A stretch of 64,000 nucleotides of DNA from Clostridiaceae bacterium DTU079. Its GTDB lineage: Bacteria > Bacillota > Clostridia > Acetivibrionales > Acetivibrionaceae. Shown here piece after piece: positions 1 to 64,000 of the stretch (positions are counted from its first letter, which is position 1; each line of letters starts with the position of its first letter). The position numbers and the translations under genes are program-made. The stretch lies in NCBI GenBank assembly GCA_001512505.1, contig LFSC01000009.1, forward strand, positions 106,148 through 170,147, in the 5' to 3' direction. Below the pieces are notes generated by a model. That model was not told the origin of the DNA, ran no database searches, and saw only the letters and a program-made list of their open reading frames with translations.

Positions 1-53
1 TCAGACATAAAAGTATGTACATGTCCGTCTATAACCTTAAAACCTTTTACCAT
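1..53 (-). CDS. 5' end of a possible amidohydrolase/PHP-type protein (partial)
   Basis: A minus-strand reading frame runs off the left edge. From an ATG at 53 it reads MVKGFKVIDGHVHTFMS. The IDGHVHTF segment resembles the metal-binding HxH motif near the N-terminus of amidohydrolase-superfamily and TatD-like enzymes. Only 17 complete codons are visible. The frame stays open upstream of this ATG to a stop near 150 without another good start codon, so the start is uncertain. The family is inferred from one motif. Confidence 0.35.
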   Translation of the reverse strand, partial: MVKGFKVIDGHVHTFMS

Positions 54-438
54 TTCATAAATTACCTCTTCTCCGTTATAAGTATAATAGAAATAATGCT
101 TTTTCCATATTTTCTCTCTTACAATAGCTATTGAATATGGTTTATATGACCTTCAATATTCATTAAATCAATAATCATTAAATCAAGCCAAATTAATTCC
201 ATCCTCACCGGACTATATATCACCTCAGTGCTGAGACGATCTCTGCCGTTAAATTATAATGCCGGCGACACTAAAGAATATTATAAATCATTCTTACACC
301 GTTATCAATAAATATGGATATATTTGGATCAATATTATTCCTTTGAAGAAATAATAAAGAATGCTATCCTTCGAGAAAAAGTTCTATACACTCAATAATA
401 CATTTGGGGTCATATTATCAAGAGGAGAAAGAAATTCT
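54..438. other. Intergenic region, nothing firm
   Basis: AT-rich spacer between the divergent edge gene and apgM. It holds a short direct repeat (ATTAAATCAA-like, near 160-190). A short open frame at about 148-335 lacks a usable start and resembles nothing I recognise. Confidence 0.4.
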
Positions 439-466
439 TTGCACTCCTTTTAAAGTCTGTTATAAT
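439..466 (+). promoter_or_regulatory. Sigma-A type promoter for apgM
   Basis: TTGCAC (439-444) and TATAAT (461-466) are separated by 16 bp, close to the housekeeping consensus. Transcription would start near 473, giving an apgM leader of about 55 nt. Confidence 0.7.
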
Positions 467-527
467 AAACTTGCGTCATTTCACTTTACAAAATGACAAT
501 ACAAAATTTAAGAAGGAACTGATTAAT

Positions 528-1736
528 ATGAAATATGTGTTAATTTTAGGAGACGGAATGGCAGATTATCCTGTCGAACAGCTTGGTAATAAAACTCCTC
601 TTCAATATGCAAAAAAAGACAATATGGATTATCTCGCACAGCATTCGGAAGTCGGCCTGGTTAGAACCATACCCGACGGGATTCCTCCGGGAAGCGATGC
701 TGCCAATCTCTCCGTTATGGGATATAATCCAAAGGAATATTATACCGGGCGTTCACCCCTCGAAGCAGTGAGCATGGGCATAAACCTGTCGGATACCGAT
801 GTAGCCATAAGGTGCAACCTGGTAACACTGTCGGAAGATGAGGATTATAGCCAAAAAATCATGATTGACCATAGCTCTGACGAAATATCCACTGAGGAAG
901 CAAGGGAGCTGATTAATGAGGTAAACAGGCACTTAAAAAGCCAAGACATAACTTTTTACCCGGGAATCAGCTACCGCCATTGCATGGTGTGGAATAACGG
1001 TCTTACCGGACTAAACCTTACTCCTCCCCATGACATACTGGATAAGAAAATAACCGAATACCTCCCCAAGGGAGAAAACAACAAGTTATTATTGGACATG
1101 ATGGTAAAGAGCTATGAAATTTTAAAAGACCACCCCATCAATAAAGCCAGAATAAGCAAAGGTCTTAGACCCGCCAACTCGATATGGCTCTGGGGAGAAG
1201 GCAAAAAACCTCTTTTATCAAAGTTTTGTGACAAATATAAAATTAACGGATCCGTAATTTCTGCCGTTGACCTTATAAAGGGAATAGGAATATTGGCAGG
1301 ACTGAAAAATGTGGATGTGGAAGGTGCCACAGGTAATATACATACCAATTTTATCGGTAAAGCCCAGGCAGCCTTAAAGGAACTGGAATCCGGTCAGGAC
1401 TTTGTATATCTTCATTTTGAAGCGCCGGATGAATGCGGACACCGGTATGAAATCGAGAACAAGGTAAAGTCCATTGAAATAATTGACGAACAGGTTGTGG
1501 GAACCATTTTAAAGGGACTCGAAAAATATGAGGATTACAAACTGCTTATACTCCCGGATCATCCTACACCCTTGTCTTTAAGGACTCATACGTCGGATCC
1601 TGTTCCGTACCTTTTATATCAAAAATCCAAGCCCAATAAGTCCCGCGTCTCAGGTTATGACGAGGTGCAGGCTGCAAGTACGAATATTTGCTTCAATGAA
1701 GGATATAAACTTATGGATCATTTTATATTGGATTAA
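528..1736 (+). CDS. apgM: Cofactor-independent phosphoglycerate mutase, archaeal type (aPGM)
   Basis: Interconverts 3- and 2-phosphoglycerate in glycolysis and gluconeogenesis without 2,3-bisphosphoglycerate, using a metal-dependent alkaline-phosphatase fold. The 402-aa length fits the aPGM family. Visible motifs are LGDGMADYP at residues 7-15 (metal ligand Asp), GSDAANLSVMGY around residues 55-66 with the presumed catalytic Ser at 56, EAPDECGHR, and a C-terminal DHPTPLSLRTHTSDPVP segment carrying further Asp/His metal ligands. The ATG at 528 is chosen because the enzyme fold begins at MKYVLILGDGM and an AAGGA lies just upstream. An in-frame TTG at 471 would add 19 unrelated residues. It is monocistronic, behind a strong promoter and followed by a hairpin at 1834-1880. 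Confidence 0.93.
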   Translation: MKYVLILGDGMADYPVEQLGNKTPLQYAKKDNMDYLAQHSEVGLVRTIPDGIPPGSDAANLSVMGYNPKEYYTGRSPLEAVSMGINLSDTDVAIRCNLVTLSEDEDYSQKIMIDHSSDEISTEEARELINEVNRHLKSQDITFYPGISYRHCMVWNNGLTGLNLTPPHDILDKKITEYLPKGENNKLLLDMMVKSYEILKDHPINKARISKGLRPANSIWLWGEGKKPLLSKFCDKYKINGSVISAVDLIKGIGILAGLKNVDVEGATGNIHTNFIGKAQAALKELESGQDFVYLHFEAPDECGHRYEIENKVKSIEIIDEQVVGTILKGLEKYEDYKLLILPDHPTPLSLRTHTSDPVPYLLYQKSKPNKSRVSGYDEVQAASTNICFNEGYKLMDHFILD

Positions 1737-1833
1737 GCTTAACGGTTTAGAGTTTATAGAAGAGCTCTATAGTTTATAAAAGAGCTCAATATAGGTATAT
1801 AATTTATTGACAATGCAAATTATTTTACAATTG

Positions 1834-1880
1834 AGAGAAGAATATTCCATTAACTTAAGCTTTTTGGATTATTCTTCTCT
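1834..1880 (+). terminator. Hairpin downstream of apgM
   Basis: The arms AGAGAAGAATATTCCA (1834-1849) and TGGATTATTCTTCTCT (1865-1880) pair almost perfectly around a CTTAAG-containing loop, followed by a mixed T-rich run. It probably ends apgM transcription. The arms and loop resemble the hairpins at 12493-12660 and 21111-21162. Confidence 0.5.
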
Positions 1881-1939
1881 TCTTAATTTTAGTAATTACT
1901 TAATGAACGCGCTATACGGTTGTAAAAGCTTACATTATT

Positions 1940-3490
1940 TTAAAAATTATACTCTATAAAAACTGCACCATAATGCTTTATATATTCTTTCTCCTTCTCC
2001 GTTAGACCGAGATTCCACATCAATTCGTCATAAACGTCGCCTTTGTCAAATACAACTATTCTGTTTATCATTATTTTTGCAATTTCATTGTTAATGCCGT
2101 TTATCTTGAGGCTGTCTTTTAATTGTTGAATCATTTCTCCTGTATTACAGGACTCGCCTTTTTTTTCCTCCAGCATTTCCATCTCTTTCTTTATTGATGC
2201 CATCTTGCTTTCCAACTGCTGATTCATCCTTAAAAAAAGACTTTCGGATATTTTTTCTTCAAGCCTGTCCTGATATAAGATTTCCTGCTGTCTCTGCTTT
2301 GCCTCCAGCTGCTTTTGAAGCCTTTTGTATGCCGTTTTCCAGTCTTTTATGCCCTCTTCTTCCAAAAGCTTTTTCAATATTTGATCGGCTGCTTCATTGT
2401 CCTTTAAAAATTCCTCCAGATCATTTAGAACAATGCTGCATAAATCCGTCTCCCTAATGTGGTGACTGGTGCAAACCGATTTACCGTTTTTACCGTAGCT
2501 GCTGCATATATAGCTCATCGGCCTTCCCTGCCTTTTTCTTGCAAACATAATACTTCCGCAGGCCCCACAAAACATCATACCCCTGAAAACATGAAAAAAG
2601 CCCTTGTGAGGTCCGGGTCTGTTTCTTTTTTCTGCCCGTATTCTTTGAATCTCATTAAACTCCTCCCTCGAAATAATGGGCTCATGGGTTTTTTCGGTTA
2701 TCACCCAGCAGCTTTGGGGAAGACGCCGTGTTTTTTTACTTTTAAAGCTTATCTTTTCACTTACTCCCTGAACGGTATCGCCAATATAAACCCTGTTACC
2801 GAGAATCCTCATCACCGCTACCGCATTCCACAAACCCATTGACGGGGACTTTATTCCCTCCTGGTTTAATTTGCCTGCTATATAACTATAGCCAAAGCCC
2901 TCTTTATAAAGGCTGTATATTTTTTTCACTATCTCGGCCTGTTCTTTATTCACAACCAGCTTGTTTTTTTCATACTGCGATTTTTCGTAGCCGTAGGGTG
3001 CGCTTCCAATGTATTCGCCCTTTTGTATCTTAAACCTCAGGTTGGTTCTAATTTTTCTGGAAATATCTCTTATGTACCGCTCGTTGTACCACGTGTCAAT
3101 GCCCACAGTATCATTATCCCTTATGCTGTCGTATCTTCCGTCATAGGTTATAACCCTTACCCCTTTTTCCTCCAAAAAGTCGAGGAACAAAAGAGTTTTT
3201 GCATTATTTCTTCCAAGCCGGGACAGGTCCTTAATTATCAGAAGATCAATCTCCCCCCTTGTCACATCTCTTGTAAGCTCATCGATTCCCTTTCTCTCAA
3301 AACCTGCCCCGGAAACATTATCGTCTATATAAATTCCTCTTATCTCTCCCAATTTGTTTTTTTTTACATAGTCGATAAGAAGTTCTCTTTGGGTTTCGAT
3401 CGTCTCATAGTTCTCTCCGTTTTCATCCCGGCTCTCTCTTACATATATGCCTATTTTATGTATATTTTGGATGTCACCGTTTATGATAAC
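1940..3490 (-). CDS. Large serine recombinase; start missing or frameshifted
   Basis: Site-specific recombinase of the resolvase/invertase superfamily. In order it has an N-terminal catalytic domain with IGIYVRES (the YxRxS nucleophile motif, near 3424-3451), the LIIKDLSRLGRN segment, a recombinase DNA-binding domain, a zinc ribbon (CGACGSIMF, later CSSYGKNGKSVC), and a C-terminal coiled coil rich in Glu/Lys. The total of about 515 aa is usual for the large-serine group. The conventional start at 3352 (TTG) would remove the catalytic Ser. The frame is open to a stop at 3494-3496 but holds no ATG, GTG or TTG upstream of the motif. A GTG at 3497 lies in the neighbouring frame behind an AGAGG sequence. 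The gene is either frameshifted near 3480 or starts at a rare codon. No partner genes or clear att sites are visible. It converges with apgM. Confidence 0.75.
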   Translation of the reverse strand, partial: VIINGDIQNIHKIGIYVRESRDENGENYETIETQRELLIDYVKKNKLGEIRGIYIDDNVSGAGFERKGIDELTRDVTRGEIDLLIIKDLSRLGRNNAKTLLFLDFLEEKGVRVITYDGRYDSIRDNDTVGIDTWYNERYIRDISRKIRTNLRFKIQKGEYIGSAPYGYEKSQYEKNKLVVNKEQAEIVKKIYSLYKEGFGYSYIAGKLNQEGIKSPSMGLWNAVAVMRILGNRVYIGDTVQGVSEKISFKSKKTRRLPQSCWVITEKTHEPIISREEFNEIQRIRAEKRNRPGPHKGFFHVFRGMMFCGACGSIMFARKRQGRPMSYICSSYGKNGKSVCTSHHIRETDLCSIVLNDLEEFLKDNEAADQILKKLLEEEGIKDWKTAYKRLQKQLEAKQRQQEILYQDRLEEKISESLFLRMNQQLESKMASIKKEMEMLEEKKGESCNTGEMIQQLKDSLKINGINNEIAKIMINRIVVFDKGDVYDELMWNLGLTEKEKEYIKHYGAVFIEYNF

Positions 3491-3716
3491 GTATCACCTC
3501 TTTTATTTGCGGATTTTATCCAACATCAGCTTGAAGATTTTAAACAGAACCTCATTGATTGTTAATCTTCTTTTATACTTTTTAACGACAAATCTTGATT
3601 TTGAATCCCTGTTTTCCATGACCTGTCACTCTCGGGTATTCATACTTAGCTTATATATATGCTCAAAGGAAATATATTAAAAATTGTCCCAAAGAGATTT
3701 TTGAAAGCATTGAAAA

Positions 3717-5078
3717 TTAATACTTTTTTCTTTTGGAGGAGGAAGGAATTTGCAGATCAGAACGGTATTTTGCCACTGTACGGCGGGATATTTCCAGTCC
3801 TTCATTTTTAAGAATTTCAACTATTTGAGTATCACTCAATGGATTCTTCTTATCCTCGGAGTCTATTATAGCTTTAATTCTTTTTTTAATACCTATGCCG
3901 GTGATATCTTTTCCCGATGCAGCTAAAACCCTGGGAGGGAAAAAATATTTCATATCGAAAACTCCCCATGAGCATTGCAGATATTTACCGCTTACGGTTC
4001 TGCTCACGGTAGATTCATGGATGTCAAGTGCAGCAGCAACCTCTTTCATTGTAAGAGGCTTGATATAACCCTTGCCCTTTTCAAAAAACTCAATCTGACT
4101 GTTCACTATATGTTCCGAAACCTTAATAAGCGTGTTTTTTCGCTGTTGTATACATTTCATCAACCAGGCTACGCTGTCTATTTTGGATTGTATAAATTTT
4201 CTGGCTTCAATATTTATGTCCTCTTTCAGAATCTTTTTATAATAGCTGCTTATGGTTATGGAAGGTATGGATTCTTCGTTGATAATCACCTCAAATTTGT
4301 CATTAATTTTCTTTACTATTACGTCGGGAACAATAAATTTAACACCGTCAAGTCCGTAAAACTCTCTACCGGGCCTGGGTTCCAAGGTTTTTATAAACTC
4401 CAGCACCTCAGCCACTCTTTTTATACTCAGCCCCGTTTCCTTAGCGACTGCGGATAACTTATTATCGGCCAGGCTGTCCAAGTAGTTGCTGACTATATTG
4501 ATTATGTCCCTGTCCTGTACTTTCATCTGTTTTAGCTGTATCAAAAGGCATTCCTTCAAATTTCTCGCACAAATACCCGGAGGATCAAAGGTTTGTAAAA
4601 GGTTTAGGATTTTTTCAACCTTTCGGACAGTAATGTTAAAAAAAGCAGCCACCTCGGAAAGGTTTATACCCAGATACCCATTGTCATCTATGTTGTCTAT
4701 CAAATACTCAGCTATTTCAATATCCATTTCGCTCATGGACAAGGCATGAAGCTGGAGAAGCAAATGCTCCTTTAAGGACAATCCCACCGTCGAATTGTCC
4801 ATAATTACTTTATCCCCACGCTCCGGCAATTCATCATTCTTAACCTCCATATCGTAATAACTGTCGTCTTCCAAGTCTTCGGCCTCCCCATGGGTATCAT
4901 AAAAAGGAGAGCCTATCTCCAAAGCCGGATTTGTCTCCATTTCTCTTAAGATATATTCCGACAACTCCTGGGAATTCATTTTAAGTATCTCTATAGCCAT
5001 CCTTAACTGAGGCGTAAGTATAATTTTCTGTGATTGTATAAGACTTAAATCAAAATAAAAATCCAAGTTGCTCCCCAT
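3717..5078 (-). CDS. rpoN: RNA polymerase sigma-54 factor
   Basis: Sigma-54 directs RNA polymerase to -24/-12 promoters that need an AAA+ activator. The 453-aa length is typical. Region I starts MGSNLDFYFDLSLIQSQK, with the ILTPQLRMAIEIL segment that contacts the activator. It is followed by an acidic region II (about residues 45-80), a core-binding region with two repeats, a helix-turn-helix (MKEVAAALDIHESTVSRTV), and the RpoN box SRRTVAKYR about 20 residues from the C-terminus. It is the last gene of a minus-strand run: zinc-ribbon, formyl-THF cyclo-ligase, CPBP protease, rpoN, with gaps of 27, 2 and 12 nt. No activator gene is visible in the window, so the regulon cannot be read from context. 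Confidence 0.95.
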   Translation of the reverse strand: MGSNLDFYFDLSLIQSQKIILTPQLRMAIEILKMNSQELSEYILREMETNPALEIGSPFYDTHGEAEDLEDDSYYDMEVKNDELPERGDKVIMDNSTVGLSLKEHLLLQLHALSMSEMDIEIAEYLIDNIDDNGYLGINLSEVAAFFNITVRKVEKILNLLQTFDPPGICARNLKECLLIQLKQMKVQDRDIINIVSNYLDSLADNKLSAVAKETGLSIKRVAEVLEFIKTLEPRPGREFYGLDGVKFIVPDVIVKKINDKFEVIINEESIPSITISSYYKKILKEDINIEARKFIQSKIDSVAWLMKCIQQRKNTLIKVSEHIVNSQIEFFEKGKGYIKPLTMKEVAAALDIHESTVSRTVSGKYLQCSWGVFDMKYFFPPRVLAASGKDITGIGIKKRIKAIIDSEDKKNPLSDTQIVEILKNEGLEISRRTVAKYRSDLQIPSSSKRKKY

Positions 5079-5090
5079 CCTTTAAAATTA

Positions 5091-6026
5091 CTATAATAGC
5101 TGATTTATCAGAAAAATTACCGAATAAACAATATATAGCAATAGACTTAATAATATGGGCCAATGGCACATAACCGATATAATATCCTTTATTATGCTTG
5201 TTCTTGAAAGCTTTAATTCACATTTACCCCTTGTTGCTTTATGAAAGCAAATAAGCAAAAATATCATAACAACAAAGCATATTACTCCAAAGATTGCCAC
5301 CGCTATAAACTGGTCTTCGGTTATCCTTGAACCGTCCCCGGTACCTGCCCATCTTCCGGAATAATATTGTACCAACACCGACAGAAAGTTATTGGCAAAG
5401 TGCGCCAGCATACCGGCAAATATGGAATCAGTTCTAATTACATAATATCCTATCAACATCCCCAAAAAAATCGGCCCTGAAAGGTTTGTGAGGTCGAAAT
5501 GAAAAATACCGAACAGGATGGATGAAATTACCACTGCGCTTATAGAACCTCTGCTCTCATAAGCCTTCAGCAAAATACCCCGGTGCAATATTTCTTCGCA
5601 TATAGCCGGAGATACAGCCACTACAAGGATGGAAAGAATAATCTCCCCCAGGTTCTGCGGAGTCGGAAGGGATTCCTTCAGAGTATAGCCTGAAGACTGT
5701 AAAACATAGACTATCATAACATTAAGTGACGAGACCCCCATATATGCAGGAACGGAAATCAAAAGAATTAAAATTCCCGGCAATGGACGAAATTTGTTGA
5801 ATTTTAATGCTTCCTTAATGTCCTTTCTTTTAACAATAAGGTATAACAGCACCGGAAAAAGAACGAAGTAAAATTGGTTTATAATAAGAATCAGATAGTT
5901 GTTTGCCCGCAAAAAGCCAAAACAATACCGGTCAACAGCTTTAGCCCCTAAAAAATAAATTAAATTCAGTATTACTACCGCAAAATAAACTTTATTCGCT
6001 TCGGTTTCCCTTATCCTGCCGTTCAC
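5091..6026 (-). CDS. CPBP-family intramembrane metalloprotease
   Basis: Membrane protein of 311 aa with about eight hydrophobic segments, belonging to the CPBP (Abi/CAAX protease) family. The glutamate pair motif EEILHRG (EExxxR) lies in the middle, followed by FGIFHFD (FxxxH) and HFANNFLS (HxxxN), which are the expected zinc-site motifs of intramembrane glutamic/metalloproteases. Bacterial relatives are linked to peptide processing and to bacteriocin immunity, but no substrate can be assigned here. It sits 2 nt after the formyl-THF cyclo-ligase stop and 12 nt before rpoN, so it is probably co-transcribed with both. The long hydrophobic C-terminal tail (about residues 230-311) is two extra predicted membrane spans. 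Confidence 0.85.
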   Translation of the reverse strand: MNGRIRETEANKVYFAVVILNLIYFLGAKAVDRYCFGFLRANNYLILIINQFYFVLFPVLLYLIVKRKDIKEALKFNKFRPLPGILILLISVPAYMGVSSLNVMIVYVLQSSGYTLKESLPTPQNLGEIILSILVVAVSPAICEEILHRGILLKAYESRGSISAVVISSILFGIFHFDLTNLSGPIFLGMLIGYYVIRTDSIFAGMLAHFANNFLSVLVQYYSGRWAGTGDGSRITEDQFIAVAIFGVICFVVMIFLLICFHKATRGKCELKLSRTSIIKDIISVMCHWPILLSLLLYIVYSVIFLINQLL

Positions 6027-6028
6027 AA

Positions 6029-6628
6029 TTAAATCCTCTCAATATAATCTTTGCTTAAAATAACCCTGTTTTCAGTAACAATTGCATCCAAAACAACATC
6101 ATGTTCTTCCTTGGGAATATTCTCAACAACTTGCAACTCAAAGGCAATTCCCACTTTAAAACATTCATCCTTTACTTCCCTTAAAAAAACATCATAATAT
6201 CCTGCACCATAACCGATTCTGTTCCCTTTTGTGTCAAAGGCAACCCCCGGTACAATCACCATATCGATTTTTTGAGGATCAATTTTTCTCGAAAGGTGCT
6301 TTACCGGTTCCAAAATACCGTAAGTACCCGGTTTTAAGCCATTTTCACGGTCTATCGGCTCATAGGCGCATATTTTTTTTATTCCCTGAATGGATTCGAT
6401 TAAAGGAAATGCCAAGGTTTTCCCCAGCTTTAAGCAATGCTCTGTTAAAAAACCCGTCATAACCTCATTTTTAAAATCCATATATGCCATTATGATTTTA
6501 CTGTCTTTAAACTTATCAAGGGATATCAGCTTTTCTGTAATTCGGATGCTCCTCTTTACAACATCATCCTTTATAAGCGCGTTTCTTTTATCCAATATTT
6601 CTTTCCTGATCTCTTTTTTACTTTTCAT
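6029..6628 (-). CDS. 5-formyltetrahydrofolate cyclo-ligase
   Basis: Converts 5-formyl-THF to 5,10-methenyl-THF using ATP, recycling a dead-end folate (5-FCL, also called YgfA/YqgN or MTHFS). The 199-aa length is normal. Features are a basic N-terminus (MKSKKEIRKEILDKR) that contacts phosphate, a central LAFPLI segment, DMVIVPGVAFD, and the diagnostic nucleotide-binding loop RIGYGAGYYD near residue 145. The start follows a moderate GGTGACGGG-like site. It lies in the rpoN operon between the zinc-ribbon gene and the CPBP protease; a functional link to them is not evident. Confidence 0.93.
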   Translation of the reverse strand: MKSKKEIRKEILDKRNALIKDDVVKRSIRITEKLISLDKFKDSKIIMAYMDFKNEVMTGFLTEHCLKLGKTLAFPLIESIQGIKKICAYEPIDRENGLKPGTYGILEPVKHLSRKIDPQKIDMVIVPGVAFDTKGNRIGYGAGYYDVFLREVKDECFKVGIAFELQVVENIPKEEHDVVLDAIVTENRVILSKDYIERI

Positions 6629-6655
6629 CCCGTCACCTTTAGAGTCTTATAAATA

Positions 6656-7366
6656 TTACGCAAAATAAATTGCCAAAAGACCAAATAATATCATCATGAT
6701 TAAAAATACAATAACAGAAGATATCAAAATAGCCTTGCCGAAGGATTGCCTGTCTTTGTCCTCACCGGCATTCATAAAAACTATTCCGGCTATTACCCCA
6801 ATAAGCTGTCCGATTCCCGGCAATAGGTTCGATACCGTAACCAGAAATACTTTAAAGCCGTTTCCCATTGGTGATACATGGGTTGAAGCAGCGGCTTTCG
6901 TATTGTAGGTTATTGTATTGCTTTTATATGCGCCTTTATTGACAGCTGGCTTATTTATCTCATTACCGGATATACCGTAAGTTCCGCTATTTTGAACAGG
7001 TTCTGCTTTAGAAGCAATATTGCCTGTGTCTTCCCGAACATTGACCGTCTCTTTCGGGATATTCCCTGCATTTTCCCAGGGTTTGACCGTATCCTTTTGA
7101 AAACTTTTAGGGTTTTGCCAAACATTACTTGTTTCCTTTGGAATATTGCTTGTATATCCCCAGGAATTGCTCGTATCCCTGTAAACACTGTTTTCATTTT
7201 TACTAAAACTGCTACCGGCGTCAAGATTCACATCCCTCATATTTGATTCCGAATGTGCCTTGTCAGCCCTCAGCAAACTTCCGCAATACGGACAACGTTT
7301 ATATTCCGCTGCAATGCTTTCACCGCAAAAAGTGCAAACCCTGTTAAATTTGCTTGTGCTATCCAT
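6656..7366 (-). CDS. Zinc-ribbon membrane protein with degenerate NIPKET repeats
   Basis: Unrecognised protein of 236 aa. The N-terminus has a double CxxC zinc ribbon (CTFCGES then CPYCGSLL, residues about 11-32). A hydrophilic linker of about 110 residues contains imperfect repeats built on NIPKET/NVW (NIPKETSNVW, NIPKETVNVR, with related SFQKDTVKPW and YRDTSNSW). The C-terminus has two hydrophobic segments separated by a short charged loop (NAGEDKDRQSFGK), so it is probably membrane anchored with the zinc ribbon in the cytoplasm. It is the first gene of the rpoN operon; a GGAGG-type site precedes the ATG at 7366. Base use in the repeats is ordinary. No function is assigned. Confidence 0.7.
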   Translation of the reverse strand: MDSTSKFNRVCTFCGESIAAEYKRCPYCGSLLRADKAHSESNMRDVNLDAGSSFSKNENSVYRDTSNSWGYTSNIPKETSNVWQNPKSFQKDTVKPWENAGNIPKETVNVREDTGNIASKAEPVQNSGTYGISGNEINKPAVNKGAYKSNTITYNTKAAASTHVSPMGNGFKVFLVTVSNLLPGIGQLIGVIAGIVFMNAGEDKDRQSFGKAILISSVIVFLIMMILFGLLAIYFA

Positions 7367-7557
7367 AAATATATCCTCCTCGTATCACGGTGACCATCTT
7401 TAATCCGAAAAATATAACCTATCATAGACTAATAAATTCTTCAACACGTGAAAAATTCCTTCAACCACCTCTGCAAAAACACCGCTGTATAATTTTCAGA
7501 GCATCGTGTCTATTGATTTTTTCTTCCTGACTTCTAAAATACTCAAAAACCATATAA

Positions 7558-8616
7558 TCAATTGCTACTTGTCATATACTTTTCAATGGAAGCATCCGCA
7601 TAAGTGCCCATTTTCGTGTATGCTTCAAAAGCTGCATCAATCAGATTAAAAGCAAGGGCGGTACCCGTTCCTTCCCCAACCCTCATACCTAGACTTAGCA
7701 TAGGCTCCAACCCCAACTCCTTCATAACTCTTCTGCTTCCGGGTTCTGCCGAGCCATGGGAAGAAAAAACATATGCCCGAACTTTAGGTTCCATTCTCAC
7801 AGCCAAAAGAGCCGCACAAGAGGAAATAAATCCGTCAATCAAAATAGGAATCCTATAAGCAGCAGCACCAATAAAGCATCCCGTCAACCCGGCGATATCA
7901 AATCCTCCGAGCTTTGACAAAACATCAATTGGATCGTCGGGATTGGGCTTGTTTATTTCTATCGCCTTTTTAACCGTTTCAATCTTTTTCATTAAGCCCT
8001 CATCCGACAGTCCTGCTCCCCTTCCCACCATTTCCTCTGCAGGTGAGCCGGTCAGAACAGAAGATACGGCACTGCTGGTAGTGGTGTTTCCTATCCCCAC
8101 CTCTCCTGTCCCCAGCATATTATATCCTTTATTCTTCAAATCCTTCACTATACCGATACCGGTCTCTATTGCCCGGATTGCTTCATCTCTTGTCATTGCA
8201 GGTCCCTTTGCTATATTACAGGTCCCTTTTCTAATCTTGCGGCATATCAAACCTTCACAATCCAGATCACTGTCCAATCCGATGTCAACAACGGTTATAT
8301 CCGCTCCTGCATGCCGTGTAAAGGCGTTTACCGTTGCAAGCCCTCTGAACAAGCTGCTTGTAAGACATGTTGTGACCTCTTTCGGGCAGGAAGTAACCCC
8401 CTCTTCCACCACCCCGTTATCGGAGCACATTATAATTACTGTCTTTTTATCTATAGATGGGTAAACCTCTCCCCTTATACCGGCAATCCTGCAAATAATC
8501 TCCTCCAAAACTCCCAGGCTTCCGGTGGGTTTGAGCAAACTGTCCAGCCTTTTTTTAGCCTCAGCCATAGGCTCATCATAAAGTTGTCCGATAGACCTCA
8601 ATATATCATAAAGCAT
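7558..8616 (-). CDS. cobT: Nicotinate-nucleotide--dimethylbenzimidazole phosphoribosyltransferase
   Basis: Makes alpha-ribazole phosphate from nicotinate mononucleotide and a lower-ligand base during nucleotide-loop assembly of cobalamin. The 352-aa length fits CobT. Motifs: KPTGSLGVLEEI near the N-terminus, VIIMCSDNGVVEEGVTSCP, GTGEVGIGNTTTSSAV around residue 170, and the C-terminal GEGTGTALAF, which carries the catalytic Glu of the family. The gene stands alone; no other corrinoid gene is in the window and no cobalamin riboswitch is seen in the 217 nt upstream. An isolated cobT is common in organisms that salvage or remodel corrinoids, but that is an inference here. Confidence 0.95.
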   Translation of the reverse strand: MLYDILRSIGQLYDEPMAEAKKRLDSLLKPTGSLGVLEEIICRIAGIRGEVYPSIDKKTVIIMCSDNGVVEEGVTSCPKEVTTCLTSSLFRGLATVNAFTRHAGADITVVDIGLDSDLDCEGLICRKIRKGTCNIAKGPAMTRDEAIRAIETGIGIVKDLKNKGYNMLGTGEVGIGNTTTSSAVSSVLTGSPAEEMVGRGAGLSDEGLMKKIETVKKAIEINKPNPDDPIDVLSKLGGFDIAGLTGCFIGAAAYRIPILIDGFISSCAALLAVRMEPKVRAYVFSSHGSAEPGSRRVMKELGLEPMLSLGMRVGEGTGTALAFNLIDAAFEAYTKMGTYADASIEKYMTSSN

Positions 8617-8735
8617 ATATGCCCTCCTTAATTGCTTTTTATAGCCGGATTAGCCCTATGTATAAGAAAATTATATTGCAATTTCAAGGATAAATCAAAT
8701 TGTATTAAAATTAGGGGACAAATGTCGCCATAACA

Positions 8736-8793
8736 AAAGAGGCTGAAAATCCAACACAGTTTTTCAAACCGGAGCTGGATTTTCAGCCTCTTT
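8736..8793 (-). terminator. Terminator of rplY
   Basis: Perfect 18-bp inverted repeat: AAAGAGGCTGAAAATCCA (8736-8753) and its complement (8776-8793), with a 22-nt loop. It lies directly after the bL25 gene on the minus strand; a short U run (TTTTGTT) follows on that strand. Confidence 0.8.
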
Positions 8794-8833
8794 AAACTTT
8801 AAAATTCAGTCTATTGAATTATAAGAACCATAC

Positions 8834-9133
8834 CTAATGCTTTATTTGGTCAAGGGGCATCAAATCTACATGAAGTATCTCATCGTTTATCGACTCTCTT
8901 TGAATCTCCTGAACCTTTGTCCTTATTTTCTGCCCGTTAAAATCAATATTTAGAAGAACATCCTTACCCTTCTTGTCCAGAATAGGCTTTATTTCATCCC
9001 TTGAAAAAGTAATTGGAATGCTCTCATTCTCCCGGTAAAGTACCCCCGGAATCATTCCCTCCCTTTTTAGTTTCCTTACTGCCGATGTCCCCGACTCTTC
9101 CCTGTTTCTAACACTGATATTGTACTCCTCCAT
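8834..9133 (-). CDS. rplY: 50S ribosomal protein bL25, short form
   Basis: Binds 5S rRNA in the central protuberance of the 50S subunit. The 99-aa protein matches the short bL25 form (the 5S-binding domain only), without the C-terminal TL5/Ctc extension found in many Bacilli. Recognisable segments are the N-terminal NREESGTSAVRKLKREGMIPGVLY, split as REESGTSAVRKL and GMIPGVLY, and the C-terminal VQEIQRESINDEILHVDLM-type strand (TKVQEIQRES, ILHVDLM). An AGGAGG-like site precedes the ATG. It is monocistronic with a strong terminator downstream. Confidence 0.92.
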   Translation of the reverse strand: MEEYNISVRNREESGTSAVRKLKREGMIPGVLYRENESIPITFSRDEIKPILDKKGKDVLLNIDFNGQKIRTKVQEIQRESINDEILHVDLMPLDQIKH

Positions 9134-9231
9134 ATAAAGCCTCCTTTGCCAGTAACAACATATTTATCATCAGTTACTAACAAAGTATTCCCTATCAAAT
9201 ATCGATTAATACCTTTTCAAGGAAAAAGTAT

Positions 9232-9546
9232 TCATTGCTCCTGAGATGCATATGTACCGGTTTCATTGTAATATAAATATAGCAATGCTTTAATTATGTC
9301 ATTACAATTCTCGTATGTTACTGCATGAATATCTCCTTTATTCACCTGAATAAAAAGACTCATTTTATGCTTGTCACTATTGTCTATGACTGTGCTTATC
9401 ATGTCAATTGCTTCAAGAGGCTTGTGATAAACGTAGACCCATTGTTCCACATCACTGTCCATATTCAGTTCCTTCTGAAAAAATCTTTGTAGGAAATTCT
9501 TAATTTCTCCTGGTTTTTTCGACAATAAATTTACAGTAACATACAT
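9232..9546 (-). CDS. Hypothetical protein
   Basis: Unrecognised protein of 104 aa. It begins MYVTVNLLSKKPGEIKNFLQ, is acidic, has no membrane segment or signal peptide, and its strand/helix alternation suggests a small alpha/beta cytosolic domain. Tyr-rich stretches occur near the C-terminus (ALLYLYYNETG). A GGAGG site lies 8 nt upstream of the ATG, which supports translation. It lies 98 nt upstream of rplY on the same strand, so co-transcription is possible but not certain. The coding probability rests on the good ribosome binding site and length. Confidence 0.65.
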   Translation of the reverse strand: MYVTVNLLSKKPGEIKNFLQRFFQKELNMDSDVEQWVYVYHKPLEAIDMISTVIDNSDKHKMSLFIQVNKGDIHAVTYENCNDIIKALLYLYYNETGTYASQEQ

Positions 9547-9830
9547 CTAATGAATTCCTCCTACTTTTTTGTTTTTTAATAAAAAAGCAAACCTCATATT
9601 GAAAATTCAACGAAACAATAAAGAAACCTTTATGTAATTTTTTCTTACAAGATATCGTTTACAAAGCAGTATTATAATTTAGTTATTTTGAAATAATATA
9701 AATAAAGGAAACTCGAATTAGGCAAATATTGTTAATTGAATTGTTAATAAAAGTAAGATGTTTGTTATGTAAATAAATCTATAAAGAAGTGGAGGGAATC
9801 AGCAGCATAATGCTTGACTGTAGGACAACT

Positions 9831-10820
9831 ATGAAAAAAAGATTGCAAACGGTAACAAAACTCGGTTCAGCTTTATTAATAATAAATATTTTATTTTGCA
9901 GCTGCAGCAATAAACAATCGGAGAATCAGAAAAACAATCCCAAGCAGCTTGCAACTGAAGAACAGGGTGATTCTATTCCCGATCAACTGGAAAGCATTGA
10001 AAACAGTATCGAATCAATAATTAAGAAATTAGATGGTCCTGCCGCTGAAACGAAAGGAAACGGTCAACAATTGGGGCCCCAGGCTGAGGAAACGCAAGAC
10101 ATGGGTGATAGAAACACTCAAAGTAATGACAAAAATCAAAACTCTAACGATCAGCAAAAAGATAAAAATCAAGAGGACGATCAAAATAAACAGGGAGACG
10201 AACAGAACAAAGACCAGCAAAATAATCAAGACGGAATTAGCGGACAGCCTTCTTCTTCCAAAGAGGACAATAAGCAGAAAGACCCATGGAAGGATATTGA
10301 CAAGACCATAAACATGTTGCATTATCAATGGAACAGTTTTAAACCCATGGCTGTTAAGAAAAATGCAAGCGCCGACCTAACAGAAGGCTTCAGCACAGCT
10401 TTAAACAGCCTGACAAATACAGTTATAAGCAAAAACAAGACAAACACACTGTTGGTTGCCAGTTATTTATATTCGTATATACCTGACCTTTATGCATTAT
10501 ATAAAACTCAAACTTCTCCTGAAATCAAAAGGATACGGTACTATACCCGAAACGCAATGCTCAATGCAATGACAGCCAACTGGGAACAGGCCGATACGGA
10601 TATGGCAAACTTGAAATCTACCTGGAATCTTTATAGAAACCTTGTTCAGGAAGAGCAACAGGAACAGGCAAGCCAGTTGGATTTCTCCATTTACGAGCTG
10701 GAAAAAGTCATAATGGAAAAGAACCAACCCCTTTGCGATATTAAAGGCAGGGTGGTAATTTCCAATATCCAAGCACTGGAAAACGCCATGGAAAGAGGTA
10801 TGAAAAAGCAAAAGTCTTAA
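9831..10820 (+). CDS. Gln/Asn/Asp-rich probable lipoprotein
   Basis: Unrecognised protein of 329 aa from the ATG at 9831 (AGGA five nt upstream). It starts with a signal-like segment MKKRLQTVTKLGSALLIINI followed by LFCSCSNKQ, an imperfect lipobox, so it is probably secreted and possibly lipid anchored. Residues about 85-160 are a low-complexity linker dominated by Gln, Asn, Asp and Lys, formed by DNA rich in CAAAAT and GACAA units. The C-terminal half (about 170-329) is helical and resembles a four-helix bundle, with Trp and Tyr at regular spacing. An earlier start at 9810 has a GGAGGG site 13 nt upstream and cannot be excluded. The gene ends before a long hairpin at 10848-10943. No function assigned. 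Confidence 0.75.
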   Translation: MKKRLQTVTKLGSALLIINILFCSCSNKQSENQKNNPKQLATEEQGDSIPDQLESIENSIESIIKKLDGPAAETKGNGQQLGPQAEETQDMGDRNTQSNDKNQNSNDQQKDKNQEDDQNKQGDEQNKDQQNNQDGISGQPSSSKEDNKQKDPWKDIDKTINMLHYQWNSFKPMAVKKNASADLTEGFSTALNSLTNTVISKNKTNTLLVASYLYSYIPDLYALYKTQTSPEIKRIRYYTRNAMLNAMTANWEQADTDMANLKSTWNLYRNLVQEEQQEQASQLDFSIYELEKVIMEKNQPLCDIKGRVVISNIQALENAMERGMKKQKS

Positions 10821-10847
10821 AATGGTATAATTATCCGAATAAAAATT

Positions 10848-10943
10848 AGAAGCTGTTAATTCGAACAAAAAAAGTAAGAGCATCAATTTGCACATAATAA
10901 GTATTTATGAAATCCAAACCGAATTTACAGCTTCTTTTTTTTT
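10848..10943 (+). terminator. Long-loop hairpin with T9 tract
   Basis: AGAAGCTGTTAATTCG near 10848 pairs with CGAATTTACAGCTTCT (about 10920-10935) with one mismatch, followed by nine T. The loop is about 55 nt, unusually long for a terminator. It follows the probable lipoprotein gene. Confidence 0.65.
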
Positions 10944-11105
10944 GGAAAAGTTCCACAAAACATGCAAAATTCAAATATGTCCTTATAAAATATTGAAATG
11001 ACAATTCCCATATTATATACTGTTACGTAGTGTAAACCGATTATTTAAAATAATGATTAATGTATTACCTTTCCGTGTAGTGGTAAAAAGAAGGGAAAAT
11101 TTTCA

Positions 11106-12371
11106 ATGAAAGTTTTGGGCTTGATTGTTGAGTATAATCCGTTTCATAACGGTCACCTTTACCATCTTGAACAATCAAAAAAAAAGTGCGGTGCCGATTA
11201 TACCGTATGTGTCATGAGCGGCAACTTTATCCAACGCGGCGAACCGGCTATTGTAAATAAGTGGGCGAGAGCTAATATGGCTCTGTCTTGCGGTGCGGAT
11301 TTAATAATTGAGCTGCCCCTCCCCTATGCCATGTCCAGCGCGGAATATTTCGCCTCGGGAGCCGTTAAAATACTAAATGACATTGGAATTGTAGATTATT
11401 TGTGCTTCGGTAGTGAACACGGAAATGTTGATGAGCTTGATTTTATAGCCCAAATTCTCATTGATGAACCCAAGGAATATAAAAGCTTTTTAAAGCAAGA
11501 GCTGGACAGGGGGGTATCCTATCCTGCAGCCCGGGAAACAGCAATAAAAAAATTCATCCAATTTGCAAATTCGAAAAAAGAGCTCGATATGCAAGGTCTG
11601 CTTTCTTCTTCAAACAATATTTTAGGCATTGAGTATCTAAAAGCCCTAAAAAGAATTGGCAGCAAAATAATTCCTTTAACAATAAAGAGGATTAACAATG
11701 AATACGGTACAAAAGAAATAACCGGCAGCATATCCAGTGCCACATCAATAAGGAATTTTATTTCCAAAAACTCCATCTCGGAACTGAAAGACGTTCTTCA
11801 AAACGTGCTTCCCGAAGCAAGCCTCAATATACTTTTTGAAGAAATAACCGAAGGAAGGGGACCGGTTTTTGCCGAAGACTTTTACCCTATTATTGCATCA
11901 CTAGTAAGAAGGATGGAGGCCGAGCAAATTAAAAACTATCCCTATGTTTCCGAAGGGCTCGAAAACAGAATTAAGACCGCTTCCGAATCATCCGGTTCAT
12001 ACGATGAACTGGTAGAAAGCATCTGTACAAAAAGGTATACAAGGACCAGAATACAAAGAATTCTCATGAGCATACTGACAGGCATGACCTCGGAGCAGGT
12101 TGACATGTTCAACCGCTACAACGGCCCCCAATATGCACGGGTCTTGGGCTTTAACAATAAAGGCAAACAGCTTCTCTCTTTAATTAAGCAAAAATCACTG
12201 ATTCCTATAGTGATGAAGACTGCAGACTTTATTAAATCGTGTAATCCTCTTTTGAGAAGCATGCTTGAATTGGAGGCAATGTCAACGGATATTTATGTGC
12301 TGGGATATAAAAATCCGTCCCATAGAAAGGCCGGTCAGGAATTTACACAAAATGTTGTAATCAAATCCTGA
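11106..12371 (+). CDS. tmcAL: tRNA(Met) cytidine acetate ligase
   Basis: Acetylates the wobble cytidine of elongator tRNA-Met using acetate and ATP (TmcAL, formerly YlbM). The 421-aa length is right. The N-terminus has a nucleotidyltransferase-type fold: MKVLGLIVEYNPFHNGHLYH carries the HxGH-like adenylation motif (FHNGH), followed by VCVMSGNFIQRGEPA and the downstream SISSATSIRNFI segment, equivalent to the ISSTxIR phosphate-binding motif. The C-terminal domain is helical and basic (KRYTRTRIQRIL), as expected for tRNA binding. An AAGGGAAAA site is upstream. It is transcribed alone on the plus strand. Confidence 0.93.
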   Translation: MKVLGLIVEYNPFHNGHLYHLEQSKKKCGADYTVCVMSGNFIQRGEPAIVNKWARANMALSCGADLIIELPLPYAMSSAEYFASGAVKILNDIGIVDYLCFGSEHGNVDELDFIAQILIDEPKEYKSFLKQELDRGVSYPAARETAIKKFIQFANSKKELDMQGLLSSSNNILGIEYLKALKRIGSKIIPLTIKRINNEYGTKEITGSISSATSIRNFISKNSISELKDVLQNVLPEASLNILFEEITEGRGPVFAEDFYPIIASLVRRMEAEQIKNYPYVSEGLENRIKTASESSGSYDELVESICTKRYTRTRIQRILMSILTGMTSEQVDMFNRYNGPQYARVLGFNNKGKQLLSLIKQKSLIPIVMKTADFIKSCNPLLRSMLELEAMSTDIYVLGYKNPSHRKAGQEFTQNVVIKS

Positions 12372-12481
12372 AAAAGCAATGGACGCATCAACTCTCCATC
12401 GCTTTATGGACTTTTACTTCGAAAAACACTGAATGATTCACTATAATTTACTCTATAATTCACTATTATTCACCCTGTTGT

Positions 12482-12665
12482 TTGGCACAAAAAGTGAAGA
12501 AAAATATGGAAGAAACATTGTGAAGCAAGTATTAGAGCCTGTTAATACGACGAGGAAAGGGAGAGCATTGTTCGAGCGAAGCGAGTTTTGCTCGACCCCG
12601 AGGAGTATTTACAGGCTCTGTACTTGCGAAACTTAAGTTTTTGGAATATTTTTCTTCACTCTTTC
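12482..12665. repeat. Nested inverted-repeat element, copy A
   Basis: About 180 bp that folds on itself over nearly its whole length. Outer arms AGTGAAGAAAAATAT (12493-12507) and ATATTTTTCTTCACT (12646-12660) are perfect complements. Inner arms 12525-12548 (GCAAGTATTAGAGCCTGT...) and 12605-12627 (GTATTTACAGGCTCTGTAC...) pair with few mismatches. The core holds a further small stem (TTCGAGC/GCTCGA). The sequence matches the reverse complement of 49398-49562 in both arms and in the core block GAGGAAAGGG-GAGCATTGT. It holds no convincing ORF. It lies between tmcAL and rnj, which converge. It may be a MITE-like mobile repeat or a structured RNA. Confidence 0.8.
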
Positions 12666-12754
12666 ATCCAGCAGCAATACTAAGACAAAAAACTTAGGGT
12701 ACATCGATTCCCCTAAGTTTTTTAAGGACAATATATGCTACTTTAAAACTTCGA

Positions 12755-14422
12755 TTATACCTCCATTATGATAGGTAAAATCATCGGCCTTCTCTTTGTT
12801 TTCTCAAACAAATAATCCTTCAATGCATCCCTTATGATGCTCTTTTTGGTCGACCAGTCATTCTTTTTCTTATCTTCGCATTTCTGCAGTGCAGCTTTGC
12901 ATACTTCCCTAATTTCATCCATAAGATCCTCCGACTCACGGACATAAACAAAACCTCTGGATATAATATCGGGACCTGCAATAACATTTCCTGTATCGCC
13001 TTCTATAGTAATAACTATAACGATGAGTCCGTCCTGGGACAGATGTTTTCTATCCCTTAACACTATGTTTCCTACATCTCCCACACCAAGACCGTCAACC
13101 AGCACTCTTCCGGAAGTAACGCTGCCGTTGATTCTGGCGGAATCATCGGTAAGCTCCAAAACCTTCCCTATATCCATAATGAAAATGTTTTCCATGGGCA
13201 TGCCCAGTTCATTTGCGAGATTTGCATGCTGCTTTAAATGACGGTATTCCCCGTGAACCGGCATAAAGAATTTCGGCTTTATAAGGCTGTGAATAAGCTT
13301 TAACTCTTCCTGACATGCATGACCGGAAACATGTATGTCAGCTAAGGCTTCGTATATTACTTCCGCTCCCTTTTTGAAAAGATCATTGATTACCTTTGAA
13401 ACCAACTTCTCATTACCGGGAATTGGGTTTGCTGAAATTATCACCAGGTCACCCGGTACAATTTCAAATTTTTTATGTTCACCTGAAGCCATTCTTGTCA
13501 GGGCAGACATCGGCTCTCCCTGGCTTCCAGTTGTAATTATAACCAGTCTTTCCGGCGGATACTTGTGAACCTGGTCTATATCGATAAGCAAACCTTCCGG
13601 CACGTTCATATATCCCAGTTCCATTGCGACATTTACAACATTCACCATACTTCTTCCGCAAATAGCAATTTTCCTGCCGAATTTAATAGAAGCATTTACC
13701 ACCTGCTGAATTCTATGAACATTTGAAGCAAAGGTTGCCACAAGAATTCTGCTTTTGGCATTTATAAAAATCTCATCCAGGGTTTCCCCTACCGTCTTTT
13801 CAGACATGGTATAGCCAGGCCTCTCAACATTGGTACTGTCACACATGAGCAGCAAAACACCTTTTTTCCCGAGCTCCGCCAAACGTGCAAAGTCTAAGGG
13901 TTCTCCCTCAATAGGTGTGTAATCAATCTTAAAATCACCCGTATGAACTACCGTACCGACAGGCGTAAATATCGCCAAGGCTACGGAATCCGCGATACTG
14001 TGAGTTGAATGTATAAATTCAACCTTGAAGCATCCCAATTCGATAACATCCGATTGCTGAATCGTTCTTAGGTCAACGGTACTTAGAATTCCATGTTCTT
14101 CAAGCTTCTGCTCAAGAAGCCCCAGGGTAAGCTTGGTACCGTAAACAGGAACATTTAATTCCTTTAAAACATACGGAAGAGCGCCAATATGATCCTCGTG
14201 TCCGTGAGTAAGGACTATACCCCTAACCTTTTCTTTATTCTTTGTCAGATATGATACATCGGGTATAACAAGATCTATCCCCAACATATCATCTTCCGGG
14301 AAGGCAATTCCGCAATCTACCACAACTATATCATCACCATACTCAAATACAGTTATGTTCTTGCCTATCTCTCCCAATCCGCCCAATGGAATTATCTTTA
14401 GTTTTCTCTTCTTTTTTGCCAC
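12755..14422 (-). CDS. rnj: Ribonuclease J
   Basis: Metallo-beta-lactamase/beta-CASP ribonuclease with 5'-3' exonuclease and endonuclease activity in mRNA turnover and rRNA processing. The 555-aa length fits RNase J1/J2. Motifs: LGGLGEIGKN at residues 13-22, the zinc motif LTHGHEDHIGALP (HxHxDH), VHTGDFKID, LLMCDSTNVERPG, the beta-CASP segment ATFASNVHRIQQ, TTGSQGEPMSAL, and VSGHACQEELKL and FMPVHGEYRHL with the late metal ligands. The C-terminal domain ends KRRPMILPIIMEV. The start follows an AAAGTGGAGGT site. Only one RNase J is in the window, so it cannot be labelled A or B. It has an unusually long upstream region (14423-15057). Confidence 0.96.
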   Translation of the reverse strand: MAKKKRKLKIIPLGGLGEIGKNITVFEYGDDIVVVDCGIAFPEDDMLGIDLVIPDVSYLTKNKEKVRGIVLTHGHEDHIGALPYVLKELNVPVYGTKLTLGLLEQKLEEHGILSTVDLRTIQQSDVIELGCFKVEFIHSTHSIADSVALAIFTPVGTVVHTGDFKIDYTPIEGEPLDFARLAELGKKGVLLLMCDSTNVERPGYTMSEKTVGETLDEIFINAKSRILVATFASNVHRIQQVVNASIKFGRKIAICGRSMVNVVNVAMELGYMNVPEGLLIDIDQVHKYPPERLVIITTGSQGEPMSALTRMASGEHKKFEIVPGDLVIISANPIPGNEKLVSKVINDLFKKGAEVIYEALADIHVSGHACQEELKLIHSLIKPKFFMPVHGEYRHLKQHANLANELGMPMENIFIMDIGKVLELTDDSARINGSVTSGRVLVDGLGVGDVGNIVLRDRKHLSQDGLIVIVITIEGDTGNVIAGPDIISRGFVYVRESEDLMDEIREVCKAALQKCEDKKKNDWSTKKSIIRDALKDYLFEKTKRRPMILPIIMEV

Positions 14423-15057
14423 AATTTAACCTCCACTTTCTTTTTATTACTTGTATAAAAACAACAACCAAACAATAGTCCCAAAATCACCCGTTCATAT
14501 GCTTACACAATCTATAAATTCCTTAAGCTTTTTGGAATGCCGGTTTTATTGGAATTTCACCCCAAAAGCCGGATTATTGCGAAGCAATACCAGTTTGAGC
14601 TATTGATAGCTTGTATTTAAACCATAAGCCTCATTTTGACAAACAAAATATTACCCAAGGAAGGAAAACCTCCTTGAAACCTTCTTAGGTCAAATATTCT
14701 AATACTTCACCCCGCATAACAGGTTGATTCTTACATTCCCATATCCGGCAAGCTATCATTTTATTATATTCCGCATTTCCGAAACCTTAATGTTCATTCA
14801 GAATATTCTTTGCTTTCAATGGTTTTTGTACACAACCCGTATCATACATTAGCTTTATGATAAACTTACGCATTATTTCACATTTATATATAAATAGCTA
14901 TTGTTTTCAATTATTTATATAATCTTTATCTATATCAATCGGAATATTAAATAAAACATATAATAATTATTTGTCTTAACCTTATTATTATAGCATAAAT
15001 ATTATTTATATAAACAATAATTTACTGTGTAAAAATATTTTCATCAGTGCCCGTTTT
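14423..15057 (-). promoter_or_regulatory. Long, hairpin-rich region upstream of rnj
   Basis: About 635 nt without an ORF, between the GT4 terminator and rnj. The part at about 14530-14720 is less AT-rich than its surroundings and contains several small perfect hairpins on either strand: TATTGC-GAA-GCAATA (around 14576), AGCTAT-TG-ATAGCT (around 14598), and CAAGGAGG...CCTTCCTTG (around 14660). The part at 14780-15050 is plain AT-rich spacer. It could be a structured 5' leader of rnj or an unannotated small RNA. I recognise no known RNA family. Confidence 0.35.
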
Positions 15058-15083
15058 AAAAAAACCGGCAATAATCTGCCGGT
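15058..15083 (-). terminator. Terminator of the GT4 glycosyltransferase gene
   Basis: ACCGGCA/TGCCGGT stem (15064-15083) with a 6-nt loop, followed on the minus strand by seven U (15058-15064). It lies 16 nt past the stop codon. Confidence 0.9.
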
Positions 15084-15098
15084 GTCCTCTGGTTATTG

Positions 15099-16337
15099 TT
15101 AATTCAACCCTGAATTGTACCTTGTGTGTTCCTCTTTGATAATGGGAGAACTCCAATGAACCTTTTTGCTTTCTTCTATTATACTCTCATACACCTTTAG
15201 CGTCTGCCTTGAAATAACATCCCAGTTATATATTCTATAAACCTTTTCCAATGCCCTTTTCTTCATCTGCTCAGCCTTGTCAGGATTGAAAAGTATTTCC
15301 AATATGCTGTCTGCCAGAGAGTTGGCATTTCCCGTATAGGACTTCATCCCGTCAACGCCATGCTCAACAATTCCTCCCAATCCGCCGATATCGGACACAA
15401 CCACCGGTACGTTGGCAAGCATTCCTTCAATAGCGACAATTCCAAAAGGCTCATAAAGGCTTGGAAACACTGCAACATCCACACATTTGTATAATTTCAG
15501 AAGATCCTCATCGCTTATGTATCCTGTAAAGTATACCTTGTTTGCAATTCCCATTTCATTGGCCTTCCATTTCAGATGATCAAGCTGCGGTCCTTTACCG
15601 GCAATCACGAATCTTACATCGTGATAATTGTATGATACCTTGGGAACGGCATCAATTAATACATGTACTCCCTTTTCATTTACCAGTCTCCCTACAAAAA
15701 ATACTATCTTTTCATTATCACTGGCAAACTTTCTTCTAAATTCGATATCCCTCTCATAACCTTTAAACTTATCAAGATCAACACCATTGGGGATAACATC
15801 GATTTTATCTTCCGGAATATTGAATATACCCTTAACCTCGTTTTTCATATAATCGCTGTTTACTATAAGCCTCCAGGACTCAAAAGCCAACCACCATTCC
15901 ACATTATTTATATACCTTTGGGTGTCATTATGTATGCCCCAATTTCTTCCATGTTCTGTGGCATGAATAGTAGCAACAAGAGGCGTAGAATAAGCATGCT
16001 TTAAAACTCTGGCAGCAAAAGCTACCAACCAGTCATGAGCATGTATAATGTCGAATTTCCCGGTTTCATTTATTAAACGAATAGCATATTCCACTATGGT
16101 AAAATTCAAATGCAGTACCCAATCGACAAAATTATTCGGAGTGACATCATAGGAATGAATTCTGTGCACGTGTACATATCCGTCTTTTTCATAATCCTTC
16201 ATTCCCATATCCCAGCATGTTATAACATGAACATCGCATCCCTGTTCTCCTAATTTCTGAGCCAGGCCGTGAACAACTCTGGATATACCTCCGACAATTC
16301 TAGGTGGATATTCCCATGAAAGCATTAGAATCCGCAT
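15099..16337 (-). CDS. Family 4 glycosyltransferase, glycogen synthase-like
   Basis: GT-B fold glycosyltransferase of 412 aa. The N-terminus MRILMLSWEYPPRIVGGISR contains the EYPP-x-GG loop of sugar-nucleotide GT4/GT5 enzymes. Further motifs are DIIHAHDWLVAFAARVL, VIPNGVDLDKF, FFVGRLVNEKGVHVLIDA, and the donor-binding segment FPSLYEPFGIVAIEGM (E-x7-E), followed by VSDIGGLGGIVEHGVDG. Such bacterial proteins are annotated either as glycogen synthase or as general GT4 transferases; the acceptor and donor cannot be read from the sequence. The ATG at 16337 is chosen because GGAGGTGA lies seven nt upstream and the fold begins there; the 16358 start overlaps that site. The gene is single, with its own terminator. 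Confidence 0.88.
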   Translation of the reverse strand: MRILMLSWEYPPRIVGGISRVVHGLAQKLGEQGCDVHVITCWDMGMKDYEKDGYVHVHRIHSYDVTPNNFVDWVLHLNFTIVEYAIRLINETGKFDIIHAHDWLVAFAARVLKHAYSTPLVATIHATEHGRNWGIHNDTQRYINNVEWWLAFESWRLIVNSDYMKNEVKGIFNIPEDKIDVIPNGVDLDKFKGYERDIEFRRKFASDNEKIVFFVGRLVNEKGVHVLIDAVPKVSYNYHDVRFVIAGKGPQLDHLKWKANEMGIANKVYFTGYISDEDLLKLYKCVDVAVFPSLYEPFGIVAIEGMLANVPVVVSDIGGLGGIVEHGVDGMKSYTGNANSLADSILEILFNPDKAEQMKKRALEKVYRIYNWDVISRQTLKVYESIIEESKKVHWSSPIIKEEHTRYNSGLN

Positions 16338-16555
16338 AACATTCACCTCCAAAGGCATTAATACTCAGGAATAAGAAAATTACCAGTTGTCTCTTACTCC
16401 CGAACCGGTTGCCAGTGTTATGAACAACTTTTATGAATTAATTAATATTAGTATACGCAATATAATCTTTTTTATAGTGAAAGATTATAACTTAAAGCAA
16501 AAAATATTTGGTAACTAAACTGATGTTAGTCAAAATATTAAAAAATATAAAAATA

Positions 16556-16612
16556 GTGCAGCTTCCTCTGTTTTCATATAACAATAATATAACAACAGAT
16601 TCGTCACTGCAC
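16556..16612 (-). terminator. Probable terminator of phoH
   Basis: GTGCAG/CTGCAC and CTGTT/AACAG arms (16556-16612) form an imperfect stem that is followed on the minus strand by TATTTTTATATTTTTT. It lies 43 nt past the PhoH stop. The rest of the 16338-16654 gap holds nothing recognisable. Confidence 0.5.
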
Positions 16613-16654
16613 ATAAAATTCCTGCTTTTTTAATTATTTCTTTTAATAGTTTTT

Positions 16655-18031
16655 TTACATTCTTTTTGCACTTTCATAGGCCAATTCGGAACGCTCACAT
16701 TCCTCGTCATAAAGGGTAACCTGATAGCACAGCTTGCTTCCCTTCATCCTTTCGGAGGCATAGCACAAACCGTTTGTCCTGATATCCAAAAACGGTTGAT
16801 CTATTTGCTCAGGGTCACCGATCAAAATTATCTTGGTTCCGGCCCCGGCTCTTGTAATAATTCCTTTAACCTGCTTGGGCGTTAGGTTTTGTGCTTCATC
16901 AATTATAATCCATTGCTTCACAATCGATCTTCCTCTGATAAATGCAATGGCTTCAGTGTTAATTATTTTCCTGTCGAATAATTCATCAACTTTATCCTTT
17001 AGTTCTTTTTCACTGGAATACCTTTCATTCTCGTCATTATCAATAAGCACTTCCAAATTATCTATTATAGGTCTTAAAAAAGGAGCAATCTTTTCCTGTT
17101 CTGTTCCGGGAAGAAATCCGATATCCTCATCCAGTCTGACATTGGGTCTGCAAACGAGAATTTTTCTATACAGCTTGCTTTGTTCCACCATAATCTTGTG
17201 TAAACCTACTGCAAGAGAATAAAAGGTTTTTGCAGTTCCTGCAGGTCCCTTTATAATTACAAGGGGCGCTTTATCGGCATCGGTCATCAATGCCTCCTGC
17301 ATAAATTTCTGCCCCGCATTTCTTGGTGTCACGCCAAAAGGCCGCTCATGCAAGTAGTACAACGGTACTATCTTGCTTCCGTCAAAACGCCCCAATGCGG
17401 TCTGTTTATCATTGGTCAATGAATGGATTATCAGAAATTGATTAACTACCAATAAAGGACAGTCCATTTTGCTACGATCAGAATTATAGCAACAAACATC
17501 TTCCGGGCTTAAAAAACCCTTTGAATAAAACTCATTGAGCTTGTCTTCAGAAGCATAGACATCCAGTCTTCCTTTATATTGCTCGTCAAATACGGGGACC
17601 TGTTCCGCAAAAAAATCCTGGGCCACAACCCCTAATATGTCCGCTTTTATTCTTTCAAATATATCCTTCGTTACTAAAAAAACATTTTCGCCCTTTTCCT
17701 GTAATCCTTTACATACTTTCAATATCCTATTATCATTATTCGATTCATCCCAGCTTTCAGGAAGTTTTACGTTGTTGCAGTTCAATTCAACCCGCAGTAT
17801 CCCTCCATTTTCAAGCTCCACACCTTCATTAAGCCTTCCCTTTGCTCTAATTTCATCAAGAATTCTTGCCGCGTGACGGGCATTTGCCCCAAGTTCCGTA
17901 TTGTCCTTTTTGAACTTATCCAATTCCTCAAGCACTACTTCCGGAATTACAATATCGTTATCTCCAAAAGAATATAACGCAAAAGGGGTTTGAAGCAAAA
18001 CATTGGTATCAAGAACGAAGGTTTTTTTCAA
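16655..18031 (-). CDS. PhoH-family ATPase with N-terminal PIN domain
   Basis: Two-domain protein of about 458 aa resembling Bacillus YlaK and the PhoH2 class. An N-terminal PIN nuclease-like domain begins FVLDTNVLLQTP with the acidic Asp, and ELGANARHAARIL and VFLVTKDIF follow. The C-terminal PhoH P-loop ATPase has Walker A IKGPAGTAKTF (around residue 260), LVCRPNVRLDEDIGFLPGT, and Walker B WIIIDEAQNLTPKQVKG, then LIGDPEQID. PhoH2 proteins from other bacteria combine RNA helicase and RNase activity, which is the likely role. The TTG at 18031 is favoured because GGAG lies nine nt upstream and the PIN domain starts with KKTFVLDTN; an ATG at 18046 is the alternative and would add five residues. 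Confidence 0.9.
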   Translation of the reverse strand: MKKTFVLDTNVLLQTPFALYSFGDNDIVIPEVVLEELDKFKKDNTELGANARHAARILDEIRAKGRLNEGVELENGGILRVELNCNNVKLPESWDESNNDNRILKVCKGLQEKGENVFLVTKDIFERIKADILGVVAQDFFAEQVPVFDEQYKGRLDVYASEDKLNEFYSKGFLSPEDVCCYNSDRSKMDCPLLVVNQFLIIHSLTNDKQTALGRFDGSKIVPLYYLHERPFGVTPRNAGQKFMQEALMTDADKAPLVIIKGPAGTAKTFYSLAVGLHKIMVEQSKLYRKILVCRPNVRLDEDIGFLPGTEQEKIAPFLRPIIDNLEVLIDNDENERYSSEKELKDKVDELFDRKIINTEAIAFIRGRSIVKQWIIIDEAQNLTPKQVKGIITRAGAGTKIILIGDPEQIDQPFLDIRTNGLCYASERMKGSKLCYQVTLYDEECERSELAYESAKRM

Positions 18032-18438
18032 TATACATCGCTCCATTCCTATTGATTTTATTTGTTTCTTTTAACTTAATAAATTATATCATAATAAATA
18101 TCGGAAAAATGAGCCTATAATAAAATATGTTTCAACACAAAACAAATTTCATAATTTGATTTTGTATTATTCTAGACCTAATTTACCCTATGAAAATTGA
18201 ACTAATCATACTATTAGCTTGGTATCAAAGGACTACATCATCTTCATACGGAAGCATGCTATTATATAATTATGAGAATATAGGTCGTAATGTTTCTTCC
18301 GTATTTTTCTTTACATAATCATTTTACAGCCGTTGACCAACACAATTATAACATAATTTTGAGAAAATAAGCATCAAGGACAGTTTACCCTCTCTAAAAT
18401 TCAACTTCACTACCTCGCTGTTTAATTCGGAGCTTATG
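18032..18438. other. Divergent intergenic region, promoters not identified
   Basis: AT-rich region between phoH (minus) and the plus-strand pair. A TTGACC at 18333 is present but no matching -10 lies at proper spacing. The frame upstream of 18439 is open back to about 18350 without any ATG, GTG or TTG. Confidence 0.3.
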
Positions 18439-19110
18439 ATGGAAAGCAATGAAATAAGAAGCAGTAGGGAGATTGACATTGATTTGCCTTTTTCCGTTAG
18501 AGAATGGTTTTCACAATATTCCGGCGATATATTAAATGATCTGAAGAGCATCGCCCGAAGGCTTCCCATCCTTCTTTTCAGATCCCTTAAGTTTTTTGTG
18601 CTTTTGATTGCTTCAATTGTTATAAAAACAGCTAAAAAAATATTTGCTTTCCTATCGGAGCTTCGGGCAAAATCCCGAGCCAAGAAATGCATACCTGAAG
18701 AAAATACCGATAAAGTCTCTCCATATCCCCTTCGCACTTACAAATACAATTTGTCACAATCCGAAGAAATACAACTGCTAAGGGGAGCTTACAACATATC
18801 GAAGGGCTTTGAAGAAGATGAAAAAGTTATGTCGCGCTTGATTAAATTTATCAAAAAAGCAGTGTTCCAAATATTATATGTGGTTTTTTCACCGGTCAGA
18901 TTCATAAGCAAGCATAGAAAGCTGGCACTGGCAACGCTTATTGCACTCTATTGCTTTTTTACCTTCACTCCGACAGGAAAAATCCTCGTTTACAATTATA
19001 CCGGACTGGACCTTATGGACGAGCAGATCAGGATTTATTACGCTTCGAAAGAAATACTGAGCTATGTATTGGATGAGGTGCAAAACCTACTGGGTATCCA
19101 ATTCCTGTAA
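18439..19110 (+). CDS. Hypothetical membrane protein
   Basis: Unrecognised protein of 223 aa. It has an amphipathic, basic first half (LPILLFRSLKFFVLLIASIVI is a hydrophobic segment at about 44-64, followed by KTAKKIFAF and a Lys/Arg-rich stretch). A second region at about 135-180 contains VFQILYVVFSPVRFI and LALATLIALYCFFTF, probably one membrane span. The C-terminal 45 residues are hydrophilic (LDLMDEQIRIYYASKEIL). The ATG at 18439 is preferred over 18436 because GGAG lies six nt upstream. It is followed after 28 nt by a coiled-coil protein, so the two are probably an operon and may act together at the membrane. No function assigned. Confidence 0.7.
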   Translation: MESNEIRSSREIDIDLPFSVREWFSQYSGDILNDLKSIARRLPILLFRSLKFFVLLIASIVIKTAKKIFAFLSELRAKSRAKKCIPEENTDKVSPYPLRTYKYNLSQSEEIQLLRGAYNISKGFEEDEKVMSRLIKFIKKAVFQILYVVFSPVRFISKHRKLALATLIALYCFFTFTPTGKILVYNYTGLDLMDEQIRIYYASKEILSYVLDEVQNLLGIQFL

Positions 19111-19140
19111 GCCACCTAATTAAAATCGGAGGTTGATAAA

Positions 19141-19752
19141 ATGAGAGATTCCAACCTGCAAAGAAGAACTGAATTAGCCCTTCTTATGCTCAATAACTTG
19201 AAAGAGGTTTATTTTGAATTAAAAGAACTGTCTTCCAGTATAGAAAGCAATTCAGACGAATTTTACCAAAAACTTTTCCACTCATCCAAATCTGAAATAG
19301 AGAAGGATTTGGAAGGATATAAAGCCAATATTGAAAGAATCAGAGAGCTAAACTTAAACGCAACCGAAATAATAAACCGATGGTATGACTTTATAAAGGA
19401 CAGTAATGAAATAAAAAAAGCAACCTTTCCGATAAAACTGCATTTTCAGAAAAAGAAGGTCAAGGACAGCTTGACAAAGATAAACAAGGAAATATCCGAT
19501 TTATCGATAGAAAACAGGTTTATCCGGGAAAAAATCGTAAACTGGGAACAGGAGCTCAGTGTAAAGGCTCTTCAGGAAATAAAAAACGGCAATGAATTCG
19601 ACAAGTATGAAGAGCTTATAAGAAAAAAGGATTATCTCGTTTCCGAACTCAAATATCTGCTTGCCACCATTCCCGGTATGAACAACTTGGAATTTGAAAT
19701 GGAGAACATTGACGAGGTTATAGAAAAACTTATAAAAATAGCTGCCGCTTAA
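19141..19752 (+). CDS. Hypothetical coiled-coil protein
   Basis: Unrecognised protein of 203 aa, almost entirely helical and rich in Glu, Lys, Leu and Ile, with heptad-like spacing throughout (for example LNNLKEVYFELKELSSSIES and DSLTKINKEISDLSIENRF). There is no membrane segment or signal peptide. A strong GGAGG site lies nine nt upstream of the ATG. It is the second gene of a two-gene plus-strand operon with the membrane protein at 18439, and ends in a terminator that overlaps its stop codon. It could be a cytoplasmic partner of the membrane protein; this is inference. Confidence 0.75.
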   Translation: MRDSNLQRRTELALLMLNNLKEVYFELKELSSSIESNSDEFYQKLFHSSKSEIEKDLEGYKANIERIRELNLNATEIINRWYDFIKDSNEIKKATFPIKLHFQKKKVKDSLTKINKEISDLSIENRFIREKIVNWEQELSVKALQEIKNGNEFDKYEELIRKKDYLVSELKYLLATIPGMNNLEFEMENIDEVIEKLIKIAAA

Positions 19753-19765
19753 TGGCAGCTATTTT
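19736..19765 (+). terminator. Terminator overlapping the coiled-coil gene stop
   Basis: AAATAGCTGCC (19736-19746) pairs with GGCAGCTATTTT (19754-19765) around a 7-nt loop that contains the TAA stop codon, then TTTT. The last codons (Ala-Ala-Ala) form one arm. Confidence 0.85.
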
Positions 19766-19878
19766 GGGGAATATACTTATAACTAACTTGTATATATTAT
19801 CATAAATTCACTATATTTAACCGGTTTTCTTATACAACGGCAATGAAGCGCATATAAATTAACGCAATATGCAGCTGA

Positions 19879-20229
19879 TTATTGATAAAGCAATATAACC
19901 GCCATCATAACCAACGGTTCATCTCCAATAGCCTCAACGCCATGGGAAGCGCCATCCCCGGTAAGTATGCCGTCGCCGGGGCCAACCTCAACGGTTGTTC
20001 CGTTATCGTTTACAAGTCCCTTTCCGCTTACCACATAAAATATCTCTTCTTCATCGACATGGGGATGAAGACCTATGGACGAACCCGGCTCGATAGTTAT
20101 CTTCGCACATAATCTGGCCTTACCCTTGAGTTCTTCCTTGTTAAAAACATGCAAAATCTCTACCGAACCCTTTCCTCCCCGCATTTGCTCTTTTATTTCC
20201 TTAACCATGTCCTTTGCTCTTTTAATCAT
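19879..20229 (-). CDS. Single-domain cupin protein
   Basis: Small cupin_2 family protein of 116 aa. Cupin motif 1 is visible as GLHPHVDEEEIFYVVSGKG (His, His and Glu metal ligands at about residues 58-65) and motif 2 as PGDGILTGDGASHGVEA with the final His near residue 95. Proteins of this size are often sugar- or small-molecule-binding or act as isomerases; no substrate is inferred. The N-terminal 25 residues are basic and helical (MIKRAKDMVKEIKEQMRGG). A GAGGTGAA site precedes the ATG. It is transcribed alone, converging with the plus-strand coiled-coil gene. Confidence 0.85.
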   Translation of the reverse strand: MIKRAKDMVKEIKEQMRGGKGSVEILHVFNKEELKGKARLCAKITIEPGSSIGLHPHVDEEEIFYVVSGKGLVNDNGTTVEVGPGDGILTGDGASHGVEAIGDEPLVMMAVILLYQ

Positions 20230-20431
20230 AAATTCACCTCATTTTCAGCATATTGATCCAAGTAGTTTGCATAGCTCACATTTGAACATTATTTTATTAT
20301 ATTGAACCAAATATTTCAATATAAAACCGCATAAATTAAAGTTACATTTAATTTTCTTAGACACAAACGGTTGAACTAAGCCTATAATTGGAGTAGAATA
20401 AATATGACATTAAAGCAAAGGTGGGATTAAC

Positions 20432-20824
20432 ATTATAAATATATCTCCGGCTATCGTAAACATACTTGTATTTGAAGAAATAACAAGACTTCACGGGCGT
20501 GAACTTCTGTATAACCCGTTTTTTATGGCACGGCCCGTTACCCTTTCATTTGTAACCTATACAATGGTATCCAATGTTCCAAACGGAATAAACAACTTTA
20601 AATTCAGGATCACAGATCCAATGGGCGAGACAATGCACGAAACAGCGATAAATGCAGTGGATGTAAAAAACAACGCCTTTTCAAATATACTTATATGGAA
20701 AAATGTTCATTTTAAAGTACCCGGCGAACATACCATTACTTTTTATATGGCTACCGATACAGGTTTTGAGCCCATGGGAAGCACCGTAATAATCATTAGC
20801 GAGCCTTCGGAAAACAATCCCTAG
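20432..20824 (+). CDS. Hypothetical protein, apparent ATT start codon (DUF6941-like)
   Basis: A protein of about 130 aa with an all-beta pattern. The conventional ATG at 20525 would start in the middle of a conserved-looking domain. The frame continues upstream through ISPAIVNILVFEEITRLHGR to an ATT at 20432 that is preceded by AAAGGTGGGA at a spacing of six nt, with no ATG, GTG or TTG between that site and 20525. I therefore propose ATT as the start, as known for infC. The layout (an N-terminal FEEITR strand, then a central beta sandwich with FKFRITDPMGE and a final FKVPGEHTITFYM strand) resembles the DUF6941 family, whose role is unknown. It stands alone, followed by a hairpin at 20909-20957. 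Confidence 0.65.
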   Translation: MINISPAIVNILVFEEITRLHGRELLYNPFFMARPVTLSFVTYTMVSNVPNGINNFKFRITDPMGETMHETAINAVDVKNNAFSNILIWKNVHFKVPGEHTITFYMATDTGFEPMGSTVIIISEPSENNP

Positions 20825-20908
20825 CATCTGTTTTTTATTATTTGAAATAAGATCCTGTTTTTCTTTTGAAAACATCGTATAATGAACTGAAAACTTTTAT
20901 TTGAAAGC

Positions 20909-20957
20909 AAAAAACGTCAATGTTCATTCTTAAGGAATAAGCATTGACGTTTTTTTA
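20909..20957. terminator. Bidirectional terminator
   Basis: AAAAACGTCAATG and CATTGACGTTTTTTT form a 13-bp stem with a 19-nt loop (which itself holds an inverted CTTAAG). T tracts exist on both strands, so it can end both the 20432 gene and the tRNA-Gln transcript. Confidence 0.85.
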
Positions 20958-20964
20958 TTATTGT

Positions 20965-21038
20965 TGGCTGCGGGAGAAGGATTCGAACCCTCACAAAATG
21001 ATCCAGAGTCATTCGTGCTACCCTTACACAATCCCGCA
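20965..21038 (-). tRNA. tRNA-Gln (anticodon CTG)
   Basis: 74 nt including an encoded 3' CCA. Acceptor stem TGCGGGA/TCCCGCA, D arm GTGT..GCAC, anticodon stem AATGA/TCATT with loop CTCTGGA giving anticodon CUG (codon CAG), T arm GAGGG-TTCGAAT-CCTTC, discriminator G. It is a single tRNA gene, followed by a strong hairpin terminator at 20909-20957. Confidence 0.95.
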
Positions 21039-21110
21039 ACGTTTTCGCAAAAAGAATTATAACACAGTTCTTTTGTTAATGCAACGGTAAATTTATGAAT
21101 TTATAAAAAA

Positions 21111-21162
21111 TGTGAAGAAAAACATTCCGGAAACTAAAGTTTCTTTCACATTTTTCTTCACA
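21111..21162 (-). terminator. Terminator of the SdbA-like gene
   Basis: TGTGAAGAAAAA (21111-21122) pairs with TTTTTCTTCACA (21151-21162), with an inner GAAACT/AGTTTC stem. On the minus strand it is followed by TTTTTTAT. Outer arms resemble those of the 12482 element. Confidence 0.7.
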
Positions 21163-21261
21163 CATCGGCATACTCTCCGCTTAGCTTTAACTTAAAGGTA
21201 TATCCAACAACCTCACAAAATCCGGTCATTAAAGCATGCTTTCAATTCTCTTTTCCCTTAA

Positions 21262-23097
21262 TTATTTGTAATAAATCTTGTATACGATCGCTGCCAATTC
21301 GGCTCTCGAAGCATTGCCCCTTGGATTTATGATATCACCGCTACCTACAACAATGCCTTCTTTAACCAGTGTAGCCACACCTTCCACAGCATAGGATGCA
21401 ATCAACGACTTGTCGCTGAATCTTTGCACATCGGCAGCTGTCCCTGTACCTGATATTTTACCGGCAATCTTAAGGGCATTTGTAGTTAAAACCATCATAT
21501 CCTGTCTTGTTATTTTCTCTCTCGGATTAAATTTGTTATTTCCGACTCCCGATGTAATTCCAAGCTTCTTGGCTATTCCCACATATTCGTAGAAATAATC
21601 GTTTTTGGATACATCATCAAAATTGGAATCTACAGAAGCAGTCAATCCAAGGGCCTTCACCAAAAGAATCATAAAATCCGCCCTTGTTATGTCTGCCCCC
21701 GGTGTATATGTGGTATCCGATGTACCGTTAATTACGCCTTTAGAGGCAAGCACCTCAATCTGCTTCTTTGCCCAGCCGTAGGAACCTATATCGGTAAATG
21801 TCTTGTGAACATAGGCAACAGCATATCTGCTTAAATGATTTGTCGTAAACGTAACGCTGCCGGAAGCTGTGTCATATCTTCCACTGGGTACCGAAACCGA
21901 AGTCCCGGCATTATTAATGTATAACACAACAATATGCTCGTGGTTGTTAAGCTCCTGCGAACTGGGTTTATAAGGTATGGAAACCCTGATTTGTGCGTCA
22001 GGATTGTTCCAATCCAATTTCTTGCCGTCCACCATTATATCGATATCCACCACCGGCCTATTGCCGATTAAAGCCCTCAATTCCGAACTCAACTCTTCCT
22101 TGGCTACATTTCTTATAACAAACTGAATAACCGAGCCCTTTACAATTGCATTCAACATATCAGGATGGTTCATCATATTGGAAGGCACTTCTAATTTTCC
22201 ATATTCAGTAGATATAAATATTTTGTGCTCAATGCGGGATTTATTTAAGTAATCTTTGGGAAGCTCGACAATATAAGCATCGGCGCCTTCGACTTTCTCA
22301 ACTGCAAATTCAATATATTTGACACCGTCATAGCTTTCTGCCGCATCCAGTGCATCTTTTACTTTATCGGCCTCAATTGTAACCCTTGCTTCACCGATTG
22401 CGTCATCCAACTCCGGTACCACATCAACTTTGTCCGGAGTGACATTTAAAGTGGATACAGGTGTGGGTACAGGAGTAGTATCGTTGTCCGGAGTTATACG
22501 CGGGGAAGGTTCAAAACCCAAATCCAGCCTTCCGGGTTGAATTACATCATAACCGGTAATAACGTCTCCGTTCCAGTCAAACAAAACTATACCGAAATCA
22601 GCACCCGGCATTTTCACAGTTTCCGAAAAAGTTACTTGTGTGTTTCGTGCCTGAATTACCTTAAATCCTATTTTACCGATTATTCCCGACTCTTCAGGTA
22701 CTCCTGAATTTTTATAACCTGACAAATTAATATATACATTGGCAAAATTGAGCATTCCCTGTTTTAAATCATGATTTGCCAAAGGTGAAGTTCCGAACTT
22801 TTGATTTGTCAGTATGGCTTCTCCAACCAATGGAGTATTGGAGTTATAGTCTTTTCCGGTTTCAGGATCTACAGGTTTCAAAATATTTTGATCGTATTTT
22901 ATATTTACCTGGTATCCTGCAAAATTCTTTATATTGTTTACTTTAATGGTTGCAACCAATATATCCCCCGGCTTTCCTGTCAAGCGGTCAAACACAAGCT
23001 CAATACTTGATGAGGCATCCGCCTGAACAAAACCCGACGGGAAGCACAGCAATACCATTAAAATTGACAATAATAAAGCTATTCTTTTTTTCTTCAT
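21262..23097 (-). CDS. sdbA: Type II cohesin / SLH cell-surface anchoring scaffoldin, SdbA-like
   Basis: Anchors cellulosomes to the cell envelope: the type II cohesin binds the C-terminal dockerin of a primary scaffoldin and SLH repeats bind secondary cell-wall polymer. The 611-aa protein has a signal peptide (about residues 1-27, ending GFVQADA), one type II cohesin (about 30-190; NNIKNFAGYQVNIKYD and FDWNGDVITGYDVIQPG are typical), a Pro/Thr linker (TPDNDTTPVPTPVST), a region of about 220 residues not assigned (210-430), and three SLH repeats (FTDIGSYGWAKKQIEVLASK, FDDVSKNDYFYEYVG, FSDKSLIASYAVEGV). In C. thermocellum SdbA is described as 631 aa and, from memory, lies beside ppdK; here three genes intervene. 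No dockerin is present. Start MKKKRIALLL follows a GGAGGTTAT site. Confidence 0.85.
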   Translation of the reverse strand: MKKKRIALLLSILMVLLCFPSGFVQADASSSIELVFDRLTGKPGDILVATIKVNNIKNFAGYQVNIKYDQNILKPVDPETGKDYNSNTPLVGEAILTNQKFGTSPLANHDLKQGMLNFANVYINLSGYKNSGVPEESGIIGKIGFKVIQARNTQVTFSETVKMPGADFGIVLFDWNGDVITGYDVIQPGRLDLGFEPSPRITPDNDTTPVPTPVSTLNVTPDKVDVVPELDDAIGEARVTIEADKVKDALDAAESYDGVKYIEFAVEKVEGADAYIVELPKDYLNKSRIEHKIFISTEYGKLEVPSNMMNHPDMLNAIVKGSVIQFVIRNVAKEELSSELRALIGNRPVVDIDIMVDGKKLDWNNPDAQIRVSIPYKPSSQELNNHEHIVVLYINNAGTSVSVPSGRYDTASGSVTFTTNHLSRYAVAYVHKTFTDIGSYGWAKKQIEVLASKGVINGTSDTTYTPGADITRADFMILLVKALGLTASVDSNFDDVSKNDYFYEYVGIAKKLGITSGVGNNKFNPREKITRQDMMVLTTNALKIAGKISGTGTAADVQRFSDKSLIASYAVEGVATLVKEGIVVGSGDIINPRGNASRAELAAIVYKIYYK

Positions 23098-23305
23098 GGA
23101 TTTATAACCTCCTAATAAAATGTGTTAAATTTGTTCATAACGATAACTACAAAAAATAAAGATTATAAGACAAACACCGACTTTTGTATAAATAGATTAT
23201 AGCATTGCCGGAATACAATGTAAATCATGAAAACTAAACACTTTATAGCAAAAATAACTTCTGAAATTAATTCTGCGAAATGAATTTTACAAAAAGAATA
23301 AGAAT

Positions 23306-24649
23306 CTATTCGTCGTAACTTTCCATCTTCTTACGGTATATGACAATTGCCGTAATCAGAGCCGATAAAACAACCAGCACTATAGCCAGCTTTAGAACCA
23401 CATCTTTCATATTTGAAGCTTCAGGTGACTTCGGCTCATTGATATTGTCTGCCGGTTTTTCCTCATCAACCGCCGTAATTTCACTGACCTTGACTAAAAC
23501 CTCCATAAGCTTTTTGTCGTACCGTATCTTAGCTGTCGTCTGTCCTAGACCTAAGGGCTTTATAATACCGTTTTCGTCAATAAAAGCTATATCTTTGTTA
23601 TCAACCTCAAAAGTCACTTGTCCCGTTATATCAATTTCGTTTCCATAGGGATACTTAAGGGTTACTTTAAGCTGCTTTTCCTGTCCTAATGTAACATTAT
23701 ATTCTTCTAAATCCGGTGTAATCTTTCTTAGATCTTCCCATGCGGAACCGTCATGGGACAAAAGAATCGCACCTTCATCTCCCACAGCAATATACCTGTC
23801 CCCGGTCCAGATAATATCTCGAAGCTCCTTAAGCGTTACCTGCCGTTCACCGGACCATTCCAGACCATCCTTGGATGAGATTATGCTCCCGTCTTGCCCC
23901 ACTGCCAAAAAGCTGTCTTTTCCCCATACAACACTATAAAGGCATCGGGTATAATCAATTCCGGTATCACTGCTCAACTTATCGCTGTTTCGCTCCAGCC
24001 AAGCCTTCCCGTCATCGGAAGTTAACATAGATAAATGATCTCCAACAACCACATAACTGCTGCCGTTCCATGCAACATCCATAAAGGCCGGGTTAGAAGA
24101 AGGGTCAGACAATATCTCTTCCCATGTGATTCCGTCATCGGAAGACAATATGAGCATTCCGCCGCCTACCGCTATAAATCTTTCATTTAACCATTTTACG
24201 CTCATTAGGGATTCCATAGTAGCCATTCTTGTCCTCTTCCACGCTGTACCGTTTGAAGATAACACAACAGTTCCCGAATTTCCGACAGCAGCAAATTGTT
24301 CACCGCTAAAAGCCACAGATTGAAGATTTGATTGGGTGTCCGATTCTACCCGAACCCAGTTTGTTCCATCCTTTGAAGTTAGTATTGTTCCTTCGTCTCC
24401 GACGGCAACAAACCGATCCTTTCCCCACACAACATCATTTAGGGTGTAATTTGCATCGGACTTAATTTTGGACCAATTAGTCCCGTCCCTCGACATAAAA
24501 ATAACTCCTTCGAACCCGACGGCAACATAAAGATCCGAACCGTTAAAGGCAATACCGTTAAGTCCCGGTTCTCCGGAGGTTTGTGCAAATACGAAGGAGC
24601 AATTCATAGCCATAATTATTAGTACAAAGAAACATAACAGCTTTTTCAT
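23306..24649 (-). CDS. Secreted propeller-like repeat protein with C-terminal anchor
   Basis: Protein of 447 aa with a signal peptide (MKKLLCFFVLIIMAMNC...FA). About seven repeats of the pattern W-x-[NGK]-xx-[FY]-V-A-V-G-x-x-G-x-I-L-x-S-x-D-G-x-x-W cover residues 25-310 (for example RFVAVGDEGTILTSKDG and SFLAVGQDGSIISSKDG), matching BNR/Ycf48-like beta-propeller blades. A bacterial Ig-like (BIG2-type) domain follows (about 325-395: VTFEVDNKDIAFIDENGIIK). The C-terminus has one hydrophobic helix (LAIVLVVLSALITAIVIY) and a basic tail, so it faces outward. It is 209 nt upstream of the SdbA-like gene, same strand; a role at the cell surface is inferred from location only. Confidence 0.8.
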   Translation of the reverse strand: MKKLLCFFVLIIMAMNCSFVFAQTSGEPGLNGIAFNGSDLYVAVGFEGVIFMSRDGTNWSKIKSDANYTLNDVVWGKDRFVAVGDEGTILTSKDGTNWVRVESDTQSNLQSVAFSGEQFAAVGNSGTVVLSSNGTAWKRTRMATMESLMSVKWLNERFIAVGGGMLILSSDDGITWEEILSDPSSNPAFMDVAWNGSSYVVVGDHLSMLTSDDGKAWLERNSDKLSSDTGIDYTRCLYSVVWGKDSFLAVGQDGSIISSKDGLEWSGERQVTLKELRDIIWTGDRYIAVGDEGAILLSHDGSAWEDLRKITPDLEEYNVTLGQEKQLKVTLKYPYGNEIDITGQVTFEVDNKDIAFIDENGIIKPLGLGQTTAKIRYDKKLMEVLVKVSEITAVDEEKPADNINEPKSPEASNMKDVVLKLAIVLVVLSALITAIVIYRKKMESYDE

Positions 24650-24786
24650 AGATCAACTCTCCCTAAAGTATTCCTCTTAATTCTATTTTAACATACTTTA
24701 GAGGTAAATTATAAAAAAAAGTCGAATAATATACAACGAATTATATATATTGCAATTAACATATTTTGTAAGTGTTTAGAGTTTAT

Positions 24787-25029
24787 CTATTTTGTAGGAA
24801 TTATATAGTATGGTTCGTCTCCCTTTACTACCAATCCGGCTAAACAAGCACTCAAATTATCACCTACCTGGACCGACAGATCGGAAGCAATTGAACCTAT
24901 TGTAATGCCGACAACATAGTCAAAATGGGTAAGCTGCGATACCTGCTGCTTACCTAACAAACGCACAAGAAGCAACAAAACAAAAAATGATAAAATCGAA
25001 CGAAGGACTACTTCCGAAATAATGGACAT
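24787..25029 (-). pseudogene. Truncated DUF421 (YetF-like) membrane protein
   Basis: 80 aa from the ATG at 25029, which has GGAGG seven nt upstream. The sequence RLLGKQQVSQLTHFDYVVGITIGSIAS matches the N-terminal part of DUF421 proteins (segments RLLGKQQVSQL and FDYVVGITIGSIAS), which are normally about 200-240 aa with three membrane helices and a cytosolic domain. After DNLSACLAGLVVKGDE the frame ends PYYIIPTK. The cytosolic domain is missing, so it is probably a degraded or minimal remnant. It starts 34 nt after the CoA-disulfide reductase stop and is probably co-transcribed with it. Confidence 0.65.
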
Positions 25030-25063
25030 AAAAAACCTCCAAATAAGAGAAATAATCATTTAT

Positions 25064-26755
25064 TCAACAAATATTATTTCCCAAAAAAAACGAATTATCA
25101 GATCCGAAAATCGAATTGTAAAGCCTGTAGCCACCGCTCAAGTTATATACATCAAATCCGTTCTGCGAAAGAATTCTGGCTGCAATATAGCCGCGTAAGC
25201 CCACCTGACAGGTTACATATACAGGCTTGGTTTTATCGATTTCCGTCAATCTGCTTCTCAGAGAATCCAAGGGAATATTAATAAATCCGTTAATATGGCC
25301 TCTATTATATTCATTAGCTGTACGGATATCGAGAAGCGTAACACTTCTGTCGCGGGGAAGGCTATTTACGTCGTGCCAATGAAATATCTTTACTTTGTTC
25401 GTAAGAATGTTTTCGATAACATAGCCTGCCATATTGACAGGATCTTTGGCAGATCCGTACGGCGGAGCGTAGCACAGTTCAAGCCGGGTCAAGTCAAAAG
25501 CAGTCATTTCTGCTCGTATAGCCGTTGCAAATACATCGCACCTCTTATCCGAACCTTCATATCCTACTATCTGCGCACCCAAAATCTTACCGCTTTCCTT
25601 CTCATAGATGGTTTTTACGGACATATTTTTAGCTCCCGGATAATAGCTAGCGTGATTGGCTGAATAAGTAAAGGATTTATCGTAATTGATCCCCAAACGC
25701 CTGGCAGTTTTCTCGTTAATACCCGTAGATGCAACGGTCAAGTCAAACACTTTTAAAATGGATGAACCCTGCGTACCGGTATATACGCTGTCTATACCAC
25801 AAACATTGTCGGCAGCAATCCTGCCTTGCTTGTTCGCAGGGCCTGCCAAAGGAACAAAACCCTTGCTGCCCGTCACAAAATCGGTTATTTCCACCGCATC
25901 ACCCACTGCATAAATATCCTTTTCACTGGTTTTCATATGCTCATCAACAATAATTGAACCCCGTTCATTTACGGCTATACCCGCATCCTTTGCAATTTGA
26001 GTTTCGGGTTTGACTCCTACAGCCATAATCAACATATCGGCATTGATTTTGCCGCTATCCAGGACAATATCAAGGAAATCTCCTTTATCGGCAACGAAAC
26101 GGACTGTGTTTCCAAGAAGAAGTTTTACACCCTTGCTTACAATGTGATTATGCACATCACAGGCCATATCATAGTCAATAGATGCAATAAGCTGATCCGC
26201 CATTTCCACCATAGTTACCTGTATACCCATAGCATGCAGGTTCTCCGCCATCTCAACACCGATAAAGCCACCTCCGACAACAACTGCACTTTTAGGTTTG
26301 AAATCATCTATATACTCTTTTATTTTATAAGTATCCGGAATATTTCTAAGCACAAAAACCTTATCTGAATTTATTCCTTCAATATTGGGCTTAACCGGCT
26401 CTGCCCCCATCGAAAGAATAAGCTTGTCATAGTTTTCTTCGTATTCAGCACCTGTAACAAGGTCTTTTACCCGGACGGTTTTATTCTTAGGGTTAATTGC
26501 CACAACTTCATTATTGATTCTTACATCCACGTTGAATCTTGCTTTAAAGCTTGCAGGAGTTTGTAATGTCAAAGAAGACTTGTCCCTGATTATTCCGCCG
26601 ATATAATACGGAAGGCCACAGTTGGCAAAGGAAATATATTCTCCTCTTTCAAACATAATTATTTGTGCGCTCTCATCCAAACGCCTTAGTCTTGCGGCAG
26701 CCGATGCACCGCCTGCAACACCGCCGACAATTAAAACCTTTTGACCTCTATTCAT
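25064..26755 (-). CDS. CoA-disulfide reductase with C-terminal rhodanese domain
   Basis: FAD/NAD(P)-dependent pyridine nucleotide-disulfide oxidoreductase fused to a rhodanese (CoADR-RHD type; 563 aa). GGVAGGASAAARLRR is the FAD-binding GxGxxG segment at the N-terminus; ISFANCGLPYYIGG carries the single redox Cys; VVVGGGFIGVEMAENLH is the NAD(P) site; IYAVGDAVE is the second FAD motif. The C-terminal rhodanese (about residues 460-555) has DIRTANEYNRGHINGFINIP and the catalytic Cys in VTCQVGLRGY. Such fusions reduce CoA persulfide or polysulfide and help in thiol/redox balance and sulfane-sulfur handling. The ATG at 26755 follows AAGGAATG; an upstream start at 26788 lacks one. The truncated DUF421 gene follows. 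Confidence 0.92.
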   Translation of the reverse strand: MNRGQKVLIVGGVAGGASAAARLRRLDESAQIIMFERGEYISFANCGLPYYIGGIIRDKSSLTLQTPASFKARFNVDVRINNEVVAINPKNKTVRVKDLVTGAEYEENYDKLILSMGAEPVKPNIEGINSDKVFVLRNIPDTYKIKEYIDDFKPKSAVVVGGGFIGVEMAENLHAMGIQVTMVEMADQLIASIDYDMACDVHNHIVSKGVKLLLGNTVRFVADKGDFLDIVLDSGKINADMLIMAVGVKPETQIAKDAGIAVNERGSIIVDEHMKTSEKDIYAVGDAVEITDFVTGSKGFVPLAGPANKQGRIAADNVCGIDSVYTGTQGSSILKVFDLTVASTGINEKTARRLGINYDKSFTYSANHASYYPGAKNMSVKTIYEKESGKILGAQIVGYEGSDKRCDVFATAIRAEMTAFDLTRLELCYAPPYGSAKDPVNMAGYVIENILTNKVKIFHWHDVNSLPRDRSVTLLDIRTANEYNRGHINGFINIPLDSLRSRLTEIDKTKPVYVTCQVGLRGYIAARILSQNGFDVYNLSGGYRLYNSIFGSDNSFFLGNNIC

Positions 26756-26966
26756 ACAATCATTCCTTTCCCCTTTATATAGACACAAAAGTAAAAATAT
26801 TTTTGAACTTACTCACCGATAATATTCCCCATGTTTTATCGGTAATATCAACAATTTATTCATATTCATCATTTAATTCTTCGATCCGAACACCAAAATT
26901 TATATTACAGTAAAATATATATTAAAGCAAAAGTATTATACCTCTTCAAAATCTTCATATAAAACA

Positions 26967-27003
26967 GGGTACCGACACATAAAATCCTTTAGTGCCAGTA
27001 CCC
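26967..27003 (-). terminator. Terminator of ppdK
   Basis: GGGTACCGACAC and GTGCCAGTACCC arms (26967-26978 and 26992-27003) with a 13-nt loop, 78 nt past the ppdK stop. The following minus-strand run TGTTTTATAT is a weak U tract. Confidence 0.6.
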
Positions 27004-27080
27004 TCTTTATAAATCACTTTTAAATCCTTAGCATATAAGTTTTAACAAGCTCTGCCTATGGTTTTCCTGTCTTAACTTGA

Positions 27081-29708
27081 TTAACCTTTGTTCATAACTA
27101 CAGCCTGTGCTGCAGCAAGCCTTGCAATCGGTACACGGAACGGAGAACATGAAACATAGTTCAAACCTGTTCTGTAACAGAACTCAATAGATGATGGATC
27201 TCCACCGTGCTCACCGCATATACCCAGCTTAATATCCGGTCTGGTTTGCTTTCCAAGTTTTGCCGCCATTTCTACAAGTTTGCCCACACCGGTCTGGTCA
27301 AGCTTTGCAAACGGATCAAAATCATAAATCTTTTTACTAAAATATTCTTCAAGGAACTTTCCTGCATCGTCACGGCTGAAGCCAAAGGTCATCTGGGTAA
27401 GGTCATTGGTTCCGAAGGAGAAGAATTCAGCTTCTTTTGCTATCTCATCCGCAGTAATAGCAGCCCTTGGAATTTCAATCATTGTTCCGACCTTGTATTC
27501 AAGCTTCACACCCGATTTCTCAATGATTTCATTGGCAGTTCTTACAACAACATCTTTAACATATTTAAGTTCTTTTACGTCTCCCACCAACGGAATCATT
27601 ATTTCAGGAACAACATTTATATTCTTTTTACTTACATTTATTGCAGCTTCAATAACAGCCCTTGTCTGCATTTCCGCAATCTCAGGATAAGAAACCGCAA
27701 GACGGCATCCTCTGTGACCCATCATAGGATTGAGCTCGTGAAGGTCCAGCACAATTGTTTTCAATTCATTAAATGTCATTCCCATTTCTTTTGCGAGGGC
27801 TTCAATATCTTTATCTTCCTGAGGCAGGAATTCATGAAGCGGCGGATCCAAAAATCTTATTGTAACAGGATTTCCTTCCATAGCCGTAAACAGAGCTTCA
27901 AAGTCACTCCTTTGCATCGGAAGGAGCTTGTCTAAAGCTTTTCTTCTCTGTTCTTCCGTTCTTGCCACAATCATTTCCCTCATTGCAGGAATTCTGTCTG
28001 CCTCAAAGAACATATGCTCCGTACGGCAAAGTCCTATACCTTCGGCTCCGAATTTTCTTGCCTGCTCAGCGTCTTTCGGAGTGTCGGCATTGGTTCTTAT
28101 TTTAAGCGTCCTGATTTCGTCGGCCCAGCTCATCAGAGTTGCAAAATTACCTGTCATTTCAGGCTCTATGGTAGGAAGCTTTTCTCCGTATACATTACCG
28201 GTTGAACCGTCGAGAGAAATCCAATCACCCTCAACATATTTCTTTCCGCTCTTATCAACAAAGTATTTTTCTTCTTCATTTATCTTAATTTCACTACAGC
28301 CTGCAACACAGCAAGTACCCATACCGCGGGCAACAACAGCTGCATGGGAGGTCATTCCGCCACGGCCGGTAAGTATACCATTAGATACATGCATACCTTC
28401 AATATCCTCTGGTGAGGTTTCAAGTCTTACCAGCACAACATTCTTTTCCCCGTTCTTATATGCATTTACCGCATCTTCCGATCTGAAGTAAATCTTCCCG
28501 GTGGCCGCTCCCGGTGATGCCGGCAAACCTTTTGCAATAGGTACTGCAGCCTTGAGAGCTTTCGGTTCAAAGTTCGGATGGAGCAAAGCATCCAGCTGCT
28601 TCGGATCCACCTTCATAATAGCTTCTTCCTTGGTAATCATTCCTTCATTTACCAAATCAACAGCAATCTTTAACGCAGCAGCAGCTGTTCTCTTTCCGTT
28701 TCTTGTCTGGAGCATAAAGAGCTTTCCTCTTTCAATGGTAAACTCCATGTCCTGCATATCTCTATAATGCCTTTCAAGCTTTTCGGCGATATCCACAAAC
28801 TGGTTATAAACTTCCGGCATAATTTCCTTGAGCTGATCTATGGATTGAGGAGTCCTGATACCTGCAACAACGTCCTCACCCTGGGCATTCATGAGAAATT
28901 CTCCATACAGCTTCTTTTCGCCGGTGGACGGATTTCTTGTAAAGGCAACACCGGTACCCGAATCATTTCCCATGTTACCGTATACCATTTCCTGAACGTT
29001 TACGGCAGTACCCCAGTCACCGGGTATATCATTCAATCTTCTATAAACAATTGCCCTGGGGTTGTCCCATGAACGGAAAACAGCTTTAACTGCTTCCATC
29101 AACTGAACTTTCGGATCCTGCGGGAAATCTGTTCCCTTTTCCTTCTTGTAAAGCTCCTTGTACCTTTTCACCACTTCCTTAAGGTTCTCAGCGGTAAGTT
29201 CAGTGTCTAAAGTTACATGATTCTCTTCCTTTACATCATCGAGAATTTTTTCAAACTTATTCTTTTCCACTTCCATAACTACATCGCTGAACATTTGAAT
29301 AAACCTTCTATAGCTGTCATATGCAAATCTTTCATTGTTTGTAAGCTTTGCAAGACCAACCACAACTTCATCATTCAATCCAAGGTTTAATATTGTATCC
29401 ATCATACCGGGCATGGATGCTCTTGCACCGGAACGAACTGAAACAAGAAACGGATTTGACGGGTCACCGAATTTTTTACCAACTATTTCTTCAGTCTTCG
29501 CCAACATAGAATATATTTCATCTTCTATTTCCTTTGCTATAACCTTTCCATCCTGATAATAGCGTGTACAAGCCTCGGTCGTTACAGTAAATCCTCTTGG
29601 TACAGGAAGTCCTAAACTTGTCATTTCTGCAAGGTTAGCACCCTTACCTCCGAGAAGGTTTCTCATTGATGCATTACCTTCGCTAAATAAATACACATAC
29701 TTTGCCAT
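27081..29708 (-). CDS. ppdK: Pyruvate, phosphate dikinase
   Basis: Interconverts PEP, AMP and PPi with pyruvate, ATP and Pi. In C. thermocellum-like organisms that lack pyruvate kinase activity it is a main route between PEP and pyruvate. The 875-aa length is standard. The N-terminal nucleotide-binding domain begins KYVYLFSEGN and LLGGKGANLAEMTSLGLPVP; SGARASMPGMMDTILNLGLN is a nucleotide-binding motif; the phosphohistidine domain has GGMTSHAAVVARGMGTCCVA; the PEP/pyruvate barrel contains EGIGLCRTEHMFF and FGTNDLTQMTFGFSRDD and ends LGICGEHGGDPSS. The ATG follows a clear AGGAGG. It is monocistronic with a hairpin in its leader at 29786-29839. Confidence 0.98.
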   Translation of the reverse strand: MAKYVYLFSEGNASMRNLLGGKGANLAEMTSLGLPVPRGFTVTTEACTRYYQDGKVIAKEIEDEIYSMLAKTEEIVGKKFGDPSNPFLVSVRSGARASMPGMMDTILNLGLNDEVVVGLAKLTNNERFAYDSYRRFIQMFSDVVMEVEKNKFEKILDDVKEENHVTLDTELTAENLKEVVKRYKELYKKEKGTDFPQDPKVQLMEAVKAVFRSWDNPRAIVYRRLNDIPGDWGTAVNVQEMVYGNMGNDSGTGVAFTRNPSTGEKKLYGEFLMNAQGEDVVAGIRTPQSIDQLKEIMPEVYNQFVDIAEKLERHYRDMQDMEFTIERGKLFMLQTRNGKRTAAAALKIAVDLVNEGMITKEEAIMKVDPKQLDALLHPNFEPKALKAAVPIAKGLPASPGAATGKIYFRSEDAVNAYKNGEKNVVLVRLETSPEDIEGMHVSNGILTGRGGMTSHAAVVARGMGTCCVAGCSEIKINEEEKYFVDKSGKKYVEGDWISLDGSTGNVYGEKLPTIEPEMTGNFATLMSWADEIRTLKIRTNADTPKDAEQARKFGAEGIGLCRTEHMFFEADRIPAMREMIVARTEEQRRKALDKLLPMQRSDFEALFTAMEGNPVTIRFLDPPLHEFLPQEDKDIEALAKEMGMTFNELKTIVLDLHELNPMMGHRGCRLAVSYPEIAEMQTRAVIEAAINVSKKNINVVPEIMIPLVGDVKELKYVKDVVVRTANEIIEKSGVKLEYKVGTMIEIPRAAITADEIAKEAEFFSFGTNDLTQMTFGFSRDDAGKFLEEYFSKKIYDFDPFAKLDQTGVGKLVEMAAKLGKQTRPDIKLGICGEHGGDPSSIEFCYRTGLNYVSCSPFRVPIARLAAAQAVVMNKG

Positions 29709-30355
29709 AAAAAAACCTCCTATTCTTTTTTTTATTCTGAACTGTGAAACAGGAAGGTTTTCCTATAAAGCTTTAAAACAGTAAAAAGCCTATAATGTTT
29801 TCAATATGTATTTAGAAAAACATCCCTAAAAATAGGCTTCTTCCACACCTCTAAAGCTCTATTTCGCCCATCCCGGTTCACAAATCGGCTTCTATGTATT
29901 AAATAGTATTATTTTATTTTCTCTCTATTATTAATAAATTTGAGGTTTGATAAAATTATTTGTAAGCTTTTTATCCCTTAACCCATCTAATTATAACATA
30001 TAATTATTTTTTTTCATTACTTTTTTTTAAAACTTATCATTTTTCTTAAAAAACTTTTCTTAAGCGGGATTACCTTAATAAACTTCCCCAAAATTGCAGT
30101 TTTCATACTTTTTCTTAACAGATGCTTATTCCCTTCAAAACGACATTTTTCTTCTATAAGTAACATATTATGCTTTTTAGCATAAAAAAAACGCTTTTTG
30201 TACAAAAATACTTCTCAATTTTATTATAATATTTTATTATTGTATTATAAGTAAAAAATTTATTTCATATAATTATGTTTGTATTCTTTTTTATTTCATT
30301 TCTTGGAGGTTCATATAATTAATCAGCATTTTAATTCAGATGGGGCTGATATCAA
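29709..30355. other. Divergent intergenic region, ppdK to radical SAM gene
   Basis: Very AT-rich. It contains the ppdK leader hairpin (29786-29839) and a T-rich track at 29920-30300. A TTGGAGG at about 30302 does not lead into the radical SAM frame at proper spacing. An AT-rich 62-codon minus-strand frame (30017-30205) is Lys/Phe low complexity and looks spurious. Confidence 0.4.
29786..29839 (-). promoter_or_regulatory. Terminator-like hairpin in the ppdK leader
   Basis: AAGCCTAT (29786-29793) and ATAGGCTT (29832-29839) close a longer stem with inner arms ATGTTTT and AAAACAT. On the minus strand it is followed by TTTTT, about 78 nt upstream of the ppdK start. It looks like an intrinsic terminator inside a 5' leader, compatible with attenuation of ppdK. 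No specific ligand or mechanism is known to me. Confidence 0.45.
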
Positions 30356-31435
30356 ATGTGTGTTTGTCTTACGGATTCTAAAACAGGACAACCGGTGTTC
30401 TCTCTCCAGTGGCACATAACCGCAAAATGTGATCAAAAATGCACTCATTGTTATATGTATGGCTCACCCTTTTATGAATCGGAAACCAAAAATGAGCTGT
30501 CTCTTTCAGACTGCAAAGCAATTATAGATGATTTTAGCGATACCATAAGGGACTTATCAAGAAAAGGATGTATTTATTTTACAGGCGGCGATCCCTTGCT
30601 TCGTGAAGACTTCTTTGAAATATTAAAGTACACTGCAAAAAGAAACCTTTATCCCATCGGAATTGCCGGAAACTCATATCACCTGGATTATGACACAGCT
30701 ATGCGGCTTAAGGAATACGGTGTATCCATGTATCAAATAAGCCTTGACGGTCTTTCGGACACCCATGACCGTTTCAGAAAACCCGGGAGCTTCAAAGACG
30801 CATTAAGGGCTTTTGAAGTTCTCAACAAAGCAGGAATCGATTCCATGTGCATGTTTACGTTAAGCAAGCAAAACATGGACCAATTAATTCCCGTAATCAA
30901 ATTGGCAGCTGAAATCGGTCTGGCTGGCTTTGATTTTGACAGGGTCGTACCTGTAGGATCGGCAAAAAATTTGAAGGATCAAACTATCGAGCCTTTGGAA
31001 TACAAAGAACTTTTATTGAAAGTGAATGAAGAATACAAGAGTCTTAGGGCAAAAGGCTGTAAAACCCGGTTTGGCTACAAAGACAACCTTTGGGTTCTTG
31101 TACAGGATGAAAAGGGCATTGAGTCCTCTCAAAATCCCGTTCCCGGTGGATTCGGTATAAAAAGAGGTTGTTTGATAGGTTATGCAGGATTGGCTGTTTT
31201 AGCTGACGGCAAAGTAATGGCCTGCAGAAGGCTTCCAATAATCATAGGCAAGCTTCCTCAGCAAAAAATATGGGATATATTTTTGGAATCTTCGGTTTTA
31301 GAGGAATTAAGGCGCTTTGACAAGCTCGAAAAATGCAGTTCTTGTGACAATTTTGAACACTGTAAAGGATGCCGTGCTGTTGCATACGGATATTACGGCA
31401 GTTATTATTCAAAAGACCCGGGCTGCTGGTTGTAG
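30356..31435 (+). CDS. Radical SAM/SPASM peptide-modifying enzyme candidate
   Basis: Radical SAM protein of 359 aa. The [4Fe-4S]/SAM motif CDQKCTHCYMYG lies at about residues 26-38, followed by YFTGGDPLLRED and SLDGLSDTHDRFR. The C-terminal SPASM/twitch region has Cys at CLIGYAGLAVLADGKVMACRR and then CSSCDNFEHCKGC and a last Cys near the end, enough ligands for two auxiliary clusters. This architecture is typical of enzymes that cross-link or otherwise modify ribosomal peptides. It has only a weak GGGG upstream of the ATG. It is followed 55 nt later by agrB and an agrD-like peptide on the same strand. Its substrate is not proven; the AgrD-like peptide or an unseen peptide are candidates. Confidence 0.85.
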   Translation: MCVCLTDSKTGQPVFSLQWHITAKCDQKCTHCYMYGSPFYESETKNELSLSDCKAIIDDFSDTIRDLSRKGCIYFTGGDPLLREDFFEILKYTAKRNLYPIGIAGNSYHLDYDTAMRLKEYGVSMYQISLDGLSDTHDRFRKPGSFKDALRAFEVLNKAGIDSMCMFTLSKQNMDQLIPVIKLAAEIGLAGFDFDRVVPVGSAKNLKDQTIEPLEYKELLLKVNEEYKSLRAKGCKTRFGYKDNLWVLVQDEKGIESSQNPVPGGFGIKRGCLIGYAGLAVLADGKVMACRRLPIIIGKLPQQKIWDIFLESSVLEELRRFDKLEKCSSCDNFEHCKGCRAVAYGYYGSYYSKDPGCWL

Positions 31436-31490
31436 GTGCATATTATACCCTTTCACCGATTATACTAAAATCTAACAGGATGGTGTTAAT

Positions 31491-32126
31491 GTGTCGTTAT
31501 TACACAAGCTATGCAGCAATTTAACCGATGCCATTAAAACAAAGGTAAAATCCGTTGACGAAGGAAAAGCCGAAATAATTCATTACGGTCTTTATTTGTG
31601 GATCACCGACACGATAAAACTGGCAATGATTCTTATAACTGCTTATTTTCTGAATATTTTAACAGAAACCGTTATATTTCTCATTAGCTTTGGTCTTTTA
31701 AGAACCTTTGCAGGAGGAGCCCATGCTAAAACTTTTATGAGCTGCTTGATTTTAAACAGTCTAATAACCTTTGGAACAGTGTATCTATCGATATGGCTTT
31801 CATTTATAAACCCAATAATAATCTGTATGGCTATAATGCCTTTTTGCACCTTAGCAGTTTACTTCTATGCACCTTCAGACCACGAAAACAAACCTGTAAC
31901 AAGTAAAAAGCAGCGAAAAAGGCTGAAAACTATTGCCTATATTATACTGTTTTCTGAGTTGTCGTTATCGATTTTATTTAATCAGAGTTTGATAGCTTTT
32001 TCAATTTTTGCAGTTTGCCTAGGCATACTTCCCATAACCTATAAAATAATGGGAAACCGCTATGGAACCGGCCAGCAGGATAACTCTAAACGGATAAAGC
32101 AAGCAAGAAAGGAGGGATCGTTATGA
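31491..32126 (+). CDS. agrB: AgrB-type accessory gene regulator protein
   Basis: Membrane endopeptidase that processes the AgrD pro-peptide into a cyclic thiolactone signal. The 211-aa length and about six hydrophobic segments fit. LLRTFAGGAHAKTFMSCLILN contains the conserved His and Cys of the catalytic pair (segments RTFAGGAHAKTF and SCLILN). The GTG at 31491 is preceded by AGGATGGTG. Its stop (TGA at 32124-32126) overlaps the ATG of the agrD-like gene by four nt (ATGA), a classic sign of translational coupling. It is probably co-transcribed with the radical SAM gene upstream; a TATACT sequence between them could be part of a second promoter. Confidence 0.9.
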   Translation: MSLLHKLCSNLTDAIKTKVKSVDEGKAEIIHYGLYLWITDTIKLAMILITAYFLNILTETVIFLISFGLLRTFAGGAHAKTFMSCLILNSLITFGTVYLSIWLSFINPIIICMAIMPFCTLAVYFYAPSDHENKPVTSKKQRKRLKTIAYIILFSELSLSILFNQSLIAFSIFAVCLGILPITYKIMGNRYGTGQQDNSKRIKQARKEGSL

Positions 32127-32290
32127 TTAAAAAACTAATATTACCGCTTAAAAATTACAACATATCTACTTTACTGTTAGGTATACTGGCACTGTTTGCA
32201 GCATGCATCGCCCAACTTTCCTCCAACAGCTGTGTTGCCTGGTCCTTCGAACAGCCTAAAATGCCCGAATCGTTAAGAAAATATGATTAA
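32123..32290 (+). CDS. agrD: AgrD-like signal pro-peptide, 55 aa
   Basis: Small gene with GGAGGGA six nt upstream of its ATG. MIKKLILPLKNYNISTLLLG is an amphipathic N-terminal leader typical of AgrD, followed by the hydrophobic ILALFAACIAQ, then a presumed core around SSNSCVAWSF and an acidic/Pro tail EQPKMPESLRKYD. The tail aligns with the conserved (D/Y)EPxxPxEL recognition segment that follows the staphylococcal and listerial signals, so cleavage would fall near the Phe-Glu junction. The core has one Cys (residue 37) followed by five residues (VAWSF), so the thiolactone ring would have five or six members. A second Cys (28) is in the leader. It ends just before a strong terminator. Confidence 0.85.
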   Translation: MIKKLILPLKNYNISTLLLGILALFAACIAQLSSNSCVAWSFEQPKMPESLRKYD

Positions 32291-32294
32291 GTTT

Positions 32295-32324
32295 AAAAAA
32301 GCTCCGGTTCTTCCGGAGCTTTTC
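32295..32324. terminator. Bidirectional terminator between agrD and the GHKL kinase
   Basis: AAAAGCTCCGG and CCGGAGCTTTT (32297-32307, 32313-32323) form an 11-bp perfect stem with a 5-nt loop, flanked by A and T runs on both sides. It serves both convergent transcripts. Confidence 0.92.
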
Positions 32325-32329
32325 TAATA

Positions 32330-33661
32330 CTACGGTCTAATAATCAATTCCTGTCTGAATCTGGATGTTTCAGCCTGAGTATTTAGCATTACATTTTCAT
32401 ATTTAGAAATAATTCTCTTCAAAATACTAAGACCTAATCCCCGACCTTCTCCTTTAGTCGAATAACCCTCTTCGTAAGCTTTTGCAACATTTACTTCTTC
32501 CGAAGTTGCATTTTCTATAACAAAGCTTACATTTCCGTCCATGCTTCTTATAAACAATTCCACAACCTTTCTTTCACTGGTGCCGGCTGCCTCTATTGCA
32601 TTATCCAGAAGAATTCCCAGAACCTCACAGAATTCCGACATTTTCATCCCTATTTCACTTATCTCGCCTTCCGTTACCACTTTAAAATCAACCTGCGTTT
32701 CTCTGGCATACTCATACTTGTCCATAATGAGCCAAAGAACACCCGCATTTTTGATGTTTGCCATTGAAAGGTTGTCTAAAAAACTTACTTTAGAAATATT
32801 ACCGCACATTTCATTATAATATCTTTCCACCTCATCCCACTTCTTAGTCTTTATATATCCGCCAAACACGGAAAGAATATTGTTATAGTTATGTTTAAAC
32901 CTTCTAAGGTCTTTAATAATAGTATCCAACACTTTATTGTAAAAAATCTGATATTCAAGTTCCTGGCTCTTTGTTTCAAGCTTGAAAAAAGTGTTTGTGT
33001 TAAACAATGAAAACAACATAAATACAATAAGGAGGAGCATACTTATTGCAAGGGTTGTTATATCCGTTACCGTAGAATATTTTTCATAATAATTAAAGTT
33101 TAAAGTCATAATTACAAGCACAAGGCATATATAAATAATATTTGTCCTGTAAGCCTTCCACCGTATATCTGCATTGAAGGAAGAAAACACCTTGAAGGAT
33201 TTTATTATCGCAAGTATTATTATTACCACCGAATTAATTATAACCATACTGATAATGCTATTTAACAATGACATTTTAACATCAACATATTCAATACCAA
33301 AGGCTTTAAATACCAGTGAAGCAATAACATTTCCAATCGCAAGAAATAACAAATAAAAAAATTCACAAATAACACATTTAATAAGCTTCAACTTAAAAAA
33401 ACACCTGAGCAAAATAATGAAAGTAGCCGTGCAAAAAACGGTCCTAAATGTCATTGCCAAATTTGGTGAAATCATTACAAGCACATAATTCGAAAAACCC
33501 ACAATAATCCCTAGAATAAATATGCACATCACAGCATAAGCAGCTATCAATTTAAACCGAAATTTGGTGTTGAAAATAATTTCTGCCGTAAATGCTGCCA
33601 GAAAAGCTGAACCGACAACCGTAACCAGATTATCGATAATAAAGCTTAACCAATCCTGCAC
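32330..33661 (-). CDS. AgrC-like GHKL sensor histidine kinase
   Basis: Membrane sensor of 443 aa. About six hydrophobic helices occupy residues 1-215, then a short linker and a GHKL kinase core. The presumed phospho-acceptor is in RRFKHNYNNILSVFGGYI, the N box is EVLGILLDNAIEAAGTSE, and the G box is GRGLGLSILKRIIS. This layout matches AgrC and related peptide-pheromone kinases (HPK10). It lies convergent to the radical SAM-agrB-agrD set and shares a terminator with it. No LytTR-type response regulator (AgrA) is in the window, so the output partner must be elsewhere or absent. Ligand specificity is inferred from proximity. Confidence 0.85.
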   Translation of the reverse strand: MQDWLSFIIDNLVTVVGSAFLAAFTAEIIFNTKFRFKLIAAYAVMCIFILGIIVGFSNYVLVMISPNLAMTFRTVFCTATFIILLRCFFKLKLIKCVICEFFYLLFLAIGNVIASLVFKAFGIEYVDVKMSLLNSIISMVIINSVVIIILAIIKSFKVFSSFNADIRWKAYRTNIIYICLVLVIMTLNFNYYEKYSTVTDITTLAISMLLLIVFMLFSLFNTNTFFKLETKSQELEYQIFYNKVLDTIIKDLRRFKHNYNNILSVFGGYIKTKKWDEVERYYNEMCGNISKVSFLDNLSMANIKNAGVLWLIMDKYEYARETQVDFKVVTEGEISEIGMKMSEFCEVLGILLDNAIEAAGTSERKVVELFIRSMDGNVSFVIENATSEEVNVAKAYEEGYSTKGEGRGLGLSILKRIISKYENVMLNTQAETSRFRQELIIRP

Positions 33662-33787
33662 AAAACCCCCTCCTTAGGTTTTTTCAATATTATCTATATA
33701 CTTATCTATACATGATGTATACATAAAAAGTATATATCATCAAATATCATAATACACGAAAACGATCTTTTTGGCAAAGAAAATTAA

Positions 33788-33814
33788 TAGGCATTACCGA
33801 AAAAGTAATGCCTA
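33788..33814 (-). terminator. Hairpin downstream of glyS
   Basis: TAGGCATTAC and GTAATGCCTA form a perfect 10-bp stem with a 7-nt loop, 139 nt past the glyS stop. The minus-strand tail is ATTAATTTTCTTT, a weak U tract. It could also end transcription toward the kinase promoter. Confidence 0.55.
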
Positions 33815-33952
33815 CAGATATTCACTTTACATATATTGTTGTAAAGCCAATTATACCGATAAAATAATTGCGATATTATGTCAACTATTTCTGACAAATA
33901 CAAACTAATATAAATATTATCGCAAAACATATGCAATTCTTACCTGAACGTA

Positions 33953-35341
33953 CTAAAAATCAAACTTCCCTTCAAAATAAGTTAAAAGTTCATCAATTTT
34001 TACTCTCACCTGCTGCATGGTATCACGATCTCTAATAGTAACACTTTGGTCATTCAGTGAATCGAAATCAAAGGTTATACAATATGGCGTACCTATCTCA
34101 TCCTGCCTTCTGTATCTCTTGCCTATACTTCCGGTCTCGTCATATTCACAGTTATACTTCTTTATAAGCATTTCATAAACCTTGTATGCATCGTCCCCAA
34201 GCTTCTTTGAAAGGGGCAAGACAGCTATCTTTACCGGTGCAATGGCAGGATGGAAACGCAGCACCACCCTAATATCTCCCTTTTCCACTTCTTCCTCATC
34301 ATATGCCTCACACAGAAAAGCAAGAGTCACCCTGTCGGCACCTAAAGAGGGTTCTATACAATAAGGAATGTATTTTTCATTTGTATTAGGATCAAAATAT
34401 GATAGATCCTCCTTCGAATGCTCTGCATGCTGCTTTAAGTCAAAATCCGTTCTGTCGGCAATTCCCCATAATTCTCCCCAGCCAAAGGGAAATTTATATT
34501 CTATATCAGTTGTGGCATTGCTGTAATGGGATAATTCTTCCTTGCTGTGGTCACGCATTTTAAGATTGTCTTTATTGATATTAAGGTTTAAAAGCCAATT
34601 ATAGCAAAAGTTCTTCCAGTAGTCGAACCATTCCAGGTCTTCTCCGGGCTTACAGAAGAATTCCAGCTCCATCTGCTCAAATTCACGGGTCCTGAAAATA
34701 AAATTACCCGGTGTTATCTCATTTCTGAAGGATTTTCCTATCTGCCCAATACCGAAAGGTATCTTCCTTCTGGTTGTCCTTTGGACGTTTTTAAAGTTTA
34801 CAAATATACCCTGGGCTGTTTCAGGCCTTAAAAAAATTTCTGCTTTTGAATCCTCGGTAACTCCCTGATAGGTCTTGAACATAAGGTTGAATTTTCGAAT
34901 ATCTGTGAAGTTTTTGGAACCGCAATTGGGACAAGTTACTCCTTTTTCTTTTATGTAATCAACCAATTGTTCGTTTGTCCAACCGTCAACCTTTACATTT
35001 TCTCCGTTTTTCTCATTCCAGTCTTCAATCATCTTGTCTGCTCTATGGCGCATCTTACAGTCCTTGCAGTCTATAAGAGGATCGCTGAATCCTCCCACAT
35101 GCCCTGAAGCTACCCAAACCTGGGGATTCATCAATATGGCACAGTCCACACCAACATTATATGGGTTCTCCTGGACAAACTTCTTCCACCATGCCTTCTT
35201 AACATTATTCTTTAGCTCAACTCCGAGCGGACCGTAATCCCAAGCATTAGCCAAACCTCCATATATATCGGATCCCGGATATACAAATCCCCGGTTTTTT
35301 GACAGAGCTACTATTTTCTCCATTGTCTTCTCTACTTGCAT
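33953..35341 (-). CDS. glyS: Glycine--tRNA ligase, alpha2 dimer type
   Basis: Class II aminoacyl-tRNA synthetase that charges tRNA-Gly; the single-chain (eukaryotic/archaeal-like) form rather than glyQ+glyS. The 462-aa length is right. Motif 1 region [19 protein letters not shown], motif 2 around [21 protein letters not shown], and motif 3 in [18 protein letters not shown]; the C-terminal anticodon-binding domain starts near [11 protein letters not shown]. Two Cys-rich pairs (CKDCKMR and CPNCGSKNF) look like a zinc-binding insert. The ATG follows AGGAGGCAATG. No T-box is seen in the 43-nt gap to coaBC, and it probably reads through from that operon or from its own promoter. Confidence 0.96.
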
Positions 35342-35384
35342 TACATTGCCTCCTTAAACCCTTACTTATATATTCATTAATATT

Positions 35385-36599
35385 TCAAGTTCTATCAATC
35401 TCGTTTTGATTTTTAATATTTAAAATTTCGTCCAATATTCTGTGGGCCACGTCTTTTTTACTCATAACCGGCAAATCCACAATATTGCCGCCTCTTTTTA
35501 TAAGCTTTACCACATTGGTATCCGCACCAAACCCTGCTCCCTCCATGGTCACATCATTGGCTACAATCATATCCATATTCTTTGAAATAAGCTTTCCCGA
35601 TGCATTTTTTAAAAGATTATCGGTTTCAGCACTAAAGCCCACTAAAATTCTGTCACCCTTGACCTTGCCAAGCTCCGCAGCTATATCAGGGTTTCTTACC
35701 AACTCTATGGTTAAATTGTCATCAGACTTCTTTATTTTCCTATCCGCAATTTGTGCACACCTGTAGTCTGCTACCGCAGCTACCATAATCAAAACATCAT
35801 AATTTTTATATACCTTCATTACTTCATTATACATTTCCATTGCACGGGTAACATAAACCGTTTCAACCCCACAGGGCTTTTCAAGATTTACCGGCCCCGA
35901 TATCAGCCTGACCGATGCTCCTCGTTCACAGGCAGCAGCCGCAATTGCATAACCCATTTTACCCGATGAAGGATTGGTAATAAACCTTACAGGATCAATT
36001 GCCTCCCTGGTCGGACCGGCGGTTATAAGTACCTTCATATCTGAATAATCCTTGCTTTTTGCCAGCAAATCATTAATATAATTTACAATTGCTTCGGGTG
36101 ATGGCAATCTCCCCTTGCCGCTGGTTCCGCATGCCATCTGTCCGGATTCGGGTTCCATAAAAATATAACCCAGATCCGTCAGTGTATTAATATTCCGTTG
36201 AACAACAGGATTTTCATACATTCTGAAGTTCATGGCAGGTACAAAAAGAACCGGACAATCGGCTGCTATAATAGTGGTAGAAAGCATATCATCTGCTATT
36301 CCGGAAGCAACCTTGCCGATAATATTGGCTGTTGCAGGAGCAACCACAATGAGTTCCGCCTTCTCAGCTAAAGATATGTGCTGAATATCCCAAACCTTAG
36401 GCTCTTCAAACATGTCAACCAAAACGGGATTATGGGAAAGGGACCTGAAAGTAAGGGGCTGAACAAATTTCGTAGCATTTTCAGTCATTATAACATGTAC
36501 ATCAGCATTTAACTTTTTCAGTCTACTTACAATCTCCACCGACTTGTAAGCGGCTATTCCACCGCAAACCCCTACAACTACTGTTTTTCCCTTTAACAT
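35385..36599 (-). CDS. coaBC: Bifunctional phosphopantothenoylcysteine decarboxylase/synthase
   Basis: Fuses two steps of coenzyme A synthesis: CTP-dependent addition of Cys to 4'-phosphopantothenate (CoaB) and FMN-dependent decarboxylation (CoaC). 404 aa. CoaC domain: GVCGGIAAYKSVEIVSRL, QHISLAEKAELIVVAPAT (active-site His), PAMNFRMYENP and the Cys loop ACGTSGKGRLPS. CoaB domain: ITAGPTREAIDPVRFITN and PSSGKMGYAIA, with VAAVADYRC and the KIKK loop. It follows rpoZ by 45 nt in the yicC-remA-gmk-rpoZ-coaBC order that is common in Firmicutes. Confidence 0.97.
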   Translation of the reverse strand: MLKGKTVVVGVCGGIAAYKSVEIVSRLKKLNADVHVIMTENATKFVQPLTFRSLSHNPVLVDMFEEPKVWDIQHISLAEKAELIVVAPATANIIGKVASGIADDMLSTTIIAADCPVLFVPAMNFRMYENPVVQRNINTLTDLGYIFMEPESGQMACGTSGKGRLPSPEAIVNYINDLLAKSKDYSDMKVLITAGPTREAIDPVRFITNPSSGKMGYAIAAAACERGASVRLISGPVNLEKPCGVETVYVTRAMEMYNEVMKVYKNYDVLIMVAAVADYRCAQIADRKIKKSDDNLTIELVRNPDIAAELGKVKGDRILVGFSAETDNLLKNASGKLISKNMDMIVANDVTMEGAGFGADTNVVKLIKRGGNIVDLPVMSKKDVAHRILDEILNIKNQNEIDRT

Positions 36600-36644
36600 T
36601 ACTCCCGCCTCCCCAAAACTAAAACAAACTTATAAAACAATTCG

Positions 36645-36881
36645 CTATTTGATTCCGCTTTTTGTCCTTATGTAGGTTATTTTTTCTTCATTAATTTCAT
36701 TTATTGCTATTGTAACTGCCTTGTCGGATTTACATTCGGTAAGCTTGTGAGCTCCCTCCGTAAGCTGTCTCGCCCTTTTTGCGGTAGCTACTACCAGGGT
36801 ATATCTACTGTCAACTTTAGAAAGCAATGAGCTTATACCGGGTTCAATCATAGTAGATTTGTTTTCGTTTTGATCCTTCAT
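36645..36881 (-). CDS. rpoZ: RNA polymerase omega subunit
   Basis: Small RNA polymerase subunit that aids assembly and stability of beta'. 78 aa. The segment SRYTLVVATAKRARQLTEG (motif around residues 25-43) is the conserved omega signature, followed by a short VTIAINEINEEKITYI strand. It lies between gmk and coaBC, its usual neighbours. A GGAGGGTATGC site lies upstream of the ATG at 36881. Confidence 0.93.
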   Translation of the reverse strand: MKDQNENKSTMIEPGISSLLSKVDSRYTLVVATAKRARQLTEGAHKLTECKSDKAVTIAINEINEEKITYIRTKSGIK

Positions 36882-36939
36882 AGTTAAGCATACCCTCCTT
36901 CAGTTTATTGATTAAAGGATTATATACAATATTTAAATC

Positions 36940-37545
36940 TTAATGTTTAAACTGCTCAATCATTTTTCTGTTTCGGTTTAATTTCAATTTCTCTGCCTTT
37001 AATATAGAGCGCAAGTTCTCTACAGCATCTTCTATTTTGTCGTTGACTATGACATAATCGTAGTTTTCAATATATGCCATTTCTTCTCTTGCCCTCTGAA
37101 GCCGTTTTGCTACAATTTCAGGCTCCTCAGTCGCTCTTTTCTCTATCCTTCTTTTCAATTCTTCAAAAGAAGGTGGAAGTATAAATATTAAAACACAATC
37201 GGGATATGCTTTTTTTACATTTGCCGCTCCTTCCACCTCAATTTCAAGGAGACAGTCATATCCCTCTTTTACGGTAGTTTCAATATATTCCTTCGGAGTT
37301 CCGTAATAATTGCCGCAATATTCCACCCATTCAAGAAGCTGACCCGCTTCAATCATTGATTTAAACTCATCCCGGGTTTTAAAAAAATAATTCAGGCCCT
37401 CCTTTTCGCCCTGCCGTATTGTTCTAGTCGTAGCCGATATAGAAAATCTAATACTGTCATCGCTGTCTTTAAGCCTCTTCAAAACTGTGCCCTTTCCAGC
37501 ACCGGACGGACCTGATACAACAACCAACAGCCCTTCATGGGACAT
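36940..37545 (-). CDS. gmk: Guanylate kinase
   Basis: Phosphorylates GMP to GDP with ATP. 201 aa. P-loop SGPSGAGKGTVLKRL near the N-terminus; the GMP-binding segment ISATTRTIRQGEKEGLNYFF; LLEWVEYCGNYYGTPKEYI; and the lid FILPPSFEELKRRIEKR. The ATG at 37545 is preferred, with GGGGGAA eight nt upstream and homology beginning at MSHEGLLVVVSGPSG; a start at 37569 would overlap remA. It follows remA by 13 nt, so the two are co-translated neighbours in the yicC operon. Confidence 0.96.
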   Translation of the reverse strand: MSHEGLLVVVSGPSGAGKGTVLKRLKDSDDSIRFSISATTRTIRQGEKEGLNYFFKTRDEFKSMIEAGQLLEWVEYCGNYYGTPKEYIETTVKEGYDCLLEIEVEGAANVKKAYPDCVLIFILPPSFEELKRRIEKRATEEPEIVAKRLQRAREEMAYIENYDYVIVNDKIEDAVENLRSILKAEKLKLNRNRKMIEQFKH

Positions 37546-37558
37546 TTTTAAGTTCCCC

Positions 37559-37834
37559 CTATTCTTCAACTTCTTCTTCCACTTCTACCGGATCTGCTTC
37601 CTTGGTATTAAGCCTATGTGCCACTGTCTCAGGCTGAACAGCCGATAAAATAATGTGGTCGCTGTCTGTTATTATTACAGCTCTGGTTCTTCTCCCATAG
37701 GTTGCATCAACGAGCATGCCTCTGTCCCTAGCTTCCTGTATTATTCTTTTAATCGGAGCGGATTCAGGGCTTACAATTGCTACAAGTCTGTTTGCCGATA
37801 CAATATTCCCAAATCCTATATTTATCAGCTTCAT
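37559..37834 (-). CDS. remA: RemA-like DNA-binding regulator (DUF370)
   Basis: Small DNA-binding protein; in Bacillus subtilis RemA activates biofilm matrix operons. 91 aa, starting [20 protein letters not shown] and containing [18 protein letters not shown] and [19 protein letters not shown], the DUF370 signature with its basic loop. The C-terminal tail is acidic ([13 protein letters not shown]). The ATG at 37834 is chosen for the AGGAGGTATTTTA upstream; the longer 37858 start would overlap yicC. It sits between yicC and gmk, the conserved position. Confidence 0.93.
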
Positions 37835-37850
37835 TAAAATACCTCCTAAA

Positions 37851-38729
37851 TCATTCAATATTTTGTATCTGCTCTCTAATTTTTTCTAATTCACTCTTTA
37901 TCTCAACAACTTGGTTTGTTATGATCAAATCGTTTGCTTTAGATCCTATGGTATTAATTTCCCTGTTCAATTCCTGAAGAAGAAAATCCAGTTTCCTTCC
38001 CACCGGTTGACTTAATTTCAAGGTTTCCCTAAGCTGCTTTATATGACTTCCCAACCTTACCAGTTCCTCTTCAATACTGCATCTGTCTGCAAAAATTGCA
38101 ACTTCCATAGCTAAACGGTTTTCATCCACAATCTGCTGATCCAATAATTCCTTTATTCTGTTCTCGAGCTTACATTTATATTCTTTGACAACTTCAGGTG
38201 CTCTTATGCTAATTTCTTTAATATTATTTTCGATTATGGTTGTTCTTTCAAGCAAATCATGCATTAAGCCCTCTCCCTCAATCTGCCTCATATTAATTAA
38301 AGCATCAAGGGCATCATTTAATGCTACACTTAAAAGACTCCAAATTTTCTCCTCATCCTCTTCGGGTTTTTCCACCCTTAAAACATCGGGAAATCTGGCT
38401 ATAAGGGATACCGAAATATCATCCTTCAACCCGAATTCATCCCTCAAAAGCTGAACACTTCTATTGTAAGCTTCAGCCAAGACCCTATCTATAATAATAT
38501 CCTTTGAATCTTCGCTAAAATCATCGTAAGTTATATAAACATCGACTTTTCCTCTCGATATTTTCTTCCTTATAACTTCTCTGACCTTATCCTCCAAAAA
38601 GGATATCTGCCGTGGCATTTTAATATAAATATCGCAATATCTATGGTTTACCGTTTTTATTTCAACCATCAATTCTTTGCCGCCGTCTTCAATTTTGCCC
38701 CTTCCGAATCCGGTCATACTTTTAATCAT
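37851..38729 (-). CDS. YicC-family endoribonuclease
   Basis: YicC/YloC family protein, shown in E. coli and B. subtilis homologues to be an endoribonuclease. 292 aa. Begins [19 protein letters not shown], the diagnostic SMTGFGR signature, followed by [14 protein letters not shown] and ending with the C-terminal [19 protein letters not shown] segment with Glu/Asp metal ligands. The ATG at 38729 is preferred for this homology; an upstream start at 38750 is possible. It is the first gene of the yicC-remA-gmk-rpoZ-coaBC set. Confidence 0.92.
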
Positions 38730-38954
38730 ATAGCTGTACATCCCCTTCATGGGTTTTCTTTATTTCCAATAGGTATTATAACATAATTTTAGACAATTAA
38801 AAGGCTTTTGCTTTAATTTTTATATGTTTTTTCTTAATATCTCCCATTTCCTTCATCTTGGAAAACATTCCGGCTGACACCAGCAAAAAAAACAATATTT
38901 ATCAATAAGGTATCTATACCCCTATAGTTTACCCTTTAAATGCACAAATGCATA

Positions 38955-39329
38955 TTAGGCATTTTCGGTAACATTTTTTATTGCCTGCATTACCCTGGTT
39001 TTATCAAAGGGCTTAACTACAAAATCTTTTGCCCCGAGCTTTATTGCATCTATCACCATAGCTTGCTGGCCCATTGCCGAAACCATAATAATCTTTGTAT
39101 CGGGGCTATGCTTTAGTATCTCACTGATAGCAGCAATACCGTCCATTTCAGGCATTGTTATGTCCAGGGTTACTATATCGGGCTTGAATATTTTTACCTG
39201 TTCAATAGCCTCATAACCGTTTGAAGCCTCACCAACTACCTTATAGTTCTTTTCTTCCTCAATCATCTTTTTCAGCAATGTGCGCATAAAAACCGCATCA
39301 TCAACAACAACAAACCTGAGAGTATTCAT
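38955..39329 (-). CDS. Stand-alone CheY-like response regulator
   Basis: Receiver domain only, 124 aa. VVVDDAVFMRTLLKKMIEE carries the acidic pair, PDIVTLDITMPEMDGI the phospho-acceptor Asp (about residue 55), VSAMGQQAM the switch Thr/Ser, and DFVVKPFDKTRV the conserved Lys. The pattern is CheY/CheB-like rather than transcriptional, with no output domain. Its ATG overlaps the rsmE stop by four nt (ATGA), so it is translationally coupled to rsmE at the tail of the heat-shock cluster. No chemotaxis gene is nearby. Confidence 0.92.
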   Translation of the reverse strand: MNTLRFVVVDDAVFMRTLLKKMIEEEKNYKVVGEASNGYEAIEQVKIFKPDIVTLDITMPEMDGIAAISEILKHSPDTKIIMVSAMGQQAMVIDAIKLGAKDFVVKPFDKTRVMQAIKNVTENA

Positions 39330-40072
39330 TTGCCCACATCTCCTAATTCATACATCAGTATTGACAAAACAGCTATTCCGGCTGTTTCCGTCCTTAGTAT
39401 TCTAGGTCCCAAGGTCACAGGATGTATCCCGTTTTCAACAGCCATCTCTACTTCTTTTTCGGTAAAACCGCCTTCCGGTCCGATAAATATTGAAATTCTT
39501 TTTGCATCAGGTCTATTAAATATTATATTTTTCAGTCCGTTGCTTTTCTCCTTTTCGTAGGGAATCAGAGAAATATCATAATCTTTTGCGGCAATTACAG
39601 CCTTTTTAAAATCTATCGGCAATTCCACATGAGGAATAATACCCCTGTTGGATTGCTTTGCTGCTTCCATAGATATTCTGTTCCATCTCTCACATTTCTT
39701 TTGCTCATCTTTTTTGCTGTCCAGTTTTACAACGGTTCTTTCCGTGATAACAGGAACAATCCCTCTAAGTCCAAGTTCCACACCTTTTTGTATAACATAT
39801 TCCATTTTATCGGATTTGGGCAACCCCTGATAAAGAACAATTTCAACAGGGGGCTCTGTTAAATTTTTAACGGATTCGATTATTCTGGTCTCAATCGCAG
39901 ATTCATTGAGTTTTGCAATTTCAACTCTATAGTCAATACCGCTGCCGTCGGTAACCGTTATAATGTCACCGATTCCCAGTCTCAATACCCTTTTTATATG
40001 ATTAACATCTTCGCCGGAAATAATAATCGAATCACCGGATATGTTTGAGCTGTTTACAAAGAACCTGGACAT
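39326..40072 (-). CDS. rsmE: 16S rRNA (uracil-1498-N3) methyltransferase
   Basis: SPOUT-class methyltransferase acting on 16S rRNA U1498. 248 aa from MSRFFVNSSNISGDSIIISG. Conserved segments: VNHIKRVLRLGIGDIITVTDG, LYQGLPKSDKMEYVIQKGVELG, ERCERWNRISMEAAKQSNRG (here KCERWNRISMEAAKQS), IFIGPEGGFTEKEVE and LGPRILRTETAGI, which forms the SAM knot. The start overlaps prmA by 18 nt; a start at 40093 would be longer but has a poorer fit. Part of the dnaK-dnaJ-prmA-rsmE cluster. Confidence 0.95.
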   Translation of the reverse strand: MSRFFVNSSNISGDSIIISGEDVNHIKRVLRLGIGDIITVTDGSGIDYRVEIAKLNESAIETRIIESVKNLTEPPVEIVLYQGLPKSDKMEYVIQKGVELGLRGIVPVITERTVVKLDSKKDEQKKCERWNRISMEAAKQSNRGIIPHVELPIDFKKAVIAAKDYDISLIPYEKEKSNGLKNIIFNRPDAKRISIFIGPEGGFTEKEVEMAVENGIHPVTLGPRILRTETAGIAVLSILMYELGDVGK

Positions 40073-40998
40073 CTTAAAGCCATCGCCACCCATTCTCCCA
40101 TCTCAATTGTATCCTCGCATTTAAATCCCCGGCTTAGATATTTGCTTAATACCTCATCTTTTCTCTCCTTAATGATGCCTGAAGTAATAAAAATTCCGTC
40201 TTCCTTTAAATATTGCGGTATGCTTGAAGACAAGTCTATTATAACATCGGCTATAATATTGGCAACAACAACATCCGCCTTTTCATCTTTTATATCGGTC
40301 AAAACACCCTTAAAGGCAGTTACCGTATCCCCTACCTTGTTTACCTCACAATTCTCTTTTGTGACTTTTACTGCGACCTCATCGATATCAACAGCAGTAA
40401 CCTTTGCTGCACCAAGCTTACATGATATTATCGTTAAAATGCCCGAGCCACATCCAACATCAATGACATTATACCCGTTTTTCATATACTTGCTAAGAAA
40501 AACGGCACACATCTTCGTCGTTTCATGAGTTCCGGTACCGAATGCCATACCGGGGTCCAATTCAATTACAATTTCACCGTCTTTATTATCGTATTTTTCC
40601 CATGTCGGTTTAACCACCAAACCCTCTGCCAACTCAAAGGGCTTATAATACTTCTTCCACGATGTACTCCAGTCTTCATCATCAACCTCACAATAACCGA
40701 CATAGCCTTCGCCTACATTTAGAAAATTATTAATGTAAGTCAGCTTTTCCTTCACCAGAGCAATAATTTCGGAAACATTCTCTTCTCCGGGAAAATACGC
40801 TTTTATAACCACATCTTCTCCCAATGACTTCACAAACTCTTCATCGGCATAGTCCAATGAATTGGGCTTTAATATCTCCTTTTTTATGTCATTGGGATCT
40901 TCTATGGCGACTCCCCCTGCACCTATTGAAGTAAGCATGTAAGATACTGCATCACACGCTTCCTCGCTTGTCTTAATCCTGATTTCATTCCACTTCAT
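40054..40998 (-). CDS. prmA: Ribosomal protein L11 methyltransferase
   Basis: SAM-dependent methylase of ribosomal protein L11. 314 aa. N-terminal alpha/beta domain (MKWNEIRIKTSEEACDAVSY), WSTSWKKYYKPFELAEGLVV, LDPGMAFGTGTHETTKMC, SAM motif VIDVGCGSGILTIISCKLG and VVVANIIADVIIDL. It follows dnaJ by 15 nt with a GGAGGACAAATAATG start site and is coupled to rsmE downstream. This gene order is conserved in clostridia. Confidence 0.96.
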   Translation of the reverse strand: MKWNEIRIKTSEEACDAVSYMLTSIGAGGVAIEDPNDIKKEILKPNSLDYADEEFVKSLGEDVVIKAYFPGEENVSEIIALVKEKLTYINNFLNVGEGYVGYCEVDDEDWSTSWKKYYKPFELAEGLVVKPTWEKYDNKDGEIVIELDPGMAFGTGTHETTKMCAVFLSKYMKNGYNVIDVGCGSGILTIISCKLGAAKVTAVDIDEVAVKVTKENCEVNKVGDTVTAFKGVLTDIKDEKADVVVANIIADVIIDLSSSIPQYLKEDGIFITSGIIKERKDEVLSKYLSRGFKCEDTIEMGEWVAMALRCPGSL

Positions 40999-41013
40999 TA
41001 TTTGTCCTCCGTT

Positions 41014-42165
41014 TTACATGCCTAAAGCATCCCTCATTTTATCAAAAAAGCTTTTCCTCTGCTCATGTACCTCGTCGCCTAATAATTCGGCAAATTGCCT
41101 TAAAACTTCCTTCTGCTTTTCATTTAGTTTTTTAGGAACCTCAACATTTATTTTAACATGCTGCGTTCCCCTTCCTGTTCCTCTAAGTATAGGTATTCCC
41201 TTACCCTTTAACTTAAATACGGTACCGGTCTGAGTTCCTTCAGGAATAGATATCTTTTCCTTGCCGTCAAGAGTAGGAACCTCAATCTCGGCACCCAGTG
41301 CTGCCTGCACAAAAGTTATCGGAATTTCACAGAATATATCATAACCGTCCCTCTTAAATATAGGATGGGGCTTTACTCTTATGGATAAAAAAAGGTCTCC
41401 GGAAGGTCCGCCTCTGGTACCGGGTTCTCCTTCACCTCTTGCTGAAATTGTCTGCCCGTCACCGATTCCGGCAGGTATAGTAACCACCAATTTTGAATGT
41501 TTTCTAACCCGTCCTTTGCCACCGCAGCTCTCACAAGGCTGTGTAATTATTTTACCCTCACCATGGCACACATCACAGGTTCTTATATTGACAAACTGGC
41601 CAAAAGGTGTGCGCTGTTTATATTGTACCTGACCCGTACCGTTACACTGATGGCAAGTAGAGGGCTGATGTCCCGGTTTTGATCCCGTACCGTTACAAGT
41701 CGAGCAAATCTCCATCCTGTTTACCGTTATCTCCTTCTGAACGCCAAAGGCAGCCTCTTCAAAGCTTATTTCAATGGTCTGCCTGATATCGGCTCCTCTC
41801 TGGGGACCTCTTCCGCTACGGGTAGATCTGCTGCTAAATCCGCCTCCACCGAAAAATGTTTCAAATATATCGCTAAATCCGCCAAAATCAAAGTCTCCAA
41901 AACCGCCAAAGCCTCCGAATCCGCCAAAACCGCTACCATCGGTTGCAGCATGCCCGAATTGATCATATTGAGCCCGTTTCTGCGCGTCACTCAAAACCTC
42001 ATAAGCTTCATTTATTTCTTTAAATTTGGCTTCGGCAGTCTTATCTCCGGGATTCATATCGGGATGATATTGCTTAGCCAGCTTCCTGTAAGCCTTTTTT
42101 ATTTCAGCATCGGATGCACCTTTTTCCACTCCAAGGACTTCATAATAATCCCTTTTGCCAGCCAT
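41014..42165 (-). CDS. dnaJ: Chaperone DnaJ
   Basis: Hsp40 co-chaperone that stimulates DnaK ATPase and binds unfolded clients. 383 aa. J domain with the HPD motif in [20 protein letters not shown], a Gly/Phe-rich linker ([17 protein letters not shown], about residues 75-105), four CxxCxGxG zinc repeats ([43 protein letters not shown]), and a C-terminal client domain. dnaK and dnaJ are separated by 331 nt holding a hairpin terminator, so dnaJ may have its own promoter or depend on read-through. Confidence 0.97.
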
Positions 42166-42496
42166 CCAACCAACTCCTCCGTATAAAATTCTATATTAAC
42201 CGAACGGTATGTCGCATTGTGTATTTTAAATCTGTCCAAATCCTCTTCTATCTTCTTTCAGATTATACCACATAGGAGCATTGTACTGCAACGAAAGTTA
42301 GTTATTATAAACAACAGGCATATTATGTGAAGAAGCAATTTGCACGGTTACGTAAAAGAGCCAAAGCCATCTTCATGACTTTGGCCTTTATGCCGTTAAA
42401 CGTTCCGGTCAAGAAATATTAATTGCACTTTCAAAAAACGCTTTGCTCTTTGCTTATCATTGAAGCATGATATCTCACTGCCGGAATAAACGTTAA
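42166..42496. other. Gap between dnaK and dnaJ
   Basis: 331 nt between the dnaK stop and the dnaJ start on the minus strand, with one terminator (42353-42385). No second CIRCE is seen. Nothing else recognisable. Confidence 0.6.
42353..42385 (-). terminator. Terminator after dnaK
   Basis: GCCAAAGTCAT/ATGGCTTTGGC arms with a GAAG loop (42360-42385), followed on the minus strand by TCTTTT. It separates dnaK from dnaJ. Confidence 0.75.
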
Positions 42497-44377
<1,881 letters not shown>

Positions 44378-44395
44378 TTAACAAAGAATAATAAG

Positions 44396-44998
44396 TCAGT
44401 TTGCAACCTTAACCATACTGTATCTTATTACCCTGTCCTTCAATATATAACCTTTTTGAAATTCTTCAATAATTACACTTTCATCATATTCCGGGTCTTC
44501 AACATGCATCACGGCGTTATGTAGATTGGGGTCAAATTTTTCCCCTACGGATTTAATTTCCTCAACCCCTAATTTACCCATAACATCCTTGAACTGGCGA
44601 TAAACCAGATCGACTCCTTCTTTTAGCGATGCAGCATCAATCTCATTTGAAAATGCTGCAATAGCCCGCTCAATATTGTCAACCACCGGTAAAAAAGCAG
44701 CAATTACATCGACAGTGGCATCAGTATATATAGATTCTTTTTCCTTTGCGGTTCTTTTCTTATAGTTATCAAACTCTGCCGCAGTTCTTTGGAGCATATT
44801 AAAATATTCTTCACATTTTTTAGATTTTTCCTCAAGCTCATTTTTAAGCTGCTCCATCTCCTGATTGCAAGCAGACTCTTCCTTTTCAGGAATATTATCA
44901 TTCTGATTTGTCTCTTCGTTGTTTACCTCTTCATTGTTGTCGGTCTGACAATTATCCTGCTCTTTTTCCTTTTGGTTGTCTGTTTCCTTCTCCTTCAA
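44396..44998 (-). CDS. grpE: Nucleotide exchange factor GrpE
   Basis: Releases ADP from DnaK. 200 aa. A very acidic, Asn/Gln/Glu-rich N-terminal tail (residues 1-45) is followed by a long coiled coil (MEQLKNELEEKSKKCEEYF, RTAAEFDNYKKRTAKE) and a beta domain ending HNAVMHVEDPEYDESVIIEE and GYILKDRVIRYSMVKVAN, the standard GrpE signature. It lies between hrcA and dnaK in the CIRCE-controlled operon, separated from hrcA by 46 nt and from dnaK by 57 nt. Confidence 0.97.
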   Translation of the reverse strand: MKEKETDNQKEKEQDNCQTDNNEEVNNEETNQNDNIPEKEESACNQEMEQLKNELEEKSKKCEEYFNMLQRTAAEFDNYKKRTAKEKESIYTDATVDVIAAFLPVVDNIERAIAAFSNEIDAASLKEGVDLVYRQFKDVMGKLGVEEIKSVGEKFDPNLHNAVMHVEDPEYDESVIIEEFQKGYILKDRVIRYSMVKVAN

Positions 44999-45044
44999 GA
45001 TTATATACCCTCCCTCATCGATCAGTTTTAGTCTTTAATAGTTT

Positions 45045-46100
45045 TCAAGGATGATCCAGGTTTTTCCCCAAAAATTTCTCCACTTCATCTACTATCTTGC
45101 TTTTCATGAAATTTATAGCAGCCAATACCTTGGAATAATCCATCCTTGTCGGACCTATAACTCCTATAGTACCAATAGCAATATTTCCAACTCTATAAGT
45201 TGTTGTAACAAGGCTGCAATCCTTCATTTTTTCAATTTTATTTTCTTCGCCGATTTTAATGGTAACACTGCCGTTGTTCTGAGACAATTCATTAAGCATC
45301 CTTCCCAAAAGCTCTTTTTTATCCATAAGGCACAGAAAATCTTTAACCTTATCCACATCACTAAACTCGGGATAATTCAACATATTTATAGTGCCTTCAA
45401 GATAAACCTCGGAGCTGTCTATCTGATTGATACAATCAGTAACACCGTTTAAAATAGGCATTAACACTTCCTGAGAAGGACTTATCAAAACCTCTATCTC
45501 ACTAATTACAGGCATGTTTATCTGCTCAATTGTAAGGCCCACCAGCTTCTCATTCAACACATTGTTAACAAATATCAAATACTCCGGTGTAACCGTTTCG
45601 GGAATAGTAATAAGGCTATTCTTAACTATGCCTGAATTAGTTATGACAATAACAAGTGCCCTCCCCCTTTCAACCGGCACCACCTGTATATTTTTTATAA
45701 CACTGTTTTTCCTTTCAGGTGTAGCTGCCATTGAAGTATACCTTGTAATCTTTGACATTGCAACCGAAATCTGTCTTAGCAGCTGATTAAGCTCATTTAT
45801 CTTAACATCCAAGGCGGACTTAATACTTAGCATCTCTTCAACAGTCAATTGACTGGTTTTCATTAGTTGATCCACATAAAACCTGTATCCCTGGTCAGAC
45901 GGAATTCGTCCCGCAGAAGTATGGGGCTGTTTTATATACCCCATTTCCTCCAAATCAGCCATTTCGTTTCTAATGGTTGCTGAACTGAGACCAAATTCGT
46001 GTTTTCTGGCAACTGTTCTAGATCCAACGGGTTCGGCAGTATTGATGTAGTCGTCGATAATTGACTGAAGTATCCTCTTCTTTCTATCGTCCAATAACAT
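45045..46100 (-). CDS. hrcA: Heat-inducible transcriptional repressor HrcA
   Basis: Represses class I heat-shock genes by binding CIRCE. 351 aa. N-terminal winged helix (LDDRKKRILQSIIDDYINTA, EPVGSRTVARKHEFGLSSAT, IRNEMADLEEMGYIKQPHTS) followed by SAGRIPSDQGYRFYVDQL and the GAF-like dimer domain. The ATG at 46100 is chosen for GGGGTGATA immediately upstream; 46109 is another in-frame ATT-like option. First gene of hrcA-grpE-dnaK behind CIRCE. Confidence 0.97.
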   Translation of the reverse strand: MLLDDRKKRILQSIIDDYINTAEPVGSRTVARKHEFGLSSATIRNEMADLEEMGYIKQPHTSAGRIPSDQGYRFYVDQLMKTSQLTVEEMLSIKSALDVKINELNQLLRQISVAMSKITRYTSMAATPERKNSVIKNIQVVPVERGRALVIVITNSGIVKNSLITIPETVTPEYLIFVNNVLNEKLVGLTIEQINMPVISEIEVLISPSQEVLMPILNGVTDCINQIDSSEVYLEGTINMLNYPEFSDVDKVKDFLCLMDKKELLGRMLNELSQNNGSVTIKIGEENKIEKMKDCSLVTTTYRVGNIAIGTIGVIGPTRMDYSKVLAAINFMKSKIVDEVEKFLGKNLDHP

Positions 46101-46116
46101 CACTATCACCCCTTTG

Positions 46117-46143
46117 TTAGCACTCTACCTCATTGAGTGCTAA
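46117..46143 (-). promoter_or_regulatory. CIRCE operator
   Basis: TTAGCACTC (46117-46125), nine-nt spacer, GAGTGCTAA (46135-46143): a perfect match to the CIRCE consensus. It lies between the promoter and the hrcA start, so HrcA autoregulates hrcA-grpE-dnaK. Confidence 0.97.
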
Positions 46144-46153
46144 TACTATTCTT

Positions 46154-46182
46154 AAAATACCACCCTAGGTTTCTTTTGTCAA
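46154..46182 (-). promoter_or_regulatory. Promoter of the hrcA operon
   Basis: On the minus strand TTGACA (46177-46182) is separated by 17 bp from TATTTT (46154-46159). CIRCE follows directly downstream, near the expected transcription start. Confidence 0.7.
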
Positions 46183-46241
46183 GATATTTTTGTGGATTAT
46201 TATTTGCTTTAACCAAAAAGCTTATTCTTCCCATCCAAAAG

Positions 46242-47387
46242 TCATACAAATTCTATAAACACTTGATTTGCAAGATCCAGACCCAACCGGGTAAGTTTAA
46301 CAAATCCATTATCCACTTCAATTAGTTTCCTTTCCAAAAGGCTTTCTATTTGACTTCCAAATTTATCTAACAAGCCTCTTTCAAACCTTTCTTCAAATTC
46401 CTTGGCACTTACGCCGTCAACAAGTCTTAATCCCAGCATCATGAACTCCGACATTTCATCCTCTTTTGAAATATCAATAGGATTCTCTACCGGTAAACAT
46501 CCTTGGCTTAACGTGCTTATATACTTTTCAATCCCATAAACATTATTAAACCTGCGGCCGCTAAAATATGAATGGGCGCCGGCACCAAGTCCAACATATT
46601 CACGTTCTTTCCAGTAAATCAAATTGTGGGCACATTCAAAGCCCTCCTTTGAAAAGTTGGATATTTCATAATGCTTATAGCCCAAAGATTTTAATTTTTC
46701 AATTGTATGCCAATACATCCTCCTGTCCAGCTCATCTTCCACCGGAACAAGCTCCCCTCTTTCAAATCTTGTCCCGAATACCGTGCCTTCTTCTATTATC
46801 AAACTATAGCATGATAGATGAGCCGGCTCCAATTCTGCGGTACATTCTAAAGTCTCTGCCCAATCGCCAAAGGTCTGACCGGGAATTCCGAAAATCAGAT
46901 CCACATTTATATTTTCAAAGCCCGCTTTTTGGGCAAGGTTGTAATTTTCGACAAATTCTTCAACCTTATGAATTCTTCCCAATTGGGATAAAAGTCGGTT
47001 CTGCCACGCCTGAAGTCCAATACTCAGCCTGTTTATTCCCATTGACCTGTATGCCGTGAGCTTATCAATGCTGAGAGTCCCCGGATTGGTCTCGATAGTA
47101 ATCTCACGGCATTCACCCATATCAAACAAGTTTTTCATATGTGCAATTACTTCATATATATAATGTGCATCAACATAGGACGGAGTCCCTCCTCCTATAA
47201 ACACAGTTTTAATTCCGTATCCGTTGAGTCTTCCGGCATAAAATGCTATTTCCTTTTTAAGCGCATTAAAATATGCAGGGACAAAATCATCCCTGCATGG
47301 AAGTGAATTAAAATCACAATACAAGCACTTTGCTTTGCAAAAAGGTATATGAATGTATATTCCCAGTTTTTTCTCATTATTTCTCAT
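46242..47387 (-). CDS. hemW: Radical SAM heme chaperone HemW
   Basis: HemW family, related to HemN, now regarded as a heme-transfer chaperone rather than a coproporphyrinogen oxidase. 381 aa. The radical SAM motif is CKAKCLYCDFNS (CxxxCxxC), followed by TVFIGGGTPSY, ITIETNPGTL, RLSIGLQAWQNRLL and VDLIFGIPGQTF. The C-terminal winged part has VGLGAGAHSYFSGRRFNN. The ATG at 47387 follows GGTGTTAAC and fits homology; a start at 47414 would overlap lepA. It lies immediately downstream of lepA. Confidence 0.95.
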   Translation of the reverse strand: MRNNEKKLGIYIHIPFCKAKCLYCDFNSLPCRDDFVPAYFNALKKEIAFYAGRLNGYGIKTVFIGGGTPSYVDAHYIYEVIAHMKNLFDMGECREITIETNPGTLSIDKLTAYRSMGINRLSIGLQAWQNRLLSQLGRIHKVEEFVENYNLAQKAGFENINVDLIFGIPGQTFGDWAETLECTAELEPAHLSCYSLIIEEGTVFGTRFERGELVPVEDELDRRMYWHTIEKLKSLGYKHYEISNFSKEGFECAHNLIYWKEREYVGLGAGAHSYFSGRRFNNVYGIEKYISTLSQGCLPVENPIDISKEDEMSEFMMLGLRLVDGVSAKEFEERFERGLLDKFGSQIESLLERKLIEVDNGFVKLTRLGLDLANQVFIEFV

Positions 47388-47403
47388 GTTAACACCGTCT
47401 TTA

Positions 47404-49215
47404 TCAAGTATCAAGCTTCAAAACACTCATAAATGCTTCTTGAGGAACCTCAACACTTCCTACCTGACGCATACGTTTTTTACCCTCTTTTTGCTTTTCC
47501 AAAAGCTTTTTCTTACGGGTTATGTCTCCACCATAGCACTTTGCCAAGACATCCTTTCTATATGCCTTAACCGTTTCCCTGGCAATAATTTTTCCGCCGA
47601 TACATGCCTGTATAGGAATCTCAAATTGCTGTCTCGGAATTGTATCTTTGAGCTTTTCAGCAATTCTTCTGCCCCTGGCATATGCCTTTTCCTTATGGAC
47701 AATAAAGGACAATGCATCAACAATTTCTCCGTTAAGCATAATATCCAGCTTAACTAGATCCGATTCTCTATACCCCAATAACTCATAATCCAAGGATGCA
47801 TACCCCTTGGTCCTTGATTTTAATGCATCAAAGAAGTCATATATTATTTCATTAAGGGGCATTTCATAAGTCAGCATTACCCTGCCTTCATCAATATATG
47901 TCATATCCTTGTATACTCCGCGTCTCTCCTGAGACAATTCCATAATATTACCTACAAACTCCGTAGGACTCATAATGGTTGCTTTAACAATGGGCTCCTC
48001 CATACTGTCTATCTCAGCCACCGGCGGCAAATTGGTGGGGTTGTCTATATATAGTGTCTCCCCGTTGGTCTTTATAACTTTATATATAACACTGGGTGCG
48101 GTAGTTACCAGGTCAAAATCAAATTCCCTTTCTAACCGTTCCTGTATTATTTCCATATGAAGAAGTCCCAAAAAGCCGCATCGGAAGCCGAAACCCAGGG
48201 CAACGGAGGATTCCGGTTCAAAGGTCAGTGAAGCATCATTGAGCTGCAGTTTTTCCAATGCATCACGGAGATCTCCGTATTTTGATCCATCTGCAGGATA
48301 AATACCGCAAAAGACCATGGGATTTACCTTCTTATATCCGGGAAGAGGTTCTTTGGCAGGATTTTTTGCCAAGGTAACCGTATCTCCCACTCTTGTGTCC
48401 TTGACATTCTTTATGCTTGCTGCTATATAACCTACTTCTCCGGCTAAAAGCTCAGAGCAACTGACATGACTGCCGGGCTTCATATAGCCTACCTCAGTGA
48501 CCACAAAATCCTTTTTGGTATTCATCATCCTTATCTCGTCGCCTACCTTGACCTTTCCCTCTACTACCCTTATATATACAATAACTCCCTTGTAGCTGTC
48601 ATAATAGGAGTCAAAAATAAGGGCACGAAGAGGAGCATCCACATCGCCCTTCGGATAGGGAACCATACTTACCACATTCTTGAGAACAGCCTCTATATTG
48701 ATACCGTTTTTGGCAGAAATAAGGGGAGCCTCCGAGCAATCCAGCCCTATGACATCCTCTATTTCTTTTTTGACCACGTCCGGTTGGGCACTGGGAAGAT
48801 CTATCTTGTTAATCACAGGCAATATTTCAAGGTTGTGTTCTAAAGCAAGATACACATTGACCAATGTCTGTGCTTCGATACCTTGTGCCGCATCAACTAC
48901 AAGTATCGCTCCTTCACACGCTGCAAGACTTCTGGATACCTCATAATTAAAATCCACATGTCCCGGTGTATCAATAAGGTTTAGAATATACTCTTCTCCG
49001 TCATCGGCTTTATATACCATACGAACGGCCTGAGCTTTAATAGTGATTCCCCTCTCACGCTCAATATCCATGTTATCCAAAACCTGGTCCTCCATTTCCC
49101 TTTCGGTAAGAGCACCGGTAGCTTCCAAAAGCCTATCCGCAAGAGTCGATTTACCATGGTCTATATGTGCAATTATACAGAAATTTCTTATTCTTTTTTG
49201 ACTTTCACTTATCAT
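47404..49215 (-). CDS. lepA: Elongation factor 4 (LepA)
   Basis: Ribosome-associated GTPase implicated in initiation and back-translocation. 603 aa. G1 [21 protein letters not shown]2 [15 protein letters not shown]3 [15 protein letters not shown]4 [12 protein letters not shown]; then domains II-IV and the LepA-specific C-terminal domain ([20 protein letters not shown], here [14 protein letters not shown]), which binds tRNA. Follows spoIIP in the usual firmicute order, though gpr is not present. A large repeat lies between it and the 49569 gene. Confidence 0.97.
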
Positions 49216-49397
49216 CTATTCATCCTCCTGCTAAATATGGGAGTATATTTCTAAATTTAATGGTTTTATAGGTTTTTCAGCAAATTATTATAACATAATA
49301 ATGAATCAAAAAGAAGAATTTTTTTTGCACAATACTAATAAACGGTTAGTCGGTTAAATTCGTAAAGTCACTCTGAATTTAAAAATATCCCACTAAA

Positions 49398-49562
49398 TGT
49401 GAAAAAATATTAAAGAAACTTAAGCTTTGGAAGTCTAAAGCCTGTAAATACCCGTCGGAACCGGGCAAGATCCTCTGCCCTTCAGACAATGCTCGCCCTT
49501 TCCTCGCGGTATTTACAGGCTCTACAACTTGTTACGCAATGGTTTTTCCACACTTTTTGCCA
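49398..49562. repeat. Nested inverted-repeat element, copy B
   Basis: About 165 bp related to 12482-12665 in the opposite orientation. Shared blocks on the reverse strand are TGGCAAAAAGTG, AGAGCCTGTAAATAC, CGAGGAAAGGGCGAGCATTGT split as CGAGGAAAGGG and GAGCATTGT, then GTATTTACAGGCT and CTTAAGTTTCTTTAATA. Inner arms AAGCCTGTAAATAC (about 49438-49451) and GTATTTACAGGCT (49509-49521) are inverted repeats. The central spacer (CCGTCGGAACCGGG...) differs from copy A. Confidence 0.8.
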
Positions 49563-49568
49563 TAAACA

Positions 49569-49847
49569 TTAAAATTTATCCGATAACCACTCTTTAAACC
49601 TATCAATATCCTTTTTTATGTATTCTGTATTTATCAAAATATACTTGTTAAAAATTTTTATATAATAGTCTTCTTTATATTTCATTATCGAGACAATATC
49701 CGGTCTCTTTTCCCTGTTCATAAGCTCATTGATGGACTTGTCCGCAACAAGTATTCCTGAGAACATAAGTAAAAAAGAAAAAATGCAAACAAATATGCAC
49801 CTTCTTCTCATAACCCTTATTTTCCTAAACTTTTCCAGCCTACTCAT
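49569..49847 (-). CDS. Hypothetical small membrane protein
   Basis: Unrecognised protein of 92 aa, next to spoIIP. N-terminal basic stretch (SRLEKFRKIRVMRRR) then one hydrophobic helix (CIFVCIFSFLLMFSGILVA, split at about residue 17-37) and a charged C-terminal domain (MKYKEDYYIKIFNKYI...). Topology predicted: cytosolic N-terminus, C-terminal domain outside. GGGG lies upstream of the ATG at 49847. It is probably co-transcribed with spoIIP; a sporulation role is only inferred from that. Confidence 0.65.
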   Translation of the reverse strand: MSRLEKFRKIRVMRRRCIFVCIFSFLLMFSGILVADKSINELMNREKRPDIVSIMKYKEDYYIKIFNKYILINTEYIKKDIDRFKEWLSDKF

Positions 49848-49901
49848 TAACAAACCCCATTTATCTTAAGTAATCTTACATTAATTATTCCCACTTTATT
49901 C

Positions 49902-51179
49902 TTATTTATTATTTATAACTTCACTTATTACTTCGGCCAAATATTTGGTGCTTTCAAGGCATTCATCAATGGTATTGCCGTCCCCTCCTATTTCAACTAT
50001 CAAGGCTCCCGGAGTTAAATGCTGGTTATACCGGTTATAGCTTATATAAATCGGCCTTGTAATTCCGGGATATTTTTCATTTAATTTTTGCTGGAGAGTT
50101 ATGGCAAGTTTCAGATTTTCTCTCCAATTGGGATGCTCAAGCCCTGCGGCATCTGTCCCGACAACAAACATTATCCTGGCTACGCTCTTGTTATTAATTT
50201 GGGTTGCAACCCTCAGTTTTTTCTCTCCTCCCAAGCCATCCCTATGGAGATCCAAAACAATTTTAATAGACGGATAACTTTTTAAAATGCTGGTGGCAGT
50301 GTTTAAAGATCTCGCATAGCATCCGGTATCTGAGGGGTAATTATGCATGGTGGCGTTGTGAATTACTTCAATTCCGTACTTTTTTCTAAAGATATTGGCA
50401 AGCTCTTCTCCAATGCGTACAACATTGTATCTGGCATCGTTAGTTCTGCTAGGAACTCCACTTTTTTCCAACTCTGAAATATCCTTGAGATATGCCTCAT
50501 TGGTATGGGTATGATAAATCAATACCTTCGGACCTTTTTTGTCAAAGTTGAGTTTTAAAGGCTCGCTCATAAGCTCCTTTATATCAATCTTGTAATTAGT
50601 ATCGTTATTGCTTATTGCAATATCATTATATGTAACAGGGTTATTCTCAGGAGTGCCCTTTCTATCGTCCTCTTCCACGGTGTAAGATATACTGCTGGCC
50701 GGGTAAGTAGGTTCCGGTGCGGATTTTTCCGGATTTTTTTTCTCATCCTTGGGAATATCGGATCCCTCAATTTCAGCAATATAGAAATAAGGCTTGCTGC
50801 CCTGGTTTTGAGCAAGCTGCTTCTGATAGCCATCAATATAATAGCTGAAAAAGTAAGGTGATTGAGCGCCCAGAATAGTAGCGGGGCTGTCCATGTCAAA
50901 ATGGAAAATTCCCTGTATGACATCCTTTATATACCCGGTCAAAGACACACTTACATTGCCGCTGTTGTAAATAGTATCTATTATCGGCAAAGTAGCTTTA
51001 AGATTGGACCTGTAATTTTCAACATCAATACTTCTTATAATTTTCTTATCCCATCTAAAAAGTATATCCCCACCAATTGTACCCAGCTTTATTGCCATTA
51101 CCGAAAGAATAATTATTAGAAGAACCTTAAAAACCCCTTTAATCTTAATCCTGCTTTTCTTTAAAATGTACCTTTTCAT
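49902..51179 (-). CDS. spoIIP: Stage II sporulation protein P
   Basis: Peptidoglycan amidase/endopeptidase of the SpoIIDMP engulfment complex. 425 aa. N-terminal basic segment and one membrane helix (FKVLLIIILSVMAIKLGTIG), a Pro/Glu-rich linker (DEKKNPEKSAPEPTYP), then the amidase domain: KVLIYHTHTNEAYL with the zinc His, KIVLDLHRDGLGGEK, FVVGTDAAGLEHPNWRENLK and ALIVEIGGDGNTIDECLES. The presence of SpoIIP shows that this organism forms endospores. It usually follows gpr; here no gpr is seen in the 378 nt upstream. Confidence 0.95.
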   Translation of the reverse strand: MKRYILKKSRIKIKGVFKVLLIIILSVMAIKLGTIGGDILFRWDKKIIRSIDVENYRSNLKATLPIIDTIYNSGNVSVSLTGYIKDVIQGIFHFDMDSPATILGAQSPYFFSYYIDGYQKQLAQNQGSKPYFYIAEIEGSDIPKDEKKNPEKSAPEPTYPASSISYTVEEDDRKGTPENNPVTYNDIAISNNDTNYKIDIKELMSEPLKLNFDKKGPKVLIYHTHTNEAYLKDISELEKSGVPSRTNDARYNVVRIGEELANIFRKKYGIEVIHNATMHNYPSDTGCYARSLNTATSILKSYPSIKIVLDLHRDGLGGEKKLRVATQINNKSVARIMFVVGTDAAGLEHPNWRENLKLAITLQQKLNEKYPGITRPIYISYNRYNQHLTPGALIVEIGGDGNTIDECLESTKYLAEVISEVINNK

Positions 51180-51557
51180 TTTATCCTCCGTTAAGACCCG
51201 TGTAATTTAAAAATCCCTATGATTTTCAACGTAACTGCATTTCTTTGTATAGATTATATTCATGAATTTTTTTAAAATGACTACTATTGATTTTATTTAT
51301 AAAAAAATATATAATAGATATGTGATACAGGATATGTAAACAGATTGTTTCTTTTCTTAATTTTATCCGATAATCTGCAACATAATGTTGATTTTCCTTA
51401 CGTTTAATGTCGATTATTAATAAATACGGTAATTAGCTTTAAATGCAGTAAGGTTTATATTAAAATAAAATACATCTGTGAAAGAATTCACTTTCTATAA
51501 TAGATATATTCTGCTTATTTCAAAACCAAATCTATGTACAAAAAAGGAGGATTATGC
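51180..51557. other. Divergent intergenic region upstream of spoIIP
   Basis: 378 nt AT-rich (spoIIP leader and the 51558 promoter region). A sporulation-type promoter would be expected, but I cannot pick out a confident sigma-E or sigma-G site. Confidence 0.4.
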
Positions 51558-51785
51558 ATGCACAACTCTAAGACATTGTTCTGCTACAACTGTAAGTCTG
51601 TTTTATTGAATCTACCGGAAGTCGAAATTTCAAAGCTAAACGGTCTGAATTTTGTTTGTGAGTGCTGCGGGCACCGCAATCTCTTAACCAAAAATCAATT
51701 CTTAAAAAGTGTTGACTCTTATGACCCCTATATCAGCATTAAGAGCATCGACAGCATCCTCTCGGAGAGGGCAATGTTTTATTAA
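51558..51785 (+). CDS. Small zinc-ribbon-like hypothetical protein
   Basis: Unrecognised protein of 75 aa. MHNSKTLFCYNCKSVL and FVCECCGHRNLL provide two CxxC pairs (residues 9-12 and 34-37), typical of a zinc ribbon. GGAGG lies seven nt before the ATG at 51558, which decides the start; the longer frame from 51534 would use the GGAGG itself as coding sequence. It is monocistronic and ends before a large bidirectional hairpin. Confidence 0.75.
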   Translation: MHNSKTLFCYNCKSVLLNLPEVEISKLNGLNFVCECCGHRNLLTKNQFLKSVDSYDPYISIKSIDSILSERAMFY

Positions 51786-51866
51786 TTGTTAATTATCTTT
51801 ATACGACAACGTTTATTTGATCTGTTACATAGTATTTCAGTCTTTTTGCTTTCCAATATAAATTAA

Positions 51867-51940
51867 GAGCTTTGAACCCCGCCGTTTTTAGTCTTTCCCC
51901 CAAAAGTCTTAAAAACGACGAGGCTCAAAGCCCTTTTTTT
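51867..51940. terminator. Large bidirectional terminator
   Basis: GAGCTTTGAACCCCGCCG and CGACGAGGCTCAAAGC form a long imperfect stem, followed by eight T on the plus strand and preceded by an AT-rich run on the minus strand. It serves the 51558 gene and the 51954 gene. Confidence 0.85.
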
Positions 51941-51953
51941 ATGAATCCGAAGT

Positions 51954-54900
51954 TTATACCAAGGTCTTGACTTTCTCGTTCTTGCCTTTGCTTTCTTCAT
52001 ATATGCTGTCCTTCTCCACATAATCCTTTTCAGCATTATGAAGGTTCTTAAATGCCACAGACAGCATAAGCTTAATTCTGTTTAACTGATTTACTTCACT
52101 GGCTCCTGGATCATAATCCACCGCAACAATATTGGATTCCGGATACCGCCGTCTAAGTTCCTTTATCATACCCTTGCCGGTTACATGATTGGGCAAACAA
52201 GCAAAAGGCTGCATACACACTATGTTGGGTACACCGCTCCTTATAAGTTCTATCATTTCCGCAGTCAAGAACCAGCCTTCTCCTGTATGATTTCCGACGG
52301 ATAAAATATCGGATGCCATTTCTGCCAGCTCAGATATTGCACAGGGCGGAGTAAAACGCTTACTCTGCTCAAGCGCATTTTTCAAATGCCTTCTGTAAAA
52401 CTCTATAAGATAAATTGCCAAATTTTTTATTGTGCGGTCAATTCTTTTTCCGGATAAATGGGTATATTTAAAGTTTTCATTATAAGCACAATACAGTAAA
52501 AAGTCGGTTAAGTCCGGCATTACTGCCTCGGCTCCCTCTTTCTCAATTATGTCAACAACATTGTTGTTGGCTTGAGGGTGGAATTTGACAAGAATCTCCC
52601 CTACCAGACCGACCCTGGGCTTTCTGATATTATATACATCCAGATTGTCAAATTCCTCTACTATTTTATAGATATTCTCTTTGAAGGTTTTATGAGAGCC
52701 TGTTCTTACCGACTCCTTGCATATGGGCACCCATTTTTCATATAAAAGGTTCGCAGAGCCGCTTATTCTCTCATAGGGTCTTACTCTATACAATACCCTC
52801 ATCAGCAAGTCGCCGTAGACAACAGCCATAAGGGCTTTGTTTACCATTCCCGGTGTAATTTTAAATCCCGGATTCTTTTCCAAGCCCGCAAAATTTAAGG
52901 ATAATACAGGTATATGGGATAGTCCCGCATCCTTAAGTGCTTTTCTAATGAACCCAATATAGTTTGTAGCCCTGCATCCCCCGGCGGTCTGAGAAATCAG
53001 CAACGAAACGTTATTAAGGTCATATTCTCCGGACTTTAAGGCTTCCATAAGCTGTCCCACCACAATTATTGAAGGATAGCAGGCATCGTTGTTAACATGC
53101 TTAAGCCCTTCATCAACGGCGTTTTTATCCACATAAGGCAATACTTTCAGGTTGTAACCGGAAACCCTGAACGCCTCCTCCAAAAACTGAAAATGAATCG
53201 GTGACATCTGAGGAACCAAAATGGTGTGCTTTTCCTTCATTTCCTTCGTAAAAAGCACCTTTTTACAGCTGGCATCTCCCTTTTCAGGCTTGAATCCGTT
53301 CTTATCCCTTTCATCCATGGCAGCCTTCAACGACCTTATACGAATCTTTGCCGCTCCCAGGTTATCAATCTCATCGATTTTCAGGACCGTATATATTTTA
53401 TTACTGCTTGAAAGTATTTCTTCAACCTGGTCGGTGGTCACTGCATCCAGACCGCAGCCAAAGGAGTTGAGCTGAACCAGTTCAAGGTTGCTTTTTTCCT
53501 TCACAAAGCTCGCAGCCCTGTACAACCTGGAATGATACATCCATTGGTCAACAACTCTCAAAGGATGCTGGATTTTTCCCAAATGGGCTATCGAATCCTC
53601 CGTAAGGACGGCCATGTCAAACCCGGTAATAATATTGGGTATACCGTGATTTATTTCAGGATCTATGTGATAAGGACGCCCAGCCAAAACAATGCCCTTT
53701 TTCCCGGTTTTTTCAAGATACTCTAATGTTTCTTCTCCTTTTTTTCTAATATCTTGTCTTACATTTTCATCCTCGAGCCAAGCCTTGTCAACAGCCTCAT
53801 TTATCTCATTCCGGCTGATACCGAATTCTTTAAACACTTGGCACAGTCTTTCCTTCAGTCTCTTTTTATCGTCCATAGGTAAGAATGGGTTCAAGAACGT
53901 TATGCCGCTGTCTTTCAATATATCCATGTTGTTCTTTATCACTTCCGGATAGGAAGTTACCATAGGACAATTGTAATGGTTGTCGCAATCGCTGTACTCT
54001 ATTTTTTCATAGGGTAGACAGGGATAAAATATTATGTCTACATTTTTGTTAATCAAGCTCATTATATGCCCATGAACAATCTTTGCAGGGTAACAAGCAG
54101 ACTCCGAAGGTATTGTCTCCATTCCCAGCTCATATATTTTTTTAGAAGACCTTGGAGACAACTCAACCCTGTACTTCAGCTCGGTAAAAAACGTAAACCA
54201 GAAGGGGTAATTTTCATATAGATTAAGTACCCTCGGAATACCTACAGTACCCCTTATCGCCTCATTTTTATCCAAGGGTTTGTATGAAAACAACCTTTTA
54301 TATTTATAATCAAAAAGATTGGGAATGTCATCACGCTTCTTTTCAACTCCGGCTCCTCTTTCACACCGGTTACCGGATATAAACTCCTTGCCTCCCGAAA
54401 ACGTATTAACCGTAAGCAAGCAATTATTGCCGCAAAGTCCGCATCTTCTCATCGATATGTCAAAACTGAAGCTGTCCAGATCCTCCGCCTTTACAAGGGT
54501 GCTTTCATATCCCTCGGTATACCGCTCTTTGGCAATCAGAGCTGCTCCATAGGCACCCATCAGACCGGCTATATCCGGTCTTACAGCGTTCTTTCCGGCA
54601 ATTAGCTCAAAGCTTCTTAAAACAGCATCATTATAAAAGGTACCGCCCTGAACTATAACCTTTTGTCCCATCTCCTCGGGGTCCCTTAATTTTATAACCT
54701 TTTGAAGCGCATTTTTTATTACCGAATAGGAAAGACCCGCCGATATGTCTCCCACCGACGCCCCTTCCTTTTGAGCCTGTTTAACTCTTGAGTTCATAAA
54801 AACGGTACATCTTGAACCCAGATCCACGGGGGATTTTGCTAAAAGTGCCTCTTTTGCAAAGTCCTCCACACTCATATTCAATGAATGGGCAAAGGTTTCA

Positions 54901-56258
54901 ATAAAGGATCCGCATCCGGAAGAGCATGCTTCATTCAACATAATGCTGTCGATAACGCCATTCTTTACCTTTAAGCATTTCATGTCCTGACCGCCGATAT
55001 CGAGTATGAATTCCACGCCGGGCAATATGGCATCTGCCGCCTTATAGTGTGCTATTGTTTCAATCTCTCCTATGTCAACCGCAAGAGCAGCCTTAATAAG
55101 CCCCTCACCATAGCCCGTAACTGTAGAATTTACAATTTTGGCATCCTTCGGAAGCAATCCGTAAATTTCTCTGAGGATTTTTACCGCCGACTTTAAAGGG
55201 CTTCCGTTATTGCTACCGTAATGGGAATATAAAATGGCTCCGGATTCATCTATCAATACAGCCTTAGTAGTTGTTGAACCTGCATCAATACCGAGAAAGC
55301 ATTTTCCTGCATAAGCTTTAATGTCACGTCTCGGAACAGAATTATTTTTATGCCTTGTCCTAAAATCTTCAAGCTCCCTTTCATCCCCGAATAGCGGAGC
55401 AAGTCTTTCAACCTCATGAACCGTAACTTCATTTAGTACCGAAAGCTTGCTTGCCAGGGATTTAAAGGATATATGCTTCAAATCTTTAGATGCCAAGGCG
55501 GCACCCAAAGCAACATAAAGCTCCGCATTCTCGGGAGAAATCACCTGATGATCTTCAAGCTTTAAAGTTTCAACAAATCTTGCCCTAAGCTCCGACAAGA
55601 ACTGTAAGGGACCCCCCAGAAAAGCAACATTTCCCCTTATGGGCTTTCCGCATGCAAGTCCACTGATAGTCTGATTTACCACCGATTGGAATATCGATGC
55701 GGCTATATCCTCTTTTGCCGCTCCTTCATTTATTAGGGGTTGAATATCCGTTTTGGCAAATACCCCACACCGGGCAGCAATAGGATAAATAACCCTGTAA
55801 TTTTTAGCCATTTCATTCAGACCTGCCGCATCGGTCTTCAGAAGTGATGCCATTTGGTCTATAAAAGCTCCGGTTCCTCCGGCACAGGTTCCGTTCATCC
55901 TTTGCTCAATGCCGCCGTCAAAGTAGGTTATCTTTGCATCTTCCCCTCCCAATTCAATTACAACATCGGTCTGAGGAATAAAAGTTTCTATGGCCTTGGT
56001 ACTCGCAATAACCTCCTGGATAAAATTCAGCCCAAGCCATTCCGAAACGGAAATTCCCCCCGACCCTGTAACCATTATCGTAATATTGTCGTCGGGAAAA
56101 TTTTCATAAGCTTCTTCCAGAAGAGAATATATTGTTTTTCTTATATCTGAGTAGTGTCTTTGATACTTTCCAAATAATATTCGGTCACGTTCATCAAGTA
56201 CAACTATCTTTACAGTCGTCGATCCAACGTCCAATCCTATATGCAATAATCTATTCAT
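51954..56258 (-). CDS. Acyl-CoA dehydratase activase/HgdB-like fusion protein
   Basis: Very large protein of 1434 aa. Two ATPase domains of the BadF/BadG/HgdC (ASKHA) family lie in tandem: about residues 5-260 ([36 protein letters not shown], and [14 protein letters not shown]) and about 320-575 ([20 protein letters not shown] and [12 protein letters not shown]). The cluster Cys are in the GTCAGGTG-like and ACSSGCGSF loops. Next come a Cys-rich segment ([10 protein letters not shown]) and a DUF2229/HgdB-like part (about 650-1400). Such fusions are conserved in clostridia, yet their substrate is unknown. No dedicated dehydratase subunit genes are adjacent. The start at 56258 is favoured by homology; 56267 (GTG) is possible. 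Confidence 0.88.
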
Positions 56259-56543
56259 AGCTAACACAGCTCAATTAGCTGCATTCACGCCCCTTTCAAA
56301 ATACATATTAACCCGTGGCAATCAAATTACAATTATTGTTGTTCTATATGGCAATACTCCAATCAGTTCTTCTTTGTCCCAATATTGTTATTAAAAAATA
56401 TGCATCAGGTTAATAAAATTATTATCCTAATATATAATATCACATCAGGTTCCACAAGAACATTATTTACAATTATTACAAAAGCTTAGGATTTAAGCAT
56501 TTTAAATCGGTTTATTAAAAAAGAGTATTACTTCATTTAAAAA

Positions 56544-57068
56544 TTAATCCAGAAATCCAAAACTTTTAAAGGGATAAAACCTAAAAAAGGCCTTTCCTCC
56601 TACATCTTTTATGCTTACAGGTCCAAATGTTCTGCTGTCCTTGCTTTGACCCATCAACCTATTATCCCCCAGCACATATATATGACCCTCGGGAACGGTT
56701 ACTTTGCTATATTGAGGATCTACATCCAAGGTTCCCAAAGAATCGACATTAATATAGTCCTCTTCAAGTACAACACCGTTTACGTAAACTCTTCCGTCTT
56801 TAATTTCCACTTCATCCCCTTCAATACCGATTATTCTTTTAATAATCGGTTTTCTCTCCATTTCCAGGCCAGGGTAATCATTTATAGTTACTATATCACC
56901 TCTATCCAACATGCCAAACCTTGGACTTATCTTTTCAATGATTATGCGGTCATGATCGTGAAGTGTTATTTCCATTGAACTGCCGCTGACAATGGTTATT
57001 TGTGCTACAAAATTAACTATAAACAAACCTATCAGCACTGCAAGAACTATGTGCAGCAACCAATCCAA
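56544..57068 (-). CDS. lepB: Signal peptidase I
   Basis: Removes signal peptides from secreted proteins. 174 aa. An N-terminal membrane helix (LLHIVLAVLIGLFIVNFVA), the catalytic Ser in SGSSMEITLHDHD, the general-base Lys in MERKPIIKRIIGIEGDEVEI, and YVLGDNRLMGQSKDSRTFG of box E. The start shown is a TTG with AAAGGA four nt upstream. The frame continues upstream (TLEKPFIKEA) to a stronger GGGAGGT near 57108 that has no ATG, GTG or TTG at proper spacing, so a rare start is possible. Confidence 0.93.
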   Translation of the reverse strand: MDWLLHIVLAVLIGLFIVNFVAQITIVSGSSMEITLHDHDRIIIEKISPRFGMLDRGDIVTINDYPGLEMERKPIIKRIIGIEGDEVEIKDGRVYVNGVVLEEDYINVDSLGTLDVDPQYSKVTVPEGHIYVLGDNRLMGQSKDSRTFGPVSIKDVGGKAFFRFYPFKSFGFLD

Positions 57069-57285
57069 TGCTTCCTTTATAAAGGGTTTTTCTAACGTAA
57101 TAATACCTCCCTTTGTATCAAATATACCAATTTTTTTAAAACTCTATATTAATAAATTCTACATAATATGAACTTATTTTTCAAGTGGGCTGATTTTTGC
57201 GAGGTTCGAGTTGAAAAAAATGGGATGTCAACAGCTTATACATCCCATGCTATTCTTTATATACTTATAATAATCAATTTAAATA

Positions 57286-59067
57286 TCAAAGATCCAGTTT
57301 TATATGCAGTTCTTTAAGCTGCTCCGGCTCAACACTGTCCGGTGCATTGGACATAAGGCATGACGCATTTTGTACCTTCGGAAATGCTATAACATCCCTT
57401 ATGCTGCTTCTTCCGGCCATAAGCATTACAAGCCTGTCAAGCCCAAATGCCATTCCTCCGTGGGGAGGTGTACCATACTTAAAGGCTTCAAGAAGAAACC
57501 CGAATCTTGCCCATGCATCCTCTTCGGAAAAACCTAAAAGCTTAAACATTTTTGACTGCAAGTCCTGACTGTGAATTCTAATGCTTCCGCCTCCGATCTC
57601 GTTGCCGTTCAGTACCATGTCATAGGCTTTAGCTCTGACCTTGCCCGGATCGGTATCCAGCAATTCGATATCCTCATCCATCGGTGAAGTGAAGGGATGG
57701 TGCTTTGCCACATAACGTTTTTCCTCTTCATCATATTCCAGCAACGGGAACTCAGTTACCCACAAAAGCTTAAACTCCTTACTGTCCGTAAGCCCAAGCT
57801 TTCTTGCAATCTCCAGTCTCAGCTGTCCCAAGGAATCGAATACCACCTGGTCCTTATCTGCAACAAAGCATATCAGGTCACCGGGCTCGGCTTCAACCCT
57901 TTGCAAGATTGCATTCATCTCATCCTCACTGAAGAATTTTGTTATGGAGGATTTAAGGCCGTTTTCTTCTACAACTATCCATGCCATTCCTTTTGCCTTG
58001 TAAGTCTTAACCAGTTCCACCAGGGCATCTATTTCTTTACGTTTGAATTTTTCGCCACATCCCTTTGCATTTATTGCCCTAACACTTCCGCCGTCTTTTA
58101 CGGCATCGGAAAACACTTTAAATCCGCAGTTTTCAACCAGATCCGATACATTTACAAGCTCCAGACCAAACCTGATATCGGGCTTGTCGGATCCGAACCT
58201 TTCCATAGCTTCCTTATAAGGCATTCTTAATAAAGGAGTCTCAATATCAACATTTATAGCTTCCTTGAACAATCTCTTAATAAATTCTTCATTTACGGAA
58301 AGTACATCATCAACATTTACAAAGGACATCTCCAAATCTATCTGGGTAAATTCCGGTTGTCTATCCGCTCTAAGATCTTCATCCCTGAAGCATTTAACAA
58401 TCTGGAAATATCTATCGAATCCGGAAACCATCAACAACTGCTTAAATAGCTGAGGGGACTGGGGCAGCGCAAAGAATTTGCCGGGATGCACTCTGCTGGG
58501 AATAAGGTAATCCCTTGCACCCTCAGGAGTACTCTTGGTAAGCATCGGAGTTTCTATTTCCAAGAAACCTTTCTCATCATAGTAATCTCTTGCAATCTTA
58601 GAAATCCTATGCCTTAACATTAAATTTCTCTGCATATCCGGCCTTCTCAAATCAATATACCTGTACTTAAGCCTGGTGACCTCATTTACATCCGAATTTT
58701 CCTCAATATACATCGGAGGAGTCTCAGCACTGCTGAGTATCCTAAGTTCCTTTGCAATAATTTCAATCTCTCCGGTGGCCATCTCCGGATTTACTGCTTC
58801 AGGAGCCCTTTTCGAAACCACACCGCTAACTGCCACAACATATTCGCCTCTGACAGTTCCGGCTTTTTCGAAAATCTCAGGATCGCTTTCATCATTGTAT
58901 ACTGTTTGTATTATTCCGCTTCTGTCCCTTATATTTATAAATATAACTCCTCCAAGGTTTCTTGTTCTGTGGCACCAACCCATAACAGTAACGTTTTTTC
59001 CCACATCATTAATGCCCAACTCGGCACACATATGTGTTCTCTTTAATCCGCGAATTGATTCTCCCAT
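57286..59067 (-). CDS. aspS: Aspartate--tRNA ligase
   Basis: Class II synthetase; 593 aa, the bacterial type with a GAD insertion. N-terminal OB domain (VTVMGWCHRTRNLGGVIFIN), motif 2 with FRDEDLRADRQPEFTQIDLEMSF (FRDEDLRADRQPEFTQ), the GAD insert (about 310-420), and motif 3 GLDRLVMLMAGRSSIRDVIAFPK. It follows hisS by 23 nt, so it shares the hisS T-box control. Whether it also charges tRNA-Asn cannot be read from sequence alone. Confidence 0.97.
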   Translation of the reverse strand: MGESIRGLKRTHMCAELGINDVGKNVTVMGWCHRTRNLGGVIFINIRDRSGIIQTVYNDESDPEIFEKAGTVRGEYVVAVSGVVSKRAPEAVNPEMATGEIEIIAKELRILSSAETPPMYIEENSDVNEVTRLKYRYIDLRRPDMQRNLMLRHRISKIARDYYDEKGFLEIETPMLTKSTPEGARDYLIPSRVHPGKFFALPQSPQLFKQLLMVSGFDRYFQIVKCFRDEDLRADRQPEFTQIDLEMSFVNVDDVLSVNEEFIKRLFKEAINVDIETPLLRMPYKEAMERFGSDKPDIRFGLELVNVSDLVENCGFKVFSDAVKDGGSVRAINAKGCGEKFKRKEIDALVELVKTYKAKGMAWIVVEENGLKSSITKFFSEDEMNAILQRVEAEPGDLICFVADKDQVVFDSLGQLRLEIARKLGLTDSKEFKLLWVTEFPLLEYDEEEKRYVAKHHPFTSPMDEDIELLDTDPGKVRAKAYDMVLNGNEIGGGSIRIHSQDLQSKMFKLLGFSEEDAWARFGFLLEAFKYGTPPHGGMAFGLDRLVMLMAGRSSIRDVIAFPKVQNASCLMSNAPDSVEPEQLKELHIKLDL

Positions 59068-59090
59068 TTATTTACACTCTCCCTTTTGAA

Positions 59091-60344
59091 TTACATTTTT
59101 AAACGGTCTATTATTGTGTCAAGACTTATTTCTTTCTCTTCACCGGTTTTCATGTTTTTAAGCACTGCTTTGCCGGAATCAATTTCTTCATCGCCCAAAA
59201 CAATGCAATACTTTGCCTGAAGCTTGTCAGCATACTTCATCTGAGCCTTAAGGCTTTTTCCCATCAAGTCCTTTTCCGCACTAAGGGATTCTTTTCTTAG
59301 CTCATACACCTTCTTTTCAGCATACTTATGAGCTTTTTCACCTATAGCGGCAATAAATATATCTATGCCCTTCGGTTGCGGAATTTCTATTCCCTGGTTT
59401 TCCATAACCATTAACAGCCTTTCGATTCCTATTGCAAAACCGATTCCCGGTGTAGGCTTACCGCCGCATTCTTCAATAAGGCCGTCATACCTTCCGCCGC
59501 CGCAAACAGTACCTTGGGCACCGATGCTGTCCGATACAAACTCAAATACGGTTTTGGTATAATAGTCAAGTCCTCTGACGATATTTTTATCAACGCTGTA
59601 CTCAATTCCAATGTTATCAAGCCCGGCTTTTAATCCTTCAAAGTGATTTTTGCACTCTTCACAAAGATGATCGATAAGTGCCGGTGCTCCTGCAGTAATC
59701 TTTTTGCAGCCCTGTTCCTTGCAATCGATAATCCTGAGCGGATTCTTTTCAAATCTGGTTTTGCAGGTAGGGCACATATTTTCGAGATTCGGTCTTAAGT
59801 AATCCTTAAGCTTTTTGTTGTATTCTGCCCTACAAGCAGGACATCCTATACTGTTTATATTGAGCCTGACCTGGTTAATTCCCAATCTGTCGAACAGCAA
59901 CTTCACCATGCTTATTATCTCGACATCTATAGAAGGTCCATAAGAACCGAAAGCCTCAACTCCAAACTGGTGAAACTCCCTGTAACGACCTTTTTGGACA
60001 TTTTCATACCTATAGGCAGTAATGTTGTAATATAGCTTTACAGGCTGGGGAAGCGATGACATACCGTTTTCAATATAGCTTCTTGCAACTCCTGCAGTCC
60101 CCTCAGGCCGCAATGTTATACTCCTTCCGCCTTTGTCGGAAAATGTATACATCTCCTTTTGCACAATATCCGAAGTGTCCCCCACTCCCCGTTGAAACAA
60201 CTCGGTATGTTCAAATACGGGGATACGGATTTCCTTATAACCATAATCCGAACAAATCTGTGCTATTTCCTTTTCAATATAATGCCACTTGTGAATCTCG
60301 GACGGTAGTATATCCTTTGTTCCTTTAGGCGCCTGTGTTAACAT
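59091..60344 (-). CDS. hisS: Histidine--tRNA ligase
   Basis: Class II synthetase; 417 aa from MLTQAPKGTKDILPSEIHKW. Motif 2 around MFRYENVQKGRYREFHQFGVE (here YRYENVQKGRYREFHQFG), the His-specific GGGRYDGLIEECGG and GIGFAIGIERLLMV. A zinc-like insertion with CPTCKTRFEKN and CEECKNHF follows the catalytic start. The ATG at 60344 is preferred: GGAGG lies seven nt upstream and homology starts here. The 60404 start would extend into the leader. The gene lies downstream of a T-box. Confidence 0.97.
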   Translation of the reverse strand: MLTQAPKGTKDILPSEIHKWHYIEKEIAQICSDYGYKEIRIPVFEHTELFQRGVGDTSDIVQKEMYTFSDKGGRSITLRPEGTAGVARSYIENGMSSLPQPVKLYYNITAYRYENVQKGRYREFHQFGVEAFGSYGPSIDVEIISMVKLLFDRLGINQVRLNINSIGCPACRAEYNKKLKDYLRPNLENMCPTCKTRFEKNPLRIIDCKEQGCKKITAGAPALIDHLCEECKNHFEGLKAGLDNIGIEYSVDKNIVRGLDYYTKTVFEFVSDSIGAQGTVCGGGRYDGLIEECGGKPTPGIGFAIGIERLLMVMENQGIEIPQPKGIDIFIAAIGEKAHKYAEKKVYELRKESLSAEKDLMGKSLKAQMKYADKLQAKYCIVLGDEEIDSGKAVLKNMKTGEEKEISLDTIIDRLKM

Positions 60345-60421
60345 CATATACCTCCATTTTTTGAATATTCTCTTATTAATGCTCCGTGGGCATCGAGCTC
60401 CCATTGTGAAAATCTATTAAT

Positions 60422-60690
60422 TAAAGCCTCCCGTCTGACAAGACGTCAGGGACGAGAGGCCTTTATTCCCGCGGTACCACCCTACTAGGCAACACTATCG
60501 TGTGTTTGCCCACTTTACATTCTTTTAACGCAAGAATCTGCGGATCAATCTAATCGTATGATAATACTTTCAATCAACCGGCTCACGGGGGTCTTTCTCC
60601 AACCTATTTCCTTAAAAGTGCTTGCAGTCACGGCACTTTCTCCCTTAAAGGCAGTATTGGTTACTTCTCCCGTTCATAGCTGTTAAACAC
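60422..60690 (-). promoter_or_regulatory. T-box leader of hisS-aspS, likely His specifier
   Basis: Contains the T-box AGGGTGGTACCGCGG (60469-60483 complement), followed by a terminator stem CCTCTCGTC...GACGgGAGG (60422-60466 region) and U run. Stem I arms AATACT (60653-60658) and AGTATT (60563-60568) place the specifier loop just after; the codon there reads CAT (60558-60560), a His codon, followed by A. Uncharged tRNA-His would bind it and stabilise the antiterminator, switching on hisS and aspS. Confidence 0.88.
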
Positions 60691-60805
60691 AATATTAAAT
60701 TCAACTTTTTTTACACATTCAAAAGTTAAAATTATTGCTTTTATTTTAATTGTTCTGGCGGGAATTGTCAATATCCCATGAAATTATTATGTTATTTGCA
60801 TCCTA

Positions 60806-61571
60806 TTACCCCTTAACATTTTCAATAATTTTCTTGAGTTCTTCTTTAAGAGTTTTTTCATCTTTAACAAGTAAAAAATTCTTTCGTCTTTGTCTCTTTA
60901 ATATCTCTTTTTGATCCATTGTATCAGGACTTATTTCCAATTCATCTTCGCTTATCTCAATTCCATTCTTTGCGAATAGTTCTAAATTCTTAGGAACATC
61001 ATAACCGTCTTCGCTTTTGATAAATATTAAATTTACCGGATTAGTCAAAACATAATCAGCGATCTCATACGTTTTTGCAACATCTTCAGCCATAGGTTTA
61101 ACTTTTGAAAAGAAAACTATGCACTCTTCATTTTCATTTATTTCAATCAATTCTTCCGTCCAGCAATATGAATTCGCATCAGTAAAAGCTTTTAATGATG
61201 CTCCTTTCTTTATATCATTGTCTACACTATAATATACTTCATCTACACTAAAATCAATAACTGTAAAATATAACTCGGGAACCTCAGGTGGAATTTCAGG
61301 TATTTCTTTTGTATCCATAATAAATTCTTTTTTGATTTTAGAGTAACTTTAGCTATTAGATCTGCGTAAGATACGGAAGTTGCTTCATCCCATACTGCAT
61401 ATTTAGAATGAGAAATAATATATTCCTCGCTAGGTGTTACTTCTTTTAAATTTTGCATATTACTTACTATCGAACTATTATCCGCATTAACCGAATTTAC
61501 TTTCTGTTTGTCACAAGCGGACAAAACACTAACAGCGCAAGCCAATCAATAAGCCTTTTTAAACATCTCAT
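60806..61571 (-). pseudogene. Frameshifted hypothetical lipoprotein gene
   Basis: Two overlapping minus-strand frames join into one protein if two frameshifts are allowed. From an ATG at 61571 (GGGGGG nearby) the frame gives MRCLKRLI, then a shift to LACAVSVLSACDKQKVNSVN with a clear lipobox (LSAC), then, after a run of A near 61330, a second shift into EFIMDTKEIPEIPPEVPELYF and a C-terminal domain of about 165 residues ending EELKKIIENVKG. Either the gene is a decayed pseudogene or the sequence has two errors. I recognise no family. The intact reading would be about 245 aa. Confidence 0.6.
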
Positions 61572-62022
61572 AAACCCCCCGGATTTTCTATTATTAGTTG
61601 CGAGTCGTCTTAGTGAAGTATCTATACCAATTTAATATAACCTCATAACTCTTCAGTCTCGCGACACCCATATTTTATGCTAATTTATAATACTTTCCAG
61701 AATAAATTATCATAAAACTGCTATAGATGTCAATATCAGACAATAAATTATCCTATATAGATATATTTGATTAAATTGTAAATCCGGAAAGTAACTAAGA
61801 TTTATCGAATAATTTTAAAAATCTCTTTTTGAATATTAACCAAAAATCCTTTACGGCAAGTAAAAAACATCACAAGTCTGTGTCCAGGTTTTACATCCTC
61901 TGCTTCCACCCAGACCTTTTCTTTTGTCATAACGTTCCCAGTTTACTTAAAAATTACAGCATTATCAGTAATCATAACTAAAGGTAGAGCAATACCAACC
62001 AAAATTTCAATCTGAATACTAT
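61572..62022. other. Intergenic region with one small ORF
   Basis: Holds only a 42-codon minus-strand frame (61802-61930). Otherwise AT-rich with no clear repeat or promoter. Confidence 0.4.
61802..61930 (-). CDS. Possible small protein, 42 aa
   Basis: MTKEKVWVEAEDVKPGHRLV then MFFTCRKGFLVNIQKEIF. A GGGA lies five nt before the ATG. The composition is ordinary and not low complexity, but there is no homology support. Low confidence. Confidence 0.3.
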   Translation of the reverse strand: MTKEKVWVEAEDVKPGHRLVMFFTCRKGFLVNIQKEIFKIIR

Positions 62023-62388
62023 TTATTCTAATGGAATTCCAAGCTTGATAAATTCTTCCAGAGGAACAATTAAGCCAAAATCATTATCTACGTAAATTCC
62101 TTTTGGAAAGTCATTTTGTTTTAATATATCCTTCAAGCGTTCTTCTGATGTATACGTCATTATGATTATACGTGGATTCTTAAATGGAATTTTCTCTAAT
62201 TCATCTTTTTCATACTCCATCAAAGTAGTTTGTGTTACATCATAATCATAAAATATATGATCTGTCCCAAAATCAACTAAAAATCTGTTTTCATCTACAT
62301 CACAACATCTGATGCAATCCTTATGATTAATTGCTTTTATTATATCAAGACTGAAATTCTCATCTCCTATTAACAATATCCATTTCAT
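62023..62388 (-). CDS. Hypothetical protein
   Basis: Unrecognised protein of 121 aa from MKWILLIGDENFSLDIIKAI (start at 62388 preferred; the longer 62442 frame would overlap the next gene). Acidic, with alternating strands and helices (DENRFLVDFGTDHIFYDYD, PRIIIMTYTSEERLKDIL). The C-terminal GIPLE is not a recognised motif. It lies next to the permease gene; no function assigned. Confidence 0.55.
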   Translation of the reverse strand: MKWILLIGDENFSLDIIKAINHKDCIRCCDVDENRFLVDFGTDHIFYDYDVTQTTLMEYEKDELEKIPFKNPRIIIMTYTSEERLKDILKQNDFPKGIYVDNDFGLIVPLEEFIKLGIPLE

Positions 62389-62457
62389 TTGATTCACATC
62401 CAATAAATCTAGATTACCGGCTTTGAAATTTCTTGTACCCAATACAATTGCATTTTT

Positions 62458-63363
62458 TCATTTAAATACTATATTGCACAATGTGCCTGTAAAAACAGAA
62501 AATGTAACTACAAATAATAAATATATAATAAATTGTTTCAAACCTAGTATCGCCTTCAAAGCTCCAAGATTCGTTAATTTCGTCGAAGGTCCGGTTATCA
62601 TAAATGCTGCCGCCGATCCCATACTCATGCCGGCATCCAGCCATTCCACCAGCAGGGGAATCGTTCCTCCGCCGCATACATATAGCGGTACACCGATCGT
62701 AGAAGCCATCAATATTCCAAATTTTTGCTCACTTCCAAACAAACGTGCAAATGAGTCTGCTGGAACATAGCGCTGAAACAGTACTGACAAAATGACCCCG
62801 ATCAAAAAGTAACCACCGGTGGCTTTGATATTCCTGCCGATATTTTTGAGCAACCTTACAAGGACATTGGGATCGGTATCCCTGTTTGTCACATCTCCAA
62901 AGCTTTTAAAATTAAAAAAACTCTTCTTTCTATAAAATACATGGACACACAAACCGGCTGTTATACCGCAAAGCAGACATGAAAAAAAACGAATAAGCAA
63001 TGCGGTTTTACCCAGAGCCATACTATATATCAATAACTGTGGATTGAGTAATATGGAGCTCATCATAAAAGCAGCCAGCCAGTCGTCCCGCATGCCTTTT
63101 TTTGAAAATGAAGCCGCAATAGGTATAGTCCCATACATGCATAACGGCGAAGCTATACCTAAAAGGCTTGCAGGTATGATACCAAGCAGGCCCCACCTGC
63201 TGTTCTTCATCCCAATGAAAGCCGAATGGATCTTCTCCTTGCAGAATACTGAAATGACAGAGCCCAGCAGGATACCGAGCACCCAGTATTTAAAAATCTG
63301 ATTGAATAATACGGTAAAGTAATACCACAAATATGTAAACTCCCGGCTGAGTATATCAATCAT
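62458..63363 (-). CDS. UPF0718-type permease (DUF318)
   Basis: Membrane protein of 301 aa with eight to ten hydrophobic segments, resembling the UPF0718/ArsP-like permease family. Segments: WVLGILLGSVISVFCKEK, GIASPLCMYGTIPIAASFSK (the conserved CxxxxxxPI loop), MMSSILLNPQLLIYSMALG, and TIGVPLYVCGGGTIPLLVEWL. Both family Cys are present, in an arrangement used by arsenical and organic-arsenic permeases, but a substrate cannot be given. Its start overlaps the DUF362 gene stop by eight nt, so the two are co-transcribed. Confidence 0.85.
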   Translation of the reverse strand: MIDILSREFTYLWYYFTVLFNQIFKYWVLGILLGSVISVFCKEKIHSAFIGMKNSRWGLLGIIPASLLGIASPLCMYGTIPIAASFSKKGMRDDWLAAFMMSSILLNPQLLIYSMALGKTALLIRFFSCLLCGITAGLCVHVFYRKKSFFNFKSFGDVTNRDTDPNVLVRLLKNIGRNIKATGGYFLIGVILSVLFQRYVPADSFARLFGSEQKFGILMASTIGVPLYVCGGGTIPLLVEWLDAGMSMGSAAAFMITGPSTKLTNLGALKAILGLKQFIIYLLFVVTFSVFTGTLCNIVFK

Positions 63364-64000
63364 CGATTACCTCCAATTTATACTTCTGAGTTCCCAGTCC
63401 GATTTCCTCTGCGTAATCGAGCGTATGCGTACCATTCATTAATTTGATACGTCTTCTTAAGCTCGCGCTCTTCTCTTCATCTGCCGCAAAGACCTGATCT
63501 ACACAAGCCTTGTCAAGTGCGACAGGATCAAGCGAGGCCAGTATCCCGATATCCTCCAATTGCGGGGAGGCCGGATTTGAATTACAGTCGCAGTCTATGG
63601 AAAGATTGTTCATAACGTTGATATACAAGATATTTTCCCCGGCATAATCAGCGACTGCTTTTGCCGCCTCAGCCATGGATTCAAGGAAATGGTCCTGTAC
63701 GTATCCTCCGTACAGCCAGGAGTTGGTGTCGCGAACTCCGGCGTTATGGATCAGATTCTTTCCCTTTTGGGATGAAAAACCGATGGACATATTTTTGATC
63801 GCTCCTCCGAAGCCTCCCATTTCATGACCCTTAAAGTGTGAAAGAACAACAAAGAAATCATAGTCTTTAAAGTGAGACCCTACCAGTGCTTCTTTAAGAT
63901 GCTTTCCGTTTTCTATAGGCAAGCTGATTTCAGCTTCCGCATCCATAATATCCACCGATGTATAAGCGGTAAATCCATGATCCTTTGCAGCTTGCATATG
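63356..64000 (-). CDS. DUF362 domain protein, partial at window end
   Basis: The frame runs through the right edge; 215 codons are visible. VVLSHFKGHEMGGFGGAIKN and MSIGFSSQKGKNLIHNAG are typical of DUF362 proteins, which often contain iron-sulfur clusters; NNLSIDCDCNSNPASPQLED has the Cys pair. The visible part lacks the start; the Met at 63997 is likely internal. The gene is upstream of, and overlaps, the permease gene. A function in metal or redox handling is inferred loosely. Confidence 0.8.
   Translation of the reverse strand, partial: HMQAAKDHGFTAYTSVDIMDAEAEISLPIENGKHLKEALVGSHFKDYDFFVVLSHFKGHEMGGFGGAIKNMSIGFSSQKGKNLIHNAGVRDTNSWLYGGYVQDHFLESMAEAAKAVADYAGENILYINVMNNLSIDCDCNSNPASPQLEDIGILASLDPVALDKACVDQVFAADEEKSASLRRRIKLMNGTHTLDYAEEIGLGTQKYKLEVIDD

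Follow-up and report, generated by a model that had tools for sequence, protein, structure and literature searches.

A radical SAM/SPASM gene in a conserved agr cassette of Acetivibrio and its candidate role in AgrD modification

The interval between ppdK and glyS in the window (the whole 64,000-nt stretch of DNA that was analysed) is filled by a cassette of four genes, for a radical SAM/SPASM enzyme, AgrB, AgrD and a convergent AgrC-type kinase (Table 1). The window comes from contig C66 of the source genome (G000), which is 3.1 Mb in size and falls in the Acetivibrio (Clostridium thermocellum) group. In Acetivibrio, agrBD occupies the place beside the enzyme gene that is usually taken by a gene for an ACGX-repeat peptide. 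We put at roughly 0.5 the probability that the enzyme, as an ACGX-family maturase recruited to the agr cassette, modifies AgrD. A more specific form, in which the enzyme has swapped ACGX-repeat peptides for AgrD and installs a radical-made change (a cross-link, an epimerisation or an oxidation) before cyclisation by AgrB, giving a new class of agr signal, is put forward tentatively, at somewhat under even odds.

Table 1. Features of the ppdK-glyS interval and its flanks, numbered from the first nucleotide of the window.
Feature	Position	Strand	Details
ppdK, pyruvate phosphate dikinase (name from sequence)	27081..29708	-	left flank; insertion-site marker
Radical SAM/SPASM enzyme	30356..31435	+	359 aa; PF04055 4.7e-24, PF13186 1.3e-06
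agrB	31491..32126	+	GTG start, 211 aa; PF04647 138 bits; peptidase/exporter of pro-AgrD
agrD	32123..32290	+	55 aa pro-peptide; TIGR04223 33.5 bits vs cut-off 19
Bidirectional terminator hairpin between convergent agrD and agrC	~32296..32325		-19.8 kcal/mol, z -6.69
AgrC-type GHKL sensor kinase	33661-32330	-	443 aa; PF14501 5e-18
glyS, glycyl-tRNA synthetase (name from sequence)	33953..35341	-	right flank; insertion-site marker

An earlier note on this DNA described an agr-type cassette with a non-standard radical SAM gene, and the analysis supports this description. All of the elements that it listed, namely the radical SAM/SPASM gene, agrB, an overlapping agrD, a terminator and a convergent GHKL kinase gene, lie where it placed them, and the spacing of 55 nt between the stop of the radical SAM gene and the start of agrB on the same strand agrees with our measurement. 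The overlap of agrB and agrD is 4 nt. The terminator, which had been called strong, is a stable hairpin (Table 1) that is missing from the list produced by a generic terminator scan because its T tract is too short.

The same gene order between the same flanks, for which a search in related genomes had been advised, is found in five of the six genomes of the genus, G000, G001, G003 (presumably A. thermocellus ATCC 27405), G004 (A. straminisolvens) and G005 (A. mesophilus). The ppdK-glyS gap is empty, and measures roughly 0.2-0.7 kb, in the sixth genome of the genus (G002) and in seven others of the family (G006-G012). As the gap is empty as a whole in these genomes, the cassette was gained or lost as a single block. 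The enzyme of the source genome shows 72-82% identity with the other intact orthologues. The A. straminisolvens enzyme gene has a frame break; that contig has broken copies of ppdK and coaBC as well, so this apparent loss is probably a draft error. All four cassette genes are under purifying selection, with dN/dS values mostly of 0.1-0.2. In the closest genome pairs dS of the cassette is similar to that of the flanking genes, which fits vertical descent after the gain. The linkage is retained between copies in which AgrB identity falls to about 57-62%. An order and flanks shared by five genomes, with every gene under purifying selection, take the arrangement far outside what chance would produce.

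Linkage of a radical SAM gene to agr was limited to five closely related species in a pattern-based scan of an 84,980-species collection, a scan that detects close relatives only. In a survey of 39 non-cassette AgrB genes of a single order, with 1.5 kb of flanking sequence taken in most cases, no radical SAM gene was found beside agrB. The enzyme-bearing form of agr, a staphylococcal-type system of cell-to-cell signalling, has been seen in a handful of cellulose-degrading clostridia.

The adjacency of a radical SAM gene and agrB is already published for C. thermocellum, in which Wilson et al. (2013) reported Cthe_1309 (radical SAM) and Cthe_1310 (AgrB) upstream of a new 54-aa AgrD, Cthe_3348 (PMC3880215). 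This is almost certainly the orthologous locus, since radical SAM, agrB and agrD genes with the same flanks are present at G003:C1:1591992-1593897; it is from a different species than the window, and the radical SAM proteins are 72% identical. Cthe_1309 and Cthe_1310 were up on Populus versus switchgrass at 12 h, with log2 values of 4.25 and 4.16 by RNA-seq, and array values of 1.95 and 2.46 for the same comparison (PMC3880215). Expression of agrD was high and, unlike that of the two genes upstream, not differential (PMC3880215). The published account covers the adjacency and the substrate-dependent expression only, and does not extend to enzyme family, distribution or mechanism.

The predicted enzyme has the radical SAM motif CX3CX2C at C25/C29/C32 and a set of SPASM cysteines (C272, C290, C327, C330, C336, C339 and C357), which together identify it as a radical SAM/SPASM protein. 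The cluster-binding cysteines are all kept among the orthologues, and nearly all are kept in the wider family alignment. The best-scoring family is TIGR04340 (ACGX system, AcgM-like) at 307.3 bits, which falls short of the curated cut-off of 400. The structure model is confident (pLDDT 89.6), and the nearest solved folds, SkfB, anSME, SuiB, PqqE and ChlB, are mostly of peptide-modifying enzymes. The enzyme is without any extra domain for leader binding. Judged by the neighbours of its relatives and the nearest solved folds, its family looks like peptide maturases; the earlier suggestion of an enzyme of this kind draws support from the same neighbours and from SkfB, anSME, SuiB and ChlB. The grouping of the enzyme with the putative peptide maturases of the ACGX family is new relative to the published locus.

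Relatives of the enzyme were sampled from 391 genomes of the class and 398 of the phylum at a threshold of E 1e-60, which 24 non-Acetivibrio Bacillota relatives passed. A gene for an ACGX-repeat peptide directly adjoins the enzyme gene in 23 of these 24 next-nearest relatives, and AgrB was found beside none of them in the flanking stretch examined. Four relatives are on plasmids, and the two examined, from Roseburia (annotated acgA-acgM) and Methanosphaera, have an adjacent ACGX peptide and no agrB. Viral contigs yielded no phage-borne relatives. In a Tissierellales genome, a relative (42% identical) is accompanied by an ABC transporter and a paralogous pair of Cys/Gly-rich precursors, and several more distant relatives have adjacent Cys-rich precursor-like genes. 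A paralogue in the source genome, on contig C45, overlaps a gene whose end reads CGGCGGCGGCGGD. The modification idea had been expected to fail if homologues were found without agrBD and next to another precursor; this is the situation of the distant relatives, but not of the orthologues, each of which adjoins agrBD. The cassette resembles the ACGX system (acgA peptide and acgM radical SAM/SPASM enzyme) in that TIGR04340 is the best family of its enzyme and the next-nearest relatives have acgA-type peptides upstream. It differs in lacking both an ACGX peptide and a nitroreductase, and carries agrBD instead.

Within the cassette only AgrD looks like a precursor, and no ACGX-repeat peptide was found there or elsewhere in the window. 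The candidates for such a peptide in the window and its flanks were mere shadows of other genes, and a Cys-rich ORF at 27028-27150 is the end of ppdK read out of frame. The search for short ORFs near 30240-30356 that the earlier note had recommended recovered one out-of-frame TTG ORF, which is not conserved.

The products of the remaining three genes have the features expected of an agr locus. AgrB includes His78 and Cys85, spaced like the AgrB catalytic pair. AgrD has the ring Cys and the conserved P..P tail, and scores above the TIGR04223 cut-off. Its sequence runs ...LLLGILALFAACIAQLSSNSC-VAWSF-EQPKMPESLRKYD, with the predicted signal region ...SSNSC-VAWSF / EQPKMPESL and, counting the spacing against other AgrDs, a predicted ring of six residues (C37-F42). 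Only one Cys is invariant, and an ordinary thiolactone requires it. W40 does not vary among the five cassette genomes, a sample with few ring types, and the N-terminal leader differs between two subclades. The convergent gene predicts a multi-pass GHKL kinase with about seven hydrophobic segments and intact H, N and G boxes, the H-box lying near residue 255. It scores 3.8e-31 against an AgrC model, yet below the cut-off of that model, and matches the AgrC of the sister agr loci at 43% identity along its length, with the sensor region kept. By these sequence features the predicted kinase is clearly related to AgrC.

The cassette AgrB groups with the AgrBs of G036, G047 and G044, with support of 0.97 for the wider clade and poor support for the exact order of the sisters. 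In the sister loci agrBD is convergent with agrC-agrA, LytTR AgrA genes are present, and the radical SAM gene is absent from the flanking stretch examined. Because the sister loci have this arrangement, a convergent arrangement of agrBD and agrCA was probably the ancestral state, and the cassette then lost agrA from the locus and added the maturase. The sister-locus AgrDs share an IAQ-S-x-x-x-C-x5-[EG]QP frame with the cassette AgrDs, and no AgrD feature is clearly unique to the enzyme-bearing loci, except perhaps SNSC.

Compared with agrBDCA quorum sensing systems, the cassette has AgrB, AgrD and AgrC intact and agrBD convergent with agrC, as in the sister loci L148, L149 and L151. It differs in the extra radical SAM gene in front and in having no agrA in the locus, G000 and G001 alone having a match in trans. 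None of the cassette loci (L033-L038) includes a LytTR AgrA regulator gene. The earlier statement that no AgrA is visible holds for the cassette, and not for the genome, in which an AgrA of the matching (sister-locus) subtype is unlinked (G000:C30:3977-4681). In both G000 and G001 an AgrA that closely resembles its sister-locus counterparts (~4e-80) is encoded away from the cassette, beside an orphan agrD. A close copy of this AgrA was not found in A. thermocellus (G003), A. straminisolvens (G004) or A. mesophilus (G005).

If AgrD is the substrate, the enzyme (30356) would act on pro-AgrD in the cytoplasm and alter, by radical chemistry, the NSCxxWx[FI] signal region or its immediate surroundings. 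AgrB (31491) would then cut off the C-terminal EQPK... tail, close the (thio)lactone ring and export the product, which would be trimmed on the N-terminal side. The convergent AgrC (33661) would sense the processed peptide, and its phosphorylation target in G000 may be the AgrA of matching subtype encoded, unlinked, on contig C30. We infer the roles of AgrB, AgrD and AgrC from known Agr biology; AgrD as the substrate, the residue altered and the C30 AgrA as the partner are conjectural. A thioether on Cys37 would block or compete with the usual thiolactone, and hence the change, if any, is probably on another residue, or the ring closes via Ser36. Assuming that the modification idea is right, the candidate residue is probably elsewhere than Cys37, for example W40. 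A working analogue is comQXPA of Bacillus, in which the gene for a modifying enzyme is directly upstream of the signal-peptide gene and a kinase gene is present. There the enzyme is a prenyltransferase acting on a Trp of ComX, the proteins are unrelated and there is no AgrB. To our knowledge, the known agr signals are plain thiolactones or lactones.

Modification of AgrD is the most likely reading because of the adjacency, the inheritance as a unit, the co-regulation with agrB, the peptide-maturase family of the enzyme and the lack of another precursor. Counting against it are the close likeness of AgrDs with and without the enzyme, the unconserved leader, the absence from AgrD of the Cys-Gly repeats in which the peptides beside the enzyme's relatives are rich, and the expression of C. 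thermocellum agrD, which is not differential.

The best documented caution is the rejection of a comparable hypothesis for CA_C0082, a LanM-like protein of C. acetobutylicum encoded next to agr genes whose AIP is likewise predicted to have a ring of six residues (PMC10301443). CA_C0082 is not required for active AIP and functions as an Agr effector, the modification idea having been tested and rejected (PMC10301443). By analogy, the cassette enzyme might be co-regulated with agr but modify another peptide or protein encoded elsewhere, serving as a signalling effector while the agr signal is an ordinary thiolactone. The similar appearance of AgrDs without the enzyme, and the relatives that adjoin ACGX or other Cys-rich peptides, are in line with such a role, the main rival reading, which we regard as less likely than not though deserving serious weight. 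CA_C0082 lacks catalytic residues and is encoded downstream of agrCA (PMC10301443), whereas the cassette enzyme is of a different type, radical SAM/SPASM, keeps all of its cluster cysteines and is encoded upstream of agrB on the same strand. Moreover, the cassette and window hold no alternative precursor, and the likely substrate of the relatives is nearly always encoded directly adjacent.

That the radical SAM gene is a mere neighbour with no functional tie to agr is distinctly improbable. The restriction of the linkage to five closely related species and the sister loci with AgrBD and no enzyme would agree with it, but the enzyme shares a single gain or loss with agrBDC, lies 55 nt from agrB in a linkage kept through substantial AgrB divergence, and is co-regulated with agrB (PMC3880215). 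Least probable, and very doubtful, is a modified cyclic bacteriocin-like peptide in place of a signal, the kinase then serving self-sensing or immunity: Wilson et al. suggested that the C. thermocellum locus might serve either signalling or the making of a bacteriocin-like product (PMC3880215), and a different, orphan C. thermocellum AgrD, shown by Verbeke et al. (2017) to give a Ser-lactone pentapeptide, inhibits growth of its own species at 50 uM (PMC5322536), but the kinase is clearly related to AgrC and keeps its sensor region, the sister loci carry full agrBDCA, and no immunity gene or ABC transporter gene is present within the cassette.

As far as the open-licence literature searched shows, radical modification of an agr signal may be new. 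Gene deletions have been achieved in A. thermocellus (PMC5322536). If AgrD is modified by the enzyme, the specificity of an agr signal could be set by radical chemistry besides sequence, and the cassette would provide a testable evolutionary case of a maturase switching substrate, as well as a handle on regulation in A. thermocellus, an industrial cellulose degrader.

Orphan agrD genes at three loci are each adjoined by a gene for a multi-pass protein of 280 aa, on two contigs of the DTU079 genome and one of the genome taken as A. thermocellus ATCC 27405. The 280-aa protein is weakly similar to AgrC over the sensor region and the first part of the dimerisation helix, has no Pfam match and no ATPase domain, and, judged by eye, apparently carries Gln in place of the phospho-accepting His. 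The study that characterised a C. thermocellum orphan AgrD found no partner gene for it (PMC5322536).

Coordinates of features in the fetched loci (L-numbers) and in the window
Feature	Location	Strand	Score (bits)
Orphan agrD and 280-aa protein	L143 5125-6158 (DTU079, C30)		
Orphan agrD and 280-aa protein	L144 3471-4649 (DTU079, C33)		
Orphan agrD and 280-aa protein	L146 2774-3878 (ATCC 27405, C1)		
Paralogous radical SAM gene and overlapping gene	L037 4737-6358 (DTU079, C45)		
Probable RiPP cluster, uncharacterised	L052 1735-7760 (Tissierellales MAG)		
66-aa peptide	L056 2661-2861 (Anoxychlamydiales MAG)		
T-box leader	window 60445-60686	-	112.5

DTU079 also carries a paralogous radical SAM gene (33% identical), overlapping a gene for a protein that ends in SSCGGCGGCGGCGGD; L039, L041 and L042 show this pairing too. 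One contig of the A. straminisolvens JCM 21531 draft (L035/L051) has broken reading frames in three genes, ppdK, coaBC and the radical SAM gene, a pattern that suggests sequencing errors in this assembly.

Precursor-like peptides lie beside other relatives. A radical SAM relative in a chlamydial genome (Anoxychlamydiales MAG) has, immediately upstream, the gene for a 66-aa peptide with GNGPCGD at its end. The Tissierellales locus, probably a RiPP cluster, includes genes for a glycosyltransferase, a radical SAM enzyme, a second protein, an ABC transporter and two paralogous Cys/Gly-rich precursors sharing the leader MKSLNELIWN.
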